From positions 1 through 64,000 of the forward strand of contig JAIPDO010000010.1 in the NCBI GenBank assembly GCA_021737645.1: DNA of 64,000 nucleotides, read 5' to 3'. Source of the DNA: Desulfarculaceae bacterium (GTDB taxonomy: Bacteria > Desulfobacterota > Desulfarculia > Desulfarculales > Desulfarculaceae). Each line of letters starts with the position of its first letter. Position 1 is the first letter of the stretch. Positions 1 to 64,000 of this stretch are shown piece by piece. A program made the position numbers and the translations under genes. Under the pieces are notes generated by a model. The model saw nothing but the letters and a program-made list of their open reading frames with translations. It searched no databases and had not been told where the DNA came from.

Positions 1-23
1 GGCGCCAAGTGTATATTGGCGCC
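1..23. terminator. Perfect inverted repeat, possible terminator
   Basis: An 8-bp perfect stem (GGCGCCAA / TTGGCGCC) encloses a 7-base loop. It lies about 45 bases past the stop codon of the minus-strand binding-protein gene and could end that transcript. The window edge hides any T-run on the far side, so the role is a guess. Confidence 0.35.
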
Positions 24-66
24 GGCCGACTGGGGCTTGTGAGTAGCGGCCAAATCCGGGCTGTTC

Positions 67-1281
67 CTACTTTTTGTAGATAACCGGCTTGCCGTCCTTG
101 AGCACCGTCACCGGCAAGGGCGAGGTGTACTGGTTGTTGATGCCGTAGCCGGGCAGCAAGGGATTGTCCTTGCCGATGAGTTGCAGCTCGCCCAGGAGGC
201 TGACGATCTTCAGGTCCCGCATCACCGCGACGATCTTGTCCGGGTCCAGGCTCTGGGCCTTTTCCACCGCGGCCGACAGATGCATGAAGGCCATGTAGCT
301 CTCCCAGCTGTTGGCGCCGGGGTCCTGCTTGTACAGCTTGCGGTATTGGGCCCAGTAGTCCTTGAAGGCCTGGGTGGGCAGCTGATCAGGCGGCCACAGG
401 CGCAGCATGATCACGCCTTCCACGTTCTTTTTCCCGCCGATTTTTACCAGGGGACCCACCTTGGGGGCGCCGGAGAGGTTGGTGAAGGTGCCCTTGTAGC
501 CCAGTTCACGCGCCTGCTTGATCAACAGGGCCAGGCCCGCCGCGGGCCAAGCGCCGCCTTCGATGTGGTCCGGGTTCTTGGCCAGAACGCGAGTGAGCAC
601 CGGGGTGAAGTCGCCGGTGTTGATGGGCACGAATTCCTCTGCCACCAAAATCTCGCTCATTTTGTTGACCTTGAGTGCGTTTTTCAAGGTCTTGGCGTCG
701 CTGTGGCCCAGCACGTTGTCGGCCGTGAGCAGAACCAACCTCTTGACTCCGAGGTTCTTATAAATCTTGATGCCCTCGATGGCTATGGTCAGGTCGGCCG
801 AGGGCATGGTGCGGAATAAGTATTTGTTGTTGGCGTTGGTAAAGTCGGCACCGCCGGCGATGGCGGCGATGGTGATGATTTTGTTTTTGTTGATCAAGGG
901 TATTTGCGGCTTGGTCACCGCCCCACCCAGAGTGCACATGAACTTGGCGCCTTGGGCCACGCCGCGTTTCAAACAAGAAACCGCGTCAGCGGGAATGTAA
1001 CGGTTGTCGCAGCTAATCTTTTCCCACATGTAGGTCTGGCCGTTGATTTTTATCCCGCCAGCCTTGTTGACCTTGTCCACGGCCAAACCCACGCCGCGGT
1101 CCTGGGAAAATCCCCACGAGGCGGCCTTGCCCGAGAAGGGATTGTTGGAAAGAATTTTGAGGGTCTTGGTCTCGGCCAGACCGTCTCCAGTCATGGCCGG
1201 GGACACCAACAACAAGCCGGCCAGGGCCATCAGGCCAAGCAGCCTAAAAGCCTTCTCTAAGGTTTTTAGTGAAATAAGCAT
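67..1281 (-). CDS. Branched-chain amino acid-type ABC transporter substrate-binding protein (LivK family)
   Basis: This 404-residue periplasmic type-1 binding protein has an N-terminal membrane/signal segment (residues about 12-35). The mature start resembles LivK-type receptors (LKILSNNPFSGKAASWG), and a long C-terminal lobe carries the usual PTQAFKDYWAQYRKLY region. Such proteins deliver amino acids, amides or aromatic acids to an ABC permease. No permease or ATPase gene is adjacent, so it is an orphan receptor here. The start has a good AGGAGG site 7 bases upstream. It follows the gntR-cyclase pair on the same strand after about 160 bp and may be co-transcribed. The ligand cannot be read from the sequence. 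Confidence 0.9.
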   Translation of the reverse strand: MLISLKTLEKAFRLLGLMALAGLLLVSPAMTGDGLAETKTLKILSNNPFSGKAASWGFSQDRGVGLAVDKVNKAGGIKINGQTYMWEKISCDNRYIPADAVSCLKRGVAQGAKFMCTLGGAVTKPQIPLINKNKIITIAAIAGGADFTNANNKYLFRTMPSADLTIAIEGIKIYKNLGVKRLVLLTADNVLGHSDAKTLKNALKVNKMSEILVAEEFVPINTGDFTPVLTRVLAKNPDHIEGGAWPAAGLALLIKQARELGYKGTFTNLSGAPKVGPLVKIGGKKNVEGVIMLRLWPPDQLPTQAFKDYWAQYRKLYKQDPGANSWESYMAFMHLSAAVEKAQSLDPDKIVAVMRDLKIVSLLGELQLIGKDNPLLPGYGINNQYTSPLPVTVLKDGKPVIYKK

Positions 1282-1439
1282 TGCAAAGCCTCCTTATATT
1301 GGGATTTATCCCTTAAAGCCCAGCCAACCTAGTTGGCCAAAGACCTGACTCTCTCCGGCAGCCACGGAATCAGCGCCAGGATTTCAGGCCATATGTATGG
1401 ATTTTTTCGGGCTCGCCACCGGGGCCGCCGCGAAAATAC

Positions 1440-2237
1440 TTACAAAACAACCGCGATGGGGCGTATGGGTGACCCCGTACCGCCCCTGATTTTTAGAGGC
1501 AAAGCAATAAATAAAAAACTGGCCGCCTCCGCGGCTGCCAATTTTTCCAGATTAAGCACTTCCATGATGTGTATGCCGTTTTGGACCAGCAGAATGCCGT
1601 GCACCGGCAACCCCGACGAAGGGGTTTTCTCAAGGGCGACGGTGTCGCTGCCCACGAACTTGACTCCCTTGTCGGCTAGCCAACGGGCTCCGTCTTCCAC
1701 CAGTCCCGGCGCGCCGTGGTCATGGGCGATGAATTTTTGAGGGTCCGAAAAGTGTTGGATCCATCCGGTGCGAATGAGCACGGCGTCGCCCTGCCCCAAC
1801 TCGACGCCACCCTGTTTGGCAGCGGCTTCGAGAGAAGATGCCCCGATTGAGTATGCGCTGTCCAGGCAGCGGGCTCCCTCCAGGCGGGGGATGTCCAACA
1901 AGTGGCCCCGGCAAAAAATGGGGTCTACTTCTTCTATGCCCCCCTTTTGCAAGCCGGTGTAGTCCTGCCAGGGGGAGATGTCTCCGACTCCGTGGACTTG
2001 GCGGTCAACGCTTATGTGCCCCAAGGCGTCGATATGGGTTCCGGTATGGCCACCGGTGGAGAAAGCACAGTTGGCGGAGGTCAAACCACCCGCATATGGC
2101 AGATCGCCGTGGATGCGCCCTAAAGAAAAAGTGAATGGAGGGTGCGTGGGAAAGTGAGGCATGCCCACGAAATAGTCCATACCCAGATCATAAACTTTGG
2201 CGGCCTTGGCCAAAGCGCTCAGTTCTTGCTGGTTCAA
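1440..2237 (-). CDS. Cyclase family protein (kynurenine formamidase-like metal hydrolase)
   Basis: The 265-residue protein has the family's metal-binding motif HTGTHIDALGH near residues 64-74 and a second conserved stretch around GDAVLIRTGW. Relatives hydrolyse amide or cyclic bonds, such as N-formylkynurenine or isatin, using a divalent metal. The start codon overlaps the stop of the upstream gntR gene (ATGA), so the two are translationally coupled and the regulator probably controls this enzyme. The substrate is unknown; a cyclic amide or formamide is the family expectation. The neighbouring binding protein may import that substrate, but this is inference. Confidence 0.85.
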   Translation of the reverse strand: MNQQELSALAKAAKVYDLGMDYFVGMPHFPTHPPFTFSLGRIHGDLPYAGGLTSANCAFSTGGHTGTHIDALGHISVDRQVHGVGDISPWQDYTGLQKGGIEEVDPIFCRGHLLDIPRLEGARCLDSAYSIGASSLEAAAKQGGVELGQGDAVLIRTGWIQHFSDPQKFIAHDHGAPGLVEDGARWLADKGVKFVGSDTVALEKTPSSGLPVHGILLVQNGIHIMEVLNLEKLAAAEAASFLFIALPLKIRGGTGSPIRPIAVVL

Positions 2238-2932
2238 GCCTCGAAATCCTTTTGAGGGCGATCATGCCAAGAAAGCGAATTTTGCTCGGTCGCCCTTACG
2301 TGGGCCTCCATGGCCCGGGCGGCCTTCTCGGCGTTGTTTTCAGCCAATTTTTCGATGACCAAGGCGTGTTCGATGTCAACTTCCGGCAGCCGGCCGGGCC
2401 GGGTCATGGCGCGCACCCCCATCCAGTCGATGAGGTCGCGAACGTTTTCCAGCGCCTCCACCATGTAGGAGTTGCCGGCCAGGGAAGCCATAAAGGAGTG
2501 GTACACGCGGTCGTTTTTTATGTAGCCCACATGGTCGTCAGCTTCGGTGGCAGCCACGCAGGCGTGATGGATTTCCCACAACCGCTCGACCTGCGCGGTG
2601 GTGATGTGATGGGCGACCTTACGCATGACAGCCACTTCCAGCACCAGGCGAAACTCGTAAAGGTCTTTGATTTCATCAATGGAGAGCGACCTGATCACCA
2701 CGCCTTTGCGCGGAACCAGGGTGACAAAGCCCCGCAAGGTCAAATCCAAAAGCGCCTCATGGACCGGCGTCTTGGACATGCCAAGTTGTTTGGCCAACGC
2801 ATTCTCGCTATAGGTGTGCCCCGCCTTGAGCGTGTTGCTCATAATCCCTTCCTTGATGGCGTCAAAGGCCATCTCTCGCAAGGAAGGCGGCGTCTTTATG
2901 GTTGAGAGTGCGTTGTTTTCGAGACGATGCAT
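2234..2932 (-). CDS. GntR family transcriptional regulator (FCD/FadR subfamily)
   Basis: The 232-residue protein begins with a winged helix-turn-helix (LAKQLGMSKTPVHEALLDL, roughly residues 48-66). An all-helical FCD ligand domain follows, with conserved Asp and His positions (DLYEFRLVLE; WEIHHACVAA). Regulators of this group usually repress a nearby catabolic or transport operon until an organic acid binds. Here the next gene, a cyclase-family hydrolase, overlaps its end by four bases. A small dyad at 2947-2964, just upstream of the start, is a candidate operator. The ligand is not known. Confidence 0.9.
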   Translation of the reverse strand: MHRLENNALSTIKTPPSLREMAFDAIKEGIMSNTLKAGHTYSENALAKQLGMSKTPVHEALLDLTLRGFVTLVPRKGVVIRSLSIDEIKDLYEFRLVLEVAVMRKVAHHITTAQVERLWEIHHACVAATEADDHVGYIKNDRVYHSFMASLAGNSYMVEALENVRDLIDWMGVRAMTRPGRLPEVDIEHALVIEKLAENNAEKAARAMEAHVRATEQNSLSWHDRPQKDFEA

Positions 2933-2946
2933 AAGTTGCCTTCTGA

Positions 2947-2964
2947 CATATCAGATCTTATATG
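2947..2964. promoter_or_regulatory. Small dyad upstream of gntR, possible operator
   Basis: CATAT and ATATG half-sites are separated by 8 bases in the 180-bp gap between the gntR start and the end of the amino acid permease gene. The site is 15 bases from the gntR start codon, which would suit autoregulation. The dyad is short and could arise by chance. Confidence 0.25.
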
Positions 2965-3115
2965 CCACAAATAGCATGCTGGCAAATCCGCTGTCAATGG
3001 CGGATTTTCCTCCACTGGCTTAACTATGGTGGGCATTAGGCTGCGGGTTTTGCCTAGAACTTGGCGGCCAAAACCACGCCGTAATTGGCCCCGGATGCCT
3101 ATGTGCAAGGCATTG

Positions 3116-4426
3116 CTATGCGCTGGGCGGCGCGGCTTTGCTTTTGGTAAGGATCAGGGCGTAGGCGCCCATGACCACCATGACCAAGGCGATCACCAGC
3201 CACAGCTCATCCAGGGTGGCCGAGGCGAAGGCCGAGATTATGAAAACCGAGGAGAGCAGCACGATGATCATGTTGCCTATGGATCGGGTTCCGTTTTCCC
3301 GGTCCTTTTTGACGATGGCGATGCCGGACCAGAAATAGGGGAACAGGAGCAGAAGCACCGAGATGGTGACCGTGATGTTGAAGGCGACGGCGATGTTGCT
3401 ACCCAGGGACATCAGGATAAGCTCGACCACGGTCATGATCACGCCGTTGATGACCAGCCCCTTGCTGTAGATCCCGTGTTTGTTGGTGTGGGAGTAGGCC
3501 TTGGGCAAGAATCCGTTGTCCGCGCTGGTCTTGGCCGCACTGGCCGAGGAAAGGTTCCACACCATGAAGCTGGCGATGCAGGCGATGGCCATGACCGCCG
3601 ATACCACCTCACCCACGATCTTGGAGTTGAAAATTTGGTTCATGGACATGGCGAAGGAGGCGGGGGCCTGCTGAATCTGCTTGGCCGGGAACATGCCTTC
3701 GATCACCGTGGTGGAGGCGATGTAGAGCACCGCGACTATGATGAAGCCTACTATGGTGGCGATGGGCACGATCTTTTTGGGGTTGCGTATCTGCTCGTTG
3801 TTGGTGGCGATGCTCTCCACGCCGACAAAGGAGAAGATGAGCACCGCGAAACCGGACATGATGGCTTTGCCTTCGCCCAGGCCGGACACGTTCCAGTTTT
3901 GTTTGAACAGGGCAGGGTCAAAGTCCAGCCAACCGGCCACGGCGGTGATGATGACCGAAATGAGCAGCAGGGTGACCGTGATGGAAACGATCTTGCTGAT
4001 GATGCCCACGCCGCGCAGGGACATCCACACGAACAGCCAGATCAGGATGATCACCGTGATGCCCAGGAAGATGGGGTGATTAAGGGCCGGGACGAACATG
4101 GCTAAATAACCCAGACCCGCAATCAGAATAGATACGTTGGAGATCAGGTTGCCGTATACGTAGAAAAAGCCGCTCTTGGCCCCCAGCACCGGGTTTACGT
4201 AAGTGGCCAGGGCGGTGGGGCTGGGGTCGTCGAACATGCTGCCCGCCCGGACGTAGACCATGGTCAAAAACAGCGCGCCTATGGTGACCAGCAAAAAAGA
4301 GATAAGGGTGATTGACCCAGTGGCCGCCAACTGTTGCGGCAGGGCGATGACTCCGCTGCCTGCCAAACTGGACACGATCAGAAATATAGCCCCGACCAAC
4401 CCTAGTTTTTTAGCTTCACTGGTCAT
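3116..4426 (-). CDS. APC superfamily amino acid permease
   Basis: The 436-residue integral membrane protein has about 12 hydrophobic helices. TM1 carries the glycine-rich unwound segment SSLAGSGVIALPQQLAATG, typical of amino acid/polyamine/organocation (APC) carriers, and the FSFVGVESIATNNEQIRNP segment matches TM6 of the same family (FxGxE). It should work in the inner membrane as a proton-coupled or exchange carrier for an amino acid or related cation. No catabolic gene is directly linked, so the substrate cannot be named. The gene stands between the gntR promoter region and the K+ channel gene on the same strand. Confidence 0.88.
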   Translation of the reverse strand: MTSEAKKLGLVGAIFLIVSSLAGSGVIALPQQLAATGSITLISFLLVTIGALFLTMVYVRAGSMFDDPSPTALATYVNPVLGAKSGFFYVYGNLISNVSILIAGLGYLAMFVPALNHPIFLGITVIILIWLFVWMSLRGVGIISKIVSITVTLLLISVIITAVAGWLDFDPALFKQNWNVSGLGEGKAIMSGFAVLIFSFVGVESIATNNEQIRNPKKIVPIATIVGFIIVAVLYIASTTVIEGMFPAKQIQQAPASFAMSMNQIFNSKIVGEVVSAVMAIACIASFMVWNLSSASAAKTSADNGFLPKAYSHTNKHGIYSKGLVINGVIMTVVELILMSLGSNIAVAFNITVTISVLLLLFPYFWSGIAIVKKDRENGTRSIGNMIIVLLSSVFIISAFASATLDELWLVIALVMVVMGAYALILTKSKAAPPSA

Positions 4427-4517
4427 TTCCGCCCCCAGTCAGGTTTCGAAATATTGAAATCCGATATCGCAAACCAAACGCCCTTTTGCCTGTCAACACT
4501 ATGGAATAAGCCGGGCT

Positions 4518-4535
4518 GCAACGCAACCGCGTTGC
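4518..4535. terminator. Hairpin downstream of the K+ channel gene
   Basis: GCAACGC and GCGTTGC form a 7-bp stem with a 4-base loop, in the gap between the K+ channel stop and the permease start. It has no T-run, so it may be a weak terminator or mRNA 3' stabiliser. Confidence 0.3.
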
Positions 4536-4582
4536 GATTGCCTATCTGACAAGCAGGGTAGCCCGTGGACTCCACGTTTTGT

Positions 4583-5299
4583 TCACTCCGGTGTAGGTGG
4601 CTTGCGGTCTTTGAGCAGGCGGGCGGATAAACTGCTGCCCACCAGGTAGGCCACCAGGATGGCCAAGTACAGCTGGCCGATCAGGGCCTCCATTCCGGCG
4701 AACATCTGGGCAAAGCCGCTCATGGGGGAGATGAAGCCATAGCCCACCGTGGTGAGGGTAATCAGGCTGAAGTAGATCATGGTCAGGTAGACATGGGCCG
4801 GATGCTGGTAGCTAACCAGAGTGGGTGGGTGAAAGCTTTGAGGGTCCAGCATGACCAGGAGGCTGAATAGACACGAGAAGCTGATGGCCAGGAGCACATA
4901 CCCGGCCACTGATGCCAGCAGGGAGTCCAGGGTGACGCCCTTGCGGCTTTCGGCCACGAAAGCCAGCACCGCCACGGTGCAGCCAAAGCAGAAAATGGTG
5001 TAGAAGATCGAGCAGAGAATGTAGGCCGTGTGGGCTTCGGCCGGAGGCAGTACCAGATAAGCCACCGCGAAGGAGCCAAAGGCCAAGGCCCAGTTGATGA
5101 GCAGGGGCCAGCGCATACGGCGGCCCAGCTTGCTGGCCCCGGCGGCCACCACCAGAGAATCCAGCATGACCATTTCGCTCAGCGCTCCCATGATTTTGTA
5201 CTGCATAAGAACCGGCACCAGCAGCAGTAGAACCATGAGCAGAATCACCAGCTGGAGGAACTGGTACTTGCGGGTTTGGGCGGCAGCGGTGGCAGACAT
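4583..5299 (-). CDS. Potassium channel family protein
   Basis: The protein is 238 residues from the ATG at 5299, chosen because GGGAG lies 8 bases upstream; a longer reading would add 53 unhydrophobic residues. Several hydrophobic helices precede a pore-loop with the selectivity filter TLTTVGYGF and a final helix (LYLAILVAYLVG), the ion_trans_2 arrangement. No RCK/TrkA domain is attached, so gating by ligand is not evident. It probably forms a tetrameric inner-membrane K+ channel. It lies just beyond the nif operon terminator and is likely independent of it. Confidence 0.85.
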   Translation of the reverse strand: MSATAAAQTRKYQFLQLVILLMVLLLLVPVLMQYKIMGALSEMVMLDSLVVAAGASKLGRRMRWPLLINWALAFGSFAVAYLVLPPAEAHTAYILCSIFYTIFCFGCTVAVLAFVAESRKGVTLDSLLASVAGYVLLAISFSCLFSLLVMLDPQSFHPPTLVSYQHPAHVYLTMIYFSLITLTTVGYGFISPMSGFAQMFAGMEALIGQLYLAILVAYLVGSSLSARLLKDRKPPTPE

Positions 5300-5432
5300 T
5301 TTAAGCACTCCCTGGTAGCGTGGCTTGTGAAGGGCCGCAGAGCCCCAGTCTCGCCCCGGCCCAACCAGCCCCATCTTACCTACTGCGCCGCCCGAATTAA
5401 ATCGCCTTGTGCCGTCAATATGGCCGCGCCGC

Positions 5433-5480
5433 AAAAAAACGACCGGGCGCGCAGGCAATCGCCTGGTTCGCGCCCGGTCG
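5433..5480 (-). terminator. Rho-independent terminator of the nif operon
   Basis: A perfect 12-bp GC-rich stem (5440-5451 with 5469-5480) is extended by an inner CAGGC/GCCTG stem. Read on the minus strand, it is followed at once by seven T residues (the A-run at 5433-5439). It lies 70 bases past the nifB stop codon and is a textbook terminator for the whole minus-strand nif transcript. Confidence 0.9.
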
Positions 5481-5552
5481 TTATTGCGTGGGGGCGTGTG
5501 TGCACTGCAAAGGTGTCTACTCTAGATGACGCCCCCGTTGTCGCCTTGATGT

Positions 5553-6830
5553 TTACATGCAGCCCATGCCGCCGCCCATGCCCATCTTTTCGGCGCAACA
5601 GGCTTTGCCCTTGCGGATGCGAAAGGCCGAGAGGTCGTCGCCAGCGTAGATGGCCCTCAGCGCCTCCTCGATGAAACCGCTTACCTCCAAGGGCTCCACG
5701 CCGTAGCCGGCCAAAACCGCCCGAGGTGTCTCGCCGATGCCGCTGATCAGCACGTTGCGGCAGTCGCCCAGCGACTCGGCCAGTTTTTTCCAGCGCAGCT
5801 CGCCGCCGCCCGCCTCGGGCGCGGGGCGCACCTCCAATAGGCTGAAGCCGCCGGGGATGGGGCCCCAAATCTGGAACTCGGCGGCCTGGCCCAAGTGCAG
5901 GTTGACCAGGGTGCCTTCCCGGCTGGCCACGGCCACATAAGGCCGCACCACCTCTTTGGGAGGGAGAAGCTTGGTGCATGAAGACAGGCAGCCGCCCATT
6001 TCCTTGGAGCGGTCCTGGCCCAACAGGCCCACCGCGTCGGCCCGGCAGCGGGTGCAGTGGGACATCTGGCTGATGTGCCCAACGCAGTCGGCCCTTAGCT
6101 GCTGCATCAACTGGCGGCTGGGCTCGCCCAGCATCTCGAAGGGCGTGTTCGCCGTGGGGAACATGGGCATGAGGTTCATGAGGTCCGCGCCAAGTTCGGC
6201 GCCCCAGCGGGCCACCTCGGTCATGTGCTGGTCGTTGATGCTGGGGATTACGATGCTGTTTAGCTTCACGGTGATGCCCCGCTCTTTGAGCCCGGCCACC
6301 GCCTGGGCCTGGCGCTCCAGCAGCAGGCGGGCCGCCTCCTCGCCCCGGTAGGCCACCTTGCCGTCCTTGACCCATGAGTAGATCTTGGCTCCGATGGCCG
6401 GGTCCACCGCGTTGACGGTGATGGTCATGTGGGTGACCCCGGCGTCGGCCAGGGCGTCCAGATGCTCTGGCACGGCCAGGCCGTTGGAGGACAGGCACAA
6501 CAGGATGCCCGGAAAGCGCTTTTTGATCAGGTGGATGGTTTGCAGGGTCTTGGCCGCGTTGGCCATGGGGTCGCCGGGACCGGCGATACCGGCCACGCTG
6601 ATGCGCGGCTCGGCCTCCAGCACACGGTCGAAGTATTCCTGGGCCTGGTGGGGAGCCAGCACCGCGCTGGTCACGCCGGGGCGCGACTCGTTGACGCAGG
6701 AGTACTTGCGGTCGCAGTAGTTGCACTTGATATTGCAGGCCGGAGCCACTGGAAGATGGACCCGCCCGTGAGAGCCCTTGGCTCCCTTGTTGAAACAGGG
6801 ATGCTTTTCGCTAATACCCATGCTGTTCAT
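5553..6830 (-). CDS. nifB: Nitrogenase cofactor biosynthesis protein NifB
   Basis: NifB is the radical SAM enzyme that builds NifB-co, the [8Fe-9S-C] core of FeMo-co. The 425-residue protein shows the CxxxCxxC motif at Cys32/36/39 (CNIKCNYC), the ESRPG motif just after, the SAM-contacting GPGDP, and the HPC and CTRCRADA cysteines that bind the K-clusters. A NifX/NafY-like cofactor-binding domain fills roughly residues 300-405 (LHLGQAAEF...). It is the NifB-NifX fusion form. It is the last gene of the nif operon, separated from nifN by one of the two palindromic repeats. The AAGGGA ribosome site lies just outside that repeat. Confidence 0.97.
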   Translation of the reverse strand: MNSMGISEKHPCFNKGAKGSHGRVHLPVAPACNIKCNYCDRKYSCVNESRPGVTSAVLAPHQAQEYFDRVLEAEPRISVAGIAGPGDPMANAAKTLQTIHLIKKRFPGILLCLSSNGLAVPEHLDALADAGVTHMTITVNAVDPAIGAKIYSWVKDGKVAYRGEEAARLLLERQAQAVAGLKERGITVKLNSIVIPSINDQHMTEVARWGAELGADLMNLMPMFPTANTPFEMLGEPSRQLMQQLRADCVGHISQMSHCTRCRADAVGLLGQDRSKEMGGCLSSCTKLLPPKEVVRPYVAVASREGTLVNLHLGQAAEFQIWGPIPGGFSLLEVRPAPEAGGGELRWKKLAESLGDCRNVLISGIGETPRAVLAGYGVEPLEVSGFIEEALRAIYAGDDLSAFRIRKGKACCAEKMGMGGGMGCM

Positions 6831-6841
6831 GATATTTCCCT

Positions 6842-7102
6842 TAGCCCGGATATTCCATGAAGGCCGTGCGTCCGGCTGCGCCAGGCCCCGGCATACTGTG
6901 TTGCTGGCTGCGTTCGGGCCTCGACGTAGCGTTGGCTACGCCTACGGCCCTCTCTTGCCAGACGCCTTGTCTGCCGGCGCCTGGCTGTGCCGGCCCTTGA
7001 TGCAACGAGGGCCATGAAAACGTAGTTTCTGTTTTCATAGGGGCTCGATTGCTGTTGATGCGTTACTCATTGCCACACCGCCTTCATGAAATAATCGGGC
7101 TA
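6842..7102. mobile_element. MITE-like palindromic element, copy 1 (between nifN and nifB)
   Basis: A 261-bp element with 22-bp imperfect terminal inverted repeats (6842-6863 and 7081-7102, 3 mismatches). It begins and ends with TA, as expected of a TA target-site duplication. An internal arm pair (about 6872-6920 and 6945-6995) folds into a long hairpin around a CGTAGC/GCTACG core. The copy at 9855-10115 has the same length and ends, with paired changes in the stem. No transposase is encoded. The terminal TAG supplies the nifN stop codon. IS630/Tc1-type MITE is the likely class, from the TA ends. Confidence 0.8.
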
Positions 7103-8476
7103 TATGTATCCGTAGCCCACGGAGGAATCGTTCTGCTTCTTCTCGATGAGTGCGTTGACCACGCGGTCGTACAGTTCTTGGGCGCCCCGGTAGCCCAGGT
7201 GGTGCAAACGGGGTCCGCCGAAGCGGTCGTGGATGGGGAAGCCCACCCGCACCAGAGGGATGTCCAACTCCCGGGCGACGACGTAGCCCTTGGAGTTGCC
7301 CACCATGAAGTCCGGCTTCAGCTCCCGGCTAAGCTCGGCGATGCGGTAGAAGTCCACCCCCGCCTCGGCCATGACCGGCTCGCGCACCAGGCCCTCGGTG
7401 ACCTTTTCGATGTTTTCCCTGAATCCCGCGCTGCGCCCGCCGGAAACGCACAGCACCGGCTGCACCCCGACCTCGGCCAAAAAGGAGGCCAGGCCGATGA
7501 CCATATCCTGCTCGCCGTAGACCACCGCCCGCTGTCCCGAGAGATACTTGTGGCCGTCCACCATGGCGTCCAGCAGGCGGCCCCGCTCGTCGGCGTGGCG
7601 CGCCGGGACCGGGCGCTTGCTGACGGTCTCCAGGGCCTCGAACATGGCGTCGCTCCGGCGCAGGCCTATGGGCAGGCCCAGGCTGTGCAGGCACACCCCG
7701 CAGCGTTCTTGCAGGTCTCGGCCCGCCCCCTGGGAGTCCGGGGTCCATCCGAAGGACAGGGTCGCCGCCGCGCCGCCCATCTTTTTGATGTCGGCCAGGG
7801 GGGTGCCGCCGCTGGGCAGGATTTCATAGCTGGTGCTGGCCGGAGCGTCCAAAGGGCGCGAATAGTCGGGCAGCAGGGTGGCGCTCAGGCCGAAGTCCTT
7901 GGCCACCTCCAGCAAATAACGGATGTCCGCCGGACTGACAAAGCCGGGGAGGATGTTCACCCCGCCGTGGCGGGCCACCGGCTTGGCCAACTGCGCCACC
8001 GTGGCCTTCACCGCCGCGTGGAAGCCTTCCATGTGGGTGGCGGCGTAGGAGGGAGTGGATGCCTGGATAAGAGCGGGCATCTTGCCGTCCGCGCCCTCTA
8101 CCTTGGCCTCCTTCAAAAACTCCCTGACGATGGCGGGCACGTTGTCGCCGATGGTCTCGGTGAGGCAGGTGGTGGCGATGCCCACTGCCTTGGCCTGGTA
8201 CTTGTTGATCATGTTGACCAGGCCCTGCTTCAGGTTGGGCCCGCCGCCGAACACCGCGTCGTTTTCGCCAAGGGAGCTGGAGGCGATGTCCACCGGCTCG
8301 CGAAAGTGGCTGATGAGATAGCGGCGCATGTAGGTGGCGCAGCCCTGGGAGCCGTGCAAAAAGGGCACGCAGCCCTCGATACCCTTGAAGGCTATGCAGG
8401 CCCCCAGGGACATGCAGGCCTTGCAGGCGTTGGTGCTGGAGACGTAGTCGCGCTTTTCGGCCAGGTTGCTTTTCAT
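7100..8476 (-). CDS. nifN: Nitrogenase FeMo-cofactor scaffold subunit NifN
   Basis: NifN pairs with NifE to form the scaffold where NifB-co matures to FeMo-co. The 458-residue protein has the NifN/NifK-like start (NACKACMSLGACIAFKGI, GSQGCATYMRRYLISHFREP), which carries cluster-ligating cysteines, and the conserved TTCLTETIGDNVPAIVREF segment. It overlaps nifE by four bases (ATGA), so the two are coupled. The C-terminus ends in VGYGYI and its TAG stop is the outermost codon of the palindromic element, so the original C-terminus may have been altered by the insertion. There is no fusion to NifB. Confidence 0.95.
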   Translation of the reverse strand: MKSNLAEKRDYVSSTNACKACMSLGACIAFKGIEGCVPFLHGSQGCATYMRRYLISHFREPVDIASSSLGENDAVFGGGPNLKQGLVNMINKYQAKAVGIATTCLTETIGDNVPAIVREFLKEAKVEGADGKMPALIQASTPSYAATHMEGFHAAVKATVAQLAKPVARHGGVNILPGFVSPADIRYLLEVAKDFGLSATLLPDYSRPLDAPASTSYEILPSGGTPLADIKKMGGAAATLSFGWTPDSQGAGRDLQERCGVCLHSLGLPIGLRRSDAMFEALETVSKRPVPARHADERGRLLDAMVDGHKYLSGQRAVVYGEQDMVIGLASFLAEVGVQPVLCVSGGRSAGFRENIEKVTEGLVREPVMAEAGVDFYRIAELSRELKPDFMVGNSKGYVVARELDIPLVRVGFPIHDRFGGPRLHHLGYRGAQELYDRVVNALIEKKQNDSSVGYGYI

Positions 8477-9843
8477 GCCGCCGCCTCCTCCAGCTCAGGA
8501 AGGGCCCTGCGGGGGGTGAAGCGCCACACCGGGCTCATGGCCGTGGCGTGGATCTCCTCGGCGAAGTTGAGCATGCCCACGAAGCCTTCCAGGGCCAGCT
8601 TACGCTCGTGGTTGTGGTCGCAGAAGCCGATGCCCAGCTTGTAGGCGATGGGCCGCTCCTTGACTCCTCCCACGAAAACATCAACATCCTTTTCGATCAG
8701 GTAGGTCATCAGCTCAAGGGGGTTGGCGTCGTCCACGATCACCGTGCCCGGTTCGCAGATGGCGGCCAGCTCTTCGTAGTCCTCCTGGGTGCCGGTCTGG
8801 GAGCCGGCTAGCATTACCTTCATGCCCAGCAGCCTAAAGGCCTTGATGAGGCTGAAGGCCTTGAAGGCACCGCCCACGTACAGGGCGGCCCGCTTGCCTT
8901 CCAGGTCTTTGCGCAGCTCTTTGAGCCGGGGATAAATCTTGGCCAGCTCTTCGCGCACCAGTTCCTGGGCCTTTTCCATGGCGCTTTGGCTTTTAAAAAA
9001 GTCAGCCACGTCGTACAGGGCCTGGGCCATGTCGTCGGCCCCCAAATAGCTGACCCTGAGGAAGGGGGTGCCGTAAGTCTCCTGCATCATTTTGGCCAGC
9101 TCCATGGTGGAGCCGGAGCACTGCACCAGGTTCAGCGCCGCGCCGTGGGCTCGGCGCAGGTCGGCCACCCGGCCGTCGCCGGTGACGTTGGCCACCACGG
9201 TGATGCCCATGCGCTCCAGGTACTCACGGATGATCCATATCTCCCCGGCCAGGTTGAAGTCGCCCAACAGGTTCACCGACATGGGCGGGATGTCCCGGGT
9301 GTCGCCGGTGCCCACCAACTGAAACATGGCGTTGCAGGCCGCGTAGTACCCGGCGCGCTTGTTGCCCTTGAAGCCCTCGCTCATAACCGGGATCACCGGG
9401 ATGCCGTGGCGCTCGGAGGCCTTGTTGCACACCGCCTGCAGGTCGTCGCCGATCAGCCCCACGATGCAGGTGGAGTAGACGAACGCCGCCTTGGGATGAT
9501 GACGGGGGATCAGTTCATCTAGGGCGCGGGTGAGCTTGCCTTCGCCCCCGAAGATCACGTCGGTTTCGCCCAGGTCGGTGCTGAAGGAATAGCGGTGCAG
9601 CTCCGGGCCGGAAGACAAGGCCCCGCGTATGTCCCAGGTGTAAGAGGCGCAGCCGATGGGGCCGTGGATCAGGTGCAGGGCGTCGGCGATGGGATAGAGC
9701 ACCACCCGGGAGCCGCAGAACACGCAGGCCCGCTGGCTTACCGCTCCGGCCAGGCTTTGTTTGTCGCAGCTTATGCGGAAGGGCTTGTCGCCGCCCGTTT
9801 CAAAAAATTGGTCCTTGCGCTCTTCAAAAATCAGCCGTGACAT
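8473..9843 (-). CDS. nifE: Nitrogenase FeMo-cofactor scaffold subunit NifE
   Basis: NifE is the NifD-like half of the NifEN scaffold. The start at 9843 (MSRLIFEERK, 456 residues) is chosen because AGAGGAAG precedes it at a good distance. Visible family features are QRACVFCGSRVVLYPIADALHLIHGPIGCASYTWDIRG with the interface cluster cysteines, CIVGLIGDDLQAVC, and SEGFKGNKRAGYYAAC. The gene overlaps nifN downstream. Upstream it is separated from the GNAT gene only by the second palindromic element, and the ribosome site abuts that element's end. Confidence 0.96.
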   Translation of the reverse strand: MSRLIFEERKDQFFETGGDKPFRISCDKQSLAGAVSQRACVFCGSRVVLYPIADALHLIHGPIGCASYTWDIRGALSSGPELHRYSFSTDLGETDVIFGGEGKLTRALDELIPRHHPKAAFVYSTCIVGLIGDDLQAVCNKASERHGIPVIPVMSEGFKGNKRAGYYAACNAMFQLVGTGDTRDIPPMSVNLLGDFNLAGEIWIIREYLERMGITVVANVTGDGRVADLRRAHGAALNLVQCSGSTMELAKMMQETYGTPFLRVSYLGADDMAQALYDVADFFKSQSAMEKAQELVREELAKIYPRLKELRKDLEGKRAALYVGGAFKAFSLIKAFRLLGMKVMLAGSQTGTQEDYEELAAICEPGTVIVDDANPLELMTYLIEKDVDVFVGGVKERPIAYKLGIGFCDHNHERKLALEGFVGMLNFAEEIHATAMSPVWRFTPRRALPELEEAAA

Positions 9844-9854
9844 GATGCTTCCTC

Positions 9855-10115
9855 TAACCCGCATATTTCATGAGGTTCGTGTGTCCGGCTGCGCCAGCAA
9901 CCGGCATACGGCGTTGCCGGTTTCGCTCGGGCCTCGACGTAGCCTCTGCTACGCCTGCGGCCCTCACTTGCCGGACGCCTTGTCTGCCGTCGGCTGGCTG
10001 TGCCGGTGATGGGTGCAAATCGTCCATTGCTGTTGCAAACATTTTTTTCATAACCACCCCATGAATGCGGCTGCGTTGTTGGATGCCACCCAACCCTCAT
10101 GAAATATGCGGGTTA
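9855..10115. mobile_element. MITE-like palindromic element, copy 2 (between GNAT gene and nifE)
   Basis: A 261-bp element bounded by a perfect 21-bp inverted repeat (9855-9875 and 10095-10115), with TA at both extremities. The left 175 bp closely resemble copy 1 at 6842-7102; the right 85 bp have diverged. Stem positions that differ between copies change in pairs (CTGG/CCAG in copy 1 becomes CCGG/CCGG here), which supports selection or amplification as a folded structure. The terminal TAA serves as the stop codon of the GNAT gene. It carries no open reading frame of its own. Confidence 0.82.
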
Positions 10116-10583
10116 CTCCTGATGCTTGCGCATGCAGATCATCCGGGTGAGCTCATAGCCGACTCGCCGGTGAAAGGCCTGGCCCGTTTCATTGCCCTGG
10201 TCCACCAAGAGCTGCAAGCGAGAGGCCCCGCGCTCATTGGCCCAGGAGGCCACCGCCTCCATGAGCCGCCGCCCGATGCCCCGGCCGCGCCAGGCCGGCT
10301 CAACCACCAAGTCCTCGGCCCACAGGGAGGGCGCGCCCTCGGAGGTGGAGACGACCAGCTGGCCGGTGACCATGCCCACCACCCGGCCGCCCGCTTCGGC
10401 GGCCAAGATCAGGGCGCTGGGGCTCTTTAGCAGCAGAGACAGGCCGCGCTCTTGCCGGCGGGAGTCGATGCAAAAGTCTGCCTCGATGGCGAAGAGCATC
10501 TTGAGCAGCGCGACCATTTCCGCGATATCCCCCGGCCTGCCGGTCCGTATTTTCACCTCGCTGGGCATTTTGCCTGCATCCAC
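10113..10583 (-). CDS. GNAT family N-acetyltransferase
   Basis: The 156-residue protein has the GNAT acetyl-CoA site: LVVEPAWRGRGIGRRLMEAV (the R/Q-x-x-G-x-G/A motif A, about residues 93-112), preceded by the GMVTGQLVVS strand. It transfers an acetyl group to an amine of unknown identity, perhaps a protein N-terminus, lysine or small molecule. It sits inside the nif operon, four bases after the ferredoxin gene, so it is co-expressed with nitrogenase; a role there is inferred from position only. Its stop codon is provided by the adjacent palindromic repeat. Confidence 0.85.
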   Translation of the reverse strand: MDAGKMPSEVKIRTGRPGDIAEMVALLKMLFAIEADFCIDSRRQERGLSLLLKSPSALILAAEAGGRVVGMVTGQLVVSTSEGAPSLWAEDLVVEPAWRGRGIGRRLMEAVASWANERGASRLQLLVDQGNETGQAFHRRVGYELTRMICMRKHQE

Positions 10584-10586
10584 TTT

Positions 10587-10889
10587 TTAGGCGATCAAGT
10601 AGTCTTCAGGGGGCTCGCCGTCTTCCAGGCCGTCCAGGATGGCGTCGATGGCTGCTTCGCTGTCCACGCCCTTGAACCACCAGTTCTGGGGCTGCACCAC
10701 CATGGCCGGCCCGTTCTCGCATTGCTTGAGGCAGCCGGTGGCGGTTACCTGGCAGTCCAGGCCCCGGTCTAGAATCTCTTCTTCCAGATACTGCAAAAAC
10801 CCGTTGGTTTTTTTGTGGCAGATGCCCTTGGGGTCGCCGTTTACCCTGAAGCTCTGGCAAACCAAAATCTGGCTGGCGGGTATGCCCAT
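10587..10889 (-). CDS. Thioredoxin-like [2Fe-2S] ferredoxin of the nif operon
   Basis: The 100-residue protein has the four-cysteine pattern of thioredoxin-fold ferredoxins: Cys in the VCQSF segment, Cys in ICHKKTNG, then GCLKQC (C-x3-C) in the second half, followed by a WWFKGV motif. Such shethna-type ferredoxins carry one [2Fe-2S] cluster and donate electrons or protect nitrogenase. Its place between the NifB-like gene and the GNAT gene, all close together on one strand, points to electron delivery for nitrogenase or for cofactor assembly. Confidence 0.88.
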   Translation of the reverse strand: MGIPASQILVCQSFRVNGDPKGICHKKTNGFLQYLEEEILDRGLDCQVTATGCLKQCENGPAMVVQPQNWWFKGVDSEAAIDAILDGLEDGEPPEDYLIA

Positions 10890-10938
10890 TTTCTTGTCTC
10901 CTTAAAACTGGGTTTCTTGTTCGCTTCGGTGTTGCCGC

Positions 10939-12102
10939 TTACTTCTTGCCACCTTTTTTCTTGCCGCCGCCGTAGAGCACGTCCACCAGTCCCTCCACGT
11001 TTCCCTCTTGGGTGAGCACCGGCAGGCCCTCGCCGGCCAGGATGCGCTTGGGGCTGTCCCCGGCCGCCGAGGCCAACACGGCGAAACAGTCGCTCAGGGT
11101 CAAGGCCACCTGTTGCCAGCGGGATTCTCCGGCTCCCGGCTCCGGGGCGGGGCGGGCTTCCAAGAGCACCACCGGCCCGTCCTGGGCCCCGTAGATGAGG
11201 AACTGGTAGGCCTGGCCCAGGTGGGTGTCCACCTCGAAGCCGTCGGAGCTGCACACCGCCAGATAAGGCCGCTTGGGGGTGGGCTTGGGCAGCAGGGCCT
11301 GGTTGACCACCTCCTCGCTGAACTCCGTCTCGATCATCTCCTGACACATGGCCATGTCGATGAGGGTGGTGGGCAGGTGATCGTTGGCTTGGGCGGCCAG
11401 GGCGGCCAGCTCCTCGGGCGTGGTTTTGTCGCGGGGCTGGGGACAGTTTTCCCCCTTGGCCAGGTAGGGGAACAGCTTCATCTCGCTGACTCCCAGCTCG
11501 GCCGCCTTGGCCGCGATCTTTGGGATGTGTTCGGAGTTGATGCAGGGGTAGACCGTGGTCTTGGCCTGCACGTTCACCCCCGCCTTGACCAGGGCGGCGA
11601 TGCCCTCGGCCTGTTCGTCTATCAACAACCGGGCCGCCTCGTTCAGGGGCATAGTCTTGGTGCCGGGGCGTATCCAGGCATAGATGCGCTGGGCCACCTC
11701 GGGGTCCACCGCATCCAACAAAATGGATACATGGGCCAGGCTCAGGCGGGCCAGCTCGGCGGCATAGGCCCCGGCCCCGATGCCCAGGGTGGTCAGGCAC
11801 AGGCTCACTCCGGGGTAGCGCTCCCGCAGCAGGCCCAGGGTGAGCAGGGTGAGTTCCGGGGTGGCCAGAGGGTCGCCGGGGCCGTTGATGTTCACCACCC
11901 TTACGACCTCCCCCTGGTCGGCCAGATACTCCAGCCAATTCAGGGCCTGGTCTGGAGTTAAAGCCCTGGGCAAGGCCGTTTCCGGGCTGAACCTGCCTCG
12001 GGCCAGGGCCTTGGGCGCCACCGGGAGATGCACCCTGCCGGATGATTTCAGGTTGCCGGCGCAATATTTTTCGGCTGACTGGTGGTCCACTGGTTTCATC
12101 AT
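10939..12102 (-). CDS. NifB paralogue lacking the radical SAM cysteines, with NifX-like C-terminal domain
   Basis: The 387-residue protein aligns to NifB (5553-6830) along its length: GRVHLPVAP at the same residue numbers, GPGDP, VNVQAKTTVYPCINSEH against VKLNSIVIPSINDQH, and a C-terminal NifX/NafY-like domain (THLGQAYQFLIYG). At the positions of NifB Cys32/36/39 it has Ala32, Gly36 and Ser39. The ESRP motif and the CTRCRADA cysteines are also gone. It therefore cannot bind the catalytic 4Fe-4S cluster in the usual way. The frame is open, with a normal ribosome site (AAGGA), between nifK and the ferredoxin gene. It may be a carrier or chaperone for NifB-co or FeMo-co; this role is inferred. 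Confidence 0.85.
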   Translation of the reverse strand: MMKPVDHQSAEKYCAGNLKSSGRVHLPVAPKALARGRFSPETALPRALTPDQALNWLEYLADQGEVVRVVNINGPGDPLATPELTLLTLGLLRERYPGVSLCLTTLGIGAGAYAAELARLSLAHVSILLDAVDPEVAQRIYAWIRPGTKTMPLNEAARLLIDEQAEGIAALVKAGVNVQAKTTVYPCINSEHIPKIAAKAAELGVSEMKLFPYLAKGENCPQPRDKTTPEELAALAAQANDHLPTTLIDMAMCQEMIETEFSEEVVNQALLPKPTPKRPYLAVCSSDGFEVDTHLGQAYQFLIYGAQDGPVVLLEARPAPEPGAGESRWQQVALTLSDCFAVLASAAGDSPKRILAGEGLPVLTQEGNVEGLVDVLYGGGKKKGGKK

Positions 12103-12137
12103 GCCGTCCTTGCCTCATCGCTAAAGTGAAACGCCTG

Positions 12138-13517
12138 CTACATCACCAGTTCGAAGCTCTGTTCCGGGTCGTCGCGATCCTTGCGGTCCAACAGGGCCGA
12201 AAGGGTTTTTTCCAATAGCCTCAGAGCGCCCTTGTACCCCACGGTGGGGAAGTACTGGTGCCCCACCCGGTCCAGGATGGGGAAGCCCCAGCGCACCATG
12301 GGGATGTCCTCATCGCGGGAGATGTACTTGAGGTAGGTGTTGCCCATCAAGAGGTCCACCGGCTCGTTTTTTATCCACTGATGCAGCAGGAACATGTCCG
12401 CTTGCTGGTCCGCCTTGACGTTGACTTCAAAGGGCAGGTCGGCGGTGAGTTCCTTGACCCTGGCCACGAAGGCCTTGCCCGGCGTGCCGGTGACCACATG
12501 CACGGGCCACATGTCGATGGACACCAAGAACTCCACCATGGCGATGACCTGGTCCGGGTCCCCGGCAAGGGCCACCTTCTTTTGGAAGAAGTACTGGTGC
12601 ATGTCGCTGATCATGTCCACCAGTTGGCCGCGCTCGTGGGTCACCTCTTCGGGCACACTGACCCCGGCGATGATGCGCAGGGCATCCACGAAGCGGTCGG
12701 TGGCTTTGAGGCCGATGGGGATGTCCAGCACCCGGCAGGGCACCTTGTTGTTGGTGTCCAGGAAGCGGGCCGCGTCGGCGCTGCACCACTCACCCAGGGC
12801 CAGGGTGCCGATGGAGTCGCCGGCCGAGCGCAACTGGGCGATGGTCACCCCGCCCTCGGGGAACATCTTGTATTCGCCGGACAGGGGGCCGTTAAGGATG
12901 CCCGAGGTGTCGGGGAACAGGATGATTTCCACCCCGATGAGCGCGGCCAGGCGCTTGATCTCCTCCATGTCGGCGGGCTCCACCCAGCCGGGGATGATGT
13001 TCACCTTGCCGTTTTTGCGGCCCGTGGACTCGGCCACCCGGGCCATGCCCTTTACCATGTTGGAAAAGCCGGTGACGTGGCTGCCCACGTAGCTGGGCGT
13101 GTTGGCGTAGACCACGTGCTTGCCCTTGGGAATCTTGCCGTCCTTGGTGGCCTTGTCGATGATCTGGGGCAGGTCGTCTCCAATGGTCTCGGACAAACAG
13201 GTGGTGTGCACCGCCACCACCTCGGGCTCGTACACGGTGAAGATGTTGTCGATGGCCTGGAGCAGGTTGGCCTGGCCTCCGAACACCGAGGCGCCCTCGG
13301 TGAAGGAGCTGGTGCCCGCGCTGATGGGCTCCTTGTAGTGCCGGGTCAGGGCGCTGCGGTGGTAGGCGCAGCAGCCCTGGGAGCCGTGGCTGTGGGGCAT
13401 GCAGCCGTGCATGCCCAAGGCCGCGTACATGGCCCCGATGGGCTGACAGGTCTTGGCCGGGTTTATGGTCAGGGCGTGGCGCTCGCTGACCTCTTTTGGC
13501 GTATGTCTCAGTAGCAT
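12138..13517 (-). CDS. nifK: Nitrogenase MoFe protein beta chain NifK
   Basis: NifK forms the alpha2-beta2 dinitrogenase with NifD and ligates half of the P-cluster. The 459-residue protein shows the P-cluster cysteine regions (KTCQPIGAMYAALGMHGCMPHSHGSQGCCAYHR, split over residues 23-55) and the TTCLSETIGDDLPQII segment. It is about 60 residues shorter than the Azotobacter chain, because it lacks the N-terminal extension, as in clostridial and other anaerobe enzymes. It follows nifD by 25 bp, with an AAGGAC ribosome site. Confidence 0.97.
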   Translation of the reverse strand: MLLRHTPKEVSERHALTINPAKTCQPIGAMYAALGMHGCMPHSHGSQGCCAYHRSALTRHYKEPISAGTSSFTEGASVFGGQANLLQAIDNIFTVYEPEVVAVHTTCLSETIGDDLPQIIDKATKDGKIPKGKHVVYANTPSYVGSHVTGFSNMVKGMARVAESTGRKNGKVNIIPGWVEPADMEEIKRLAALIGVEIILFPDTSGILNGPLSGEYKMFPEGGVTIAQLRSAGDSIGTLALGEWCSADAARFLDTNNKVPCRVLDIPIGLKATDRFVDALRIIAGVSVPEEVTHERGQLVDMISDMHQYFFQKKVALAGDPDQVIAMVEFLVSIDMWPVHVVTGTPGKAFVARVKELTADLPFEVNVKADQQADMFLLHQWIKNEPVDLLMGNTYLKYISRDEDIPMVRWGFPILDRVGHQYFPTVGYKGALRLLEKTLSALLDRKDRDDPEQSFELVM

Positions 13518-13542
13518 GGTTCGTGTCCTTGTCCCGCGGCGG

Positions 13543-15183
13543 TTATTCCCAAACGTAGGTGGCCGAGAGCTCGGGGTTCTCCTGCCAGGGGGCCTTGAGA
13601 TATCCCCACACCTTGCTGTTCACCAGGCGGTCGATCTCGTTGTAGAAGTTCACCGCACCCCGGAAGCCGGCATAGGGGCCGCCGGAGTCGTAGCTGTGCA
13701 GCTGCTTCATGGGGATGCCCAGCTTCTGGATGGAGAACTTCTCCTTGATGCCCGCGCAGAAGATGTCGGGCTTCATGAGTTCCACCATCTTTTCGGCCTC
13801 GTACTGGTTGAGGTCGTCGATGACCACGGTGTTGTTTTCCATGTCCGGGATCATGCCCTCGTACTGCTTGAAGTCCAGGCCCGATGCCTGGAGCGCCTCC
13901 ATGTCCGCTTCGCTTTTGCGCGGGTTGTAGCGGGTTTCGTCGGCGCTGACCTGGATCTCTTCGATGTTGCGCGAGTCGGCGTCCACCTTGAGGCCCGGCA
14001 GCACGTGGCGCCCCTCGTAGTCGTCGCGGTGGGCGAACTCGTATCCCGCGCTGATGGTCTTCATGCCCAGCTCCTTGAAAAGCTCCTGATAGTGGTGGGC
14101 CCGGGAGCCGCCCACGAACAGCATGGCGGTCTTGCCCTCGGTGCGCGGCCGGACATCCTTGGCCACCTCGGCGACTGCGGGCATCTCCTCGGCGACGACC
14201 GCTTCCACCCGTTCGGTGAGTACGGGGTCGACGAAGTACTTGGCGACCTTGCGCAAGGACTTGGCCGTGGCCTCGGCCCCGATGAAGTTGATCTTCACCC
14301 AGGGGATGCCGTACTTGACCTCCAGCATGTCGGCCACGTAGTTGATGGAGCGATGGCACATCACCGCGTTGAGATCGGCGGTGTGGGCGCTGGCGAACTG
14401 GTCGTAGTTGGAGTTGCCGCTGAAGGTGGCGATGTTGGTGATGCCGCACTTTTTGAGGATCCGGTCGATCTCGAACCCGTCGCCGCCGATGTTGTACTCA
14501 CCCAGCAGGTTGATCTTGTACTCGCCGGGCTTGACCTCGTCGTTTAGGCCCACCAGGTGACGGAACACCTGGTTGTTGGCGATGTGGTGACCGGCCGACT
14601 GGGACACGCCCTTGTATCCTTCGCAGCTAAAGGCGAATACGTTGCAGTCCCCCAGCTTGTTCCTCATCTTGGTGGCCACGGCGTGGATGTCGTCGCCGAT
14701 GAGCCCCACCGGGCAGGTGGCGAAAATGGCGATGCCCTTGGGGTGGAAAATGTCGTAGGCCTCCTGGATGGCCGCTTCCAGTTTTTTTTCGCCGCCGAAG
14801 ATGATGTCCTTGTCCTGCATGTCCGTGCTGAAGCAGTAGGTCATGTAGTTCTCGGCGTCCGGGGCGGTGGCGTCGGTCTGGTTGCGGCGGGTCAGCCAGG
14901 AGTAGAAGCCGCAGCCGATGGGGCCGTGGGTGATGTTTACGATGTCGCGAGTGGGCCCCATGATCACGCCCTTGCAGCCCGCGTAGGTGCAGCCGCGCAT
15001 GGTGATGATGCCGGGGATGGTGCGCACGTTGGCGGTTATCTCGGGAGTCTCGTTTTCCAGGGCCTCGTTGATCAATATCTGCTTGGCGCGCTTGCGGGCC
15101 ACCTTGGGGGGATACTTCCCCAGTATCTGTTCCTTAATGACCGCCGGGTCCGCCGGCGCCTTGTTGTCATGGGCTGAAATCAT
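13543..15183 (-). CDS. nifD: Nitrogenase MoFe protein alpha chain NifD
   Basis: NifD carries the FeMo-co active site. The 546-residue protein has P-cluster cysteines (GCTYAGCKG, HGPIGCGFYSW), the catalytic GVSQSAGHH segment (Gln and His next to FeMo-co), the FeMo-co ligating Cys in VMCHRSINYV and the ligating His in KQLHSYDSGGPYAG. An extra stretch of about 50 residues (around ADADSRNIEEIQVSADETRY) makes it longer than the Azotobacter chain, as in the clostridial/anaerobe group II enzymes. The Mo-type active-site signature argues against VnfD or AnfD. Confidence 0.97.
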   Translation of the reverse strand: MISAHDNKAPADPAVIKEQILGKYPPKVARKRAKQILINEALENETPEITANVRTIPGIITMRGCTYAGCKGVIMGPTRDIVNITHGPIGCGFYSWLTRRNQTDATAPDAENYMTYCFSTDMQDKDIIFGGEKKLEAAIQEAYDIFHPKGIAIFATCPVGLIGDDIHAVATKMRNKLGDCNVFAFSCEGYKGVSQSAGHHIANNQVFRHLVGLNDEVKPGEYKINLLGEYNIGGDGFEIDRILKKCGITNIATFSGNSNYDQFASAHTADLNAVMCHRSINYVADMLEVKYGIPWVKINFIGAEATAKSLRKVAKYFVDPVLTERVEAVVAEEMPAVAEVAKDVRPRTEGKTAMLFVGGSRAHHYQELFKELGMKTISAGYEFAHRDDYEGRHVLPGLKVDADSRNIEEIQVSADETRYNPRKSEADMEALQASGLDFKQYEGMIPDMENNTVVIDDLNQYEAEKMVELMKPDIFCAGIKEKFSIQKLGIPMKQLHSYDSGGPYAGFRGAVNFYNEIDRLVNSKVWGYLKAPWQENPELSATYVWE

Positions 15184-15204
15184 GTCTGCTATCTCCCCGC
15201 CGTC

Positions 15205-15579
15205 CTAGACGATTGCCTTGGGGCCGATTTCTCCGGTGCGCACTCGGGCGGCGTCGCTGATCGGCAGGACGAAAATCTTGCCGTCGCCGGGCTTGCCGGT
15301 CTGGTTGGTTTCGACCAGGGTCTTTATCACCGGCTCCACGTTGTGGTCGGAAACCACCATGGTCAGCATGCGCTTGGAGTACAGCTTGCCCTTCTCGCCC
15401 AGCAGGGCGATGGCCTCCTCGTAGCCCTGGCTGGCCCCGGCCAGGATCTTCACATCCACCAGGCCCCGTCCCCGCCCCTGACACTCATGGGCGAACATGG
15501 AGTCGATGCCGATCTTGGTCAGGGCCTGCTTGGTCTGGTTCATGGTGTTCATGCGCACCACGGCGATTATCTCTTTCAT
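15205..15579 (-). CDS. nifI2: Nitrogenase-associated PII protein NifI2
   Basis: The 124-residue GlnB-like protein has a PII ferredoxin-like core (MKEIIAVVRMNTMNQTKQAL, DGKIFVLPISDAARVRTGE). A divergent T-loop (ECQGRGRGLVDVKILAGASQGYEEA) places it with NifI2 rather than GlnB/GlnK. NifI1-NifI2 complexes bind dinitrogenase directly and switch it off when nitrogen is plentiful, with relief by 2-oxoglutarate. It overlaps nifI1 by four bases and lies between nifH and nifD, the typical anaerobe/methanogen order. Confidence 0.93.
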   Translation of the reverse strand: MKEIIAVVRMNTMNQTKQALTKIGIDSMFAHECQGRGRGLVDVKILAGASQGYEEAIALLGEKGKLYSKRMLTMVVSDHNVEPVIKTLVETNQTGKPGDGKIFVLPISDAARVRTGEIGPKAIV

Positions 15580-15947
15580 GCCGTGGCCTCGGCTTCCTCC
15601 ACCGGCGCGGTGTCGCAGACACCGGAGCTGATGGTGTAGACGTCATCCACCGGGCTGACGAAGATCTTGCCGTCGCCGAAGGCTCCCTTGCCCTTGGTGC
15701 GGGCCGCCTCCATGATGGTCTTGATCGCGAACTCCACGTCCTCGTCCCTGATCACGCTCATGAGCAAGGTCTTGGGGATTTCGTCGTAAGTGACCTGGCC
15801 GATCTTGATGCCGCGCTGCTTGCCGCGGCCCGCCACCGAGTACTTGGTGACCGCGGGGAAGCCCGCGTCCATCAGGGCCTTGAGGACGTCATCGGCTTTC
15901 TCGGGCCTCACGATTGCTCTCACCATCATCATCATGTGGTTATCCAT
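15576..15947 (-). CDS. nifI1: Nitrogenase-associated PII protein NifI1
   Basis: The 123-residue GlnB-like protein has VRAIVRPEKADDVLKALMDAG at the start and the PII signature segment GDGKIFVSPVDDVYTI near the end. Its shortened T-loop (GRGKQRGIKIGQVTYDEIPKT) is typical of NifI1. It partners NifI2 in the post-translational control of dinitrogenase. Several Met codons are clustered at the start, so the exact start (15947 or the ATG at 15935) is uncertain. It lies 20 bp after nifH. Confidence 0.92.
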   Translation of the reverse strand: MDNHMMMMVRAIVRPEKADDVLKALMDAGFPAVTKYSVAGRGKQRGIKIGQVTYDEIPKTLLMSVIRDEDVEFAIKTIMEAARTKGKGAFGDGKIFVSPVDDVYTISSGVCDTAPVEEAEATA

Positions 15948-15966
15948 CTTTCGCGGGTTAGGGTGG

Positions 15967-16998
<1,032 letters not shown>

Positions 16999-17069
16999 TC
17001 AAAAAGTCTTGCTTTGGTTGACTCTCTAGAATTCGGGGAGGGGGCGCCCACGGGGCGTGCTTTGGGCGG

Positions 17070-17097
17070 TTGCCAATTACGGCAATTGGTGCATAAT
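17070..17097 (+). promoter_or_regulatory. Probable sigma-70 promoter of the lipoprotein gene
   Basis: TTGCCA and CATAAT are spaced by 16 bases, 30 bases upstream of the ATG at 17128. A CCAATT/AATTGG dyad fills the spacer and could be an operator. The rest of the 16795-17127 gap holds the divergent nif promoter. Confidence 0.45.
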
Positions 17098-17127
17098 GCA
17101 GGCCTCACAGTTTAGGAGGAGTCATCA

Positions 17128-17601
17128 ATGAAAGCCCTGCCCGCTTTTGTAGTGCTTCTTACCGTGCTGTTCTGCGGTTGCGCCGTCGCGCCCCCGCCCC
17201 CTCAAGGCCCCATAATGATTCCAGGCAATATGTTCAAGCTGGACGACGGCACTGAATTTGTTTTTGCCATACAGCGCAGCTCGGGCACGGGAATCATGAC
17301 CGCCCGCAACCTGAAGACCGGAGAGACCTTTACCGGGAAATACACTGCCATGCTGGTGAACGGCGGGGTTTCCACCGGGGCCTACCAAAACGCCTGGGGC
17401 TTCAACTCCGGCACCGTAACCACCCGGAAGGCGGCCACCAAGGCTGTGGGCAAGGGCATCCTGCGGGGAAACAAAGGGACGGTGATCAGCATATCCCTGG
17501 ACATCAAGCCCAGTTGGGACTACCGCGTCAATCCCTCGGGGTTTGGCGAAGGCACGGACAACAAAGGCGTGAAGTACCAGGTGCAGTTCGGAGGGCAGTA
17601 G
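17128..17601 (+). CDS. Putative small lipoprotein, function unknown
   Basis: The 157-residue protein has a lipoprotein signal: a charged start, a hydrophobic core (FVVLLTVL) and a lipobox FCGC with the acylated Cys at residue 18, followed by a proline-rich linker (APPPPQG). The mature part (FKLDDGTEFVFAIQRSSGTG...) is rich in Gly, Thr and short beta-strand patterns. I do not recognise the family. A strong AGGAGG site precedes the ATG. It is divergent from nifH, but its own sigma-70-like promoter suggests independent expression. Confidence 0.7.
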   Translation: MKALPAFVVLLTVLFCGCAVAPPPPQGPIMIPGNMFKLDDGTEFVFAIQRSSGTGIMTARNLKTGETFTGKYTAMLVNGGVSTGAYQNAWGFNSGTVTTRKAATKAVGKGILRGNKGTVISISLDIKPSWDYRVNPSGFGEGTDNKGVKYQVQFGGQ

Positions 17602-17669
17602 GTAGGCAACCCTGCTAACGGACTACCCAAGGGCCCCATCGCAGGCCCAGCCTTTTGCCGTGGGAGTGG

Positions 17670-19226
<1,557 letters not shown>

Positions 19227-19239
19227 GCCGGGTTAAATT

Positions 19240-19253
19240 GCAAAATCGGTGCC
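19240..19253 (-). promoter_or_regulatory. Candidate sigma-54 promoter directly before nifA
   Basis: On the minus strand CGGCACCGATTTTGC has GG and GC spaced by 10 bases and a near-consensus TTGC. Transcription would start near 19228, only about two bases before the nifA ATG. That implies a leaderless transcript or a chance match. If real, it would give NifA autoactivation. Confidence 0.4.
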
Positions 19254-19366
19254 GCTGAGAAATATCAGGCTAAGCGTGCGTTTTTATGGCGTAAACCTCT
19301 GGGGCTTCGAAATAGGCGTCCCTGGCGGTTCAGTAAAAAGGTACAGTTTAGATATATAATATATAA

Positions 19367-19388
19367 AAACATACCAATAAGTATGTTT
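19367..19388 (-). terminator. Hairpin at the end of the HMG-CoA-lyase-like gene
   Basis: AAACATAC and GTATGTTT form a perfect 8-bp stem with a 6-base loop, overlapping the stop codon. On the minus strand it runs into TTTTTATATATT. It may be a terminator or, given the AT-rich surroundings before nifA, an operator. Confidence 0.5.
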
Positions 19389-20298
19389 AATGCCCTACTC
19401 TTACCCTTCTGTTAGATAATATTGTGGCAAGCAGGGTTGCCGCCCGATCCAGACCCGCAAAGTCCAGCCCAACATCCACGCTTTTACTGGCGAGGAACTT
19501 CGCGGCCCGGGCAAGCGGCAGGTTGGCCGGGGGCTGGCCAGGCAGGAATGGGCACCCGCCACGGCCCATTAGGGTGGCGTCCAACCAATCCGCCCCGCCG
19601 CTCCAGGCGGCCTCCAGATTGGCGGCAAGCTGGTTTTGGCCGCCGTGCAGGTGCAAACCCAGCTTCGCGCCGGGAAGTTCTTCATGTAAATAATCCAAGG
19701 CCTCGGCCAGCCGCTGGGGGGTGGCTCTCCCAGCGGTGTCGGCCAGGGCCAGGCGGTGCACCCCCAGGCTGTGGAAGGGCATGAGCCATTGTAAAAGCCG
19801 CCCTGGTTCCGGCGGCCCCAGCATGGGACCCCCGAAGGCGCACTGCAAACCCATGCGCACCGTGAGGCCTTGGGCCAGGGCCTCGGCGGCCATGTCCCGG
19901 CAACGGGCCATGCCGTGCTCCACCGAGCAGCCCAGGTTGCGCCGGCTGTGGATGTGCGACAGGGAGGCGGACAGGGCCACATGGGTGATGCCGCAATCCA
20001 AGGCGCGCTTCAGGCCCCGGAAGTTGAACACTAAGGACCAGATCTCAAGGCCGGGCAACTGGTTGATACTGGCAAACAATTGCTCGATATGCGACATCTG
20101 GGGCATGCGGTCGGTGCGCACCAAGGAGCCTACCTGGAAGCGGCGCACTCCGGCCTGGATCAGCGCCTCCAGCAGGCGTAGGCGCTCGGTGAGCGGTATC
20201 TCGTGGGGTTGGATCTGAAAGGCCTCCCGCAGGGTCTGGTCTTCCAGCCCCATAACCCTGGGGCTGTCTATATTGGTAAGCACGGCGTTCGAAGACAT
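19387..20298 (-). CDS. DRE-TIM metallolyase, HMG-CoA lyase-like
   Basis: The 303-residue protein belongs to the HMG-CoA lyase/homocitrate synthase superfamily (TIM barrel). It starts DQTLREAF, where HMG-CoA lyases have a PRDGLQNE-like motif. It keeps the metal-binding HxH (GLHLHGG), the catalytic loop Cys (GRGGCPF) and the Asn of QPPANLP. The HxHD aspartate is replaced by Gly. HMG-CoA lyases split hydroxymethylglutaryl-CoA; homocitrate synthase (NifV) makes the organic acid of FeMo-co. No nifV is seen in the window. A sigma-54 promoter stands upstream and nifA is downstream on the same strand, so a nif-related role is plausible but unproven. Confidence 0.75.
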   Translation of the reverse strand: MSSNAVLTNIDSPRVMGLEDQTLREAFQIQPHEIPLTERLRLLEALIQAGVRRFQVGSLVRTDRMPQMSHIEQLFASINQLPGLEIWSLVFNFRGLKRALDCGITHVALSASLSHIHSRRNLGCSVEHGMARCRDMAAEALAQGLTVRMGLQCAFGGPMLGPPEPGRLLQWLMPFHSLGVHRLALADTAGRATPQRLAEALDYLHEELPGAKLGLHLHGGQNQLAANLEAAWSGGADWLDATLMGRGGCPFLPGQPPANLPLARAAKFLASKSVDVGLDFAGLDRAATLLATILSNRRVRVGH

Positions 20299-20375
20299 AT
20301 GCCCAACTCCCGATTCGGTGGTGTCGCGGAGCCCGGATAGCGCTTGCCCGCGCCGGGCCCATGCCCCTCAACATT

Positions 20376-20389
20376 GCAAACACCGCACC
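20376..20389 (-). promoter_or_regulatory. Sigma-54 promoter of the HMG-CoA-lyase-like gene
   Basis: On the minus strand TGGTGCGGTGTTTGC keeps GG-N10-GC with CG and TTGC at consensus positions. It lies about 66 nt plus a short initiation gap upstream of the start codon at 20298. The match would place this gene under NifA or another RpoN activator. Nothing else clear is seen in the 20299-20605 gap. Confidence 0.6.
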
Positions 20390-20605
20390 ACACAGGAGCC
20401 GCACGCTAGCTAAAAGTAATTGTCGTTTTATTCCTAATGCTTGGGCTAAGAAGCCTCCACGAGCCTGCCGACCGGATGGCTAGGGGATGCTTCCAAAGGG
20501 TAGGGCTGTTGACAAAATGGGGCTGTCTTGGCCCTAAAACGACGCTACCCCCAGGAGCGAGTCCAGGGGGTGGCGGGAGGTATCGGTTGAAGCGTTTGCT
20601 TTAGG

Positions 20606-21421
20606 TTAGGCCGGTATGTCCTCGCGGGCCGGGGCGCCGCCCACCAGGGCCAGCCGGGGCGCGGCCATGGTGATGCCCTCCTCGGCGAACTTGTTGTCGA
20701 TCACCTCGTTGAGGGACCACTTGCCGGTGATGGCGTATTTGCGGGCCACCCAGAAGCGGGCCTGCATCTCCCGGTAGTTGGGCGAGAACCTGGCGATGAC
20801 CACCTTGGGGGCGGGTTTGTCCAGCACCCGCTCGTCACCCTCCAAAATGTCCATCACCACCTTTTTCACCTTGGCCAGGTCCTGGTCGTAAGGGATGAAA
20901 AAGTCGATGTCAACCCGGCGTTTGGGCTTGGCGCTGAAGTTCACCACCTGGTCGTTCATCACCTTGTGGTTGGGTATGAAGATCACCTTGCCGTCAAAGG
21001 TCCTGAGTTGGGTGTACATGATGGAGACATTCTCCACGTTGCCCACCTTGCCGCCGATGCCCACGGTGTCGCCCTTTTTGAGCGGTAGCCTGGGGATGTA
21101 GGGCTTGGCGATGATGTAGGCGGCCACCAGGATCATGAGGATGACCACGATGGTGCGGAACAGGAGCATGCCTGGGAAGCCCAGCACGTTGAGGACCACC
21201 AAGGTGGCCATGAACAGCACTATGATGTGCAGGCCGGTGACCGACATGGCCGCCCGGCGCTCGGGTACGCCGAATTTTACCAATAAGTTGGCCAGCACCC
21301 GCCCCAGGAAAACGGTCAGGAACAGCACGATCACCAACAGGATCACCGCTTTGACCACGATGGGGCCGAATTTGTCTCCAACCTCGCTGATTTGGCTCAC
21401 GTATGTGTTCATAGAATCCAT
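20606..21421 (-). CDS. MscS family small-conductance mechanosensitive channel
   Basis: The protein is 271 residues from the ATG at 21421, which follows AGGAGGTGGTC. It has three membrane segments. The pore-lining helix region and the beta domain carry the MscS signature (LPLKKGDTVGIGGKVGNVENVSIMYTQLRT, split; IPNHKVMNDQVVNFS). A cytosolic alpha/beta vestibule follows (ARFWVARKYAITGKWSLNEVI). It should release osmolytes during osmotic downshock. The length fits the minimal MscS type. The gene has no functional neighbour; 21422-21836 holds only AT-rich spacer, probably with promoters for this gene and the divergent efflux operon. Confidence 0.9.
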   Translation of the reverse strand: MDSMNTYVSQISEVGDKFGPIVVKAVILLVIVLFLTVFLGRVLANLLVKFGVPERRAAMSVTGLHIIVLFMATLVVLNVLGFPGMLLFRTIVVILMILVAAYIIAKPYIPRLPLKKGDTVGIGGKVGNVENVSIMYTQLRTFDGKVIFIPNHKVMNDQVVNFSAKPKRRVDIDFFIPYDQDLAKVKKVVMDILEGDERVLDKPAPKVVIARFSPNYREMQARFWVARKYAITGKWSLNEVIDNKFAEEGITMAAPRLALVGGAPAREDIPA

Positions 21422-21836
21422 GACCACCTCCTGAGGTAGTGGAATGGCAGTGGCCGGCCCCCTGCTTGCTAAAAGCCCCGGTCCCGTTTCATACAGCGGC
21501 CAATGGTCACCGTTACGGCGGGCGTGCATGGCCTCCCGGCATTATTACCTATTCAGGCTACACCTTCTACATTATCCCAGTCTATACTCAGCCCGAGAAA
21601 TCAATTGCCTCGCCCTCACGCGGCGCGGCAAAGTCCTTACATCAACAATTGACTACTATAAATATATTAGCTAAATGTGCATTGGTTGGTGCCACAGCAG
21701 ACCCGGCCCGTTGGCGACCGCCCTAGCCAGGGCAGTGAAAGTTGCGGAGCCGGGGTTGTTACAACTGTCTGATAAAAAATACTATATTCATAATTGTGCT
21801 TGGCTTGGGACAAACGCGAGGCTATTATCAGGCAAC

Positions 21837-23423
21837 ATGAAGTGTGCAAGATGGAACAATCTTAAAACGGGGGCGGGTTGGGCCATTACAGTTGCTCTGG
21901 TGCTGTTGTTGAGTACCGGGACAGCCCTGGGGGAGGGTCAGGCGGAAAGCGAGTTGCCCCTGTTGCCGGGAGGAGGCATTGGTAAGGCCCAAAAAATGAG
22001 CCTTCCCGAAGCCGTTTTTCTGGTGGTGCGCGGCAACACCAGCATCGAAAACGCCTACCTGGACCGGGTGGTGCAGAAGTTCGGCCTGGAGGTGGAGGAG
22101 CACAAGTTCAAGCCCGACATCTCTTTTGACTCCAGCTTGGTCCGCTCGGGCTCCGATGAGGAGTACGACTACTCCGACGGCGACAACACGACAGACACCA
22201 ACGATACCCAGTTTCAGGCCACGGCCTCTATGACCGAACTGATACCCACCGGCGCCCAGTTCACCTTTAGCTGGGAGTTCAACAAGACAACCGGCGACAC
22301 TTCCGGCAGCTACTCCAGCGATGATGACAGCACCGTCAACACCTGGAGCATTCAAATGCAGCAGCCCCTGCTCAGGGGAGGCGGCATAGACGTGAACATG
22401 GCTTCGGTGCGCCAGGCCCGCATCAGCGAGCAGCAGAATATACTGGCCCTCAAGGGCACCCTCATCGACACCATCACCACCACTATTTTCGATTACCGCT
22501 CTTTTCTGGAGTCGGCCCGTCAGGTGGTCATCGTGCTGCGCTCTCTTAAGCGGGCCTACCAGCTGCTGGAGGAGAACAAGGCTCTCATCGCCGCCGGGCG
22601 CATGGCCAAAAGCGACCTGGTGCAGTCGGAGTCGAACCTGGCCAACCAGCGCATCGCCTACCAGCAGACCCTCAATGACGTGCAGCAAACCCGCCTTGAG
22701 TTGTTGCGTACCCTGAACCTGAACAAAAACACCAAAATAGATCCGACCGAGGTGTTCAATCTGCCCAAAACCCTTCCCACCATGAAGCAGTGCCTGGCTC
22801 TGGCCTATGCCAACCAGCCCGCTTATTTGCAGGCCAAGTTGGTGCTGGAATACAGCAAACAGGATATGGTTTTGGCCAAAAACAACATGTTGTGGGACTT
22901 GAACCTTTTGGTCAACTACAACCGTACCGACACCCGCTCCGCCTCGGACGGCGACTCCAACGACTCCAACTGGGACGCCGGGTTGTACCTGAGCATTCCG
23001 GTATATGGGCAGACCCGCATGAACCGCCAGTCCCAATTGCTTTCGGCGCGCTCCAACCTGCTCAAGGCCAAAAACAGCCTTAGGCAGTCCAACGAAAACC
23101 TGCTGATCGACGTGGACAACGGGCTGAGGGATGTGAGTATAAAAAAAGAGCAGGTCAAGCTGTCGCGCGAAGCCCTGCGGCTTTCCCAGTTGCAGCTGCA
23201 AAACGAGCAGGAAAAGCTTAAATACGGACGTTCCTCCAACTTTCAGGTGGTTAGTTATCAGCTTGACTTGGCCAACGCGGAGAACACCTTGCTTACTGCG
23301 GAAGTAGACTACCTTAACAGCCTGGTCAGCCTGGACCAGACCCTGGGCACCACCTTGAACACCTGGCGCATAGACTTCAAAACCCAGCGTAAATCGGCCG
23401 AAAGTAAGGTGTGGGGACGATGA
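21837..23423 (+). CDS. TolC family outer membrane efflux protein
   Basis: The 528-residue protein from ATG 21837 has a signal peptide (AITVALVLLLSTGTALG) and two internal repeats of long amphipathic helices and short strands, as in TolC/OEP channels (ENKALIAAGRMAKSDLVQSE; QEKLKYGRSSNFQVVSYQLDLANAE, split). An acidic low-complexity stretch (SDEEYDYSDGDNTTDTND) lies in the first repeat. It should form the outer membrane duct for the adaptor and ABC transporter encoded next. The start has only a weak ribosome site; upstream in-frame codons show no signal peptide. Confidence 0.88.
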   Translation: MKCARWNNLKTGAGWAITVALVLLLSTGTALGEGQAESELPLLPGGGIGKAQKMSLPEAVFLVVRGNTSIENAYLDRVVQKFGLEVEEHKFKPDISFDSSLVRSGSDEEYDYSDGDNTTDTNDTQFQATASMTELIPTGAQFTFSWEFNKTTGDTSGSYSSDDDSTVNTWSIQMQQPLLRGGGIDVNMASVRQARISEQQNILALKGTLIDTITTTIFDYRSFLESARQVVIVLRSLKRAYQLLEENKALIAAGRMAKSDLVQSESNLANQRIAYQQTLNDVQQTRLELLRTLNLNKNTKIDPTEVFNLPKTLPTMKQCLALAYANQPAYLQAKLVLEYSKQDMVLAKNNMLWDLNLLVNYNRTDTRSASDGDSNDSNWDAGLYLSIPVYGQTRMNRQSQLLSARSNLLKAKNSLRQSNENLLIDVDNGLRDVSIKKEQVKLSREALRLSQLQLQNEQEKLKYGRSSNFQVVSYQLDLANAENTLLTAEVDYLNSLVSLDQTLGTTLNTWRIDFKTQRKSAESKVWGR

Positions 23424-23452
23424 ACCGGCCGGAAACGAGGAGTTGCTGAGCC

Positions 23453-25204
23453 ATGGCTGAAGCCAAGCTCGATTACCAAAAGCTGGTGAGCGGTTTGCCC
23501 CAAGGAATCTTGGGCCTGGGGCCACAGGGTGAAGTGAGGCAGATGAATGCCGCGGCCGGCCGAATTCTGGGGATAGCCCCGGACCAGGCTTCCGGACGAA
23601 TCTTCAGCGAGCTGTTCGCCGATCGCCTGGAGCAGGGCGAAGAGCTTTTCAAGACCATCGCCTCGGCCCAGTCCAAGGGCACCGCCATCAGCGGCCTGGT
23701 CATACCTCTGCCGGGCAGCGACGGCGAGCAGAACCATGTCGCTCTTACGGTAAGCCCTCTTGCCGGGGGTGAGTCGGCGGTAGTGCTGGCCGATGTCAGC
23801 CGACAGGAGCAGATGCGGCGGCACCACCAGAAAAAGCACGATCAGGCCACCAGCTGGGCCCTGCGCCTGGAGCAGGAAAAAACCAGGCTGGAGCAGATGC
23901 TGAAAAAACATACGCGCCTGCGCCTGTTGGCGGCTCTGGTGATTATCCTTGTTTTCGCTGGGGCTGGTTTTTACGTGTGGACCCGCACCAACCTTGTCTC
24001 CTATGTGGAACACGAGGTCCATGGCACCACAAAAGCCGCCGCCGCCGGAGCCACCGTCACCGTGCAGCCCTGCCTCCTCAACTCTTCCATCACGCTCTCG
24101 GGCAGCATCCAACCCTACGAGACCATCAACCTGTTAAGTCCATTTGCCGGACGCATTTTGGAGAGGCATTTCGACTATGGGCAAAAGGTGAACCAGGGCG
24201 ACCTGCTGCTCAAACTGGACATCTCGGAGTTGGAACTGAAGTTGAGGGATGCTGAAGTCGCGGCCATAAAGGCCCAGGATGACTACAACAAGCTCAAGGA
24301 TTGGAAGCACAGCCCCACCGTTCTGCAGGCCCAGCGCGCGCTGAACAAGGCCGAAAATGATTTGGACGTCACCCAACAAAAACTGAAAGAGTCGGAGATG
24401 CTCTACAAGCGGGGCATTATCCCTCTGGACGAATTCCGTTCCTTGAAGGAGCAGGTGCTCAACCAAACCATCAGTCTCTCCACCCTCAAGGACCAACTGC
24501 GCACGGCCGTTGAAAAGGGCAGGCGAGATAATCTTAGGGTGGCCAGGCTGCAAAAAGAAAATGCCGATGCCAAGCTGGCCAAGATTCGGCGTCATATAAA
24601 AAAGGGCCGCATCGTGGCCCCTGTGGTGGGAGTGGCCATAAAGCCCACTGGAGACCATGCCAGCAAAAAAGAAAACGCAACCGAGGTGGGTTACGAGGTG
24701 CAAAAGGGGCAGGTCCTGTTGGCGCTGGGCAACCTGGAGCGGCTTTCGGTTTTAACCCACGTGGGCGAATTGAACGTGGCCAAATTGAATAAAGGGCAAA
24801 AGGTGGTGATCACCAGCTACGCCTTCCCTGATCTGGTGATCAATGGTCACATCGACACGGTCAGCTCACAGGCCATCCAGAGCGGTTCCGATTCGCCTCC
24901 ATCGTTCCTGGTCAAAGTGACCACGGACGATCTCACTCCGGCCCAGCAGGCAAAGCTGCGCCTGGGCATGAGCGCCGACTTGGAAGTGCAGGTCTTCGTC
25001 AATCCCAAGGCCCTGGTGGTGCCCATTGCGGCGGTGCATCCCTGCGCCAAGGGCGGCCACGCCGTCACCGTGGTCGATGAGAGCGGGGCTTGCAAGGACG
25101 TGGGCGTAAAGACCGGCGTCACCACAATGGATAAGGTGGAGATAACCAAGGGCCTGAAGCCCGGCGACAAGGTGCTCGTGCCCGCGGCCCCGCAGGGGGG
25201 CTGA
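23453..25204 (+). CDS. Efflux adaptor (HlyD/MacA family) with an N-terminal cytoplasmic PAS domain
   Basis: The protein has 583 residues, while typical MacA adaptors have about 370-400. Residues 1-120 look like a PAS sensor (YQKLVSGLPQGILGLGPQGEV...; MNAAAGRILGIAP), followed by a charged coiled coil, one membrane helix (LRLLAALVIILVFAGAGFYVW, split, about 158-180) and then a periplasmic adaptor: barrel-sandwich hybrid (SPFAGRILERHFDYGQKVNQGD), an alpha-hairpin of about 100 residues and beta-barrel domains. PAS would face the cytoplasm. It links TolC and the MacB-like pump in the same operon; the PAS part could sense a ligand or redox state and gate export. Confidence 0.85.
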   Translation: MAEAKLDYQKLVSGLPQGILGLGPQGEVRQMNAAAGRILGIAPDQASGRIFSELFADRLEQGEELFKTIASAQSKGTAISGLVIPLPGSDGEQNHVALTVSPLAGGESAVVLADVSRQEQMRRHHQKKHDQATSWALRLEQEKTRLEQMLKKHTRLRLLAALVIILVFAGAGFYVWTRTNLVSYVEHEVHGTTKAAAAGATVTVQPCLLNSSITLSGSIQPYETINLLSPFAGRILERHFDYGQKVNQGDLLLKLDISELELKLRDAEVAAIKAQDDYNKLKDWKHSPTVLQAQRALNKAENDLDVTQQKLKESEMLYKRGIIPLDEFRSLKEQVLNQTISLSTLKDQLRTAVEKGRRDNLRVARLQKENADAKLAKIRRHIKKGRIVAPVVGVAIKPTGDHASKKENATEVGYEVQKGQVLLALGNLERLSVLTHVGELNVAKLNKGQKVVITSYAFPDLVINGHIDTVSSQAIQSGSDSPPSFLVKVTTDDLTPAQQAKLRLGMSADLEVQVFVNPKALVVPIAAVHPCAKGGHAVTVVDESGACKDVGVKTGVTTMDKVEITKGLKPGDKVLVPAAPQGG

Positions 25205-25212
25205 AACACGCC

Positions 25213-25887
25213 ATGGCCCTGATCGAACTCAGCAGCATAACCAAGACCTATCACATCGGCGAGATGGACGTGGATGTGCTCAAGGGGGTGGACTTGTCCG
25301 TGGAGGCGGGGGAACTGCTGGCTATCATGGGCGAGAGCGGCGGCGGCAAATCCACCCTGATGAATATAATCGGTTTTTTAGATAGTCCCAGCGGAGGCGC
25401 CTATAAGTTCGATGGTGAGGATGTCGATCATCTCGATGACAATGATTTGGCCCGCATCCGCAACCAGAAGATCGGGTTTATCTTTCAGCAGTTCAACCTG
25501 CTGCCTCGGCTCACCGCCCTGGAAAACGTGAGTTTGCCCCTGGTTTACCGGGGAGTCCCAAGCCATCAGCGCGAAAAGTTGGCCGAACAGATGCTCAAGC
25601 GGGTGGGCATGGGCGACCGCATGACCCACCACCCACCCGAGCTATCCGGCGGCCAGCAGCAAAGGGTGGCCATAGCCCGAGCCCTGTCCGGCAGCCCCTC
25701 GCTTATTCTGGCCGACGAGCCCACCGGGGCCCTGGACTCCCAGGTGAGCCAGGAGATAATGGACATCTTTTTGGACCTGAACCGGGAAAAGAAGATAACC
25801 ACGGTGATGGTGACCCACGACCCCAAAGTGGGGAGGCAATGCCGCCGTACGGTGCGTATGGCCGACGGCTGCCTGGTCGAGGTTTGA
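25213..25887 (+). CDS. MacB/LolD-type ABC transporter ATP-binding protein
   Basis: The 224-residue ATPase has Walker A (GESGGGKST), Q-loop (FQQFNLLPRLTALENV), signature LSGGQQQR, Walker B (LILADEPTGALD) and the switch His (MVTHD). This is the MacB/LolD subfamily, here separate from its permease. It powers the export system together with the permease that starts seven bases after its stop. The adaptor gene ends eight bases before its start, so the operon is tight. Confidence 0.93.
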   Translation: MALIELSSITKTYHIGEMDVDVLKGVDLSVEAGELLAIMGESGGGKSTLMNIIGFLDSPSGGAYKFDGEDVDHLDDNDLARIRNQKIGFIFQQFNLLPRLTALENVSLPLVYRGVPSHQREKLAEQMLKRVGMGDRMTHHPPELSGGQQQRVAIARALSGSPSLILADEPTGALDSQVSQEIMDIFLDLNREKKITTVMVTHDPKVGRQCRRTVRMADGCLVEV

Positions 25888-25893
25888 TCACGT

Positions 25894-27102
25894 ATGATCG
25901 CTTTCAACGAAATAGTGCGTGAGGCGCTCAAAAGCCAGGCCGCGGCCAAGCAAAGGACCGTTCTGGCCCTGATCGGCATCGTTATCGGCATCGGTTCGGT
26001 CATCGCCCTGGTCACGGTAGGCCAGATGGTGCAGCTCACTTCCGAGCAGCAGTTTAGGCAGATGGGCACCAACATCATCACCATCCAGCGCGGGTGGGGT
26101 GACTCCAAGGCCGGGGCGGGCAAACAGGACCGTCAGGGTGAGATGATAACTTGGAGCGAGGCCAAGGGCCTGGCCAAAAAATTTCCCAAGCTCGAAGCGG
26201 TGTCCCCCTACACCAGCAGCTGGGGTCAGCCGCTATACGCCGATAAATCCTTGGACATGCCGGTATTGGGGGTGACCAGCAGCTTTGGGAACATCAACAA
26301 GCTGACCATGGCCCAGGGCCGCTTTATCAGCGATTTGGACGGCTACTCCTTTTTTGGGGTGTTGGGCGCCGGGGCTGCGGCCAAACTGCGCCAGAGGGGA
26401 GCCAAAAAGCTCCTAGGCGAGACGGTGTTTTTCAAGGGCCGTGGTTTTAAGATAATCGGGGTGCTGAATAGAGCCGAAGAGGGCGGCATGCGCCCCTTTG
26501 AGATAAACCCAGGAATGATGATCCCCATACACACCTCTTTTCTTTTCAAGCAAAACCGCTCACTCACCGAGATCATGGCCCGCCTCGCGCCAGGGATGGA
26601 CCGCCGGAAACTGGCTTATTCACTTGAGCAATATTTCAAAATGTATCATCCCAAATTGAGCATCCAGGTGCGTAGCGCCGAGCAGCTAATTGCGGAGATG
26701 GCCAAACAGAGTCGGTTGTTCACGCTTTTATTGGCTGCCATTGGCAGCATTTCGCTGTTGGTGGGAGGCATCGGGGTGATGAATGTGATGCTGGTCGCGG
26801 TATCCGAGCGGCGCAAGGAAATCGGCATCCGACGGGCTCTGGGGGCAATGCAGATCGACATCAGGGCTCAGTTCCTGGTGGAATCGGTGATCCTGTGCCT
26901 GGCTGGTGGAGTGATCGGCATCGCTTTGGGGGTTGGTGCTGCCTATGTGCTGGCCAAAGTCAACGAGTGGATTTTTTTCGTGTCTGGCATGGGCCTGGTC
27001 TTGGGCGTGGGGGTCTCCAGCGCCATCGGAGTATTTTTCGGCTATTTTCCAGCTCGCCAGGCCAGCCGCCTCGACCCCATTCTGGCGCTCAGGGACGAAT
27101 AA
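25894..27102 (+). CDS. MacB-type ABC transporter permease (FtsX domain)
   Basis: The 402-residue protein has the MacB topology: one N-terminal membrane helix (TVLALIGIVIGIGSVIALVT), a periplasmic MacB_PCD domain of about 220 residues, then three C-terminal helices of the FtsX type. The conserved GGIGVMNVMLVAVSERRKEIG (split) lies in the coupling region, and the protein ends ARQASRLDPILALRDE. With the ATPase, the PAS-adaptor and TolC it forms a mechanotransmission-type exporter of peptides, lipids or macrolide-like compounds. The cargo is unknown. Confidence 0.93.
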   Translation: MIAFNEIVREALKSQAAAKQRTVLALIGIVIGIGSVIALVTVGQMVQLTSEQQFRQMGTNIITIQRGWGDSKAGAGKQDRQGEMITWSEAKGLAKKFPKLEAVSPYTSSWGQPLYADKSLDMPVLGVTSSFGNINKLTMAQGRFISDLDGYSFFGVLGAGAAAKLRQRGAKKLLGETVFFKGRGFKIIGVLNRAEEGGMRPFEINPGMMIPIHTSFLFKQNRSLTEIMARLAPGMDRRKLAYSLEQYFKMYHPKLSIQVRSAEQLIAEMAKQSRLFTLLLAAIGSISLLVGGIGVMNVMLVAVSERRKEIGIRRALGAMQIDIRAQFLVESVILCLAGGVIGIALGVGAAYVLAKVNEWIFFVSGMGLVLGVGVSSAIGVFFGYFPARQASRLDPILALRDE

Positions 27103-27348
27103 CGCAGGTTGCACCGGGGATTTTTGTGCTTACCTTAGGGTGGAAGTCGACGAGTATTGAAAAGTAAGGATTATGACCATCCAATGACGATTTAGGCGCT
27201 GGTAGACATCGGGGGTGATTGAGGTAGCGCAACCGCTTTGGACGCATTAAGGTTGCATAGTTAATAAAGCCCGCAAGGGTTCAAGTTCGACGCGTATGTT
27301 TTAGCCTGCTCGTAGTTTTGACACCATTTGAGCTGAAAGGAAATGAGA

Positions 27349-27732
27349 ATGAAGAAATCGCTGAGGATCATGCTTGTTTTGGCGCTTGGGGCTTTTCTTC
27401 TGACAGGCGCTTCAATAGCTATCGCAGGTGGCGGCCTCACCGGCAACTGGTCCGGTAACTGGAACTGCCCAGGCGGAGAGATCAAAAACGGTAAGCTTCA
27501 CGGCAACCTCACCCAAAACGGCGACAAGGTGGAAGGCACCTGGACCTTGGTCAATACCGTTGAAGGCACCATCACCGGTCATCTTTCCGGAACCGCCAAG
27601 GGCGGAATGTTTATCGGCAACCTGCCGACCGGTAAGGCCACCATCCACTTTGACGGCACCTACACCGACAACAAGATTTCCGGCAAATACTCATCGCCCA
27701 TCGGCAACGGTGGCTTCACTGTAACCAAATAG
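27349..27732 (+). CDS. Small secreted protein, function unknown
   Basis: The 127-residue protein from the ATG at 27349 has AAAGGA eight bases upstream; the ATG at 27343 is too close to that site. The signal peptide (LRIMLVLALGAFLLTGASIAIA) has an AIA-type cleavage site. The mature part is a series of short Gly-rich strands (GLTGNWSGNWNCPGGEIKNG..., NLTQNGDKVEGTWTL) and looks like a small periplasmic beta-barrel or sandwich. A second small secreted protein of similar style is at 43538-43981, but the two are not clearly homologous. It has its own terminator-like hairpin. Confidence 0.7.
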   Translation: MKKSLRIMLVLALGAFLLTGASIAIAGGGLTGNWSGNWNCPGGEIKNGKLHGNLTQNGDKVEGTWTLVNTVEGTITGHLSGTAKGGMFIGNLPTGKATIHFDGTYTDNKISGKYSSPIGNGGFTVTK

Positions 27733-27744
27733 CTGTTAATCTCC

Positions 27745-27774
27745 GGGGCCCATGGGTTCAGGCCCGTGGGCCCC
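27745..27774 (+). terminator. GC-rich hairpin after the secreted-protein gene
   Basis: GGGGCCCATGGG pairs with CCCGTGGGCCCC around a 6-base loop, 13 bases past the stop codon. It has no T-run, so it may terminate weakly or stabilise the mRNA end. Confidence 0.55.
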
Positions 27775-28027
27775 GTCACCATTACTTACCGGCATTTTAG
27801 CCTTAGATTGCCTCGCCTAACCTAGAGCCCAGGGCTGAATCAACGCCTCGGCTGCACCACCCTTTTCCATACCCGCCACAAATTGAAAGCCTGCCCTCCA
27901 AGTATCAACCCAAGAAGTGGTACATTGTTGGGGATCGGTCCAAGGGCCCACCCGCCCGCCGGGCGCATTTGGTCGCCCGGGGCCAGGGCTTGCGTTTTAA
28001 ATTGATGTGCGCACGGCGGAGATTTTT

Positions 28028-29410
28028 ATGACCACAAGCGAATCCATCAGTGGCACCGCCGCCAAAGGCCGCATCCTGGTGGTGGATGACGAACTGACCA
28101 CCCTCAAGAATCTGCGCCGTATTTTGGAAAAGGAAGGCTATCAGGTCTCCACCTACAGCAACCCGGTGAGGGCCCTGGAACTGCTCAAGCGCGAGACCTT
28201 CGACGTGTTGCTAAGCGACCTGCGCATGCCTCACCTGGATGGCCTGGAATTGTTGGACCAGGCCAAGCTGATCGCGCCCGGCCTGGAGGTGATCATCATC
28301 ACCGGCTACGCCAGCCTGGACGGCGCGGTGGAGGCCACCAAAAAAGGGGCCTATCATTTCCTGGCCAAGCCCTTCACTCCCGAGCAGGTGCGCCAGGTGG
28401 TGGCCGAGGCCCTGAGCCTTAAGCACAACAGGGACGCCTCCCAGAGCCTGGAGATACCGGACGACCAAGCCCAAGAGGGCTCCCTGGTCATTGGGCGGAG
28501 CCCCCAGATGCGCCGGGTGGCCGAGGTGATCGCCCAGATCGCCCCCACCGACTGCAACGTTTTGATCATGGGCGAGTCCGGCACCGGCAAGGAATTGGCC
28601 GCCCGGGCCATCCACACCCATAGCCAGTGCGCCCAGGGGCCTTTCGTGGCCTTCAACTGCGCGGCGCTCAACGCCGAGCTCATGGAAAACGAGCTGTTCG
28701 GCCATGAAAAAGGTGCCTTCACCGGAGCCGGCGATACCAAGGCCGGCCTGCTGGAGGCGGCCCAGGGCGGCACCATCTTCCTGGACGAAATAGGCGAGAT
28801 GCCACTGGCCATGCAGGTAAAGCTGCTGCGCGCCCTGCAAGAGCGGGAAGTGCTCAGGGTGGGGGGCACCCAGGCCGTGAGCCTTCAGGTGCGGGTGGTG
28901 GCGGCCACCGCCAGGGACCTAAAGGCCGAGGTGGGCCAGGGAGCCTTTCGCCAGGATCTGTATTACCGCCTCAACGTGGTGAGCCTTCTGTTACCGCGCC
29001 TGGCCGATCGCGGCGACGACATCCAACTTCTGGCCTATTACTTCCTGGGGATTTTCAACCGCCGCATGAACAAGGAAGTCCGAGGCATCGACCCCCGCGC
29101 CATGGAGCTACTCACCAGCTACGCCTATCCGGGCAACGTTCGCGAGCTGGCCAACATCGTGGAGCGGGCGGTGGCCCTGTGCGGGCAGGAGATGATCACC
29201 GAGCGCGATCTGCCCCCCGACCTGGCCGCGGTTGAACTGGCCAGCTTTGCCCGTCCCGACAGCGAGTCGCCCACTCTGGAAGAGTTGGAGCGCCGCTACA
29301 TTGAGCACATCCTGGAGATAACCGGCGGGGTGCGCACCAGGGCGGCGGACATCCTGGGCATCGACCGGGTCAGCCTGTGGCGCAAGATTAAGAAGTACGG
29401 TCTGGAATAG
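28028..29410 (+). CDS. NtrC-type sigma-54-dependent response regulator
   Basis: The protein has 460 residues from ATG 28028 (GGAG upstream; a GTG 21 bases earlier lacks a site). It has a receiver domain with phospho-acceptor Asp in LLSDLRMPHLDG, an AAA+ domain with GESGTGKE, a GAFTGA loop and [13 protein letters not shown], and a Fis-type helix-turn-helix (TRAADILGIDRVSLWRKIKKYG, split). It should be phosphorylated by a histidine kinase, perhaps the one at 34116-35702, and activate the sigma-54 promoter at 29598-29613, whose gene set follows directly. Confidence 0.93.
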   Translation: MTTSESISGTAAKGRILVVDDELTTLKNLRRILEKEGYQVSTYSNPVRALELLKRETFDVLLSDLRMPHLDGLELLDQAKLIAPGLEVIIITGYASLDGAVEATKKGAYHFLAKPFTPEQVRQVVAEALSLKHNRDASQSLEIPDDQAQEGSLVIGRSPQMRRVAEVIAQIAPTDCNVLIMGESGTGKELAARAIHTHSQCAQGPFVAFNCAALNAELMENELFGHEKGAFTGAGDTKAGLLEAAQGGTIFLDEIGEMPLAMQVKLLRALQEREVLRVGGTQAVSLQVRVVAATARDLKAEVGQGAFRQDLYYRLNVVSLLLPRLADRGDDIQLLAYYFLGIFNRRMNKEVRGIDPRAMELLTSYAYPGNVRELANIVERAVALCGQEMITERDLPPDLAAVELASFARPDSESPTLEELERRYIEHILEITGGVRTRAADILGIDRVSLWRKIKKYGLE

Positions 29411-29413
29411 GGC

Positions 29414-29519
29414 GTTGCATTAGCGATACGGCGCGTTGCGTTTGCGCAACAAACCATTCCCATCCTTTGAAATGGCGCTCTGCATGAGCCTTTTGGCATC
29501 ACCCTATTGCATATAGCAA
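29414..29519 (+). promoter_or_regulatory. Cluster of TTGC...GCAA-type sites, candidate enhancer
   Basis: Three related dyads lie between the regulator gene and its presumed target promoter: 29414-29427 (TTGCATTAGCGA core), 29435-29450 (perfect GTTGCG-TTTG-CGCAAC) and 29507-29519 (TTGCATATAGCAA). They sit about 80-185 bp upstream of the -24 element, the usual place for NtrC-type enhancer sites. The internal spacing differs, so the exact consensus is uncertain. Confidence 0.5.
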
Positions 29520-29597
29520 CAAATCGTTCCCGGTCACCCCCCTGCGCTTAAACCACAATTAAACCTTAAAATCAGCTAGTTGACCAAAATACCTTGC

Positions 29598-29613
29598 TTG
29601 GTACGTCCTTTGC
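29598..29613 (+). promoter_or_regulatory. Sigma-54 promoter of the stress/anion-transport operon
   Basis: TTGGTACGTCCTTTGC has GG and GC separated by 10 bases and consensus ACG and TTGC parts. Transcription would begin near 29625, 20 nt before the universal stress protein start at 29645. Confidence 0.8.
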
Positions 29614-29644
29614 TTTTGCCTTGGGGGAGGAAAGGCGAAGGCCC

Positions 29645-30085
29645 ATGTTTAAACGCATCTTGGTCGTAATGGAAAATGAGCAGGTCAGTTCCCAGGCGGT
29701 CTACTACGCCCGCGAGCTGGCCCAGCGAATGGATGCCGAGGTCTCTTTCCTGATGCTGGTGGAGATGTCCGCCCTGGATCGCACCTGGCTGGGCAGCAGC
29801 CGTAGCGCCATCTCCGAGTTGGACGACCGGGTGGGGCGGCAGATAGGCGAGCAGAGCGAGCAGTTTCTGCGCGCGGGGATCGCCACCAGCGCGGCGCTCA
29901 GGGTGGGCGACCCCAAGCAGGAGTTGTTCAAGTTCCTGGCCGAGCGGCCCCCCTTTCAGGTCTTGATCTGGGGAAGCCACGAAGAACTGCCCGGCGGCGC
30001 ATCGCGGGGCCATTGGATGAACACGGCGGCGGCCTCGCTGGAATGCCCCCTTTGGACCGTCAGCAGCCGGCGGTCCACCGCTTGA
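29645..30085 (+). CDS. Universal stress protein (UspA family)
   Basis: The 146-residue protein has a UspA fold start (FKRILVVMENEQVSSQAVYYA) and the end segment ECPLWTVSS. The ATP-binding G-x2-G-x9-G signature is altered (GSHEELPGGASRGHWMN), so nucleotide binding is uncertain. It is the first gene of the sigma-54 operon and probably modulates the transporter encoded next or a stress response. An earlier in-frame TTG lies upstream of the transcription start, so the ATG at 29645 is preferred. Confidence 0.85.
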   Translation: MFKRILVVMENEQVSSQAVYYARELAQRMDAEVSFLMLVEMSALDRTWLGSSRSAISELDDRVGRQIGEQSEQFLRAGIATSAALRVGDPKQELFKFLAERPPFQVLIWGSHEELPGGASRGHWMNTAAASLECPLWTVSSRRSTA

Positions 30086-30144
30086 GGGCCGCCTGGCCTC
30101 ATGGATTGGTAACCACTTTTTCTAACGGCGCAAGGTGACTTTTA

Positions 30145-31953
30145 ATGCCTACACTTACTGCTGAAATGATTCTGGTCATGATGATGATCGGGGTCGCGGT
30201 GTTTCTATTCATCGTAGAATGGGTGCGGGTGGATGTGGTGGCCATCTTGATGATGGTGACCCTGCCCCTGTTGCATCTGGTAACCCCGTCCGAGGCCTTC
30301 TCCGGCCTTTCCAGCAACGCGGTGGTGTCGATCATCGCGGTTATCATCATAGGGGCGGGCCTGGACAAGACCGGCGTGGTCAACCGGCTGGTGGGCCCCA
30401 TCCTGAAGGTGGCGGGCAACAGCCAGTCACGCATCGTAATCTTTATCTCACTTACCGTGGCCTTCATCTCCAGCTTCATGCAAAACATCGGGGCGGCCGC
30501 CCTGTTTTTGCCCGCGGTGCAGCGCATCAGCAAAAACCTCAAGATACCCATCGGCAAGCTCTTGATGCCCATCGGCTTCTCGGCCATTTTGGGTGGCACG
30601 GTAACTCTGGTGGGCTCCAGCCCCCTGATCTTGCTCAACGACCTGATGATACCCTTCAAGCTCGAACCCTTTGGCCTGTTCGACGTCACCCCGGTGGGTC
30701 TGGCCCTGGTGGCCGCGGGCATCGCCTGCTTCGTTTTCTTCGGCCGCTTCATCCTGCCCGGCGGCAAGGCCGAAGAAAGCAGCCCCGCCGCGGAGGATCG
30801 CCAGGAGGAAAACCAGATCATAGACGAGTTGGGGCGCCCTTGGGAGCTAACCACCCCCGAGGACTTCACCCATTACCGCGAACCGGTCACCGTGGACGCC
30901 CTGCGTAAGCGCTACCTGGTCAACGTGGTGGGCCTGGTGGAGCCGCCGGACTTCAAGGTGCTGGGCCCGGCCCCGGACCAGGAGATCCGCTCCGGGGTGG
31001 ATATGGTGGTCTACGGCCAGGAAAAGGACGTGCGCCGCATGGCCCAGGAAGAGGGCATGGAACTCAAGGAGGACTTGGCGCTGTTCAAGGGCGAGTTGGC
31101 CGACCACGCCAGCGGCACGGTGGAGGCGGTGGTGGCGCCGCGTTCCAGCCTGGCGGGCAAGACCCTGAACCAAGTGGACCTGACCGAGCGCTTCCAGGTG
31201 ACGCCTTTGGCGGTGTACCGTCAGGGAGTGGTCTACCGGGCCGAGTTGGGCGATCTTCCCCTCAGGGTGGGCGACGCCGTCCTGCTGCACGGCACCTGGA
31301 AGCGCCTGGAGTTGTTGCACGCCGAGGGCAGCCTGCTGTTCACCACACCCCTGGACTCTGATCAGCTTCGGCCCGAAAAGGCCATGTTCGCCGGCATCTG
31401 GCTGGCCGTGGCCCTTATCATGGTCATCGTGTTCAAGATACAGCTTTCGGTGTGCCTGATGACCGGCGCCCTGGGCATGATAATCACCCGGGTGCTGTCC
31501 ATCGACGAGGCCTACCAGGCGGTGGACTGGCGCACCGTGTTTTTACTGGGCGGGCTGATTCCCCTGGGCATCGCCACCGAGAAAACCGGCACCGCCGCCT
31601 GGATCGCCCACACGGTGCTGAACGCCATCGGCACCGTGGAACCCATCGTGCTGCTGGCGGTCATCGGCGTGCTGGCCACGGTGTTTACCCTGGTTATCTC
31701 CAACGTGGGGGCTACGGTTCTGTTGGTGCCCCTGGTGGTGAACATGGCCCTGGCCGCCCACACCGACCCGCGCATGGCCGCCCTGGTGGTGGGCCTGGCC
31801 ACCAGTAACTCCTTCATCCTGCCCACCCATCAGGTGAACGCGCTTTACATGGGGCCGGGCCGCTACCGAAGCGTGGATTTCATGAAAGCAGGCACCGTAG
31901 TGAGCATCGTCTTCCTGGTGGTAATGATAGCGATGCTCTACCTGTTCTACTAA
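30145..31953 (+). CDS. SLC13/DASS-type anion transporter with two TrkA-C domains
   Basis: The 602-residue membrane protein has two blocks of hydrophobic helices flanking a soluble centre (about residues 210-405). The centre holds two RCK_C/TrkA-C-like units (VVNVVGLVEPPDFKVLGPAPD; ...RSSLAGKTLNQVDLTERFQVTPLAVYR). The C-terminal block has FVISNVGATVLLVPL-like and LATSNSFILPTHQVNALYMGPG signatures of the citrate transporter/SLC13 superfamily. Substrates of relatives include sulfate, dicarboxylates and phosphate. TrkA-C parts often bind nucleotides or anions, so the next genes may regulate it. The ion is not known. Confidence 0.88.
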   Translation: MPTLTAEMILVMMMIGVAVFLFIVEWVRVDVVAILMMVTLPLLHLVTPSEAFSGLSSNAVVSIIAVIIIGAGLDKTGVVNRLVGPILKVAGNSQSRIVIFISLTVAFISSFMQNIGAAALFLPAVQRISKNLKIPIGKLLMPIGFSAILGGTVTLVGSSPLILLNDLMIPFKLEPFGLFDVTPVGLALVAAGIACFVFFGRFILPGGKAEESSPAAEDRQEENQIIDELGRPWELTTPEDFTHYREPVTVDALRKRYLVNVVGLVEPPDFKVLGPAPDQEIRSGVDMVVYGQEKDVRRMAQEEGMELKEDLALFKGELADHASGTVEAVVAPRSSLAGKTLNQVDLTERFQVTPLAVYRQGVVYRAELGDLPLRVGDAVLLHGTWKRLELLHAEGSLLFTTPLDSDQLRPEKAMFAGIWLAVALIMVIVFKIQLSVCLMTGALGMIITRVLSIDEAYQAVDWRTVFLLGGLIPLGIATEKTGTAAWIAHTVLNAIGTVEPIVLLAVIGVLATVFTLVISNVGATVLLVPLVVNMALAAHTDPRMAALVVGLATSNSFILPTHQVNALYMGPGRYRSVDFMKAGTVVSIVFLVVMIAMLYLFY

Positions 31954-31968
31954 AAGGAGGTCTTGACC

Positions 31969-32784
31969 TTGGCCATCATAACTATATCCCGCGGCTCCTA
32001 CAGCAAGGGGCGTGAAGTGGCCGAAAAGGTGGCCCAGCGCATGGGCTATCAGGTCTTAAGCCGTGACGTGCTTCTGGAGGCCTCGGAGCAATTTCATATC
32101 CCGGAGGTCAAGCTGGTGCGCGCCATCCACGACGCGCCTTCGGTGTTGGAGCGCTTCACCCACGGCAAGTATTGCTACCTCACCTTTATCCGCGCCGCCC
32201 TTGCCGAGCGGGCGGTCCAGGACAACCTGGTCTACCACGGCCTGGCCGGGCACCTGTTGCTCAAGGGAGTGCCCCACGTGCTCAAGGTGCGCATCATCGC
32301 GGACCTGGAGGCCCGGGTGGCGGCGGAGATGAAACGCGAAAACCTCAGCCAGGGGCAGGCCCGCGCTCTGCTGCTGAAAGACGACGCCGAACGCCGCAAG
32401 TGGACCCAGAGCCTCTACGGTGTGGACCCCTGGGACGCCTCGCTCTATGACCTGGTGATTCACGTCGACCAGCTCACCGTGGACGATGCGGTGGATTTCA
32501 TCGTGCAGGCCGCCGGGAAGGAGTGCTTCAAAAGCACCCCCGAGGCCCAGCAAAAGATTCAGGACATGGCCCTGGCCTGCCGGGTGAAGGCGGCCTTGGC
32601 CGAAGACGACTGCGTGGACTTGGCGGTGACCAGCGAGTTCGGCAACGTGCTGGTCTACACCAAGCAGGACGACCGCCGGGCCCACCGCTTGGAAGAAAAG
32701 CTCAAGCCGCTGGCCAAGCGGCTGCCGGAGATCAATCACCTGGAGGTGCACACCGGCCAGCCCTTCCCGCCGGAGGCTTGCTGA
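31969..32784 (+). CDS. Cytidylate kinase-like family protein
   Basis: The 271-residue protein from the TTG at 31969 has AGGAGG eight bases upstream; the TTG at 31963 is too close. It opens AIITISRGSYSKGREVAEKVA, where SRGSYSKG replaces a classical P-loop, and continues with the kinase-like LSRDVLLEASEQF and the VRIIADLEARVAAEM lid region (R-rich). This is the cytidylate kinase-like domain used in many deltaproteobacterial signalling operons; true CMP kinase activity is doubtful. The final 70 residues form a BON-like small domain. It follows the transporter by 15 bp. Confidence 0.8.
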   Translation: MAIITISRGSYSKGREVAEKVAQRMGYQVLSRDVLLEASEQFHIPEVKLVRAIHDAPSVLERFTHGKYCYLTFIRAALAERAVQDNLVYHGLAGHLLLKGVPHVLKVRIIADLEARVAAEMKRENLSQGQARALLLKDDAERRKWTQSLYGVDPWDASLYDLVIHVDQLTVDDAVDFIVQAAGKECFKSTPEAQQKIQDMALACRVKAALAEDDCVDLAVTSEFGNVLVYTKQDDRRAHRLEEKLKPLAKRLPEINHLEVHTGQPFPPEAC

Positions 32785-32821
32785 ATAGCGGCCCCCCGCG
32801 GCCGCCAGAGAGGTATATGCT

Positions 32822-33643
32822 ATGCCGTTGATAATCGTTTCAAGCGACAACTTTAAGCAGGGAGACGAGATCGGCCAAAAGGTGGCCGGTGTGCTGGGCT
32901 ACCGCTATGTGGGCCGCGAACTGCTCACCTGGGTGGCCTCGGAGAATCAGGTGAGCGAGGAGGACTTGGCCCGGGCCCTGGATGACCCGCCCGGCCTTCT
33001 GGCCCGTCGCGCCCGCCGCCAGCGGATGCTCGGCTACATCGAAGCGGCCTGCCTGAACGTGCTGCTGGATGACAACGTGGTGTGCCATGGCCTGGCGGCT
33101 CATCTGTACGTTCGCGCGGTGTCCCACGCCCTGAAGGTGCGCATCATCAACGAGCCCGAGCAGCGGGCCGAGGAATTGTCCCAAGCCGAGGGCATATCCC
33201 TGGACAAGGCCCGCAAGCAGGTCCTGCGCCAAACCAAGGACGAGCGCCGTTGGTCCGAGGAGGCCTACAGCTTGGACCAGACCGACGCTTCGCTCTATGA
33301 CCTGGTAATTAGCCTGGGCACCCTGGAGTTGGACAAGGCGGTGGAGATCATCAGCGATACGGTGAGCTACCGCAAGTTCCAGCCCATGACCTATTCCCGC
33401 AAGCTGATGCAGGACAAGGCCCTGGCCGCGGGCGTGCGCCTAAAGCTCATGGAGCAATTCCCGGACATCCGGGTGGAGGCCAACGACGGCACGGTGGTGG
33501 CCTATATCCAAAGCTTGAAAAAGGACCAGCGCAAGAAGCAGGAGATGGTGAGGCAGATCGCCGGCGAGCTGCCGGGAGTGCGCCATGTGGAGGTGCACAT
33601 AATCCGGGACCTCGTCGGCCAGGCAGCCCAGAGCTCGCGCTGA
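32822..33643 (+). CDS. Cytidylate kinase-like family protein, degenerate P-loop
   Basis: The 273-residue paralogue of the preceding gene shares its order (LIIVSSDNFKQGDEIGQKVAG, ...VCHGLAAHLYVRAVSHALKVRIINEPEQRAEEL, split). Its nucleotide loop (SSDNFKQGD) has lost the Gly-Ser/Lys pattern still recognisable in its neighbour. It may be an inactive partner that forms a heterodimer with the first copy. A BON-like end domain (EQFPDIRVEANDGTVVAYIQ) is also present. The tandem arises from duplication; both lie between the anion transporter and the receiver protein. Confidence 0.78.
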   Translation: MPLIIVSSDNFKQGDEIGQKVAGVLGYRYVGRELLTWVASENQVSEEDLARALDDPPGLLARRARRQRMLGYIEAACLNVLLDDNVVCHGLAAHLYVRAVSHALKVRIINEPEQRAEELSQAEGISLDKARKQVLRQTKDERRWSEEAYSLDQTDASLYDLVISLGTLELDKAVEIISDTVSYRKFQPMTYSRKLMQDKALAAGVRLKLMEQFPDIRVEANDGTVVAYIQSLKKDQRKKQEMVRQIAGELPGVRHVEVHIIRDLVGQAAQSSR

Positions 33644-33703
33644 ACGCGGGCAGGTCCTTGACCGGCGAGCCCCTTGTGGGGCAACGTCATAGGAGGTGGA
33701 TTG

Positions 33704-34123
33704 ATGTCAGATAATTTGCAGGTGCTACTGCTGGACGACGAGCCCATTGTGGGGCGGCGTCTCAAGCCCGCCCTGGCCAAGATAGGCTGCGATGTAGACG
33801 TTTTCGAGGATCCAGAGCAGGCCTTGGCCAAGATGGCTCAAAAAGAGTACGACGTGGTGGTCACCGATATACGTATGGATCAGATAGACGGCATGCAGGT
33901 GTTGGAGTTCGTGCGCGATCGCTGGCCCCGCAGCAAGGTGATCATGATAACCGGCTACGCCATGATGTCCCTGGCCCGCGAGGCCATGGAAAAGGGCGCT
34001 TTCGACTTCATAGCCAAACCTTTCAAGCCTGACGACCTGCGCCGGGTGATAGCCAAGGCGGCCCACGCCCTGGGCTCGGACATTGATTTCGAAGCGGTGG
34101 AGATGGAAAAGGTCAATGGTTGA
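33704..34123 (+). CDS. Stand-alone receiver-domain response regulator
   Basis: The 139-residue protein from ATG 33704 follows AGGAGGTGG. It is a CheY-like fold with acidic pair DDE, phospho-acceptor Asp in VVTDIRMDQIDGM, Thr of MITGYA and Lys of AKPFKPDD. No output domain is attached. The stop overlaps the start of the histidine kinase gene, so the two are coupled; it is either the kinase's direct partner or a phosphate shuttle to the NtrC-type regulator upstream. Confidence 0.9.
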   Translation: MSDNLQVLLLDDEPIVGRRLKPALAKIGCDVDVFEDPEQALAKMAQKEYDVVVTDIRMDQIDGMQVLEFVRDRWPRSKVIMITGYAMMSLAREAMEKGAFDFIAKPFKPDDLRRVIAKAAHALGSDIDFEAVEMEKVNG

Positions 34124-35702
34124 AGGATCGATCCAGGGCAATGGCCAGCCCCCGCCGGAGGCCGGCCCCCAGGCGGAGGAAGAGATCGAGGTGCAGGGGC
34201 GCCTGGGGCTGGCCCGTGGCGCTGAACAGGCGCGCCGGGCCTTGCTCAACCGTCCCCGCTTCAGCCTGCGCTTGCAGATATTTCTGGGCAACGCCCTGGC
34301 TTTTTTGATCGCCATCGCCATTGCCATTGCCTTGGTGGCCAGCTTCCACCGCATGGAAAGCAAGATCCGCTTCCTGGAGATCGTCAACGACTACGTGATG
34401 GAGGTGGAGCAGGCGCGCCGTTTTGAGAAGAACTTCTTCCTCTACGGCACCAACCTGAGCGATGCCCAGGACAACGTTTTCAAGGCCGAAAACATCCTCA
34501 GCCGCAATGCCGAGGAACTGGCAGCCATCATGGGGGCCGGCTGGCGCGAGGAGATGCTGCCCAACCTGCACCGCTATGAGCAGTTGCTGGAAAAGCTGGG
34601 CCAGCAGCCGCAGTCCGACCAGGCTTTGAGTAAACAGGAGCGCCGCCGGGTGCAGAGTCAGGTGCGCGGCCAGGGCCAGCAGATGGTTTCCGCGGCCTTG
34701 GGCCTGCTTAGCAAGGAGAAGACGGCCCTGGCCGAGGTGCTGACCCGTTCACGCCTGCTGCTTTTCTATTCGGTGGGCTTGCTGCTGTTGTGCATGGCCT
34801 TGAACGCCTACCTGCTGGGCAGCCGCATGCTCAGCTCCATCAACCGCTTCGGCCAGTACGCCCACCGCATCGCCTCGGGCGACTTCACCCCGCTCACCCC
34901 CAGCAAACGCTACCGCGACGAGTTCACCGAACTGGCCCTGGCCATCAACAGCATGATCGAGGAACTGGAAGACCGCGAGGCGGTGCTGGTTCAGTCGCAT
35001 AAAATGCGGGCGGTTGGCACCCTGACCGCCGGGGTGGCCCATGAGCTGAACAACCCCATGAACAACATCACCCTCACCGCCCACATGCTCCAGGAAGACT
35101 ACGCGGACCTGGACGACCAGGAGCGGCTGGAGATGATCGGCGACGTGGTGGGCGAGGCCTCGCGAGCCAAGAAGATCATCAGCAACCTGCTGGACTTCGC
35201 CCGGGAGAGCGGCAGCCAGCTGGAGCCCCTGGATCTGCCGGAGTTGCTCCGCGAAACCATCGCCCTGGCCAGCAACCAGATCAAGCTCTCGGGCATCAAG
35301 ATAGACTTTCAGGCCTCGGGCAACCTTCCCCGGGTGCATGGCGACAGCCAGCAATTGCGCCAGGTGTTTTTGAACCTGATCCTCAACGCCATCGACGCCT
35401 CCTCCAAGGGAGGCCAAATCCAGGTCCTGGTGCTTCCCGCCGACGAGCCCAACTACCTGGCTGTGAAGGTCATAGACTCGGGCAGCGGAATCCCGGCCCA
35501 CATCCTGCCCTCCATCTTCGATCCCTTCTTCACCACCAAGGGCAAGGGCAAGGGCACCGGCTTGGGGCTAAGCGTGTCTCAGGGCATCGTGGCCAAGCAC
35601 GGCGGTCGCATCAGGGTAAGCAGCCAGGAAAAACAGGGCGCCACCTTCACCGTGGTGCTTCCCGTGACCACCATCCCCGCCGAATTGGGCGCCAAGAAAT
35701 AG
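34116..35702 (+). CDS. Membrane sensor histidine kinase (HAMP, HisKA, HATPase)
   Basis: The 528-residue protein has a membrane helix near residues 60-80 (IFLGNALAFLIAIAIAIALV), a periplasmic helical sensor of about 130 residues, a second helix (LLLFYSVGLLLLCMALNAYLL, split), a HAMP segment, the HisKA box GVAHELNNPMNNI with its phospho-His, and N/G boxes (NLILNAIDAS, DSGSGIP, GTGLGLS). It reads an extracytoplasmic signal, perhaps the anion moved by the SLC13-type carrier. ATG 34116 overlaps the receiver gene's stop by eight bases. Confidence 0.9.
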   Translation: MVEGSIQGNGQPPPEAGPQAEEEIEVQGRLGLARGAEQARRALLNRPRFSLRLQIFLGNALAFLIAIAIAIALVASFHRMESKIRFLEIVNDYVMEVEQARRFEKNFFLYGTNLSDAQDNVFKAENILSRNAEELAAIMGAGWREEMLPNLHRYEQLLEKLGQQPQSDQALSKQERRRVQSQVRGQGQQMVSAALGLLSKEKTALAEVLTRSRLLLFYSVGLLLLCMALNAYLLGSRMLSSINRFGQYAHRIASGDFTPLTPSKRYRDEFTELALAINSMIEELEDREAVLVQSHKMRAVGTLTAGVAHELNNPMNNITLTAHMLQEDYADLDDQERLEMIGDVVGEASRAKKIISNLLDFARESGSQLEPLDLPELLRETIALASNQIKLSGIKIDFQASGNLPRVHGDSQQLRQVFLNLILNAIDASSKGGQIQVLVLPADEPNYLAVKVIDSGSGIPAHILPSIFDPFFTTKGKGKGTGLGLSVSQGIVAKHGGRIRVSSQEKQGATFTVVLPVTTIPAELGAKK

Positions 35703-35970
35703 GCTGGACCGCCCTCATTGAATCCCGTCAACCATCGGCAACGGGGGGCACATCAAGCGCTGGTAAACAAAAGGGCCCTGGGGGATTGCCCCACGGAGCC
35801 TTCGTAAAACAGCCTGGCGCAAGCCGCCAAGGCAGGTGAAGTTACAGCCGTGGGACCTCTAGCCAATATTAACCTCTATATCCCCAGCACCTGATTTGGT
35901 ACATATTATAGGTAGTGCGGATGCGCCAAGCATCCACAGCGCCTAACCCTGAAGCAGGATGACATCAGCG

Positions 35971-36144
35971 ATGACCGATTATAATGACGCCAAATACGAG
36001 TGCCCCTGCGGCTACGTCTACGACCCGGCAGAGGGAGATTATGAGCATGGGGTGATGCCCGGCACAGCCTTCGGCGATCTGCCGGCGGACTGGCTCTGTC
36101 CCCTGTGCGGCTCGGAGAAGCAATACTTCGAGCTCGTGGACTAG
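35971..36144 (+). CDS. Rubredoxin with an unusual C-x-C first knuckle
   Basis: The 57-residue protein has a rubredoxin body ([39 protein letters not shown]) and should bind one iron atom with four cysteines. The second knuckle is normal (CPLCG); the first reads YECPCGY, one residue shorter than the usual C-x2-C-G. The gene ends cleanly and the rest is canonical, so this may be a functional variant. The ATG at 35971 is preferred over 35959, which sits directly on the AGG. Rubredoxins pass electrons in oxygen-stress reduction in anaerobes. Confidence 0.85.
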
Positions 36145-36318
36145 CCGGCCCCCCCGGCCGTGGCCTTGACCGCCACCGTAATAAAAAGCCAATTTTTGTT
36201 GGGCGGTGCCCCGCATTAAAAGTAATATTGCCTCTCATTCCTGTGGGGGTGGCGGTGTGCTCCGTGCAACCATGCGCGGACCAAGCCGATATGCAACAAC
36301 TCAGGCGGGGGAAAGCCG

Positions 36319-37482
36319 ATGTACGACGCGTTGGTAGTCGGGGCGGGCCTCTCCGGGCTGGTGATGGTTGAAAGGCTATGCACCCAGCTCGGCTGGCGAT
36401 GCTTGCTCGTAGACCGCAGGGAGCACCTGGGGGGGAACTGTTATGACGCGCCTGATCAAAACGGTGTCTTGACCCACATCTACGGCCCCCACTATTTCCG
36501 CACCGACTCCCCTGAATTGGTTCACTATCTAAGCAGGTTCACCGCTTGGCACAAGACCCGATACACCGTGAGGTCCTTCACTGAAGGCAAGTATTGGAGC
36601 TTTCCCGTAAACCTGCGAACCTTTGAGCAACTGTTGGGCAGGGAGTCCTGCCAGGATGAGTTTCGCCGCTGGCTCGATGAGCACAGGGTGCCCATTGCCG
36701 ACCCGAAAAACTCCGAGGAAATGATGCTGGCCTCTGTAGGGGAGGAACTCTACGAGAAGTTTTTCAAGGGCTACACCAAAAAACAGTGGTGCAAGGAACC
36801 GCGGGACCTGCATCCGTCAGTATGCGGCCGCATACCTATTCGCACCACGCGGGATGACAGCTATGTTGACGAAAGCTTTCAGGCCTTGCCCGCGGACGGC
36901 TATACGGCCATGTTCCAGCGCATGGTTGATACTTGCGGAGACAATCTGGAAATAAGGCTCGGGGTGGACTTTAGGGAGGTCAAGGACACCACCGCCTTTG
37001 GCCACCTGATCTACACCGGTCCCATAGATGAATACTTCCATGCCTGTCACGGGCGGTTGGAGTATCGCTCCTTGCGTTTCGAGGTGGAGTCTTTCAGCTC
37101 CCGCAGCCTTGCGCAACAGGGAAAGAGTGGCGTTTGGCAGCCGTACCTACAAGTCAACTACCCAAACTCGGGGCAATACACCCGTGCGGTGGAGATAAAG
37201 CACGCCACCAATCAAGAAACGCCGCACACCAACGTGGTTCGGGAGTACCCACAGGAGTACACCCAGGACAACGATCCCTACTATCCCGTTCCCACGGATC
37301 GCAACCTGATGCTCTATAAAAAGTATGCCGCGATGGCGGAAATACAAAAGGGCGTCACTTTTCTGGGGCGCTTGGCAACTTATGCCTACCTCAACATGGA
37401 CCAGGCCGTGGCCCAAGCGCTGCGAACCTTTGATGCCAAATTCGCCTCGTGCACGAAGAGGCGCCATCCAGGCCTTGCTTAA
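36319..37482 (+). CDS. glf: UDP-galactopyranose mutase
   Basis: The 387-residue flavoenzyme converts UDP-galactopyranose to UDP-galactofuranose for surface polysaccharide. It has the FAD dinucleotide motif VVGAGLSG at residues 6-13, HLGGNCYD, the family stretch HIYGPHYFRTDSPE, and FKGYTKKQWCKEP with the Lys/Trp substrate contacts. A second conserved region is RPYTR-like SGQYTRAVEIKHAT. The protein is of normal bacterial length. A glycosyltransferase follows 30 bp later, suggesting a small galactofuranose or LPS/O-antigen decoration module. Confidence 0.93.
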   Translation: MYDALVVGAGLSGLVMVERLCTQLGWRCLLVDRREHLGGNCYDAPDQNGVLTHIYGPHYFRTDSPELVHYLSRFTAWHKTRYTVRSFTEGKYWSFPVNLRTFEQLLGRESCQDEFRRWLDEHRVPIADPKNSEEMMLASVGEELYEKFFKGYTKKQWCKEPRDLHPSVCGRIPIRTTRDDSYVDESFQALPADGYTAMFQRMVDTCGDNLEIRLGVDFREVKDTTAFGHLIYTGPIDEYFHACHGRLEYRSLRFEVESFSSRSLAQQGKSGVWQPYLQVNYPNSGQYTRAVEIKHATNQETPHTNVVREYPQEYTQDNDPYYPVPTDRNLMLYKKYAAMAEIQKGVTFLGRLATYAYLNMDQAVAQALRTFDAKFASCTKRRHPGLA

Positions 37483-37512
37483 CCTTTTGGCGCGTACTTG
37501 CGATATTGAAAA

Positions 37513-38697
37513 ATGCCTGCCATGGACAAACAGAAAAAGCCGCTGATTATATACTTCGCCCCGTGGACCTACTGGGAGAGGGAAAATCGTAGCCAGCCCC
37601 TGGCCCGAGCTCTTGCCGACCTAGGGCACCACGTGCTCTACGTGAATTATCCCCTGGGGCCGCGATATCTCAGCCGGGTCAAGGGCCTGTTTGTCAGGCA
37701 TCCCTTTCGCCGCGTTCAACCGCGTCTGCACATGACCTTCGGCGGCCCGGTCCTGCCCACCTACTCCTGGCGGGACATGATCTACATTCCACCGGAGGGG
37801 CCTTCAGGGAGGCAGCAGGCCTTTGTTGAATATCTGGTCAGAATCGTGGGCCAAGAGCCCTTCCGGGGGCGAGAATTAATCGTCCTGTCCAGCCGCATGA
37901 TATCCCAGTTATTTGCGCGCCGGGTGCGGCCCTCCCTGTGCGCCATAGACATTGAAGACCCATGGTCCCACTTCGGGGAGGTCTGGAAAATGCCCCGGCG
38001 GGAACTGGTGCCGGCGCTCAGAAGTTTCTGCGGCGATGCTGACGTGGTTTTTGCCAATGGCCACAATATTGCCAAGGACGCGTGTGAGTCGTTTTTGGAC
38101 ACAGAGCCTCAAATTCTGCTCAATGGGGTGGACCCCGGCAAGTTCGCCCCCGACCCTTTGGTCCCTCGCCCCCCGGATTATCCCCCAGGGCCCAGCATTA
38201 TGTACTCCGGCACGGTGCACGAGCGAATCGATTTCGACTTGCTGGAACCTGCTTTCAAGGCTTTTCCCAAAATCAATTTCATTTTCTTGGGGGGGGTGTT
38301 CTCCCATTTTGAGGCCCAAACCAAAAAGTTGGCGTCGCGCCATCCCAATGTTGTTTTTTTGGGCCATCGCGAGGTGGGGGAGCTTCCCGCCTATTTGCAG
38401 CAGGCGGATATGTTCATGATGCCCTCTTGCCTCGATGAGGCCTGGACCCGGGCCTTTCCCGCCAAACTCTTCGAGTATTTCATCTTCGGCAAGGAAACGA
38501 TCTCCACTTTTGCCATTAAAGACATACCCGAGGAGTACCAGTTCGCGATAAGGGTGGCCCCGGACGCCGACAGCTTCATTAGCCATCTAAAAGAGGGCCT
38601 TGAAGGCTGCCCGCGCGGCGCGCAAATCGCGGCTTATGGCCGGCAACAGGATTGGCGATTGCGGGCGGCTCAAGTGGCCCGGAGCCTGGGCCTTTAG
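37513..38697 (+). CDS. GT-B fold glycosyltransferase
   Basis: The 394-residue protein has a GT-B type layout: an N-terminal Rossmann half (LIIYFAPWTYWERENRSQPL; ALADLGHHVLYVNYP) and a C-terminal half with SIMYSGTVHERIDFDLL and the donor-binding GHREVGELPAYLQQADMFMMP, ending in the E-x7-E-like region AFPAKLFEYFIFGKETIS. It resembles glycosyltransferase family 1/4 members. Coupled to glf, it may use UDP-galactofuranose. ATG 37513 or the ATG nine bases later could be the start. Membrane anchors are absent. Confidence 0.82.
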   Translation: MPAMDKQKKPLIIYFAPWTYWERENRSQPLARALADLGHHVLYVNYPLGPRYLSRVKGLFVRHPFRRVQPRLHMTFGGPVLPTYSWRDMIYIPPEGPSGRQQAFVEYLVRIVGQEPFRGRELIVLSSRMISQLFARRVRPSLCAIDIEDPWSHFGEVWKMPRRELVPALRSFCGDADVVFANGHNIAKDACESFLDTEPQILLNGVDPGKFAPDPLVPRPPDYPPGPSIMYSGTVHERIDFDLLEPAFKAFPKINFIFLGGVFSHFEAQTKKLASRHPNVVFLGHREVGELPAYLQQADMFMMPSCLDEAWTRAFPAKLFEYFIFGKETISTFAIKDIPEEYQFAIRVAPDADSFISHLKEGLEGCPRGAQIAAYGRQQDWRLRAAQVARSLGL

Positions 38698-39060
38698 GTT
38701 GAAGCCGACAAGGACGCGTACGACGCCGTCTTATTGAATCGATCAAAACATTTCAGAGGCTGCTTCTAAACTCCCTCCCAGCTTTCACATAGCTGCCTTT
38801 TGCCCGTGCCTTGCGCTGCAAAATGCTATGATTTTAGTAGGAGCTCCAACTTCAGAACAATTTTTGAATAGACGGTTGGGGCGTTGCGGAGCAACGGAAC
38901 GCCTAACGCGTTTAAAAGGCCGCCGTTGCGGTCGAAGCCAAGCTAAATATTTAGACTCGCCATCCTGAACTTTACTTCTTGAAATCCGAGTCTGCCCCTG
39001 CGTTGGCCATGATTGGCCCGCGGTAACCTGTCTGCGCACCAGCTATTAAAGGAGTCATCC
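38698..39060. other. Gene-free stretch upstream of the glycyl radical operon
   Basis: 363 bp without a credible gene. A short hairpin (CGTTGC-gga-GCAACG at 38882-38896) lies in the middle. No sigma-54 or clear sigma-70 promoter was identified by eye, although the operon promoter is expected here. Confidence 0.5.
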
Positions 39061-42048
39061 ATGCAGCCTGCCCTGAGCCCCAAGCCGGCTGAGCAGTTGT
39101 ACGCCCTGCTCAGTTCCACCGCCGAGATGTTCAACGAGCGCCCCGACCTTCAGGACGAAATGAAGGGCACCCAGGGCTGGATCAACGCCACGGTGGGCTT
39201 CCGCGCAGCAGACGGCAGCATGGGTGCGGCGGTGGCTATAAAACAAGGCTCCGTCACCGCCCTGGACCACCTCCCCGAGGACAGGGACGCCTGCCTGGTG
39301 TTCCGCACCGCCGCGGACTTCAACGCCTTCCAGAGCGCCAGCAAGGACGAGGCCTCCAAGATGATCCTTAAGGGCCGCATCTGGATCGAGGGGACCATAG
39401 CCTATTACAACTATGCCGAGTATTTGGTGAACCTTTTGTTTCTGGATCAGGCCAAGTCGGTGGCCGAGCAGACGATGCACGAGCACAAGCTGGAGAATTT
39501 GCGCATCGCCGACGGCGCCGACACCAGCGGCCGCGATGAAAAGGCGCGGCGCAAGACAGAGCGCCTGCGGGGAGAGAGGGTGGACCCCGGCGTGAAATGG
39601 CTGGAAGACCCTTATCTCTCCGAGATGGGCATGGAGGACTTCCCCCGCTTGGAGCGCTTCCGCAGGGAGTTGTTCAAGACCAAGGCCCAGGTGAGCAGCG
39701 AGCACGGCAAGCTGCTCACCGACTTTTTCGTGGCCAACGGCTACGAAACCATGCCCGACGGCACCCCCTGGGAGCCCAACCTGCGCAAGGCCAAAAGCTT
39801 CTATCACCTGATGGCCAATCGTCAAGCCCTGATCCGCCAGGGCGATCTGCTGGCCGGCACCTACACCCCTTACCCCGTCTTCGGCCTGGTCAACCAGCCT
39901 TACACTTTTGGCTGGCAGGTGTGGGGTGAGCTCAGGACCCTGGGCTTCCGCGAGCTGGATTCCTACCGCATTGACGAGGAGACCATCGAGACCCTTCACA
40001 AGCACGTGATGCCATTTTTCGCCACTCGCAACATCCAGGACCTGTGGAAAAAGCAATTCGACACCCCCCTGGCGTCCCAAATCCACGAGCGCTATTTCGC
40101 GGTCTTTTACTACAAGACCGTGTCCCACAGCCAGACCACGCCGGGCCATGTGAAGGTCATGAAGCTTGGCTTGGACGGCATCCGCGGGCTGATAGCCGAC
40201 GAGCTGGCCAACGACCCGGCCGCCGACCAGGAGAAGAAGGACACCCTGGAAGCCATGAAGATAAGCATGGACGCGGTGTCCTCCTACACCAAAAACCTGG
40301 CCGCCCAGGTGAGCAAGGAGGCCGAGGCCGAGAGCGACCCAGCCCGCCGAGGCGAGCTGGCCGAAATTCACCGCATTTTATGCAAGGTGCCGGACCAACC
40401 GGCCGAGACGCTATACGAGGCGGTGCAGGCCATGTGGATCGTGCATGTGGCCCTGGGCCTGGAGAGCAGCGACGACGGGCCCCACTTGGGCCGCCTGGAC
40501 CAACTGTTGCAGCCCTATTTCGACAGCGACCTTGCAAAGCTCGAGACCGACCAGGAGCGCCAGGCCTATATCAAAAGGGCGGTGGAACTGATCGGCTGCC
40601 TGTACCTGCGCCTGTCCAGTCACTACAACATAACCATGGAGATCACCTCCTGGATGAACTCCGGCGGGCCGCCTTCGACCACCATCAACCTGGGCGGGGT
40701 TGCCCCGGACGGCGGCGACGCGGTCAACGACATGACCTACGTGATCCTCAAGGTCACCGAACTGCTGAACCTCAACGACCCCAACATGCACGCCCGCTTC
40801 ATGCCCGGGGTCAACAGCGAAACCTATCTCAAGCGGGTGTGCGAGGTGAACTACATTACCGGGGCCACCCCCTGCATCCACAACGACGCGGCGGTGATCG
40901 ATGCGCTCACCGGGGTCAATAACGACTGGCCCCTTGAGGACATCCGGGAGTGGACCGCGGTGGGCTGCGTAGAGCCCTGCCTGTCGGGGATGCACTTCCC
41001 GGCCACCGGCAGCATAGAGCTCAACCTCATGGCCCCCTTGGAAATGGCGCTTAACAATGGGGTGCATCCCCTGCTGGAGTGGGCTTTGGGGCCCCAGACC
41101 GGCAAGGTGGAGGAGGGCGACTTCGAGACCTTCGATGATTTTATGGAGGCCTTCACTCGCCAATACCACTTCCTGTGTGGGGTGAGCGTGGAGGGCAACA
41201 ACCAGCTGGGCCAAATCCACCAGCAGCACATGCCCTCGCCCCTTATCTCGGCCCTGGTGGATGACTGCATCTCCAAGGGCCGGGGCATTACCCGGGGCGG
41301 CGCCCGCTACAACACCAGCGGGGTCACCTCCATCGGCATGGCCGATGTGGCCGACTCGCTCAGCGCCATCAAAAAGGCGGTTTACGATGACAAGAAGGTG
41401 AGCTTCAAGGAACTCAAGGAGGCGCTCACCTACAACTTCGAGGGTTACAAGAATCTCAGGGCCTGGATACAGAACCATGTGCCCAAGTTTGGCTCCGGCG
41501 ACCCAGGAGCCGTGGATATGGCCCAGCGGGTCACCGGCATGGTGGCCGACTACGTGCACGGCCAACAAAACTACCGGGGCGGGCACTACACCTCGGGCTG
41601 GTGGTCCATGAACTACCACGCCATCTATGGCCGGGTCTCGGGCGCCTCGCCCTCGGGCCGCCTGGCCGGAGAGGCCTTCACCCCCGGCCTGACCCCCCAG
41701 GCCTCGGCCTCCAAGAACCTGCTGGACAACCTGCTGGACGTGGCCAAGCTGGACCCCACCACAATGGACAACAACATCGCCTTCAACGTGCGGGTGGTGC
41801 CTTCGGCCAAGGACAGCCACGAGCAGACCATCACCCGCATGAGCGATACCATCAGGGCCTACTTCGAGCAGGGCGGCATGCAGGTGCAGTTCATCATGAT
41901 CAACACCGACACCCTGCGCGACGCCATGGCCCACCCGGAGTACTACCCCGACCTGCTGGTGCGCATCTCAGGCTATTGCGGCTACTTCACCAAGCTGCAC
42001 CGCGACCTTCAACTGGAGATCATCCGGAGGAATGAATATGGCCTCTGA
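39061..42048 (+). CDS. Glycyl radical enzyme with N-terminal SCP2-like domain
   Basis: The protein is 995 residues from ATG 39061 (GGAGTC upstream). The catalytic part has the thiyl-radical motif GCVEPC with Cys636 and Glu638, and the C-terminal glycyl loop RISGYCGYF with the radical Gly971, 24 residues from the end. The C-x-E pair places it with eliminase-type members (dehydratases, C-N or C-S lyases, arylacetate decarboxylases), not pyruvate formate-lyase, which has Cys-Cys. Residues about 20-125 resemble a sterol-carrier SCP2 fold (GWINATVGFRAADGS...; ASKMILKGRIWIEGTIAYYN), an unusual addition. The activase follows directly. The substrate is unknown; a hydrophobic one is conceivable. Confidence 0.9.
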   Translation: MQPALSPKPAEQLYALLSSTAEMFNERPDLQDEMKGTQGWINATVGFRAADGSMGAAVAIKQGSVTALDHLPEDRDACLVFRTAADFNAFQSASKDEASKMILKGRIWIEGTIAYYNYAEYLVNLLFLDQAKSVAEQTMHEHKLENLRIADGADTSGRDEKARRKTERLRGERVDPGVKWLEDPYLSEMGMEDFPRLERFRRELFKTKAQVSSEHGKLLTDFFVANGYETMPDGTPWEPNLRKAKSFYHLMANRQALIRQGDLLAGTYTPYPVFGLVNQPYTFGWQVWGELRTLGFRELDSYRIDEETIETLHKHVMPFFATRNIQDLWKKQFDTPLASQIHERYFAVFYYKTVSHSQTTPGHVKVMKLGLDGIRGLIADELANDPAADQEKKDTLEAMKISMDAVSSYTKNLAAQVSKEAEAESDPARRGELAEIHRILCKVPDQPAETLYEAVQAMWIVHVALGLESSDDGPHLGRLDQLLQPYFDSDLAKLETDQERQAYIKRAVELIGCLYLRLSSHYNITMEITSWMNSGGPPSTTINLGGVAPDGGDAVNDMTYVILKVTELLNLNDPNMHARFMPGVNSETYLKRVCEVNYITGATPCIHNDAAVIDALTGVNNDWPLEDIREWTAVGCVEPCLSGMHFPATGSIELNLMAPLEMALNNGVHPLLEWALGPQTGKVEEGDFETFDDFMEAFTRQYHFLCGVSVEGNNQLGQIHQQHMPSPLISALVDDCISKGRGITRGGARYNTSGVTSIGMADVADSLSAIKKAVYDDKKVSFKELKEALTYNFEGYKNLRAWIQNHVPKFGSGDPGAVDMAQRVTGMVADYVHGQQNYRGGHYTSGWWSMNYHAIYGRVSGASPSGRLAGEAFTPGLTPQASASKNLLDNLLDVAKLDPTTMDNNIAFNVRVVPSAKDSHEQTITRMSDTIRAYFEQGGMQVQFIMINTDTLRDAMAHPEYYPDLLVRISGYCGYFTKLHRDLQLEIIRRNEYGL

Positions 42049-42982
42049 GATGCGTTCCGGCCGCCCCTTGATCATCGACATCAAGGGCAACTCCCTGGAC
42101 GACGGGCCGGGCACCCGCTCGGTGGTGTTCATGAAGGGTTGCCCCCTCAACTGCGTATGGTGCCAGAACCCGGAGAGCAAAAAGATCGGCCCGGAGCTGT
42201 GGTTCGAAGCGGACAAGTGCGTGGTCAGCGGGGGGTGCATCCCCGCCTGCCCCGAAGGAGCCCTGGCCGCGGATGAGCCACTGGCCATTGACCGGAACAA
42301 GTGCTCCCTTTGCTTCGACTGTGTGGACGCCTGCCCTTCCACCGCCCTCAAGCGGGTGGGCCAGGATATGCCCGTGGAGCAGGTGGTGGCCAAGATCGTG
42401 CCCTACAAGCCCTTCTTCGACACCACCGGCGGCGGGGCCACCCTGTCCGGCGGCGAGCCCACCCTGTTCATGGAGTTCACTTCCCAGTTGCTCCAAGCGC
42501 TCAAGGCCGAGGGCATCCACACCCTGGTGGAAACCGCCGGCCTGTTCAACTTCGACGCCTTTGCCGAGATGATCCTGCCGCACACCGACATGATCTACAT
42601 GGACATGAAGATCATCGACCCCGAGTTGCACAAGCGTTGGTGCGGAGTGGACAACCGGCGCATCAAGGAGAACTTCGCCCGGCTGCACAAAATGGCCGGC
42701 GGCGTCGGCGGCTTTTCCATCAAGCCCCGCACCCCCCTGATTCCCGGCATAACCGACACCGACGAGATGATGGCCTCTTTGGCCGAGTTCTATCTGGCCC
42801 ACGGGGTAAAGCTGGCCGCCCTGGAGAAGAACAACCCCATCTGGTTCGACAAGAGCGAAAAGGTGGGGGTGGAGCCGGATTTCGCGGCCGACGACCCGGC
42901 GCGCAGCTTTTACGACAACCAGCGTTACGGCGGCATAAAGCAGTTTTTTGAAGACCAGGGCATCACCATTCTGGAGTCGTGA
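42038..42982 (+). CDS. Glycyl radical enzyme activating enzyme (radical SAM)
   Basis: The 314-residue protein installs the glycyl radical on the preceding enzyme. It has the radical SAM motif CPLNCVWC after GPGTRSVVFMKG, an inserted pair of [4Fe-4S] ferredoxin motifs (CVVSGGCIPACPEG; CSLCFDCVDACP), typical of non-PFL activases, and TLSGGEPTLF for SAM binding. The start at 42038 has CGGAGG seven bases upstream and overlaps the end of the enzyme gene, showing translational coupling. Confidence 0.93.
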   Translation: MASEMRSGRPLIIDIKGNSLDDGPGTRSVVFMKGCPLNCVWCQNPESKKIGPELWFEADKCVVSGGCIPACPEGALAADEPLAIDRNKCSLCFDCVDACPSTALKRVGQDMPVEQVVAKIVPYKPFFDTTGGGATLSGGEPTLFMEFTSQLLQALKAEGIHTLVETAGLFNFDAFAEMILPHTDMIYMDMKIIDPELHKRWCGVDNRRIKENFARLHKMAGGVGGFSIKPRTPLIPGITDTDEMMASLAEFYLAHGVKLAALEKNNPIWFDKSEKVGVEPDFAADDPARSFYDNQRYGGIKQFFEDQGITILES

Positions 42983-43006
42983 GCCGCCCGGAGCGAGGTG
43001 CAAGCC

Positions 43007-43519
43007 ATGACCAAAGACTGGAAATACTATCTGGGCATTTCCCTGTTCGCCTACAGCTTCATCCCCATCTGCGTGGTGGCGGCGCTGCCCTTTTTGGGTA
43101 TGAGCCTGGCCGAGTCCGGCACCCTGGCCGTGGTGTTTTTGGCCACCGGCGAGGTGGCCTTCTACACGGCGGCTGCCCTGCTGGGCAAGGAATTCCTGGC
43201 CGCGCTCAAGAAACGTTTCATGGGCTGGTTCCGGGCCAAGGACCGCCCGCCCCAGCCGGTGAGCCGGACCCGTCACCGCGCCGGAGTGATTTTGCTGGCC
43301 CTTAGCTTCCTACCCTACTATGCCGTGCTGGCGGACCTGCTTTTCTTCGCGCCGTTGGGGGCGGAGATCACCTTTTTGGCTTGGACCCTGGTGGGGGGAG
43401 AGGTGCTTGGCATAGTGGCCCTGTTCATGTTGGGGGCTCCTTTCTGGGACCGTCTAAAACAACTTTTCTGCTGGAACGGTGGCCAGGCACAGGGCCCGGT
43501 CCCGTCTGCCGCCCCCTAG
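43007..43519 (+). CDS. Four-helix membrane protein with two transporter-suffix-like repeats
   Basis: The 170-residue protein from ATG 43007 has GAGG eight bases upstream. It consists of two similar halves: WKYYLGISLFAYSFIP...GEVAFYTAAALLG...FLAALKKRF and RHRAGVILLALSFLPYY...GEVLGIVALFMLG...WDRLKQLF. Each half has two hydrophobic helices and resembles the small transporter suffix domain. It lies 24 bp after the activase gene and may anchor or assist uptake of the glycyl radical enzyme's substrate. Its function is not known. Confidence 0.75.
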   Translation: MTKDWKYYLGISLFAYSFIPICVVAALPFLGMSLAESGTLAVVFLATGEVAFYTAAALLGKEFLAALKKRFMGWFRAKDRPPQPVSRTRHRAGVILLALSFLPYYAVLADLLFFAPLGAEITFLAWTLVGGEVLGIVALFMLGAPFWDRLKQLFCWNGGQAQGPVPSAAP

Positions 43520-43537
43520 CCGTCAAAGGAGACCGAG

Positions 43538-43981
43538 ATGAAACGAGTTATGCAATGCCTGCTGCTGCTGGCCCTGTTGTCTCTGATTGCCGCCTCCGGC
43601 GCCGTGGCCGGAGGCCTGGCCGGGGTGTGGAGCCTGGATATCAGCGATTATAAAAACACCTGCGGCGGCAAACCTACCGCGGCCAAGGAGCTGAGCCTAA
43701 CCCAGGATGGCCGCAAGCTCGCCGCGGCCATCGGGGTCAAGGGCGATGACGGCAAGACCTACACCGGCACCTTCCATGGTTCCATGGACCAGGAGCAGCC
43801 ACCGGCCAAGGCCTCGCTCTACGGCAAGTTCGAGGTGGCCGGCTTCAACACCGAGGAGACGATCCAGATCAAGTTCTTGGATCAGAGCCGCTTTGCCGGA
43901 GCCTCCCAGTGGAAGACCCAGTCCGCTGACAAGAAGATCACTTGCGAGGGCAGCCAGAAGATAGCGGGCCGCAAAAAATAA
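43538..43981 (+). CDS. Small secreted protein, function unknown
   Basis: The 147-residue protein has a signal peptide (MQCLLLLALLSLIAASGAVAG, split) and a soluble beta-rich part with two cysteines (NTCGGK near residue 49; ITCEG near the end) that could form a disulfide. The style (LAGVWSLDISDYKN..., LSLTQDGRKLAAAIG) suggests a lipocalin-like or ligand-binding periplasmic protein. It is the last gene before the terminator at 44017-44061, so it is probably part of the glycyl radical operon. Confidence 0.7.
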   Translation: MKRVMQCLLLLALLSLIAASGAVAGGLAGVWSLDISDYKNTCGGKPTAAKELSLTQDGRKLAAAIGVKGDDGKTYTGTFHGSMDQEQPPAKASLYGKFEVAGFNTEETIQIKFLDQSRFAGASQWKTQSADKKITCEGSQKIAGRKK

Positions 43982-44016
43982 CCGGATTCCAATAGGCGAG
44001 AAGCCGCTCCTTTTAA

Positions 44017-44061
44017 GCTTCATCCCGGCCCCCAGCTCAGGGGGCGGGATGAAGCGTTTTT
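44017..44061 (+). terminator. Rho-independent terminator of the glycyl radical operon
   Basis: GCTTCATCCCGGCCCCC pairs with GGGGGCGGGATGAAGC around a 6-base loop and runs straight into GTTTTTG. This is a strong plus-strand terminator between convergent operons. Confidence 0.92.
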
Positions 44062-44134
44062 GAACACCCGAAAGAGCAAAAAAAGCGACAAGCCTCTAGA
44101 GGGGCTGCGGCAGCGTCAGCAGGCAGATGGCTGG

Positions 44135-44557
44135 TTATTCAGCCGCCGGCTGGAAGCCCAGCACCGTGTCGCCGGAGCCGTCCGGCCCCCCCTTGATGAA
44201 CACCACCTCCATGGGCTGGCCCAAGGCCACGGAATCCGGATCGCTCAACTCCAGGCCCAGCAAGCGCGCCACCACCCGGGTGCCTTCGGCCAACTCCACC
44301 ACCCCCACGGCGTATGGGTTGTCACGGCTAAAGCCTTCCTGCTTGAGGGCGGGCGGAGGCACGGTGATGGCGGTAAAGGCGCATAGCCGTCCCTTGCCGG
44401 ACATGGCCACCCACTCCATCCGAGACAGGCGGCAGGTGGGGCACAGGGGTCGGGGCGGAGTGTAAAGCTCTTGACAGCTATTGCAGCGGCACCCCATCAG
44501 GCGTCCCTGGTCCAGGTGTTTTTGAAAGGATGAGTCGCTGAAAGGCATGTCTTGCAT
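44135..44557 (-). CDS. Zn-ribbon OB-fold protein (DUF35), thiolase partner
   Basis: The 140-residue protein starts with a zinc ribbon (CRCNSCQELYTPPRPLCPTC) and continues into an OB fold (GRLCAFTAITVPPPAL; YAVGVVELAEGTRVVARLLG). Such proteins bind acyl-CoA and pair with SCP2-type thiolases or acyl-CoA hydratases and lyases, where they are needed for activity. The thiolase gene ends three bases before its start, so the two products probably form a complex. It is the last gene of the minus-strand catabolic operon. Confidence 0.9.
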   Translation of the reverse strand: MQDMPFSDSSFQKHLDQGRLMGCRCNSCQELYTPPRPLCPTCRLSRMEWVAMSGKGRLCAFTAITVPPPALKQEGFSRDNPYAVGVVELAEGTRVVARLLGLELSDPDSVALGQPMEVVFIKGGPDGSGDTVLGFQPAAE

Positions 44558-44560
44558 GAT

Positions 44561-45826
44561 CTATCTCCTTTCAAAGATGGTGAAGGTGCAGGTGCCGCCG
44601 GTGCCGCCCAGGTTGTGGGTGGCCCCCACCCGCAGGCCTTGCATGGGCACTTGGCGCTCTCCCGCCTCGCCGCGCAACTGATGCCAAATCTCCACCACCT
44701 GGGATACCCCGGTGGCCCCCACCGGATGCCCCTTGCACTTGAGGCCGCCGGAGGTGTTTATGGGCTTTATTCCATCGCGCCGGGTCTTTCCCTCGGCCAC
44801 CGCCCGGTAGCCGTGCCCCGGCGGGAAGAAGCCCAGGTCCTCCAGGTGGATGATTTCGGCTATGGAAAAGCAGTCGTGGACCTCACAGACCTGAACGTCT
44901 CCAGGCTCCAAGCCGGACATGGCATACGCCTCGGCCGCCGCAGCCTGGGTGGCCTCGAACGAGGTCAGGTCCTTCTTGGCGTGCAGGCCCCTGCCGCTGC
45001 CCTGTCCCATGCCCGCCACATAAAGCGGGTGATCGGTGAAGTTGCGGGCTATCCCGGCGGGTGCCAGAAGCACGCAGGCGGCCCCGTCGCTGATGGGGCA
45101 ACAGTCGAACAGGTGCAGGGGCCAGGCCACCATGGGGTTGGCCTGGGGGTCGCCGAGAAAGGCCTTCTCATCGGCCCACTGGGGCGCCGGAGCTCCCTTG
45201 GCCAGGGCCTTTTGACGCTTGGCCTCCATCATCTCCGCCAGCGTGGCCTGGTACTGGGCCTTGGGGTTGAGCTTGCCGTTGAGGTGGCTCTTGATGGTCA
45301 CGTCCATCAGGTGCTGACGCCCGGCCCCGTATTTGTGAAAATAGGCCGAGGCGGTGACCCCGAAAACGCCGGGGAAGGTAAAGCCCACCTGACCCTCGTA
45401 GGGCACCGTGGCCAAGGCCAGTCCTTCGGCCACTTCCTCGGTGCTCCGCTGGGACATCACCTCCACCCCGCCCACCAGCACCAGATCGTAGAGGCCCGAG
45501 GCGATGGCCAGCACTCCCTCGCGGAAGGCCAGGGCGCTGCTGGCGCAGGCTCCCTCGGTGCGGGTGGCCGGTTTGGGGATCAAACCCACCGCATCGGAGA
45601 TGATGGGGCCCCAGTGGGCCTGGTGCACGAAAAAGTCGTTGCTGAAATTGCCCAGATACAAGGCTTGGATGTCGTCGGGGTCAAAGCCCTTGTCCACGGA
45701 GGCCAGCATGTCCTGGAAAGCCTCCACGAACAGGTCCTTGCTGTCCTTTTCCGGGAACACCCCAAAGGGGGACATGCCCGCCCCTACCACCACGACTTCC
45801 CGCGCCAATCTTAGGTGCTTGTTCAT
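44561..45826 (-). CDS. SCP2-type thiolase (acetyl-CoA acetyltransferase family)
   Basis: The 421-residue thiolase has the nucleophilic Cys in TEGACASSALAF, the substrate-channel HDCFSIAEI, GGLKCKGHPVGATG and the C-terminal GATHNLGGTGGTC. It lacks the second-Cys GGG loop of ordinary degradative thiolases, as in the SCP-x/archaeal group that works with a DUF35 partner, encoded next. It would cleave a beta-ketoacyl-CoA made from the substrate imported by the TRAP system. It lies 68 bp after the ligase gene. Confidence 0.92.
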   Translation of the reverse strand: MNKHLRLAREVVVVGAGMSPFGVFPEKDSKDLFVEAFQDMLASVDKGFDPDDIQALYLGNFSNDFFVHQAHWGPIISDAVGLIPKPATRTEGACASSALAFREGVLAIASGLYDLVLVGGVEVMSQRSTEEVAEGLALATVPYEGQVGFTFPGVFGVTASAYFHKYGAGRQHLMDVTIKSHLNGKLNPKAQYQATLAEMMEAKRQKALAKGAPAPQWADEKAFLGDPQANPMVAWPLHLFDCCPISDGAACVLLAPAGIARNFTDHPLYVAGMGQGSGRGLHAKKDLTSFEATQAAAAEAYAMSGLEPGDVQVCEVHDCFSIAEIIHLEDLGFFPPGHGYRAVAEGKTRRDGIKPINTSGGLKCKGHPVGATGVSQVVEIWHQLRGEAGERQVPMQGLRVGATHNLGGTGGTCTFTIFERR

Positions 45827-45894
45827 CTGTCCTATATCCTCCTGGTTGTCCAGGCGTAGGAGTTAGGCTCCGCCGCGCTACAGCACGGCTTCCC

Positions 45895-47454
45895 CTATCC
45901 CTTGCGGTCCTGGTTGCCCCAATACTTTGCGCGCAGATCCTTTTTGAGAATCTTGCCGTAGTTGTTTTTGGGCAGTTCGTCCACGAAGTCGACGGACTTG
46001 GGTTTTTTGTACGAGGCGATGTGGTCCTTGCAAAAAGCAACCAACTCCTCGCCACTTATGGCTTGGCCGTGGACCAGGGTCACGATGGCTTTCATGGCCT
46101 CGCCCCACTGAGAGTCGGGCACCCCGATCACCGCCACTTCGCGCACCGCCGGATGGCGCAGCAAGACTTCTTCCACCTCGCGGGGGTAGATATTCTCCCC
46201 TCCGCTGATGATCATGTCCTTGGAGCGGTCCATGATGAACAGGTAGCCGTTTTCATCCAGGAGGCCCACGTCTCCGGTGTGAAGCCAGCCGTTGCGAAGG
46301 GCCGCGGCGGTGGCTCGGGGGTTGCGCCAGTAGCCCTTCATCACCTGCTCCGAACGGGTGACGATTTCACCGGTTCGGCCGGGAGGCAGGGGCCGGTCTT
46401 CATGGTCCAGTACGGCCACCTCCACGTCGGTGCGGGTAATCCCCGCCGAGGCCAAGCGGCGCATCTGTTCCGGAGTCCCCTCCAGCTTATGGTCGCGCTT
46501 GGGTAAATAGGTGATGGTCATGGGGGCTTCGCCCTGGCCGTAGAGCTGCACCAGGCAGGGGCCCAGGGTGCGCATGGCCTGCTTGAGGTCCTCAACGTAC
46601 ATGGGCGCTCCCCCGTAGTTGAGGCATCTCAGCGAACTGTGGTCGTATTTGTCCGCGGCCGGGCTTTCCGCCAAGCGCTTGACCATGGTGGGCGCGGCGA
46701 ACATGTTGGTGATGCGGTGACGCTCTATGGTCTTAAACACCATCTCCGGATCAAAGGTCTTGCCTTCCAGGATTACGTTCAGGGCTCCCTTGGCGATGTT
46801 GGGCAGGGCATACAGGCCGCTGCCGTGGGACAGGGGCGCGCCGTGCAAGATGGCGTCCTCCGGGCCCAGGGGGGATATGTCGGCGTAAAAATTCATGGTC
46901 ATGGCCAGCAGATTGCGGTGGGTGAGCATGGCTCCCTTGGGCTGGCCGGTGGTGCCCGAGGTGTAAAAGAGCCAAGCCAACTGATCCGGGTCCACCCTGG
47001 CGTCCTCCAGCTCAGGGGAAGCGGCGGCCAGTAGGCTCTCGTAGTCCAGCAGCTCCCCCTCGGCGCCTTCCAGGGTGATGAAATGCTCCGCGTCGGGCAT
47101 TTCCCGGCGCACGTCCATGATGGGCCGGTTGAATTCCGGCGATAGCACCACCGCCCTGGCCTGGGAGTGGTCGATGATGTAGGCGCATTCCTTGGGGTGT
47201 AGCCGGAAGTTGATGGGAACCGCCCCGCAGCCCGCCTTGAAACAGGCGAAGATGGTTTCCAGGGTTTCAGGGTAGTTGTATTGCAGCACCGCGACGTTGT
47301 CGCCGGGGCGTAACCCCAGCCCCAAAAGGGCGTTGGCCAACCGGTTGGCCCGCTCGTTGAACTGGGCGAAGGTCAGCATTTTTGAGCCGTGCACCAGGGC
47401 CGGTTTGTCGGGATAGGTACTTGCGGCCTTGGTCAGAAGTTTTGCAAGATTCAT
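45895..47454 (-). CDS. Acyl-CoA synthetase (AMP-forming)
   Basis: The 519-residue enzyme activates a carboxylic acid to its CoA thioester using ATP. Motifs are the P-loop YTSGTTGQPKGAM, the A5 segment YGQGEAPMT, TGDVGLLDENGY and the hinge DRSKDMIISGGENIYPREVE; the catalytic Lys near YKKPKSVDFVDELPKNNYGK(I) is present. ATG 47454 is preferred over the GTG six bases earlier because GGAAG lies at the better distance. In the operon it should act just after uptake, on a medium-chain, branched or aromatic acid; the exact substrate is unknown. Confidence 0.92.
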   Translation of the reverse strand: MNLAKLLTKAASTYPDKPALVHGSKMLTFAQFNERANRLANALLGLGLRPGDNVAVLQYNYPETLETIFACFKAGCGAVPINFRLHPKECAYIIDHSQARAVVLSPEFNRPIMDVRREMPDAEHFITLEGAEGELLDYESLLAAASPELEDARVDPDQLAWLFYTSGTTGQPKGAMLTHRNLLAMTMNFYADISPLGPEDAILHGAPLSHGSGLYALPNIAKGALNVILEGKTFDPEMVFKTIERHRITNMFAAPTMVKRLAESPAADKYDHSSLRCLNYGGAPMYVEDLKQAMRTLGPCLVQLYGQGEAPMTITYLPKRDHKLEGTPEQMRRLASAGITRTDVEVAVLDHEDRPLPPGRTGEIVTRSEQVMKGYWRNPRATAAALRNGWLHTGDVGLLDENGYLFIMDRSKDMIISGGENIYPREVEEVLLRHPAVREVAVIGVPDSQWGEAMKAIVTLVHGQAISGEELVAFCKDHIASYKKPKSVDFVDELPKNNYGKILKKDLRAKYWGNQDRKG

Positions 47455-47495
47455 TGTCACTTCCAGTTGTATCGCGGTTGACTTTGAGGCAGGGG

Positions 47496-48296
47496 TCAGG
47501 CCATGACCCAGCCGCCATCCACGTTAAGCACTTGTCCGGTAATGTAGTTGGAGGCGCAGGAGGCCAAAAACAAAACCGCTTCGGCCATGTCCTGGGGTTG
47601 GCCGTCCCTGGCGATGGGCAGGCTTTTCACCCCGTAGTCGTAGCCTCGGGTCATTTCGGTCTCGCAGGCTCCGGGGGCTATGGCGTTCACCCAGATGCCG
47701 TCTTTGGCAAAGTCCTTGGCCGCCCAGCGGGTGAGGGCCAGGACTCCGCCCTTGGCCGCCGCGTAGGCCGGGCCGGAGCGCCCCCGCCGTAGTTCCGGCG
47801 GGTCGTCGGGCTTGGAAACGGCTCCTCCGATGATTCCGGATATGGAGCTGACGTTGACGATCTTGCCGTAGCCCTGTTCGCGCATGTGAGGATAGGCCGC
47901 CTGCATGCCCAGGAACACCCCGCGCAGCACCACGTCCACCACCTTGTCCCAAACCTCCACGGTGGTTTCCATGAAGGGGTGGCGGTGCACCACTCCGGCG
48001 TTGTTCACCAGGATGTCCAGGCGCCCCAGGGCGGCTATCGTCTCATCCACGGCGCGCCGCACCTGGCCGATGTCGGTGACGTCCGCCTGCACACCCAAGG
48101 CTTGGTACCCCTGGGCTCGCAGCTCGGCCAGGACGTCGTCGCAGGGCAGCAGGTCGCACACCGCCACCGCGGCTCCTTCACGAGCCAGCACTCTGGCTAT
48201 GCCCGCCCCGATGCCCCGTGCGCCGCCGGTTACCAGAGCGGTGCGTCCCTGGAGCCCACATGCCCGGCTGGGTGGAAACAACGCGTCTCGCTTCAC
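47496..48296 (-). CDS. Short-chain dehydrogenase/reductase (SDR)
   Basis: The protein is 266 residues from the GTG at 48296, which has GGGGGAG six bases upstream. It is a classical SDR with cofactor motif TGGARGIGAGIA, NNAGV, catalytic Ser in VSSISG and YxxxK in YAAAKGG. The start choice drops a few unconserved residues. It probably oxidises a beta-hydroxyacyl-CoA or a ring alcohol to the ketone that the downstream thiolase then cleaves. It lies between the TRAP genes and the ligase. Confidence 0.9.
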   Translation of the reverse strand: MKRDALFPPSRACGLQGRTALVTGGARGIGAGIARVLAREGAAVAVCDLLPCDDVLAELRAQGYQALGVQADVTDIGQVRRAVDETIAALGRLDILVNNAGVVHRHPFMETTVEVWDKVVDVVLRGVFLGMQAAYPHMREQGYGKIVNVSSISGIIGGAVSKPDDPPELRRGRSGPAYAAAKGGVLALTRWAAKDFAKDGIWVNAIAPGACETEMTRGYDYGVKSLPIARDGQPQDMAEAVLFLASCASNYITGQVLNVDGGWVMA

Positions 48297-48357
48297 GACT
48301 GCTCCCCCTGACAAAGGTTCATCTGCCTATCGCAACTAACCGAAAACCGGGCCACGC

Positions 48358-49674
48358 CTACCTGCCCATGCTGTGTGGCAGCCAAAAACTCAACTCCGGA
48401 ATCATGAAGATGATGGCCGTGGAGACGACTTCGAAGATCACGAACCAGAAACACCCCTTGAATATGTCGGTCAGGCTCACATCGGTGACCACTCCGGCCA
48501 GGACGTAGACGTTCAGGCCCACCGGTGGGGTGATCAGGCCGATCTCGCAGAGCTTGGTGGCCAGAATGCCGAACCACAGAGGGTCGTAGCCCAGTTGGGT
48601 GACCACCACCGGGAACATGATGGGCAGGGTGACCAGCAGCATTGAAAAGGAATCCAGCAACATGCCCAGAGGGATGTAAAGGAGCAGGAACAGTGAGACC
48701 ACGGCCCAGGGCGGCACCGGAAGGGTGGCCACGTATTGCGAAACCATCTGGGGCACCTGGGCCAGGGTGAGGAAAAAGCTATAGAGGCCCGCTCCCAGGA
48801 TGACGATGAACACCATGCAGGTGGTGCGCAGGGTGGAGGAGAAGCTGTCCAGCACTTCGCTGCGCATACTCCACACCGCCCGCCGGCGGATGAACATGGC
48901 CATCATGGCCACGAAGGAGCCCACCGCCGCGGCTTCGGTGGGAGTGAACCAGCCGATGTAGATGCCCCCGATGACCACCAGGAACAGCAGGGCGATGCCC
49001 CATAGCCCTTTTAGGGATGAAAAGCGCTCGCGCCAGGAAACAGACTCCGGGTCCGGGGCCAGGTCCGGGTATATGCGGCTGAGGAACAACAGGCCCAGAA
49101 TGTAGATGATCACCGAGAGGATGCCGGGCAGGAAGCCGGCGAGGAGCATGGAGCCCACCGAGACGTCGGTGATGACCCCATAGAACACCAGGATGACGCT
49201 GGGCGGAATTAGGATGCCCAAGACGCCGCCCGCCGCCACCACTCCGCAGGCCAGCTTGGGGTCGTATCCGTATTTGCGCATCTCGGGCACGGCCACGTAG
49301 CCCATGGTGGCCGCCGTGGCCACGCTGGACCCGCAGCATGAGGCAAAACCGGCGCTGCCGATTATGGTGGCGATGGCCAGCCCGCCGGGGAAACGGGAAA
49401 ACCACTTGCGCCCCACCCGGTACACGTCGTCGCCCAGGCCGCCGTGGTAGGCGAAGTTGCCCATGATAATGAACAGGGGCACCACCACCAGCAGATAGCT
49501 GGCCACCTGGGTATAGGGGAACACCCTCAGCTGGATCAAGGCGCTGGATAAATCTGATATGGCCGCGATGCCCAGGATTCCGGTGAGCCCCAGGGAGGCG
49601 TACACCGGCACTCCCAAGGCCAAAAAGAAAAGAACCACTGGAATGCTGGCGCAGACGGCGACTATTGGATCCAT
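48358..49674 (-). CDS. dctM: TRAP transporter large permease (DctM), first system
   Basis: The 438-residue membrane protein has about 12 helices of the DctM/ion transporter fold (FASCCGSSVATAATMGYVAVPEM, split; GGVLGILIPPSVILVFYGV; GWFTPTEAAAVGSF; GLITPPVGLNVYV). It is the sodium-coupled carrier subunit that moves the acid delivered by the DctP receptor. It follows dctQ by 77 bp and precedes the SDR gene. Confidence 0.95.
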   Translation of the reverse strand: MDPIVAVCASIPVVLFFLALGVPVYASLGLTGILGIAAISDLSSALIQLRVFPYTQVASYLLVVVPLFIIMGNFAYHGGLGDDVYRVGRKWFSRFPGGLAIATIIGSAGFASCCGSSVATAATMGYVAVPEMRKYGYDPKLACGVVAAGGVLGILIPPSVILVFYGVITDVSVGSMLLAGFLPGILSVIIYILGLLFLSRIYPDLAPDPESVSWRERFSSLKGLWGIALLFLVVIGGIYIGWFTPTEAAAVGSFVAMMAMFIRRRAVWSMRSEVLDSFSSTLRTTCMVFIVILGAGLYSFFLTLAQVPQMVSQYVATLPVPPWAVVSLFLLLYIPLGMLLDSFSMLLVTLPIMFPVVVTQLGYDPLWFGILATKLCEIGLITPPVGLNVYVLAGVVTDVSLTDIFKGCFWFVIFEVVSTAIIFMIPELSFWLPHSMGR

Positions 49675-49751
49675 GTTAATTAATTCCTTGGCTGAGTTGA
49701 CCGGCCGGACAAGGTGACGTCCGACTGCTGCCGTTTATTCATCGGCCCTGC

Positions 49752-50309
49752 TCATCCCTCGGCCCTGGCTATCGGCTCAAAGGGAAGGCGTCCGCGCAGG
49801 CGTTCTATCTCCGACCAGATGTCGATGATGAGCTGAAGACCGAGCATGTAACAACCCAGGGGGATGAGCGATTTGATCCACCAGATAGGCATCTGCACTG
49901 ATCCCCAACGGAACTCCCACATCATGATGGACTCCCAGGCTCCGATGGTGCTTTGCCAGGCCACCAGGAAGATAAAAACCAGGCAGACCGACCAGGCCAG
50001 CAGGTTCATGGCCACCAGGGATCGATTGGTCATGCGCTGCAAAAGAACGGTGACCCGAATGTGCCCCCGCTTGAACTGGGTCCAGGCCAGCCCCATGTAT
50101 ACGCAAATAACCAGCAGGGCCTCGTTTAGTTCGAACACGCCGGAGAGGGGGTAGTTGAACAGGTAGCGGGAAAGGGTGTCCGTGGTGGTGCTCAGGATCA
50201 TCACCGCGATGGTCACCGCGGCCACAACCCCCATCACCGCGCAGAATATCCGGTAGCCCTTGGCCACTCTGGCGACGAGGGGCTCCTGTTTTTCGGGTGA
50301 ATGCTGCAT
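49752..50309 (-). CDS. dctQ: TRAP transporter small permease (DctQ), first system
   Basis: The 185-residue protein has four hydrophobic helices of the DctQ type, with the family stretches TLSRYLFNYPLSGVFELNEAL and YMGLAWTQFKRGHIRV and an end region LIPLGCYMLGLQLIIDIW. It pairs with the large permease downstream. The first residues are hydrophilic. It follows the binding-protein gene by about 120 bp on the same strand. Confidence 0.92.
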   Translation of the reverse strand: MQHSPEKQEPLVARVAKGYRIFCAVMGVVAAVTIAVMILSTTTDTLSRYLFNYPLSGVFELNEALLVICVYMGLAWTQFKRGHIRVTVLLQRMTNRSLVAMNLLAWSVCLVFIFLVAWQSTIGAWESIMMWEFRWGSVQMPIWWIKSLIPLGCYMLGLQLIIDIWSEIERLRGRLPFEPIARAEG

Positions 50310-50428
50310 TAAAGGGTTTCCCTAACTGCAAAAGGGCAAAACGGCCTGAACCGGTGGGCTGGAAAGCTTGGGCGGAGGCGGGAGCCATGCTCCCGCCCTC
50401 CACCGGGCGCCCGAGGGACGGCGCGAGA

Positions 50429-51553
50429 TCACTTGCCGTATTTCTCCTGATAAAGCTCCCAGGCGTTTTTCAGCTTGCCCGGGTACTTCTTGATCAAGGC
50501 ATCGACCTTGGCCTGGAAGGCCACGCCGTCAAACTTCATGGGCTTGGCGATGGTGTTGATCCATACGTCGATCTGGGCCGGCTGCACCATGGCCTTGGCC
50601 TTGGCTATCTCCGCCGGGGACCAGGAGGAGAACTTGGCCCCCTTCTTGACCATTACGTCCACGCTTTCGGCCATGAGCTTGGAGTAGAGCTCCAGGTACT
50701 TCCAGTTGTAGATGTCGGCCACCACGCCATTGATGATCTCTTTGAGGTCATCGGGAAGCGACCGCCACAGCTTGCGGTTCATCACCACGGTAGAGGGAGC
50801 ATGGGCTCCGGCCCCACCCTCGACGATGTAGGGGGCCTGCTCGTTGAGCTTCATTTTTTCCGCGGTGATGAAGGCGAAGGCAAAAGCGCCGTCGAGAATC
50901 CCGCGCTCCAGGGAGGTGTAGACCTCGCCTGCCACGATGGGCATGCCTCGGCCGCCCAGGCGGTTCACCGTGTCCGCCCCGATGCCGTAGCCGCGCACCT
51001 TGCGGCCCTTGAGGGAGGCCACGTCCGGCAAGGGTTTTTTCATGATAAAGGGGCAATAACCCCAGTTGGTGAAGTACAGGACGTGGGAGTTGTTGCGCTG
51101 CTCCCATTCCTTGCGCAACTCCGGAGTGCTTTCGTACATCTCGCGGCAGACATGAAGCAGGGAGTCGGCCCGGTCGCAGCCCCGGTAGTACCATTCCAGG
51201 CCCCGGCTCAGGGGAACGTCGGAGGGGTAGTATCCATAGGCGATGAGGGAAAGTTCGGACAGGCCGTTGCGCACCGCCGGGAGGTGCTCGCCCACCTTGT
51301 GCAGGGAGCCGGACCAGAATTTCTTGATCTTGATGCGGCCGTTGCTGCGCTTGACCACCTCGTCCACGAACCAGTTGTCCAACTGAGCCGTCTCGGCGCT
51401 GGCGCCGATGTAGCAGTCGTACTTCATGGTGTAGACGCCCTTTTTGTCGGCCGCCAAGGCGCTCAACCCGGGCATAAAGGTAAGTCCGGCGCCGACCACC
51501 GCGCCGCCCAGCACGCTATGTTTCAAAAATTCACGTCTGGATACCCGCTTCAT
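50429..51553 (-). CDS. dctP: TRAP transporter solute-binding protein (DctP), Tat-exported, first system
   Basis: The 374-residue protein from ATG 51553 has GGAGGG upstream. The signal has a twin-arginine motif SRREFLK followed by a hydrophobic stretch, so it is exported folded via Tat, which is seen in a subset of TRAP receptors. The family region GRKVRGYGIGADTVNRLGGRG contains the Arg that usually salt-bridges the ligand carboxylate. It should bind an organic acid. It is the first gene after the promoter/operator cassette at 51671-51737. Confidence 0.92.
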   Translation of the reverse strand: MKRVSRREFLKHSVLGGAVVGAGLTFMPGLSALAADKKGVYTMKYDCYIGASAETAQLDNWFVDEVVKRSNGRIKIKKFWSGSLHKVGEHLPAVRNGLSELSLIAYGYYPSDVPLSRGLEWYYRGCDRADSLLHVCREMYESTPELRKEWEQRNNSHVLYFTNWGYCPFIMKKPLPDVASLKGRKVRGYGIGADTVNRLGGRGMPIVAGEVYTSLERGILDGAFAFAFITAEKMKLNEQAPYIVEGGAGAHAPSTVVMNRKLWRSLPDDLKEIINGVVADIYNWKYLELYSKLMAESVDVMVKKGAKFSSWSPAEIAKAKAMVQPAQIDVWINTIAKPMKFDGVAFQAKVDALIKKYPGKLKNAWELYQEKYGK

Positions 51554-51670
51554 AATTCCCTCCTTCAAAAAAAGATTGGTTGCTCCACTTTTGGCCTGCG
51601 ATACCCCAGGGCAGGCCGGACAAAGCAACGGACAACCGCTCAACCTCCTGAAAATTTGTGTCGGTTACTT

Positions 51671-51698
51671 TCTATAAAACGGCGAACCCACAGGTAAA
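51671..51698 (-). promoter_or_regulatory. Promoter of the TRAP/catabolic operon (cassette copy 1)
   Basis: On the minus strand TTTACC and TATAGA are separated by 16 bases, giving a start near 51664 and a leader of about 110 nt before dctP. The same arrangement (TTTACC-16-TATACA) is repeated at 52994-53021, with the flanking operator sites conserved too. Confidence 0.65.
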
Positions 51699-51699
51699 T

Positions 51700-51737
51700 C
51701 CCCCTAAAGGGTGAAAAGGGCTTCACCTTAAAGGGTG
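51700..51737. promoter_or_regulatory. Paired operator sites, cassette copy 1
   Basis: Two palindrome-like 14-mers, CCCCCTAAAGGGTG (51700-51713) and CACCTTAAAGGGTG (51724-51737), lie immediately upstream of the -35 element. They look like sites for a NarL/LuxR-type regulator. The whole block is nearly identical at 53023-53060, beside the two-component genes. Confidence 0.7.
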
Positions 51738-51901
51738 ATGTGTCTGTCGAAAAAACTCGGGAGAAATTTTTTGACCGAGATGGATCTCATGCTCGGCAAG
51801 GGGAAAGTCGTCCATCGTCCTGGAGGGGTTCAGGGATGAGTGGAGCACCACTGCGCTACAGTGTTGTCAAAGACAAGCGCCGATCTCAACTAAAGCTTAT
51901 A

Positions 51902-51937
51902 AAAAAGTTAGGGCATGGCCGACATGCGGCCATGCCC
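51902..51937 (-). terminator. Terminator of the alpha/beta hydrolase gene
   Basis: A perfect 10-bp stem (GGGCATGGCC / GGCCATGCCC) with a 7-base loop is followed on the minus strand by TAACTTTTTT. It lies seven bases past the hydrolase stop codon. Confidence 0.85.
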
Positions 51938-51943
51938 CTGTAA

Positions 51944-52759
51944 TTAAATAGAGGAAGCGAGAGAACGCAATTCGGCATTAAAGCGCGCGGGGCTCTCCCA
52001 AAATGGAGCGTGCCCTACCTCGGGATAACGGGAAATACGCGCATGGGGGATTTTTGCCTTATGATGTTCAGCCATTTCCATCAAGACGAGTGAGTCGTTT
52101 TCACCTTGAGTAAGCAATACTGGTTTTTTGATTTTGGCGAGAATGTCGTCGTTTTCAATGCTACGGCTGAACAGCCCGACGCGCACATAAGGGGGAACAA
52201 TGGTGTTGTAGCCCAGGAAGAAATAGAAGTCTTCCATGGTAGGCTCCTTGTGGAACCATAGGCGTATGAACTTCTGTAGGGTGGCGGCGCTTTCTTCAGC
52301 ATTGTCAGAGAACAATCCTTCAGCCAAGGCAATAAAATCTTGACCCAGGAAAGGGAAAACCGGCTCGCCAAGCTTGGAGACGCCACCGACAAAGTTGAGC
52401 CCACCTATGTGCTCTTCCCCATAATGACGTAGGTAGTCACAAAGGATTTCACCGCCATAGGACCAACCGATCAATATAGGTTGGTCCAATCCGAGTTCGC
52501 TTATGACGGCTTGAACATCATCTGCCCAAAGCTTTGTGTCGCCATATGCGTCTTTAGGCTTTTCGGAAAGGCCGTGCCCGCGGATATCCATGGCAACTAG
52601 TCGAAAATCATTCGCCAGGTCGGACTCCATTTGCTTTTTCCAGCAATGGGTGCATTGGGATAATCCGTGAAGAAAGAGTATAGGCTTGCCTTGTGGATTG
52701 CCTGTCTCTACAACGTGAAGTTTAATACCTCCACCGCCTGTAACGGTTTGCGATTTCAA
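51944..52759 (-). CDS. Alpha/beta hydrolase
   Basis: The 271-residue protein from the TTG at 52759 is chosen because AGGAGG stands 7-8 bases upstream and homology begins at TVTGGGGIKLHVVETGNPQG; a GTG at 52897 would add 46 unconserved residues. Visible are the oxyanion HGLSQC, nucleophile elbow GWSYGGE with Ser, and the late His in VGHAPFWESP. It should hydrolyse an ester, lactone or C-C bond. Base composition is a little more AT-rich than neighbours. Its promoter cassette matches that of the TRAP operon, so both are probably induced together. Confidence 0.85.
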   Translation of the reverse strand: MKSQTVTGGGGIKLHVVETGNPQGKPILFLHGLSQCTHCWKKQMESDLANDFRLVAMDIRGHGLSEKPKDAYGDTKLWADDVQAVISELGLDQPILIGWSYGGEILCDYLRHYGEEHIGGLNFVGGVSKLGEPVFPFLGQDFIALAEGLFSDNAEESAATLQKFIRLWFHKEPTMEDFYFFLGYNTIVPPYVRVGLFSRSIENDDILAKIKKPVLLTQGENDSLVLMEMAEHHKAKIPHARISRYPEVGHAPFWESPARFNAELRSLASSI

Positions 52760-52993
52760 TTTGCATCCCTCCTGTGTGCAATAAGAACCCCAGCCTGGTA
52801 ATCCGTAATTTATAGGCAAATCCCGCTGCATCGTTTGCCACGCCAGTCTTCGGAAACCAGCCTCTTGATATGCGCTTACCGGCGGCCTCGTTTTCACGAT
52901 TCGGACAAGCCCCGTTTTGTCCTCGACGCTCCTTGAACTGACAGGCCAGGGTCAGGCAGGGCATTAGCCTATCGCAGTAAGCAGCACTATTTT

Positions 52994-53021
52994 TGTATAA
53001 AATGGCGAGTAAAGAGGTAAA
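52994..53021 (-). promoter_or_regulatory. Promoter of the alpha/beta hydrolase gene (cassette copy 2)
   Basis: TTTACC and TATACA are spaced by 16 bases on the minus strand, with a start near 52987. That gives a long leader (about 230 nt) to the chosen TTG start. The arrangement matches copy 1 at 51671-51698. Confidence 0.6.
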
Positions 53022-53022
53022 T

Positions 53023-53060
53023 CCCCCTAAAGGGTGAAAAGAACTTCACCTTAAAGGGTG
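53023..53060. promoter_or_regulatory. Paired operator sites, cassette copy 2
   Basis: CCCCCTAAAGGGTG (53023-53036) and CACCTTAAAGGGTG (53047-53060) repeat copy 1 exactly in these sites; only the bases between them differ slightly. The position, between the hydrolase promoter and the kinase gene at 53236, could also serve autoregulation of the two-component system. The remainder of the 52760-53235 gap holds no gene. Confidence 0.7.
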
Positions 53061-53235
53061 ATGCGTCAGCAGTTGGCTTTATGCTAGGTTGATTGTCCGT
53101 TGGGATGCTCTTGCGGATTAGGCTAAGCGACCGGCCAGAACCCGCGCAGTCTAAACCCCTGGCGGCTATTTATGGACGTCCCATGCATTATATCCAGGGA
53201 AAGACAACCAGTTAAGCTGCCCTCCATTGAATACC

Positions 53236-54888
53236 ATGCCTAAAAACCTTCCCCCAGGCCCTGTGGGCAATGGCTCTCCGGAGCGCGAGCATCCCATGCT
53301 TCTTGCGCTTTTGATCGCCAATAGAGAAAAGCTGCTGGAGGAGTTGCGTCGCCGGCTGGAGGGATGCCTGCCGTCTGAATACTATTTCATGATCCTATTC
53401 AACCCCAAGGGCCGCCAACGCACCCGAAAATACTTTGATGCGTTTTTCAGGGCCCTAGGCGGGGATCTGGCCTCGTTCATAAAAGACCAGGAGCTGATCG
53501 GTTATAAAAGAGCTGTCGAGGGGTACCCCTTGGAAGGCGTTTTGGGATTCACCCTCAGCTTTAAAAGCGTACTTTGGGATTTCATCGGCAAGCACAACCG
53601 CGACGCTCTCAGCGAAGATCAGCGCATATCGGTTGACGAGGTTTTTTACCTGCACAGCATTCTGGACCAATCATATTATTCCCTGAGCCGCTCCTTCATA
53701 ATCACCCGCGACGAAATCATCAACAAGCGGCGCAAGCAACTGCACGAACTGCACGTCTTCGCCGGCGAGGTCGTCTCCATCTTCGATGAACAATTGCTTT
53801 GGGAGCCGGTGATGCGGGGAGTGGAAAGCCTCTTCGGCCTGCGGGTGCAGGTGATACTGGAGCCACGCGACACCTATTCCCTGGCACCCCCGGAGACCCC
53901 CAGGACTCTGGGCTCGCCGCTTAAAAACCCCTTGGCCAAAGAGCTCGTCTGCTTGGCGCGGGACAAGAACCAGGCCTTGGCGGCCACCCCGTCAAAAAGC
54001 TTTGTCTCTTTTGAGGACCGGGCTAGCCAGGATGATTATTTGTGCGTATGCCTTCCGGTGCCCAGCCACTCTCGCCAGGGGAAGGTGCTTTTGCTGTTGC
54101 ACGATCAAGGGGAGCCATTCACCTTTGAGCGCTTTGACAGAAACCTTTTGTCCCAGTTCGTCTATTTCACCGGCTCGGTCCTAGTCAACTGCAGCATGGT
54201 GTCGGAGTTGGCCGAAAAGCGTGAATACCTCTCCAGCCTGACCTCCACCCTGTTTACGATTCAAGAGAACGAGCGCAAGCGCATCGCAGCCGACATTCAC
54301 GACGTTCTAACTCAGGCCCTCAGCGGCATCGGTTTTAAGCTGATCCTGTGCCAAGAACTCATGGACAAGCAGCCGCAGCGTCTGGGTGAGGAACTGACCC
54401 GCCTGGTGCACAACGTCAACGAGGCCCTGCGGCACTCGCGGCATCTTGTAAGCAATCTGCGGCCCACCATCCTGGACAACTTGGGCATAGTGGCTGCTCT
54501 GAACAAAACCGTAAACGATTTTGAAGAAAGCTCCGGGGTGGATATAGAGTTCAGCTCTCCACCTCACATAGACCTGCCTACCGGTGCGGACATATCCATT
54601 TTTCGTATTCTGCAAGAGTCGCTGCACAACATCATGAAGCACGCCAATGCCAACCAAGTCCGGGTGGACCTCACCGTGCGGCCGGATCGAAAATTGGAAA
54701 TGCTCATCGATGATGACGGCGACGGCTTTGATCCCCGCCGGCGGGTCAGCGGCCTGGGGTTGATGTTGATGAGGGAACGTGCGGTCAACTTGGGTGGTGA
54801 AATGCACCTGAAGTCATCACCCGGCAACGGAACCATCATAAAAATTGTGCTTCCCGTGGGCGGAGACAGACGCAATGGTCCCGATTAG
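53236..54888 (+). CDS. NarX/DegS-type sensor histidine kinase
   Basis: The 550-residue protein (ATG 53236; the ribosome site is poor and a TTG nine bases upstream is possible) has no obvious membrane helix, so it is probably cytosolic. The N-terminal 180 residues are helical, a GAF-like middle follows, then the HisKA_3 box ERKRIAADIHDVLTQALSG with the phospho-His, and an HATPase with EDGIGF-like DDDGDGFDP and GLGLMLMRERA. It should phosphorylate the overlapping LuxR-type regulator gene product in response to an intracellular ligand, probably the substrate or CoA ester of the nearby pathway. Confidence 0.9.
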   Translation: MPKNLPPGPVGNGSPEREHPMLLALLIANREKLLEELRRRLEGCLPSEYYFMILFNPKGRQRTRKYFDAFFRALGGDLASFIKDQELIGYKRAVEGYPLEGVLGFTLSFKSVLWDFIGKHNRDALSEDQRISVDEVFYLHSILDQSYYSLSRSFIITRDEIINKRRKQLHELHVFAGEVVSIFDEQLLWEPVMRGVESLFGLRVQVILEPRDTYSLAPPETPRTLGSPLKNPLAKELVCLARDKNQALAATPSKSFVSFEDRASQDDYLCVCLPVPSHSRQGKVLLLLHDQGEPFTFERFDRNLLSQFVYFTGSVLVNCSMVSELAEKREYLSSLTSTLFTIQENERKRIAADIHDVLTQALSGIGFKLILCQELMDKQPQRLGEELTRLVHNVNEALRHSRHLVSNLRPTILDNLGIVAALNKTVNDFEESSGVDIEFSSPPHIDLPTGADISIFRILQESLHNIMKHANANQVRVDLTVRPDRKLEMLIDDDGDGFDPRRRVSGLGLMLMRERAVNLGGEMHLKSSPGNGTIIKIVLPVGGDRRNGPD

Positions 54889-55534
54889 AGTATTGATAGT
54901 TGACGACCACAGCATCGTACGCGAAGGGCTCAAAGCTCTACTGGAATTGGAGCCTGACATATGCGTGGTGGATGAGTCCAACAACGCCATGGACGCCATG
55001 AGAAAGGCAGAGCAGTGTTCTCCGGACTTGGTGCTTATGGATCTCAAGATGCCCGGCCTTTCGGGCATTGAGGCTTGCCGCCTTATCAAGAAAAACAGCC
55101 CTCACATAAAAGTGGTGTTGTTGACCAACTACGAGGACAAGGAGTTCGTGCACGAGGCGCTGAATGCCCAGGCCGACGGATATGTGCTCAAGAATGTTAA
55201 AAAGGGCGACCTGGCCATGATAATCAAGACCACCATGCAGGGCGGGGCTTACCTGGACCCCATGGTGACCCGCAAGGCGTTGGACCGCCTTGCCGCCTGT
55301 AGTGATGATGACTCACCCCCAGCGGACCAGCCCAAGCTGACGCAAAGAGAGCTACAGATTCTCCTGGAGGTGGTAAGCGGAGCCAGCAACAAAGAGATCG
55401 CCCAGCACATCAACCTGTCCCTGGACACGGTCAAGAGCCATTTGAAAAATATCTATGGCAAGTTGGGAGTGCGCAGCCGATCACAAGCGATCAAAGTGGC
55501 CTTGGAGCTCAAGCTGATAAGCATGCCTATGTGA
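54875..55534 (+). CDS. NarL/LuxR-type response regulator
   Basis: The 219-residue protein has a receiver domain (VDDHSIVREGLKALLE; phospho-acceptor Asp in LVLMDLKMPGLSG) and a C-terminal LuxR helix-turn-helix (LTQRELQILLEVVSGASNKEIAQHINLS, split; VKSHLKNIYGKLGVRSRSQA). Its start overlaps the kinase gene by 14 bases. It is the natural candidate to bind the CCCCCTAAAGGGTG/CACCTTAAAGGGTG pairs upstream of the hydrolase and TRAP operons. Confidence 0.92.
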   Translation: MVPIRVLIVDDHSIVREGLKALLELEPDICVVDESNNAMDAMRKAEQCSPDLVLMDLKMPGLSGIEACRLIKKNSPHIKVVLLTNYEDKEFVHEALNAQADGYVLKNVKKGDLAMIIKTTMQGGAYLDPMVTRKALDRLAACSDDDSPPADQPKLTQRELQILLEVVSGASNKEIAQHINLSLDTVKSHLKNIYGKLGVRSRSQAIKVALELKLISMPM

Positions 55535-56199
55535 CCCAAAGGCCGGCGCTCACCCGTGTTTTCGTGACCAGGAAAATGCAACGTCACCTCCCGCCTCTCT
55601 CTTGAAACCTACCCGCCTAACAAAGTGTCCATTGAAGCTGGGCAGGGTCACGCCCGAGTCGCCCGCTATCTAATTCAGCGTTCTAAGGAGCTGTCTAACA
55701 ACGGTTCAAATCGGGACAGGAAGAATTTACATTCCGTGTTCGAGTGGGGTCATAAGTTCCTCCCCCCCTGCCCCAACCCTGTAGCTACTATTCCGGCCTT
55801 ACCGCATAAGACAAGACAGCTATACACGCCCTGCAGGCAAGATGTATTGAGGGTCATGGAGTCCGTCCCTGCGGGTCACATACCAGCGATACAGCTTGAC
55901 CCTGCAAAGTCCTAGTTAGATCATGTTTTCTGGAAAACTAATTAGGAGGTCGCTGCTGTCAGCGCGATTCAGGCAGTTTGCAACCAGCTCTCGGTTCGCC
56001 AATCCTGGTGGCGGCCCACTTGGGTCTTGTAGGCAAGCCTCCAGAATGCTGGTTACGCGGGAGAGTTCCGCTGCCCTTTGGTACATTGATCGGGGGCAGC
56101 TCAAGGGTAAGCATCTCAGTTGAGAGAAGGACTCTATTGGAAAAAGCCAATCTCGCCCGAACGCTTTGACGACGTGCAACGATTAAGGCATAGCCATCT
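55535..56199. other. Gene-free stretch after the two-component system
   Basis: 665 bp with short, low-quality reading frames on both strands and lower GC than the surroundings. No homology, promoter or RNA gene could be recognised. It may be decayed sequence. Confidence 0.5.
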
Positions 56200-56970
56200 T
56201 CACAATACCCCGTATCCCATGCTTCGCGATACTTCCTTCGCCCCCTTTCGTATGATCACGGCCAACTCGTCCTGCTTAAGCGGGGTGATGCGCGAAATAG
56301 GCACCGAAATACTCATGGCCGCAATAACCTTGCCGGTCTGGTTGTATATGGGGGCCGAGACGCACCTGACGTCGGTGTTGGATTCACAATCGTCGTAGGA
56401 CAGGCCCCGCTTGCGGATGACCGTCAGCTCGTGCTTGAGCTGGGCCAAGGAGACAATGCTGTTCTCGGTCATCCTTTCTAGCTGTACCCGGCCGTGGTAG
56501 AGTTCGTCGATCTCCTGGTCGGACAGGCCGGAAAGCATCATCTTGCCCACGGCGGTGCAATGAGCCGGCAGCCGAGAGCCCACCCGCGAGATCAGGCGCA
56601 CCATCTTGGAGCAGTCCACCTTGGCCACGAATACCGCCTCGGTTCCGTCCAGGATGGCCATCTGCACCGTCTCGTCGCAATTGGCCACGATCTCCTCGGC
56701 CACCTTGCGCCCCTCGCTAATCAAATCCATCTTGGCCGCGTAGACGTTGCCCAGCTCCAAGACCTTGGGGCCCAGAAACACCTTGTTGAAATGCTTCACA
56801 TCCCGCCGCAGATAGCCGACGTGCAGCAAGGTGTTCACCAGCTCGTGAGCGGTGGTGCGCGGCAAGCCCAGGCGCTCGACAATCTCCGGGACCGACAGAG
56901 GGCACTGCTCAGCCAGAAAAAGCTCCAGAACGTTGAGGGCTCGGGCTACCGACGGAATTACGCGCGGCAA
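56200..56970 (-). CDS. IclR family transcriptional regulator
   Basis: The 256-residue protein has an N-terminal winged helix-turn-helix (ARALNVLELFLAEQCPLSVPEIVERLGLPRTTAHELVNTL, split) and a C-terminal IclR effector domain (SRVGSRLPAHCTAVGKMMLSGLS, split; ISVPISRI). It starts at a TTG, since no ATG or GTG gives a full helix-turn-helix. IclR regulators control catabolic operons by binding small acids. It is divergent from the second TRAP operon (57563-), its likely target. The CCGAA-N12-TTCGG dyad between them may be its operator. Confidence 0.9.
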   Translation of the reverse strand: MPRVIPSVARALNVLELFLAEQCPLSVPEIVERLGLPRTTAHELVNTLLHVGYLRRDVKHFNKVFLGPKVLELGNVYAAKMDLISEGRKVAEEIVANCDETVQMAILDGTEAVFVAKVDCSKMVRLISRVGSRLPAHCTAVGKMMLSGLSDQEIDELYHGRVQLERMTENSIVSLAQLKHELTVIRKRGLSYDDCESNTDVRCVSAPIYNQTGKVIAAMSISVPISRITPLKQDELAVIIRKGAKEVSRSMGYGVL

Positions 56971-57083
56971 TTATCCATCCATTTCAAGTAGATGTTCCGG
57001 GCAAACGGTAAGGCAACCATAGCAGACCACCGTATCCCAGTAAAACACGGTCCAATCCGAAATGTCAAGCATTATGCGAAATA

Positions 57084-57105
57084 CCGAACTGAATTTGTCA
57101 TTCGG
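57084..57105. promoter_or_regulatory. Dyad between iclR and the second TRAP operon, possible operator
   Basis: CCGAA and TTCGG are separated by 12 bases in an AT-rich region 115 bp upstream of the IclR start. The place is right for a divergent operator, but the dyad is short. Confidence 0.25.
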
Positions 57106-57236
57106 ATCTATAGCAATAAATGCGGTAAATCAAGCAGATTGTTGTTTACACTCGATTGCTGGATTTGCTATTTTGTCTGAAATGCGGGGCAACGTTCATA
57201 ATCCCGAACAATAGCCAGCCAGTGGTGGCACGGGCC

Positions 57237-57446
57237 GGCCAACTCTGCCGCGTGTTTGCGCTTTGCGAGGTCTTTGACGGTAGAACTTGGAGACTCAGCC
57301 CCATGCCGGAAAAGGGGCCCGTAAAGCCTTACCTGGAGGTGCAAGGCAGGTTCAAGGCCTTGGGGCCCGAGACCAAGGCGGAGTTTCAGCGAAACGTGGA
57401 CAGGAGTTGGCAGAGCCTGACCCGAAAATGCGACATTGCCGTGTGA
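57237..57446 (+). pseudogene. C-terminal fragment of a PorB-like oxidoreductase subunit
   Basis: The translated segment (FALCEVFDGRTWRLSP, then GPVKPYLEVQGRFKALGPE and FQRNVDRSWQSL) matches the pattern of the C-terminus of the thiamine-diphosphate beta subunit of pyruvate/2-oxoacid:ferredoxin oxidoreductase. The TPP-binding core upstream is missing and the preceding sequence is AT-rich non-coding. It is a remnant without function. The rest of the 56971-57562 gap holds only regulatory sequence. Confidence 0.55.
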
Positions 57447-57562
57447 TCCGGAAAAGTTATCTTCTTTGCTCGCCCATCTTGGTTAAAAGCTTCCCGGTCA
57501 AAGGTTAACGGAAAACGGACAACCGCAACAAAAGGAACGAAAACCAAAAAGGGGAGGAGCAA

Positions 57563-58633
57563 ATGGCAACCAAAAAGACAATCAGGGGCTTTGGGGTGTT
57601 GGCCATGGCGGTGGCCGCCTTGTTATTGACGGGCTCACCGAGGGCGATCGCGGCCGACGAGGTCATCAAGATGACCATGGCTCACGCCGACGTGGCCGAC
57701 CCCACCCAGTACGTGCACGCGGGCGCGGTGGCTTTCAAGGAGTACGTGGAGAAGGCCTCCAACGGCAATATCCAGGTGACCATCAGCGCGGGCGGCGCCC
57801 TGGGCAACACTGCCTCGCTGCAAGAGATGACCATGACCGGTGAGGTGCAGGCTTCCACCTCCCACACCGAAGGCACTATCGCCATCATCTATCCTAACAT
57901 CCAGTGCCTTTCCATCCCGTATCTGTTCCAGAACGTGGACCAGGCCCTGGAGGTCTTCCGGGGTAAATTCGGTCAGGCGCTGTTCGAGGACATGCGCAAG
58001 CAGACCGGCATCCGGGTGATCGGCATCTGGGACAACGGCGGCTTCCGCAACTTCACCAACAACAAGCGCGAGGTTCGCACTCCCAAGGACATGAAAGGCC
58101 TGACTATCCGCACCATGGACAACCCTGCCCACATGGAGATCGTGCGCTCCCTGGGGGCCAAGCCCATTCCAATCTCTTGGGCCGAGCTATACACCGCCCT
58201 GCAGACCGGCGTGGTGGATGGTGAGGAAAACTCGATCCCCACCTTCCTTTTGGGTTCCCTGCAAGAGGTGCAGAAGTATATGGTTATGGACGGCCACGTC
58301 TATAGCCAGCTGCACATGTTCGTCAACGACAAGTGGTTCAACGGCCTGCCCAAGAAGTATCAGGAGATCATCCTGCAGGGCGGCCAGGCGGCGGGTTACG
58401 CCGGCCAGCGGGCCAACCGGGTCTACCGCGACATCGGCCGGGGGATCTGCATCAAAGCGGGAGTGCAGTTCTATGACCCAACTCCGGCTGAGATCGCTCA
58501 ATTCAAGGCTCTGGCACAACCGCCGGTAACCAAGTTCATCCGCGAGAAGGGTGTCAAGGACCCCAAGTGGGTGGACGATATCCTGGTGGCCTCAGACCAG
58601 GCCCTGATCAAGCTGGGTTACAAGAAGAAGTAA
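57563..58633 (+). CDS. dctP: TRAP transporter solute-binding protein (DctP), second system
   Basis: The 356-residue protein has a Sec signal (GFGVLAMAVAALLLTGSPRAIA) and DctP features: MAHADVADPTQYVHAGAVAF at the start, and the MKGLTIRTMDNPAHMEIVRSLGAKPIPISWAELYTALQTGVVDGEENS region (split), with the ligand-binding Arg of LTIRTM. It resembles the dicarboxylate/sugar acid group. GGGGAGGAGC lies upstream of the ATG. A strong hairpin follows it before dctQ, a common way to give the receptor more transcript than the permeases. Confidence 0.94.
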   Translation: MATKKTIRGFGVLAMAVAALLLTGSPRAIAADEVIKMTMAHADVADPTQYVHAGAVAFKEYVEKASNGNIQVTISAGGALGNTASLQEMTMTGEVQASTSHTEGTIAIIYPNIQCLSIPYLFQNVDQALEVFRGKFGQALFEDMRKQTGIRVIGIWDNGGFRNFTNNKREVRTPKDMKGLTIRTMDNPAHMEIVRSLGAKPIPISWAELYTALQTGVVDGEENSIPTFLLGSLQEVQKYMVMDGHVYSQLHMFVNDKWFNGLPKKYQEIILQGGQAAGYAGQRANRVYRDIGRGICIKAGVQFYDPTPAEIAQFKALAQPPVTKFIREKGVKDPKWVDDILVASDQALIKLGYKKK

Positions 58634-58643
58634 TCGGTATCCG

Positions 58644-58680
58644 GTTTGCCCGGCCCTGCCGAACGCTCGGCCGGGCAAAC
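58644..58680 (+). terminator. Attenuating hairpin between dctP and dctQ
   Basis: GTTTGCCCGGCC pairs perfectly with GGCCGGGCAAAC around a 13-base loop. It has no T-run, so it more likely stabilises the dctP transcript or attenuates than fully terminates. Confidence 0.75.
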
Positions 58681-58782
58681 CTGATCGACTAACGACGACC
58701 GGGCCTGGATTTGAGCACAGCCCTCAAATTGTCTTCTTAGCATTAGCTGGTTAACATGCTTCTGGTATAGCCGGAGGGTGCA

Positions 58783-59325
58783 GTGAACCTTCACCGTATT
58801 CTGGAACGTATGAGTTCGGTGGCGAATAACGCCGCGGCTCGTACGGCCATCTTCCTATTTATGGTCATGACGCTGATTGTCTGGGCCCAGATATTCTACC
58901 GCTTCATTTTGGGCGGCGGCATAGTCTGGGCGGAAGAAGTCGCCAAATTCCTGATGGTCTGGATGGCTTTGTTGGGGGCGGCGGTCCTCTATTATGAAGG
59001 GGGCCATATAGCGATCAACTTTTTAATTGCCCGCCGTCCCGGCCTCCGATACATCCATATGTTCCATGCACTCCTGGCCACCGCTCTTTTCGCCTTGTTG
59101 ATTTATTATGGCATCAACTATGCCACCTTCGGCTTGAGATTGATATCGCCCGCCAGCGGAATACAAAAGTTCTGGCCTTACCTGGCCATTCCGGTCGGCG
59201 GCGGTTTTCTGTTATTTCAAAGTATGATCCGTTTTATTCAACTTGCGCTTGGTTATGACCAGGGCCACCCGCCCCAGGAGCACGCCTGCGATGAAGAGAC
59301 AGCGGGAAAGGAGTCGGTCAGATGA
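58783..59325 (+). CDS. dctQ: TRAP transporter small permease (DctQ), second system
   Basis: The 180-residue protein starts at a GTG with GGAGG upstream. It has four helices; the family segment FYRFILGGGIVWAEEVAKFLMVWMALLGAA (split) is clear. Its last codons overlap the dctM start (ATGA), so the two permease subunits are coupled. Confidence 0.92.
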   Translation: MNLHRILERMSSVANNAAARTAIFLFMVMTLIVWAQIFYRFILGGGIVWAEEVAKFLMVWMALLGAAVLYYEGGHIAINFLIARRPGLRYIHMFHALLATALFALLIYYGINYATFGLRLISPASGIQKFWPYLAIPVGGGFLLFQSMIRFIQLALGYDQGHPPQEHACDEETAGKESVR

Positions 59326-60608
59326 CGGCCATAATCATGTTCAGCTTAATGATTTTTCTGCTCTTGGCCGGATTGCCGGTGGCCATAATGCTGGGTGTTG
59401 TGTCCACCGCTTGGGTGATGGCGGCCGGCAGTTCCATAGAGATGATCGCCTCTCGCATGTATGCCGGCATAAACCTGTTCGTGCTCATGGCGATCCCCTT
59501 CTTCTGCCTGGCCGGCGAGATCATGAACCGCTGCGGCATAACCGACCGCTTGATCAAGTTCGTTGACTTCCTTATCGGCCGGGTGCGGGGAGGCTTGGCG
59601 CAAGCAAACATCTTCAGCAGCCTTTTGTTCGCAGGCATCACCGGCGCGGCCGTTGCCGATGTGTCTGCCCTGGGTTCGGTGTTTATCCCTGCCATGGAAA
59701 AACAGGGCTACACCCGCAGGTTTTCGGCCATGATCACCGCCGCCAGCTCTATCATTGGGCCGATCATACCGCCCAGCATCATCGTGGTGGTCTACGGTGC
59801 GGTCACCGGGGTTTCGGTGGGAACGCTCTTTGCGGCCTGCATGATCCCGGGTGTGATTGTGGGACTTAGCATGAGCGCCTTTGTGGCGTTGATGGCACGC
59901 AAGCGGGGGTTCCCCAAGATCGAGGAGCCATTTGAACTGAAGGGCTTTGTCCTGTGCCTGAAAGATTCCATTTTGGCCCTGATCATGCCTTTGATAATCA
60001 TCGGAGGAATCTTCTCCGGGGTGTTCACTCCCACGGAGGCGGCGGCGGTATCGGTTTTTTACGCCTTGCTGATCGGGGCCGTGGTCTACCGCACCGTAAC
60101 GGTCAACAGCGTAATAAAATCTACTTACAACGCCATGCGCACCTCGGCCATGCTCTTTTTCATCATCGGCTTCGCCAACATCCTGGGTTGGGTCATCGCG
60201 CGGGTGCAGCTGCCCGAGGCGATCGCTAGCTTCATGCTTTCTTTGAGCAGCAATCCCACGATTCTGCTGCTGCTGGTCCTGGGGCTGTTGCTCTTCGTGG
60301 GCACCTGGCTGGAGATCACCGCCAGCTGCATCATCCTGGCTCCAATTCTTTCGCCGGTCATGGTGCAGGTCGGCATCCACCCGGTTCACTTCGCGGTGGT
60401 CATGATCGTTGCGCTAAACGTTGGGCTTATTACGCCGCCGCTGGGCGTGGCCCTCTTTGCTGCGGTGGGCGTGGGCCGAGTGCCCTTTGAAGAGTTGGTC
60501 AGAGAGCTGTGGCCATTTTTTATCCTCGACGTCTTAACGCTGCTGCTTTTGGTTTTCATCCCGGAGCTATCGTTGATGGTTCCGCGGGCGCTAGGGTTCA
60601 TACAGTAG
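59322..60608 (+). CDS. dctM: TRAP transporter large permease (DctM), second system
   Basis: The 428-residue membrane protein has the DctM pattern (FLLLAGLPVAIMLGVVS; GITGAAVADVSALGSVFIPAM; IIGPIIPPSIIVVVYGAVTGVS; GVFTPTEAAAVSVFYAL; NVGLITPPLGVALF). It imports the ligand of the DctP receptor by Na+ or H+ symport. It ends 143 bp before the unrecognised 292-residue protein gene. Confidence 0.95.
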   Translation: MTAIIMFSLMIFLLLAGLPVAIMLGVVSTAWVMAAGSSIEMIASRMYAGINLFVLMAIPFFCLAGEIMNRCGITDRLIKFVDFLIGRVRGGLAQANIFSSLLFAGITGAAVADVSALGSVFIPAMEKQGYTRRFSAMITAASSIIGPIIPPSIIVVVYGAVTGVSVGTLFAACMIPGVIVGLSMSAFVALMARKRGFPKIEEPFELKGFVLCLKDSILALIMPLIIIGGIFSGVFTPTEAAAVSVFYALLIGAVVYRTVTVNSVIKSTYNAMRTSAMLFFIIGFANILGWVIARVQLPEAIASFMLSLSSNPTILLLLVLGLLLFVGTWLEITASCIILAPILSPVMVQVGIHPVHFAVVMIVALNVGLITPPLGVALFAAVGVGRVPFEELVRELWPFFILDVLTLLLLVFIPELSLMVPRALGFIQ

Positions 60609-60751
60609 ATGCTACCTTGCTGGCCTGGAGCGCCGGCCGCACAACTTCTGGCCATGGCCTGGGCGGACGGCGCGGGCAGGCGAGTACTTTAAAAATGGCG
60701 CAAGAGATTGACCGAACGTTTACATGGTCAAGCTGAAGGGAGATTTTATTC

Positions 60752-61630
60752 ATGTTCTACCCAGTAGAATTGCCCCAACCCAGCCCGGACAAGAAGCAAG
60801 CCGCCGCCCTGGTGGTGTTGAGTCCCGCCCAGTCCCGCCGTCTGGTCGCCAAAGGCGCCATTGCCAGCCCCATCTTCCAAAAGGCTTACAGGGATGGGAT
60901 GGTCATCATCGGACGCGGGATCACCAACGCCTACGTGTGTGAGGAACTGTTCGGCATAACCATCGCCAACAAGGCCAACCAGACCGTGGGCCTTGTGGCC
61001 GGGGGGGCTACCAACAACGCCCTCACCCCTCCTCCCTGCACCTGGCATGTCGTCGACAAGGGCAAGGTGCTGGAGAACGCAGACTCCAACGTGGAGGTCG
61101 GCAAGTTCACCGAGGGCGATGTGGTGCTCAAGGGAGCCAACGCCATCGACCATACCGGCCTGACCGGCACCTATGCCTCATCCCTGAAGTGCGGCACCAT
61201 GGGGGCGATGTGGCCTTATCTCACGCCGAGGGGCGGCCAGTTCATCGTCCCAGTCAGCCTGGAGAAGATGGTGCCCTGCGTGATGACCGCCGCGCAACAC
61301 AGCGGCGTTTATCATTTTGACAAGTCAACCGGATTACCCGCCAAGATCGTGCTTCTGCCGGAAGCCAAGGCCGTAACCGAGATCGAGGCCCTGGCGATAT
61401 TATGCGGGGTGAAGGCTTATCAGATAGGTGCCGGCGGGGTCGCGGGCTCGGAGGGCTCAGTGCACCTGGCCATTGAAGGCGATGAGGACAAGGTGAACCT
61501 TGCGTTTGACTTGTGCGTCTCGCTGAAGAACGAGCCGCCGGTGGGCATGCCCGAGGTATCCCTGATTGGCGATCCGGCTGATTATCAGTTTGACTCGCAA
61601 ACTCAATTGGGGTTGGGCAAAGGGGTGTAG
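60752..61630 (+). CDS. Conserved-looking protein of unknown function, linked to TRAP system
   Basis: The protein has 292 residues and GGGAG eight bases before the ATG. It is cytosolic in appearance, with no signal or membrane helix. Notable are glycine-rich loops (VGLVAGGATNNALTPPP; AYQIGAGGVAGSEGSVH), ALVVLSPAQSRRLVAKGAIA at the start and KGANAIDHTGLTGTYASS. I do not recognise the family. Its place between the TRAP genes and the alcohol dehydrogenase suggests a step in using the imported compound. Codon use looks like the neighbours. Confidence 0.75.
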   Translation: MFYPVELPQPSPDKKQAAALVVLSPAQSRRLVAKGAIASPIFQKAYRDGMVIIGRGITNAYVCEELFGITIANKANQTVGLVAGGATNNALTPPPCTWHVVDKGKVLENADSNVEVGKFTEGDVVLKGANAIDHTGLTGTYASSLKCGTMGAMWPYLTPRGGQFIVPVSLEKMVPCVMTAAQHSGVYHFDKSTGLPAKIVLLPEAKAVTEIEALAILCGVKAYQIGAGGVAGSEGSVHLAIEGDEDKVNLAFDLCVSLKNEPPVGMPEVSLIGDPADYQFDSQTQLGLGKGV

Positions 61631-61679
61631 CAGGTTGGGCCGGGCCTCGGCCATGCTCTCCCAGACCGCGGAGTAGGAC

Positions 61680-61810
61680 TTGCCCCGATCCGGCAACGAC
61701 CGTGTAAAGAGTCTGGAAAAGGGCCTCAGGCTGTTGCTTCTCCTTAGTGAGCAAGGCGAGGCGGTGAACCTCGACCAGATCACCCTGGCTTCGGGTCTCA
61801 AAAAAACCGC
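61680..61810 (+). pseudogene. Truncated IclR-type helix-turn-helix fragment
   Basis: VKSLEKGLRLLLLLSEQGEAV followed by NLDQITLASGLKKT is the first half of an IclR winged helix-turn-helix. Homology stops at the junction with the LivM-like fragment that begins at about 61817, and the effector domain is absent. It is a deletion remnant. Confidence 0.6.
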
Positions 61811-61816
61811 ATCAGT

Positions 61817-61954
61817 TTTGACACCGGCTTTTTGGGGGTGTCGGAGATCTTCTTCGGCGGGGTGCTGTTGGTGAGGATCATCTTCCTGCCCAAGGGGATC
61901 GTGGGAAACTTCTCCGAATGGCTAAATAAGAAATTTGGCGTAGCAAGGAGTTGA
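61817..61954 (+). pseudogene. C-terminal fragment of a LivM-like ABC permease
   Basis: In a different frame from the IclR fragment, the sequence reads FLGVSEIFFGGVLLVRIIFL then PKGIVGNFSEWLNKKFG to a stop. This is the usual last helix and PKG/PRG tail of branched-chain amino acid permeases. The upstream 300 residues are missing. The 5' junction with the IclR fragment marks a deletion. Confidence 0.55.
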
Positions 61955-61956
61955 GC

Positions 61957-63135
61957 GTGAAAACCACTTTTTATGAAACGGATAAGTTGAGCACGTTTTT
62001 GGCGAGCAAAAAGACTCTGCTGGCCAAGGGGGTAATTTCCCAGGCGGGGGTGGAGGCCAAAAAGCTGGGGGCCAAGAAGGTCCTGGTGGTCACCGACGCC
62101 GGGGTGGTCAAGGCGGGCCTGACCGACAAGGTGCGCGACGCTCTGAGCGCCGAGGGCCTGGAGGTGGGGGTGTTCGACGGCATCCTGCCCGAGCCCCCGG
62201 CCAGGGTCATCGACCAGTGCGCCGGCGAGTTCCGGGCGGGCGGCTACGACCTGTGCCTGGGCCTGGGGGGCGGCAGCTCCCTGGACTCGGCCAAGATCGT
62301 GTCCAACCTGGCGGTGAACCCCGGTTCGGTGCTGGACTACGTGGGAATCGACATGGTGCCCAAAAAGGGCACGCCGCTGATCTTGGTGCCCACCACGGCG
62401 GGAACCGGCAGCGAGGCCACCCGGGTCATGGTGCTCACCGACGAGGCGGTGAACACCAAGAAGGTGGTGTTCAGCGACTACCTGCTGCCCGACGTTTCCA
62501 TCCTGGACCCCGAGCTGACCTTGTCCGTGCCGCCCACGGTTACCGCCGACACCGGCATGGACGCCCTGGTGCACGCCATAGAAACCTACGTCGCGGTGAG
62601 CAGCACCCCCTACGCGGAGATCCTGGCCCTGCAGGCCATCGCCATGATCGCCAAGCATTTGCCCCAGGCCTATGCCAAGGGCAGCAACTTGTTGCCCCGC
62701 TACAACATGCTCTTGGCCGCCAACCTCTCCGGCTCGGCCTTTGCCAGCGGCGGTTTGGGCGCGGTGCACGGTTTGGCCTACGTCTTGGGCACCGAGTACC
62801 ACATGGCCCACGGCCGCTCCAACGCCATCCTGCTGCCGCATGTGATGAATTACAACCTGAGCGGCAACCTGGAGAAGTTCGCCAACATCGCCGAGGCCAT
62901 GGGCGAAGACGTCACCGGCCTGTCGCCCTATGAGGCCGCCGCCCTTTCGGTGGAGGCGGTTTACTCGCTCATGGAGGCGGTGAACCTGTCGCCGCAGCTC
63001 ACTGATTATGGGGTCAGCCGCGACGACCTGCCCAAGCTGGTGCAGGGCGGCATGGCCCAGGCCCGCCTGTTCGTACCCAATCCCCGGGACCTCACCGAGG
63101 CCGACGTGGAGCAGATATACGCCGCGGCCTTCTAG
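61957..63135 (+). CDS. Iron-containing alcohol dehydrogenase
   Basis: The 392-residue protein starts at a GTG with AAGGAG six bases upstream. It is a group III alcohol dehydrogenase: GGGSSLDSAK for NAD(P), TTAGTGSEAT, and the metal ligands in DTGMDALVHAIETY (Asp, His) and GAVHGLAYVLGTEYHMAHG (two His). It would interconvert an alcohol and aldehyde or ketone, presumably of the compound taken up by the second TRAP system. Its ribosome site lies inside the LivM-like remnant, so the present promoter arrangement is secondary. Confidence 0.93.
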   Translation: MKTTFYETDKLSTFLASKKTLLAKGVISQAGVEAKKLGAKKVLVVTDAGVVKAGLTDKVRDALSAEGLEVGVFDGILPEPPARVIDQCAGEFRAGGYDLCLGLGGGSSLDSAKIVSNLAVNPGSVLDYVGIDMVPKKGTPLILVPTTAGTGSEATRVMVLTDEAVNTKKVVFSDYLLPDVSILDPELTLSVPPTVTADTGMDALVHAIETYVAVSSTPYAEILALQAIAMIAKHLPQAYAKGSNLLPRYNMLLAANLSGSAFASGGLGAVHGLAYVLGTEYHMAHGRSNAILLPHVMNYNLSGNLEKFANIAEAMGEDVTGLSPYEAAALSVEAVYSLMEAVNLSPQLTDYGVSRDDLPKLVQGGMAQARLFVPNPRDLTEADVEQIYAAAF

Positions 63136-63155
63136 GGCCGATGTAAAAACCAAAA

Positions 63156-63190
63156 GCGCGCCGTCCGGCTCGGGCGGCGCGCCTGTTTTT
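63156..63190 (+). terminator. Terminator of the alcohol dehydrogenase gene
   Basis: GCGCGCCG and CGGCGCGC form an 8-bp stem with an 11-base loop, followed by CTGTTTTT. It is a good plus-strand terminator 20 bases past the stop codon. Confidence 0.85.
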
Positions 63191-63203
63191 GGGGGGAGGG
63201 CGC

Positions 63204-63407
63204 TTAAATGGGGCTCATCAGCAGGCCTTGGTCAAACTCCAGGGACCAGCGTTGTTCCACGATCTGAACCTGGGGATTGCGCGACAGGGACTCCCGGTAG
63301 GCCTCTGAGGCGTAGAGCGTTTTCAACTCATTATGCTTTTTCCTGGCTACCCCGGCCTTGGCCATAAGCCAAATGGCCAGATGGCTGGACCCTACTTTAG
63401 GTGACAT
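63204..63407 (-). CDS. Small hypothetical protein
   Basis: A 67-residue frame opening MSPKVGSSHLAIWLMAKAGV. AAGG lies seven bases before the ATG at 63407; a GTG nine bases earlier is also possible. The protein is basic with a helical middle (RKKHNELKTLYASEAYRESL). I do not recognise it. It lies in decayed sequence next to a recombinase fragment and may itself be a relic. Confidence 0.4.
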   Translation of the reverse strand: MSPKVGSSHLAIWLMAKAGVARKKHNELKTLYASEAYRESLSRNPQVQIVEQRWSLEFDQGLLMSPI

Positions 63408-63665
63408 GAAAACCACCTTACGCTATGAGGGCAAATAATCTCCAGGCCAAAAAGTTGAAGAACAGCCAACGGATTTGGGCTACTCCAGCCATGGCGTCAT
63501 TTGGTCCAAGCCGGTCTGGCAGAACCAGAAAAATGAAGTGAGCTTCCACGGTCGCCTTTACGCCATGGATGTGCGTACTGAGGCCATTCTGCCTGATCGG
63601 CGAATTTACCGGCCCCTCACGGCTTTCAGGTCAAAATTTTAATCCTTTACGGGTCCATCCTTACC

Positions 63666-63833
63666 GAGCGCCTTCTCTGCCAGCAAAGACTGCATCAGAG
63701 CCCCACCACTACAACGGAGTACTTGAGGACGCTCGGGTTAGAAGAGGTAAGGGGTGCCGTGGATAGCCTGGGACGCGGGCGAGCCAAGGTCATTGACTTC
63801 AAGGCCAGGTCCAAATCAATAAATCGGGCATGA
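63666..63833 (+). pseudogene. C-terminal remnant of a tyrosine recombinase/integrase
   Basis: The frame reads ERLLCQQRLHQSPTTTTEYL then RTLGLEEVRGAVDSLGRGRA and KVIDF to a stop. TTTxxYLRTLG is the segment holding the nucleophilic Tyr in phage-type integrases. The catalytic Arg/His boxes upstream are missing. It lies 70 bp from the 3' end of tRNA-Glu, the usual location of an integrase beside its attachment site. The remaining 63408-63665 sequence is undetermined. Confidence 0.5.
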
Positions 63834-63859
63834 TAGACCGATGATAACTGTAGCCAAAC

Positions 63860-63894
63860 AAAAAAAGAGGGCACAGCCATGTGGCTGCACCCTC
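63860..63894 (-). terminator. Terminator of tRNA-Glu
   Basis: A 13-bp stem with two mismatches (63867-63879 with 63882-63894) is followed on the minus strand by seven T residues. It lies 11 bases past the tRNA 3' end. Confidence 0.88.
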
Positions 63895-63905
63895 TTGATT
63901 TTATT

Positions 63906-63981
63906 TGGCAGTCCCAACGGGACTCGAACCCGTGTCTTCGGCGTGAGAGGCCGATATCCTAGACCACTAGACGATGGGACC
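63906..63981 (-). tRNA. tRNA-Glu (anticodon CTC)
   Basis: On the minus strand a 76-nt cloverleaf starts GGTCCCATCGTCTAGTGG and ends in an encoded CCA. The anticodon loop reads CTCTCAC-like with anticodon CTC (reads GAG). The T-arm is GGGTTCGAGTCCC, and the acceptor stem pairs with a G-U at position 1-72. All arms are standard. Confidence 0.96.
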
Positions 63982-64000
63982 TTGCACAAACATATTTATG

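Follow-up and report, generated by a model that had tools for sequence, protein, structure and literature searches.

A conserved NifB relative that lacks the radical-SAM cysteines is found in the nif operons of many sulfate reducers and evolves under purifying selection, looser than that on nifDK. Judging from its sequence, we favour with moderate confidence the reading that this paralogue is a nitrogenase cofactor chaperone of the NafY/NifX type, probably derived from a dead NifB, and not an enzyme. It is the loss of the SAM cysteines, while the cofactor-ligand histidine of the NifX type was kept, that suggests a cofactor carrier.

The paralogue in the nif operon

The window (the whole stretch of 64 000 nucleotides analysed here, from a Desulfarculaceae genome) contains a minus-strand run of genes in the order nifH-nifI1-nifI2-nifD-nifK-[cysteine-less NifB paralogue]-ferredoxin-GNAT-nifE-nifN-nifB. 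The first-pass annotation had described an intact frame for the paralogue and a place alongside nifHDK and nifENB; both descriptions stand, as the ORF (10939..12102, minus strand) encodes 387 amino acids from an ATG and lies within the same-strand run. Immediately upstream, at a distance of 35 bp, is nifK (12138..13517), preceded by nifD (13543..15183), the P-II type genes nifI2 and nifI1 (15205..15947, named by a look at the sequence and operon order) and nifH (15967..16938, where the nifH match starts at residue 50 of the listed ORF); nifK, nifD and nifH score over the cut-offs of TIGR01286, TIGR01282 and TIGR01287, respectively. Downstream lie a [2Fe-2S] ferredoxin gene (10587..10889; NF041612 54.1 bits, below the cut-off of 150), whose product we take to have a thioredoxin-like fold, a GNAT acetyltransferase gene (10113..10583; PF00583), nifE (8473..9864; TIGR01283 over cut-off), nifN (7100..8476) and a true nifB with CX3CX2C (5553..6830; TIGR01290 396.9 bits, over cut-off), all on the minus strand. 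The nifN gene is named by position, its ORF scoring best with the nifK profile (300 bits) and then with the nifN profile (277 bits), both below the cut-offs.

One shared transcript for the whole run is plausible, though a 251-bp repeat that is multi-copy in the genome splits GNAT from nifE (window 9866–10116) and a partial second copy splits nifN from nifB (window 6853–6993). The element is MITE- or REP-like, with an inverted repeat at its ends, and the genome contains 44 matches to it when the element is counted too.

Loci from other species were collected by searching genomes of 84 980 species, one for each, for two peptide patterns, which gave 115 stretches, 84 relatives and finally 80 loci that were kept. 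A nifK gene lies within 500 bp upstream of the paralogue in 70 of the 77 testable loci, the other three beginning at a contig end. On the downstream side, a ferredoxin gene follows within 500 bp in 75 of the 80, with three more running off the contig. Of the seven loci without an adjacent nifK (L063, L065, L067, L079, L084, L086 and L089), four are from named cable bacteria and three from Desulfobulbaceae MAGs. Each of the seven has the ferredoxin gene directly downstream and a GNAT gene close to the ferredoxin. Six have no nifH, nifD or nifK within the fetched stretch; L067 has all three some kilobases upstream, past opposite-strand genes, and nifD was found in the genomes of all seven. More generally, a GNAT acetyltransferase gene is seen near the paralogue and ferredoxin in many loci. 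Two of the cable bacteria (L065 and L086) also have, from a look at the sequence only, an ORF for an amtB-like ammonium transporter a few kilobases from the paralogue.

Motifs lost and kept

The protein aligns end to end with the operon's true NifB (34% identity over 379 columns) and matches both PF04055 and PF02579 above the Pfam cut-offs, the latter with 36.2 bits against a gathering score of 26.3, so that the NifX-like domain is kept, as first noted. It does not pass the TIGR01290 nifB equivalog cut-off (144.4 bits versus 343.65). About residues 20–250 (11353..12045, minus strand, as for all parts of this protein) form a degenerate radical-SAM barrel, and the N-terminal part of the protein is modelled as a NifB barrel. 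The former CX3CX2C loop, residues 30–39 (11986..12015), reads PKALARGRFS; a predicted NifX/NafY-type cofactor-binding domain covers about residues 272–378 (10969..11289) and includes His294 (11221..11223), the cofactor ligand predicted from alignment and invariance. The protein ends in a basic tail, GGKKKGGKK (10942..10968).

Conservation was assessed over 189 family rows, in which the rows from loci had been picked for the absence of C...C..C and 120 database matches were unfiltered; four pairs of rows share a core, giving 185 distinct rows, and P0001–P0010 were excluded. None of the 189 rows has a cysteine at any of the three SAM-cluster positions, whereas 39 of 39 true NifBs have all three. 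The family count is partly circular, since the locus rows were selected for lacking the motif, but CX3CX2C is also absent from all of the best 120 of 986 database relatives, which were unfiltered for it. The window protein has Ala32, Gly36 and Ser39 at these positions, exactly as the first-pass annotation reported. Many relatives have a PRANARIRF-like sequence in the former loop, with Arg or Lys at residue 35 in 182 and at residue 37 in 181 of the 189 rows.

Further NifB motifs (ExRP, TxTxN and Cx2CRxDAxG, as listed in an excerpt of PMC5715403, and AGPG) have fared differently. The ExRP loop, which had been noted as lost in its ESRP form, is missing from 185 of 189 rows, and the K1 cysteine inside it is gone too. 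TxTxN is mostly TxLxD in the family, the N of SSNG is mostly L and Cx2CRxDAxG is not conserved. The GPGDP reported earlier is indeed kept in the window protein, which reads NGPGDP with the A of AGPG changed; of the 189 rows, 187 retain the first G of this loop, 188 the P and all 189 the second G. The persistence of the loop could point to a residual reaction, such as one that depends on SAM or SAH without radical chemistry; with the SAM cluster ligands and the ExRP loop missing and both TxTxN and SSNG altered, we consider this extremely unlikely. Among other sites, Trp143, Asp338 and Cys339 are invariant (189 of 189 each) and Arg145 and Pro146 nearly so (188 each); Trp143, Asp338 and Cys339 are common to most NifBs, but Pro146 is not. 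The basic tail, taken as a net charge of at least +3 over the last 12 residues, is present in 185 of 189 family rows versus 0 of 36 true NifBs.

It had also been stated that the K-cluster cysteines are gone, which is too strong. The K1 ligands of MaNifB are Cys30, Cys63, Cys129 and His43 (excerpt of PMC7145814). The loop with the Cys63 equivalent is indeed lost, but on the same published numbering window His25 aligns with His43 and Cys102 with Cys129, while Cys14 is two columns off the position of Cys30. Equivalents of Cys30, His43 and Cys129 are kept in 107, 122 and 123 of the 189 rows, respectively. The barrel might accordingly hold a [4Fe-4S] precursor or the L-cluster at a remnant K1 site (Cys14/His25/Cys102), and a nearby N-terminal cysteine occurs together with the His43 and Cys129 equivalents in 111 of 189 rows. 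We think this improbable as the family's role: the loop for the third K1 cysteine is missing in 185 of 189 rows, the N-terminus is poor in the structure model, and in six Desulfobulbales members the Cys129 equivalent is kept in none and the His43 equivalent in one, so that a K1 remnant cannot be the shared core function.

Spread, selection and co-occurrence

By record name, the relatives come from Desulfobulbia, Desulfovibrionia, Desulfarculia and a few Desulfobacteria, the rest having unresolved MAG names; labels of 'Myxococcota' and 'Pseudomonadota' derive from MAG titles of the type 'Deltaproteobacteria bacterium' and 'Proteobacteria bacterium' and were set aside. This spread rules out a lineage-specific oddity. 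In the databases, the names given to relatives include 'nitrogen fixation protein NifB', 'radical SAM protein' and, closer to the mark, 'NifB/NifX family molybdenum-iron cluster-binding protein'. Surveys of nifB copy number may be misled by paralogues annotated in this way.

A tree of 90 proteins (43 family members and 47 NifBs; quick method) recovers the family as one clade (SH-aLRT 100), whose stem has a length of 1.19 changes per column. The clade lies beside NifBs of the same phylum, its exact sister being moderately supported (89). Across the 80 loci, 75 copies are full length, four are cut by contig ends and one (L092) is interrupted, split between two frames. Frameshifts or neutral dN/dS in relatives had been named beforehand as signs against a functional protein; 75 of 76 complete copies are intact and all 17 pairs have a dN/dS below 1 (range 0.105–0.58), which rules out a pseudogene or an annotation artefact. 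The NG86 median for the paralogue is 0.187 (17 pairs), compared with 0.16 for nifB (6 pairs), 0.099 for nifE (7), 0.056 for nifD (14), 0.057 for nifK (17), 0.065 for the ferredoxin (17) and 0.207 for GNAT (14).

Of 20 genomes from the window's family, a NifB-like match was found in 13, six of which carry the paralogue. A survey of the phylum found a NifB-like match in 114 of 395 genomes, at least 16 of which carry the paralogue; this number is a minimum because only ambiguous matches were read. The first-pass annotation had asked whether such proteins always co-occur with a true nifB, and all 16 surveyed carriers do have a second, NifB-type match. It spans most of the profile in 14 of them and is short in G308 and G386. 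This second match was read for the SAM cysteine motif in 11 of the 16, and the motif was seen in G000, G001, G002, G004, G008, G009, G058, G105, G273, G375 and, in part, G308.

The paralogue is not universally required, being missing from many NifB-bearing genomes. In two members of the window's family (G012 and G013) the nif operon was read and the paralogue is absent. In Nitratidesulfovibrio vulgaris DP4 the search covered the nif plasmid, which is likewise without it, and a search there for a relic between nifK and ferredoxin gave no convincing match (best E 0.041). That plasmid (L127) carries a nif operon of the same order, with an annotated drt2 antiviral reverse transcriptase gene just after nifB. 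The related D. vulgaris Hildenborough grows on N2, and those nif cluster genes for which there are data matter for that growth (excerpt of PMC10102598). The patchy distribution, together with a faster rate of evolution than nifK or nifE (median dN/dS as given above), would fit a redundant duplicate on its way out that survives in the operon by chance. This we regard as very unlikely for a gene that is interrupted in just one of 76 complete copies, has invariant sites over 189 rows, forms a single clade across several classes and stays with the ferredoxin gene in the seven loci without an adjacent nifK.

A NifX match over the curated cut-off was found in none of the 16 carriers, versus 13 of 64 NifB genomes without the paralogue (raw counts, 80 of the 114 genomes being scanned). 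Small NifX-like ORFs of about 110 amino acids, under the nifX cut-off, were seen beside the true nifB in paralogue carriers (G160:C1:2402-2674, G312:C75:862-1128 and L031:19811-20137). The window's genome (G000) has three further PF02579 domains away from nif, on contigs C70 and C104 (L102–L104), two of them about 2 kb apart on one contig; any of the three might be the cofactor carrier instead.

Candidate cofactor binding, partners and function

PF02579 matches all 30 members scanned (E ≤ 0.001), and His294 is invariant, with a histidine of the cofactor-ligand type in an H-F/L-G motif in 189 of 189 rows. A profile of the NifX-like domain built from 24 sequences matched core-NafY (1p90, E 9.9e-5) and NifX (9ian, E 0.0081). 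In the profile alignment, the HFG histidine of 1p90 and residue 35 of NifX both line up with His294. As the whole-protein structure comparison (VIA) barely covered this domain, it was modelled and searched alone; with this model Foldseek ranked 9ian first and 1p90 second. H35 of NifX is a ligand of NifB-co in the NifEN–NifX structure, and NifY and NafX are without that histidine (excerpt of PMC13128457); H121 of NafY, in a His-Phe-Gly motif, is the key ligand of FeMo-co (excerpt of PMC8496260). The same histidine occurs in the NifX domain of NifB itself, in 35 of 39 true NifB rows, and was thus inherited, not newly acquired. The paralogue has no TIGR02663 nifX match at E ≤ 0.001 (equivalog cut-off 112 bits); the sole match to this model in the window's genome is the domain of the true NifB. 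Of the roles first suggested for the protein, that of a FeMo-co or NifB-co carrier is supported by the invariant histidine and by the domain's matches to NifX and core-NafY in sequence and fold.

Possible partners were explored by partial correlations of protein distances, an exploratory measure in which the pairs are not independent. L101 and L092 were dropped, and a first run including both gave the same ranking. Known partners were recovered with 25 loci (nifD–nifK 0.48, nifE–nifN 0.58). The whole paralogue gave 0.37 with nifK, 0.40 with nifN and 0.05 (p 0.28) with nifB in 25 loci, and in 55 loci 0.35 (p 0.0005) with nifK and, weakly, 0.15 (p 0.012) with nifI1. For the barrel, the values were 0.39–0.40 with NifK (p 0.002; 25 loci) and 0.34 (p 0.002) in 34 other loci, 0.26–0.33 with NifN (p 0.001–0.002), 0.20 with NifB (p 0.007) and 0.17 with nifI1 (p 0.018; 34 loci), and no co-variation with ferredoxin or NifH was found. 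The NifX domain of the paralogue gave 0.46 with nifD and 0.32 with nifE (both p 0.001), the link with NifD losing significance in the 34 loci outside the first set (0.13, p 0.14). Rank versions weaken most values, to 0.22 (p 0.018; 25 loci) and 0.15 (p 0.047; 55 loci) for barrel–NifK. In a control, links were also seen between NifB's own barrel and both nifD and nifE, and between the NifX domain of NifB and nifN, so that links of this kind are not special to the paralogue. Co-variation thus favours NifK and NifN over NifB as partners in a way that is suggestive only.

The location of the gene beside nifK and the co-variation with NifK lend support to a second of the suggested roles, stabilisation of NifDK. 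Taken alone, they would also fit a prop like NifY, which binds apo-NifDK and holds the cofactor funnel open or capped while carrying no cofactor: nifK immediately precedes the gene in 70 of 77 loci, it is the barrel that co-varies with NifK, and binding of NifY and NafY to the apo-MoFe protein leaves α-Cys275 protected (excerpt of PMC6016461). Since NifY is without the cofactor histidine (excerpt of PMC13128457), which is invariant here, we consider such a prop unlikely. The third suggested role, stabilising NifB, is less favoured. A heteromer in which the paralogue steadies true NifB or receives NifB-co from it would suit two proteins predicted to share a barrel fold, and every surveyed carrier has a NifB-type match; the barrel also co-varies with NifB, most with its NifX domain (0.26, p 0.002). 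However, the whole protein does not track NifB and shows 0.00 with NifB's barrel, and the gene adjoins nifK, not nifB, so that we rate a NifB partner as quite unlikely.

For the chaperone of the NafY/NifX type that we prefer, we infer cofactor binding, docking and a direction of transfer as follows. FeMo-co (or NifB-co) would be bound through His294 of the NifX-like domain, and the dead barrel would stand in for NafY's N-terminal domain by docking on apo-NifDK and, probably, NifEN. Docking would be via the beta-type subunits, so that the cofactor could pass to the alpha subunit, and the paralogue would do the job of NafY/NifX-type proteins. Possibly, though we put this forward only tentatively, this is a chaperone class that arose once by the gutting of NifB, in which the barrel docks on the beta-type subunits of NifEN and NifDK, the NifX domain ferries the finished cofactor between them and a single protein replaces NifX and NafY in Desulfobacterota. 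Against the chaperone reading stand the many NifB-bearing genomes without the paralogue, the three PF02579 domains elsewhere in the window's genome, the small NifX-like ORFs of two carriers (G160 and G312) and the basic tail of the paralogue, whereas the C-terminal tail of NifX binds a basic patch on NifE.

Comparison with known systems

No description of a cysteine-less NifB beside nifK was found in the full-text literature searched, subscription papers and supplements being outside its scope. A study of NifB diversity dropped putative NifBs without the motifs, going from 390 to 289 (excerpt of PMC5715403). According to a 2026 paper, how finished FeMo-co gets from NifEN to apo-NifDK has yet to be resolved (excerpt of PMC13128457). 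If the chaperone reading is correct, the protein, with its two domains and large docking barrel, would offer a new handle for trapping this step and could be considered as a component of engineered nitrogenase pathways.

The paralogue resembles NifB in its two-domain layout, barrel fold, GPGDP and NifX-like C-terminal domain with the histidine; unlike NifB, it is without CX3CX2C, ExRP, TxTxN and Cx2CRxDAxG, scores below the TIGR01290 cut-off and falls in a separate clade. The extra NifBs of Paenibacillus, NifB3 and NifB4, are comparable as additional copies that do not support Mo-nitrogenase, but they keep the CX3CX2C and ExRP motifs, neither of which the paralogue has; NifB3 and NifB4 show no induction in P. 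sabinae when N2 is fixed and could be pseudogenes according to the authors (excerpt of PMC8287671).

NafY consists of an N-terminal domain that binds apo-NifDK and a core that binds FeMo-co (excerpt of PMC8496260). The paralogue likewise has an N-terminal domain followed by a PF02579 core with the H(F/L)G histidine, for which the A. vinelandii structure 1p90 is the best match by sequence. The two N-terminal domains differ, that of NafY being all-helical (same excerpt) and that of the paralogue a dead radical-SAM barrel, as likened from sequence and model. The tail of A. vinelandii NifX binds a basic patch on NifE (excerpt of PMC13128457), whereas that of the paralogue is itself basic. NifX (9ian) is nevertheless the top fold match of the C-terminal domain, with His294 on residue 35; the domain of the paralogue is, by contrast, fused to a barrel and encoded by a gene next to nifK. 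In A. vinelandii, nifY follows nifHDK, a position like that of the paralogue gene. NifY binds the apo-MoFe protein (excerpt of PMC6016461), but it is without the cofactor histidine (excerpt of PMC13128457) that is invariant in the paralogue.
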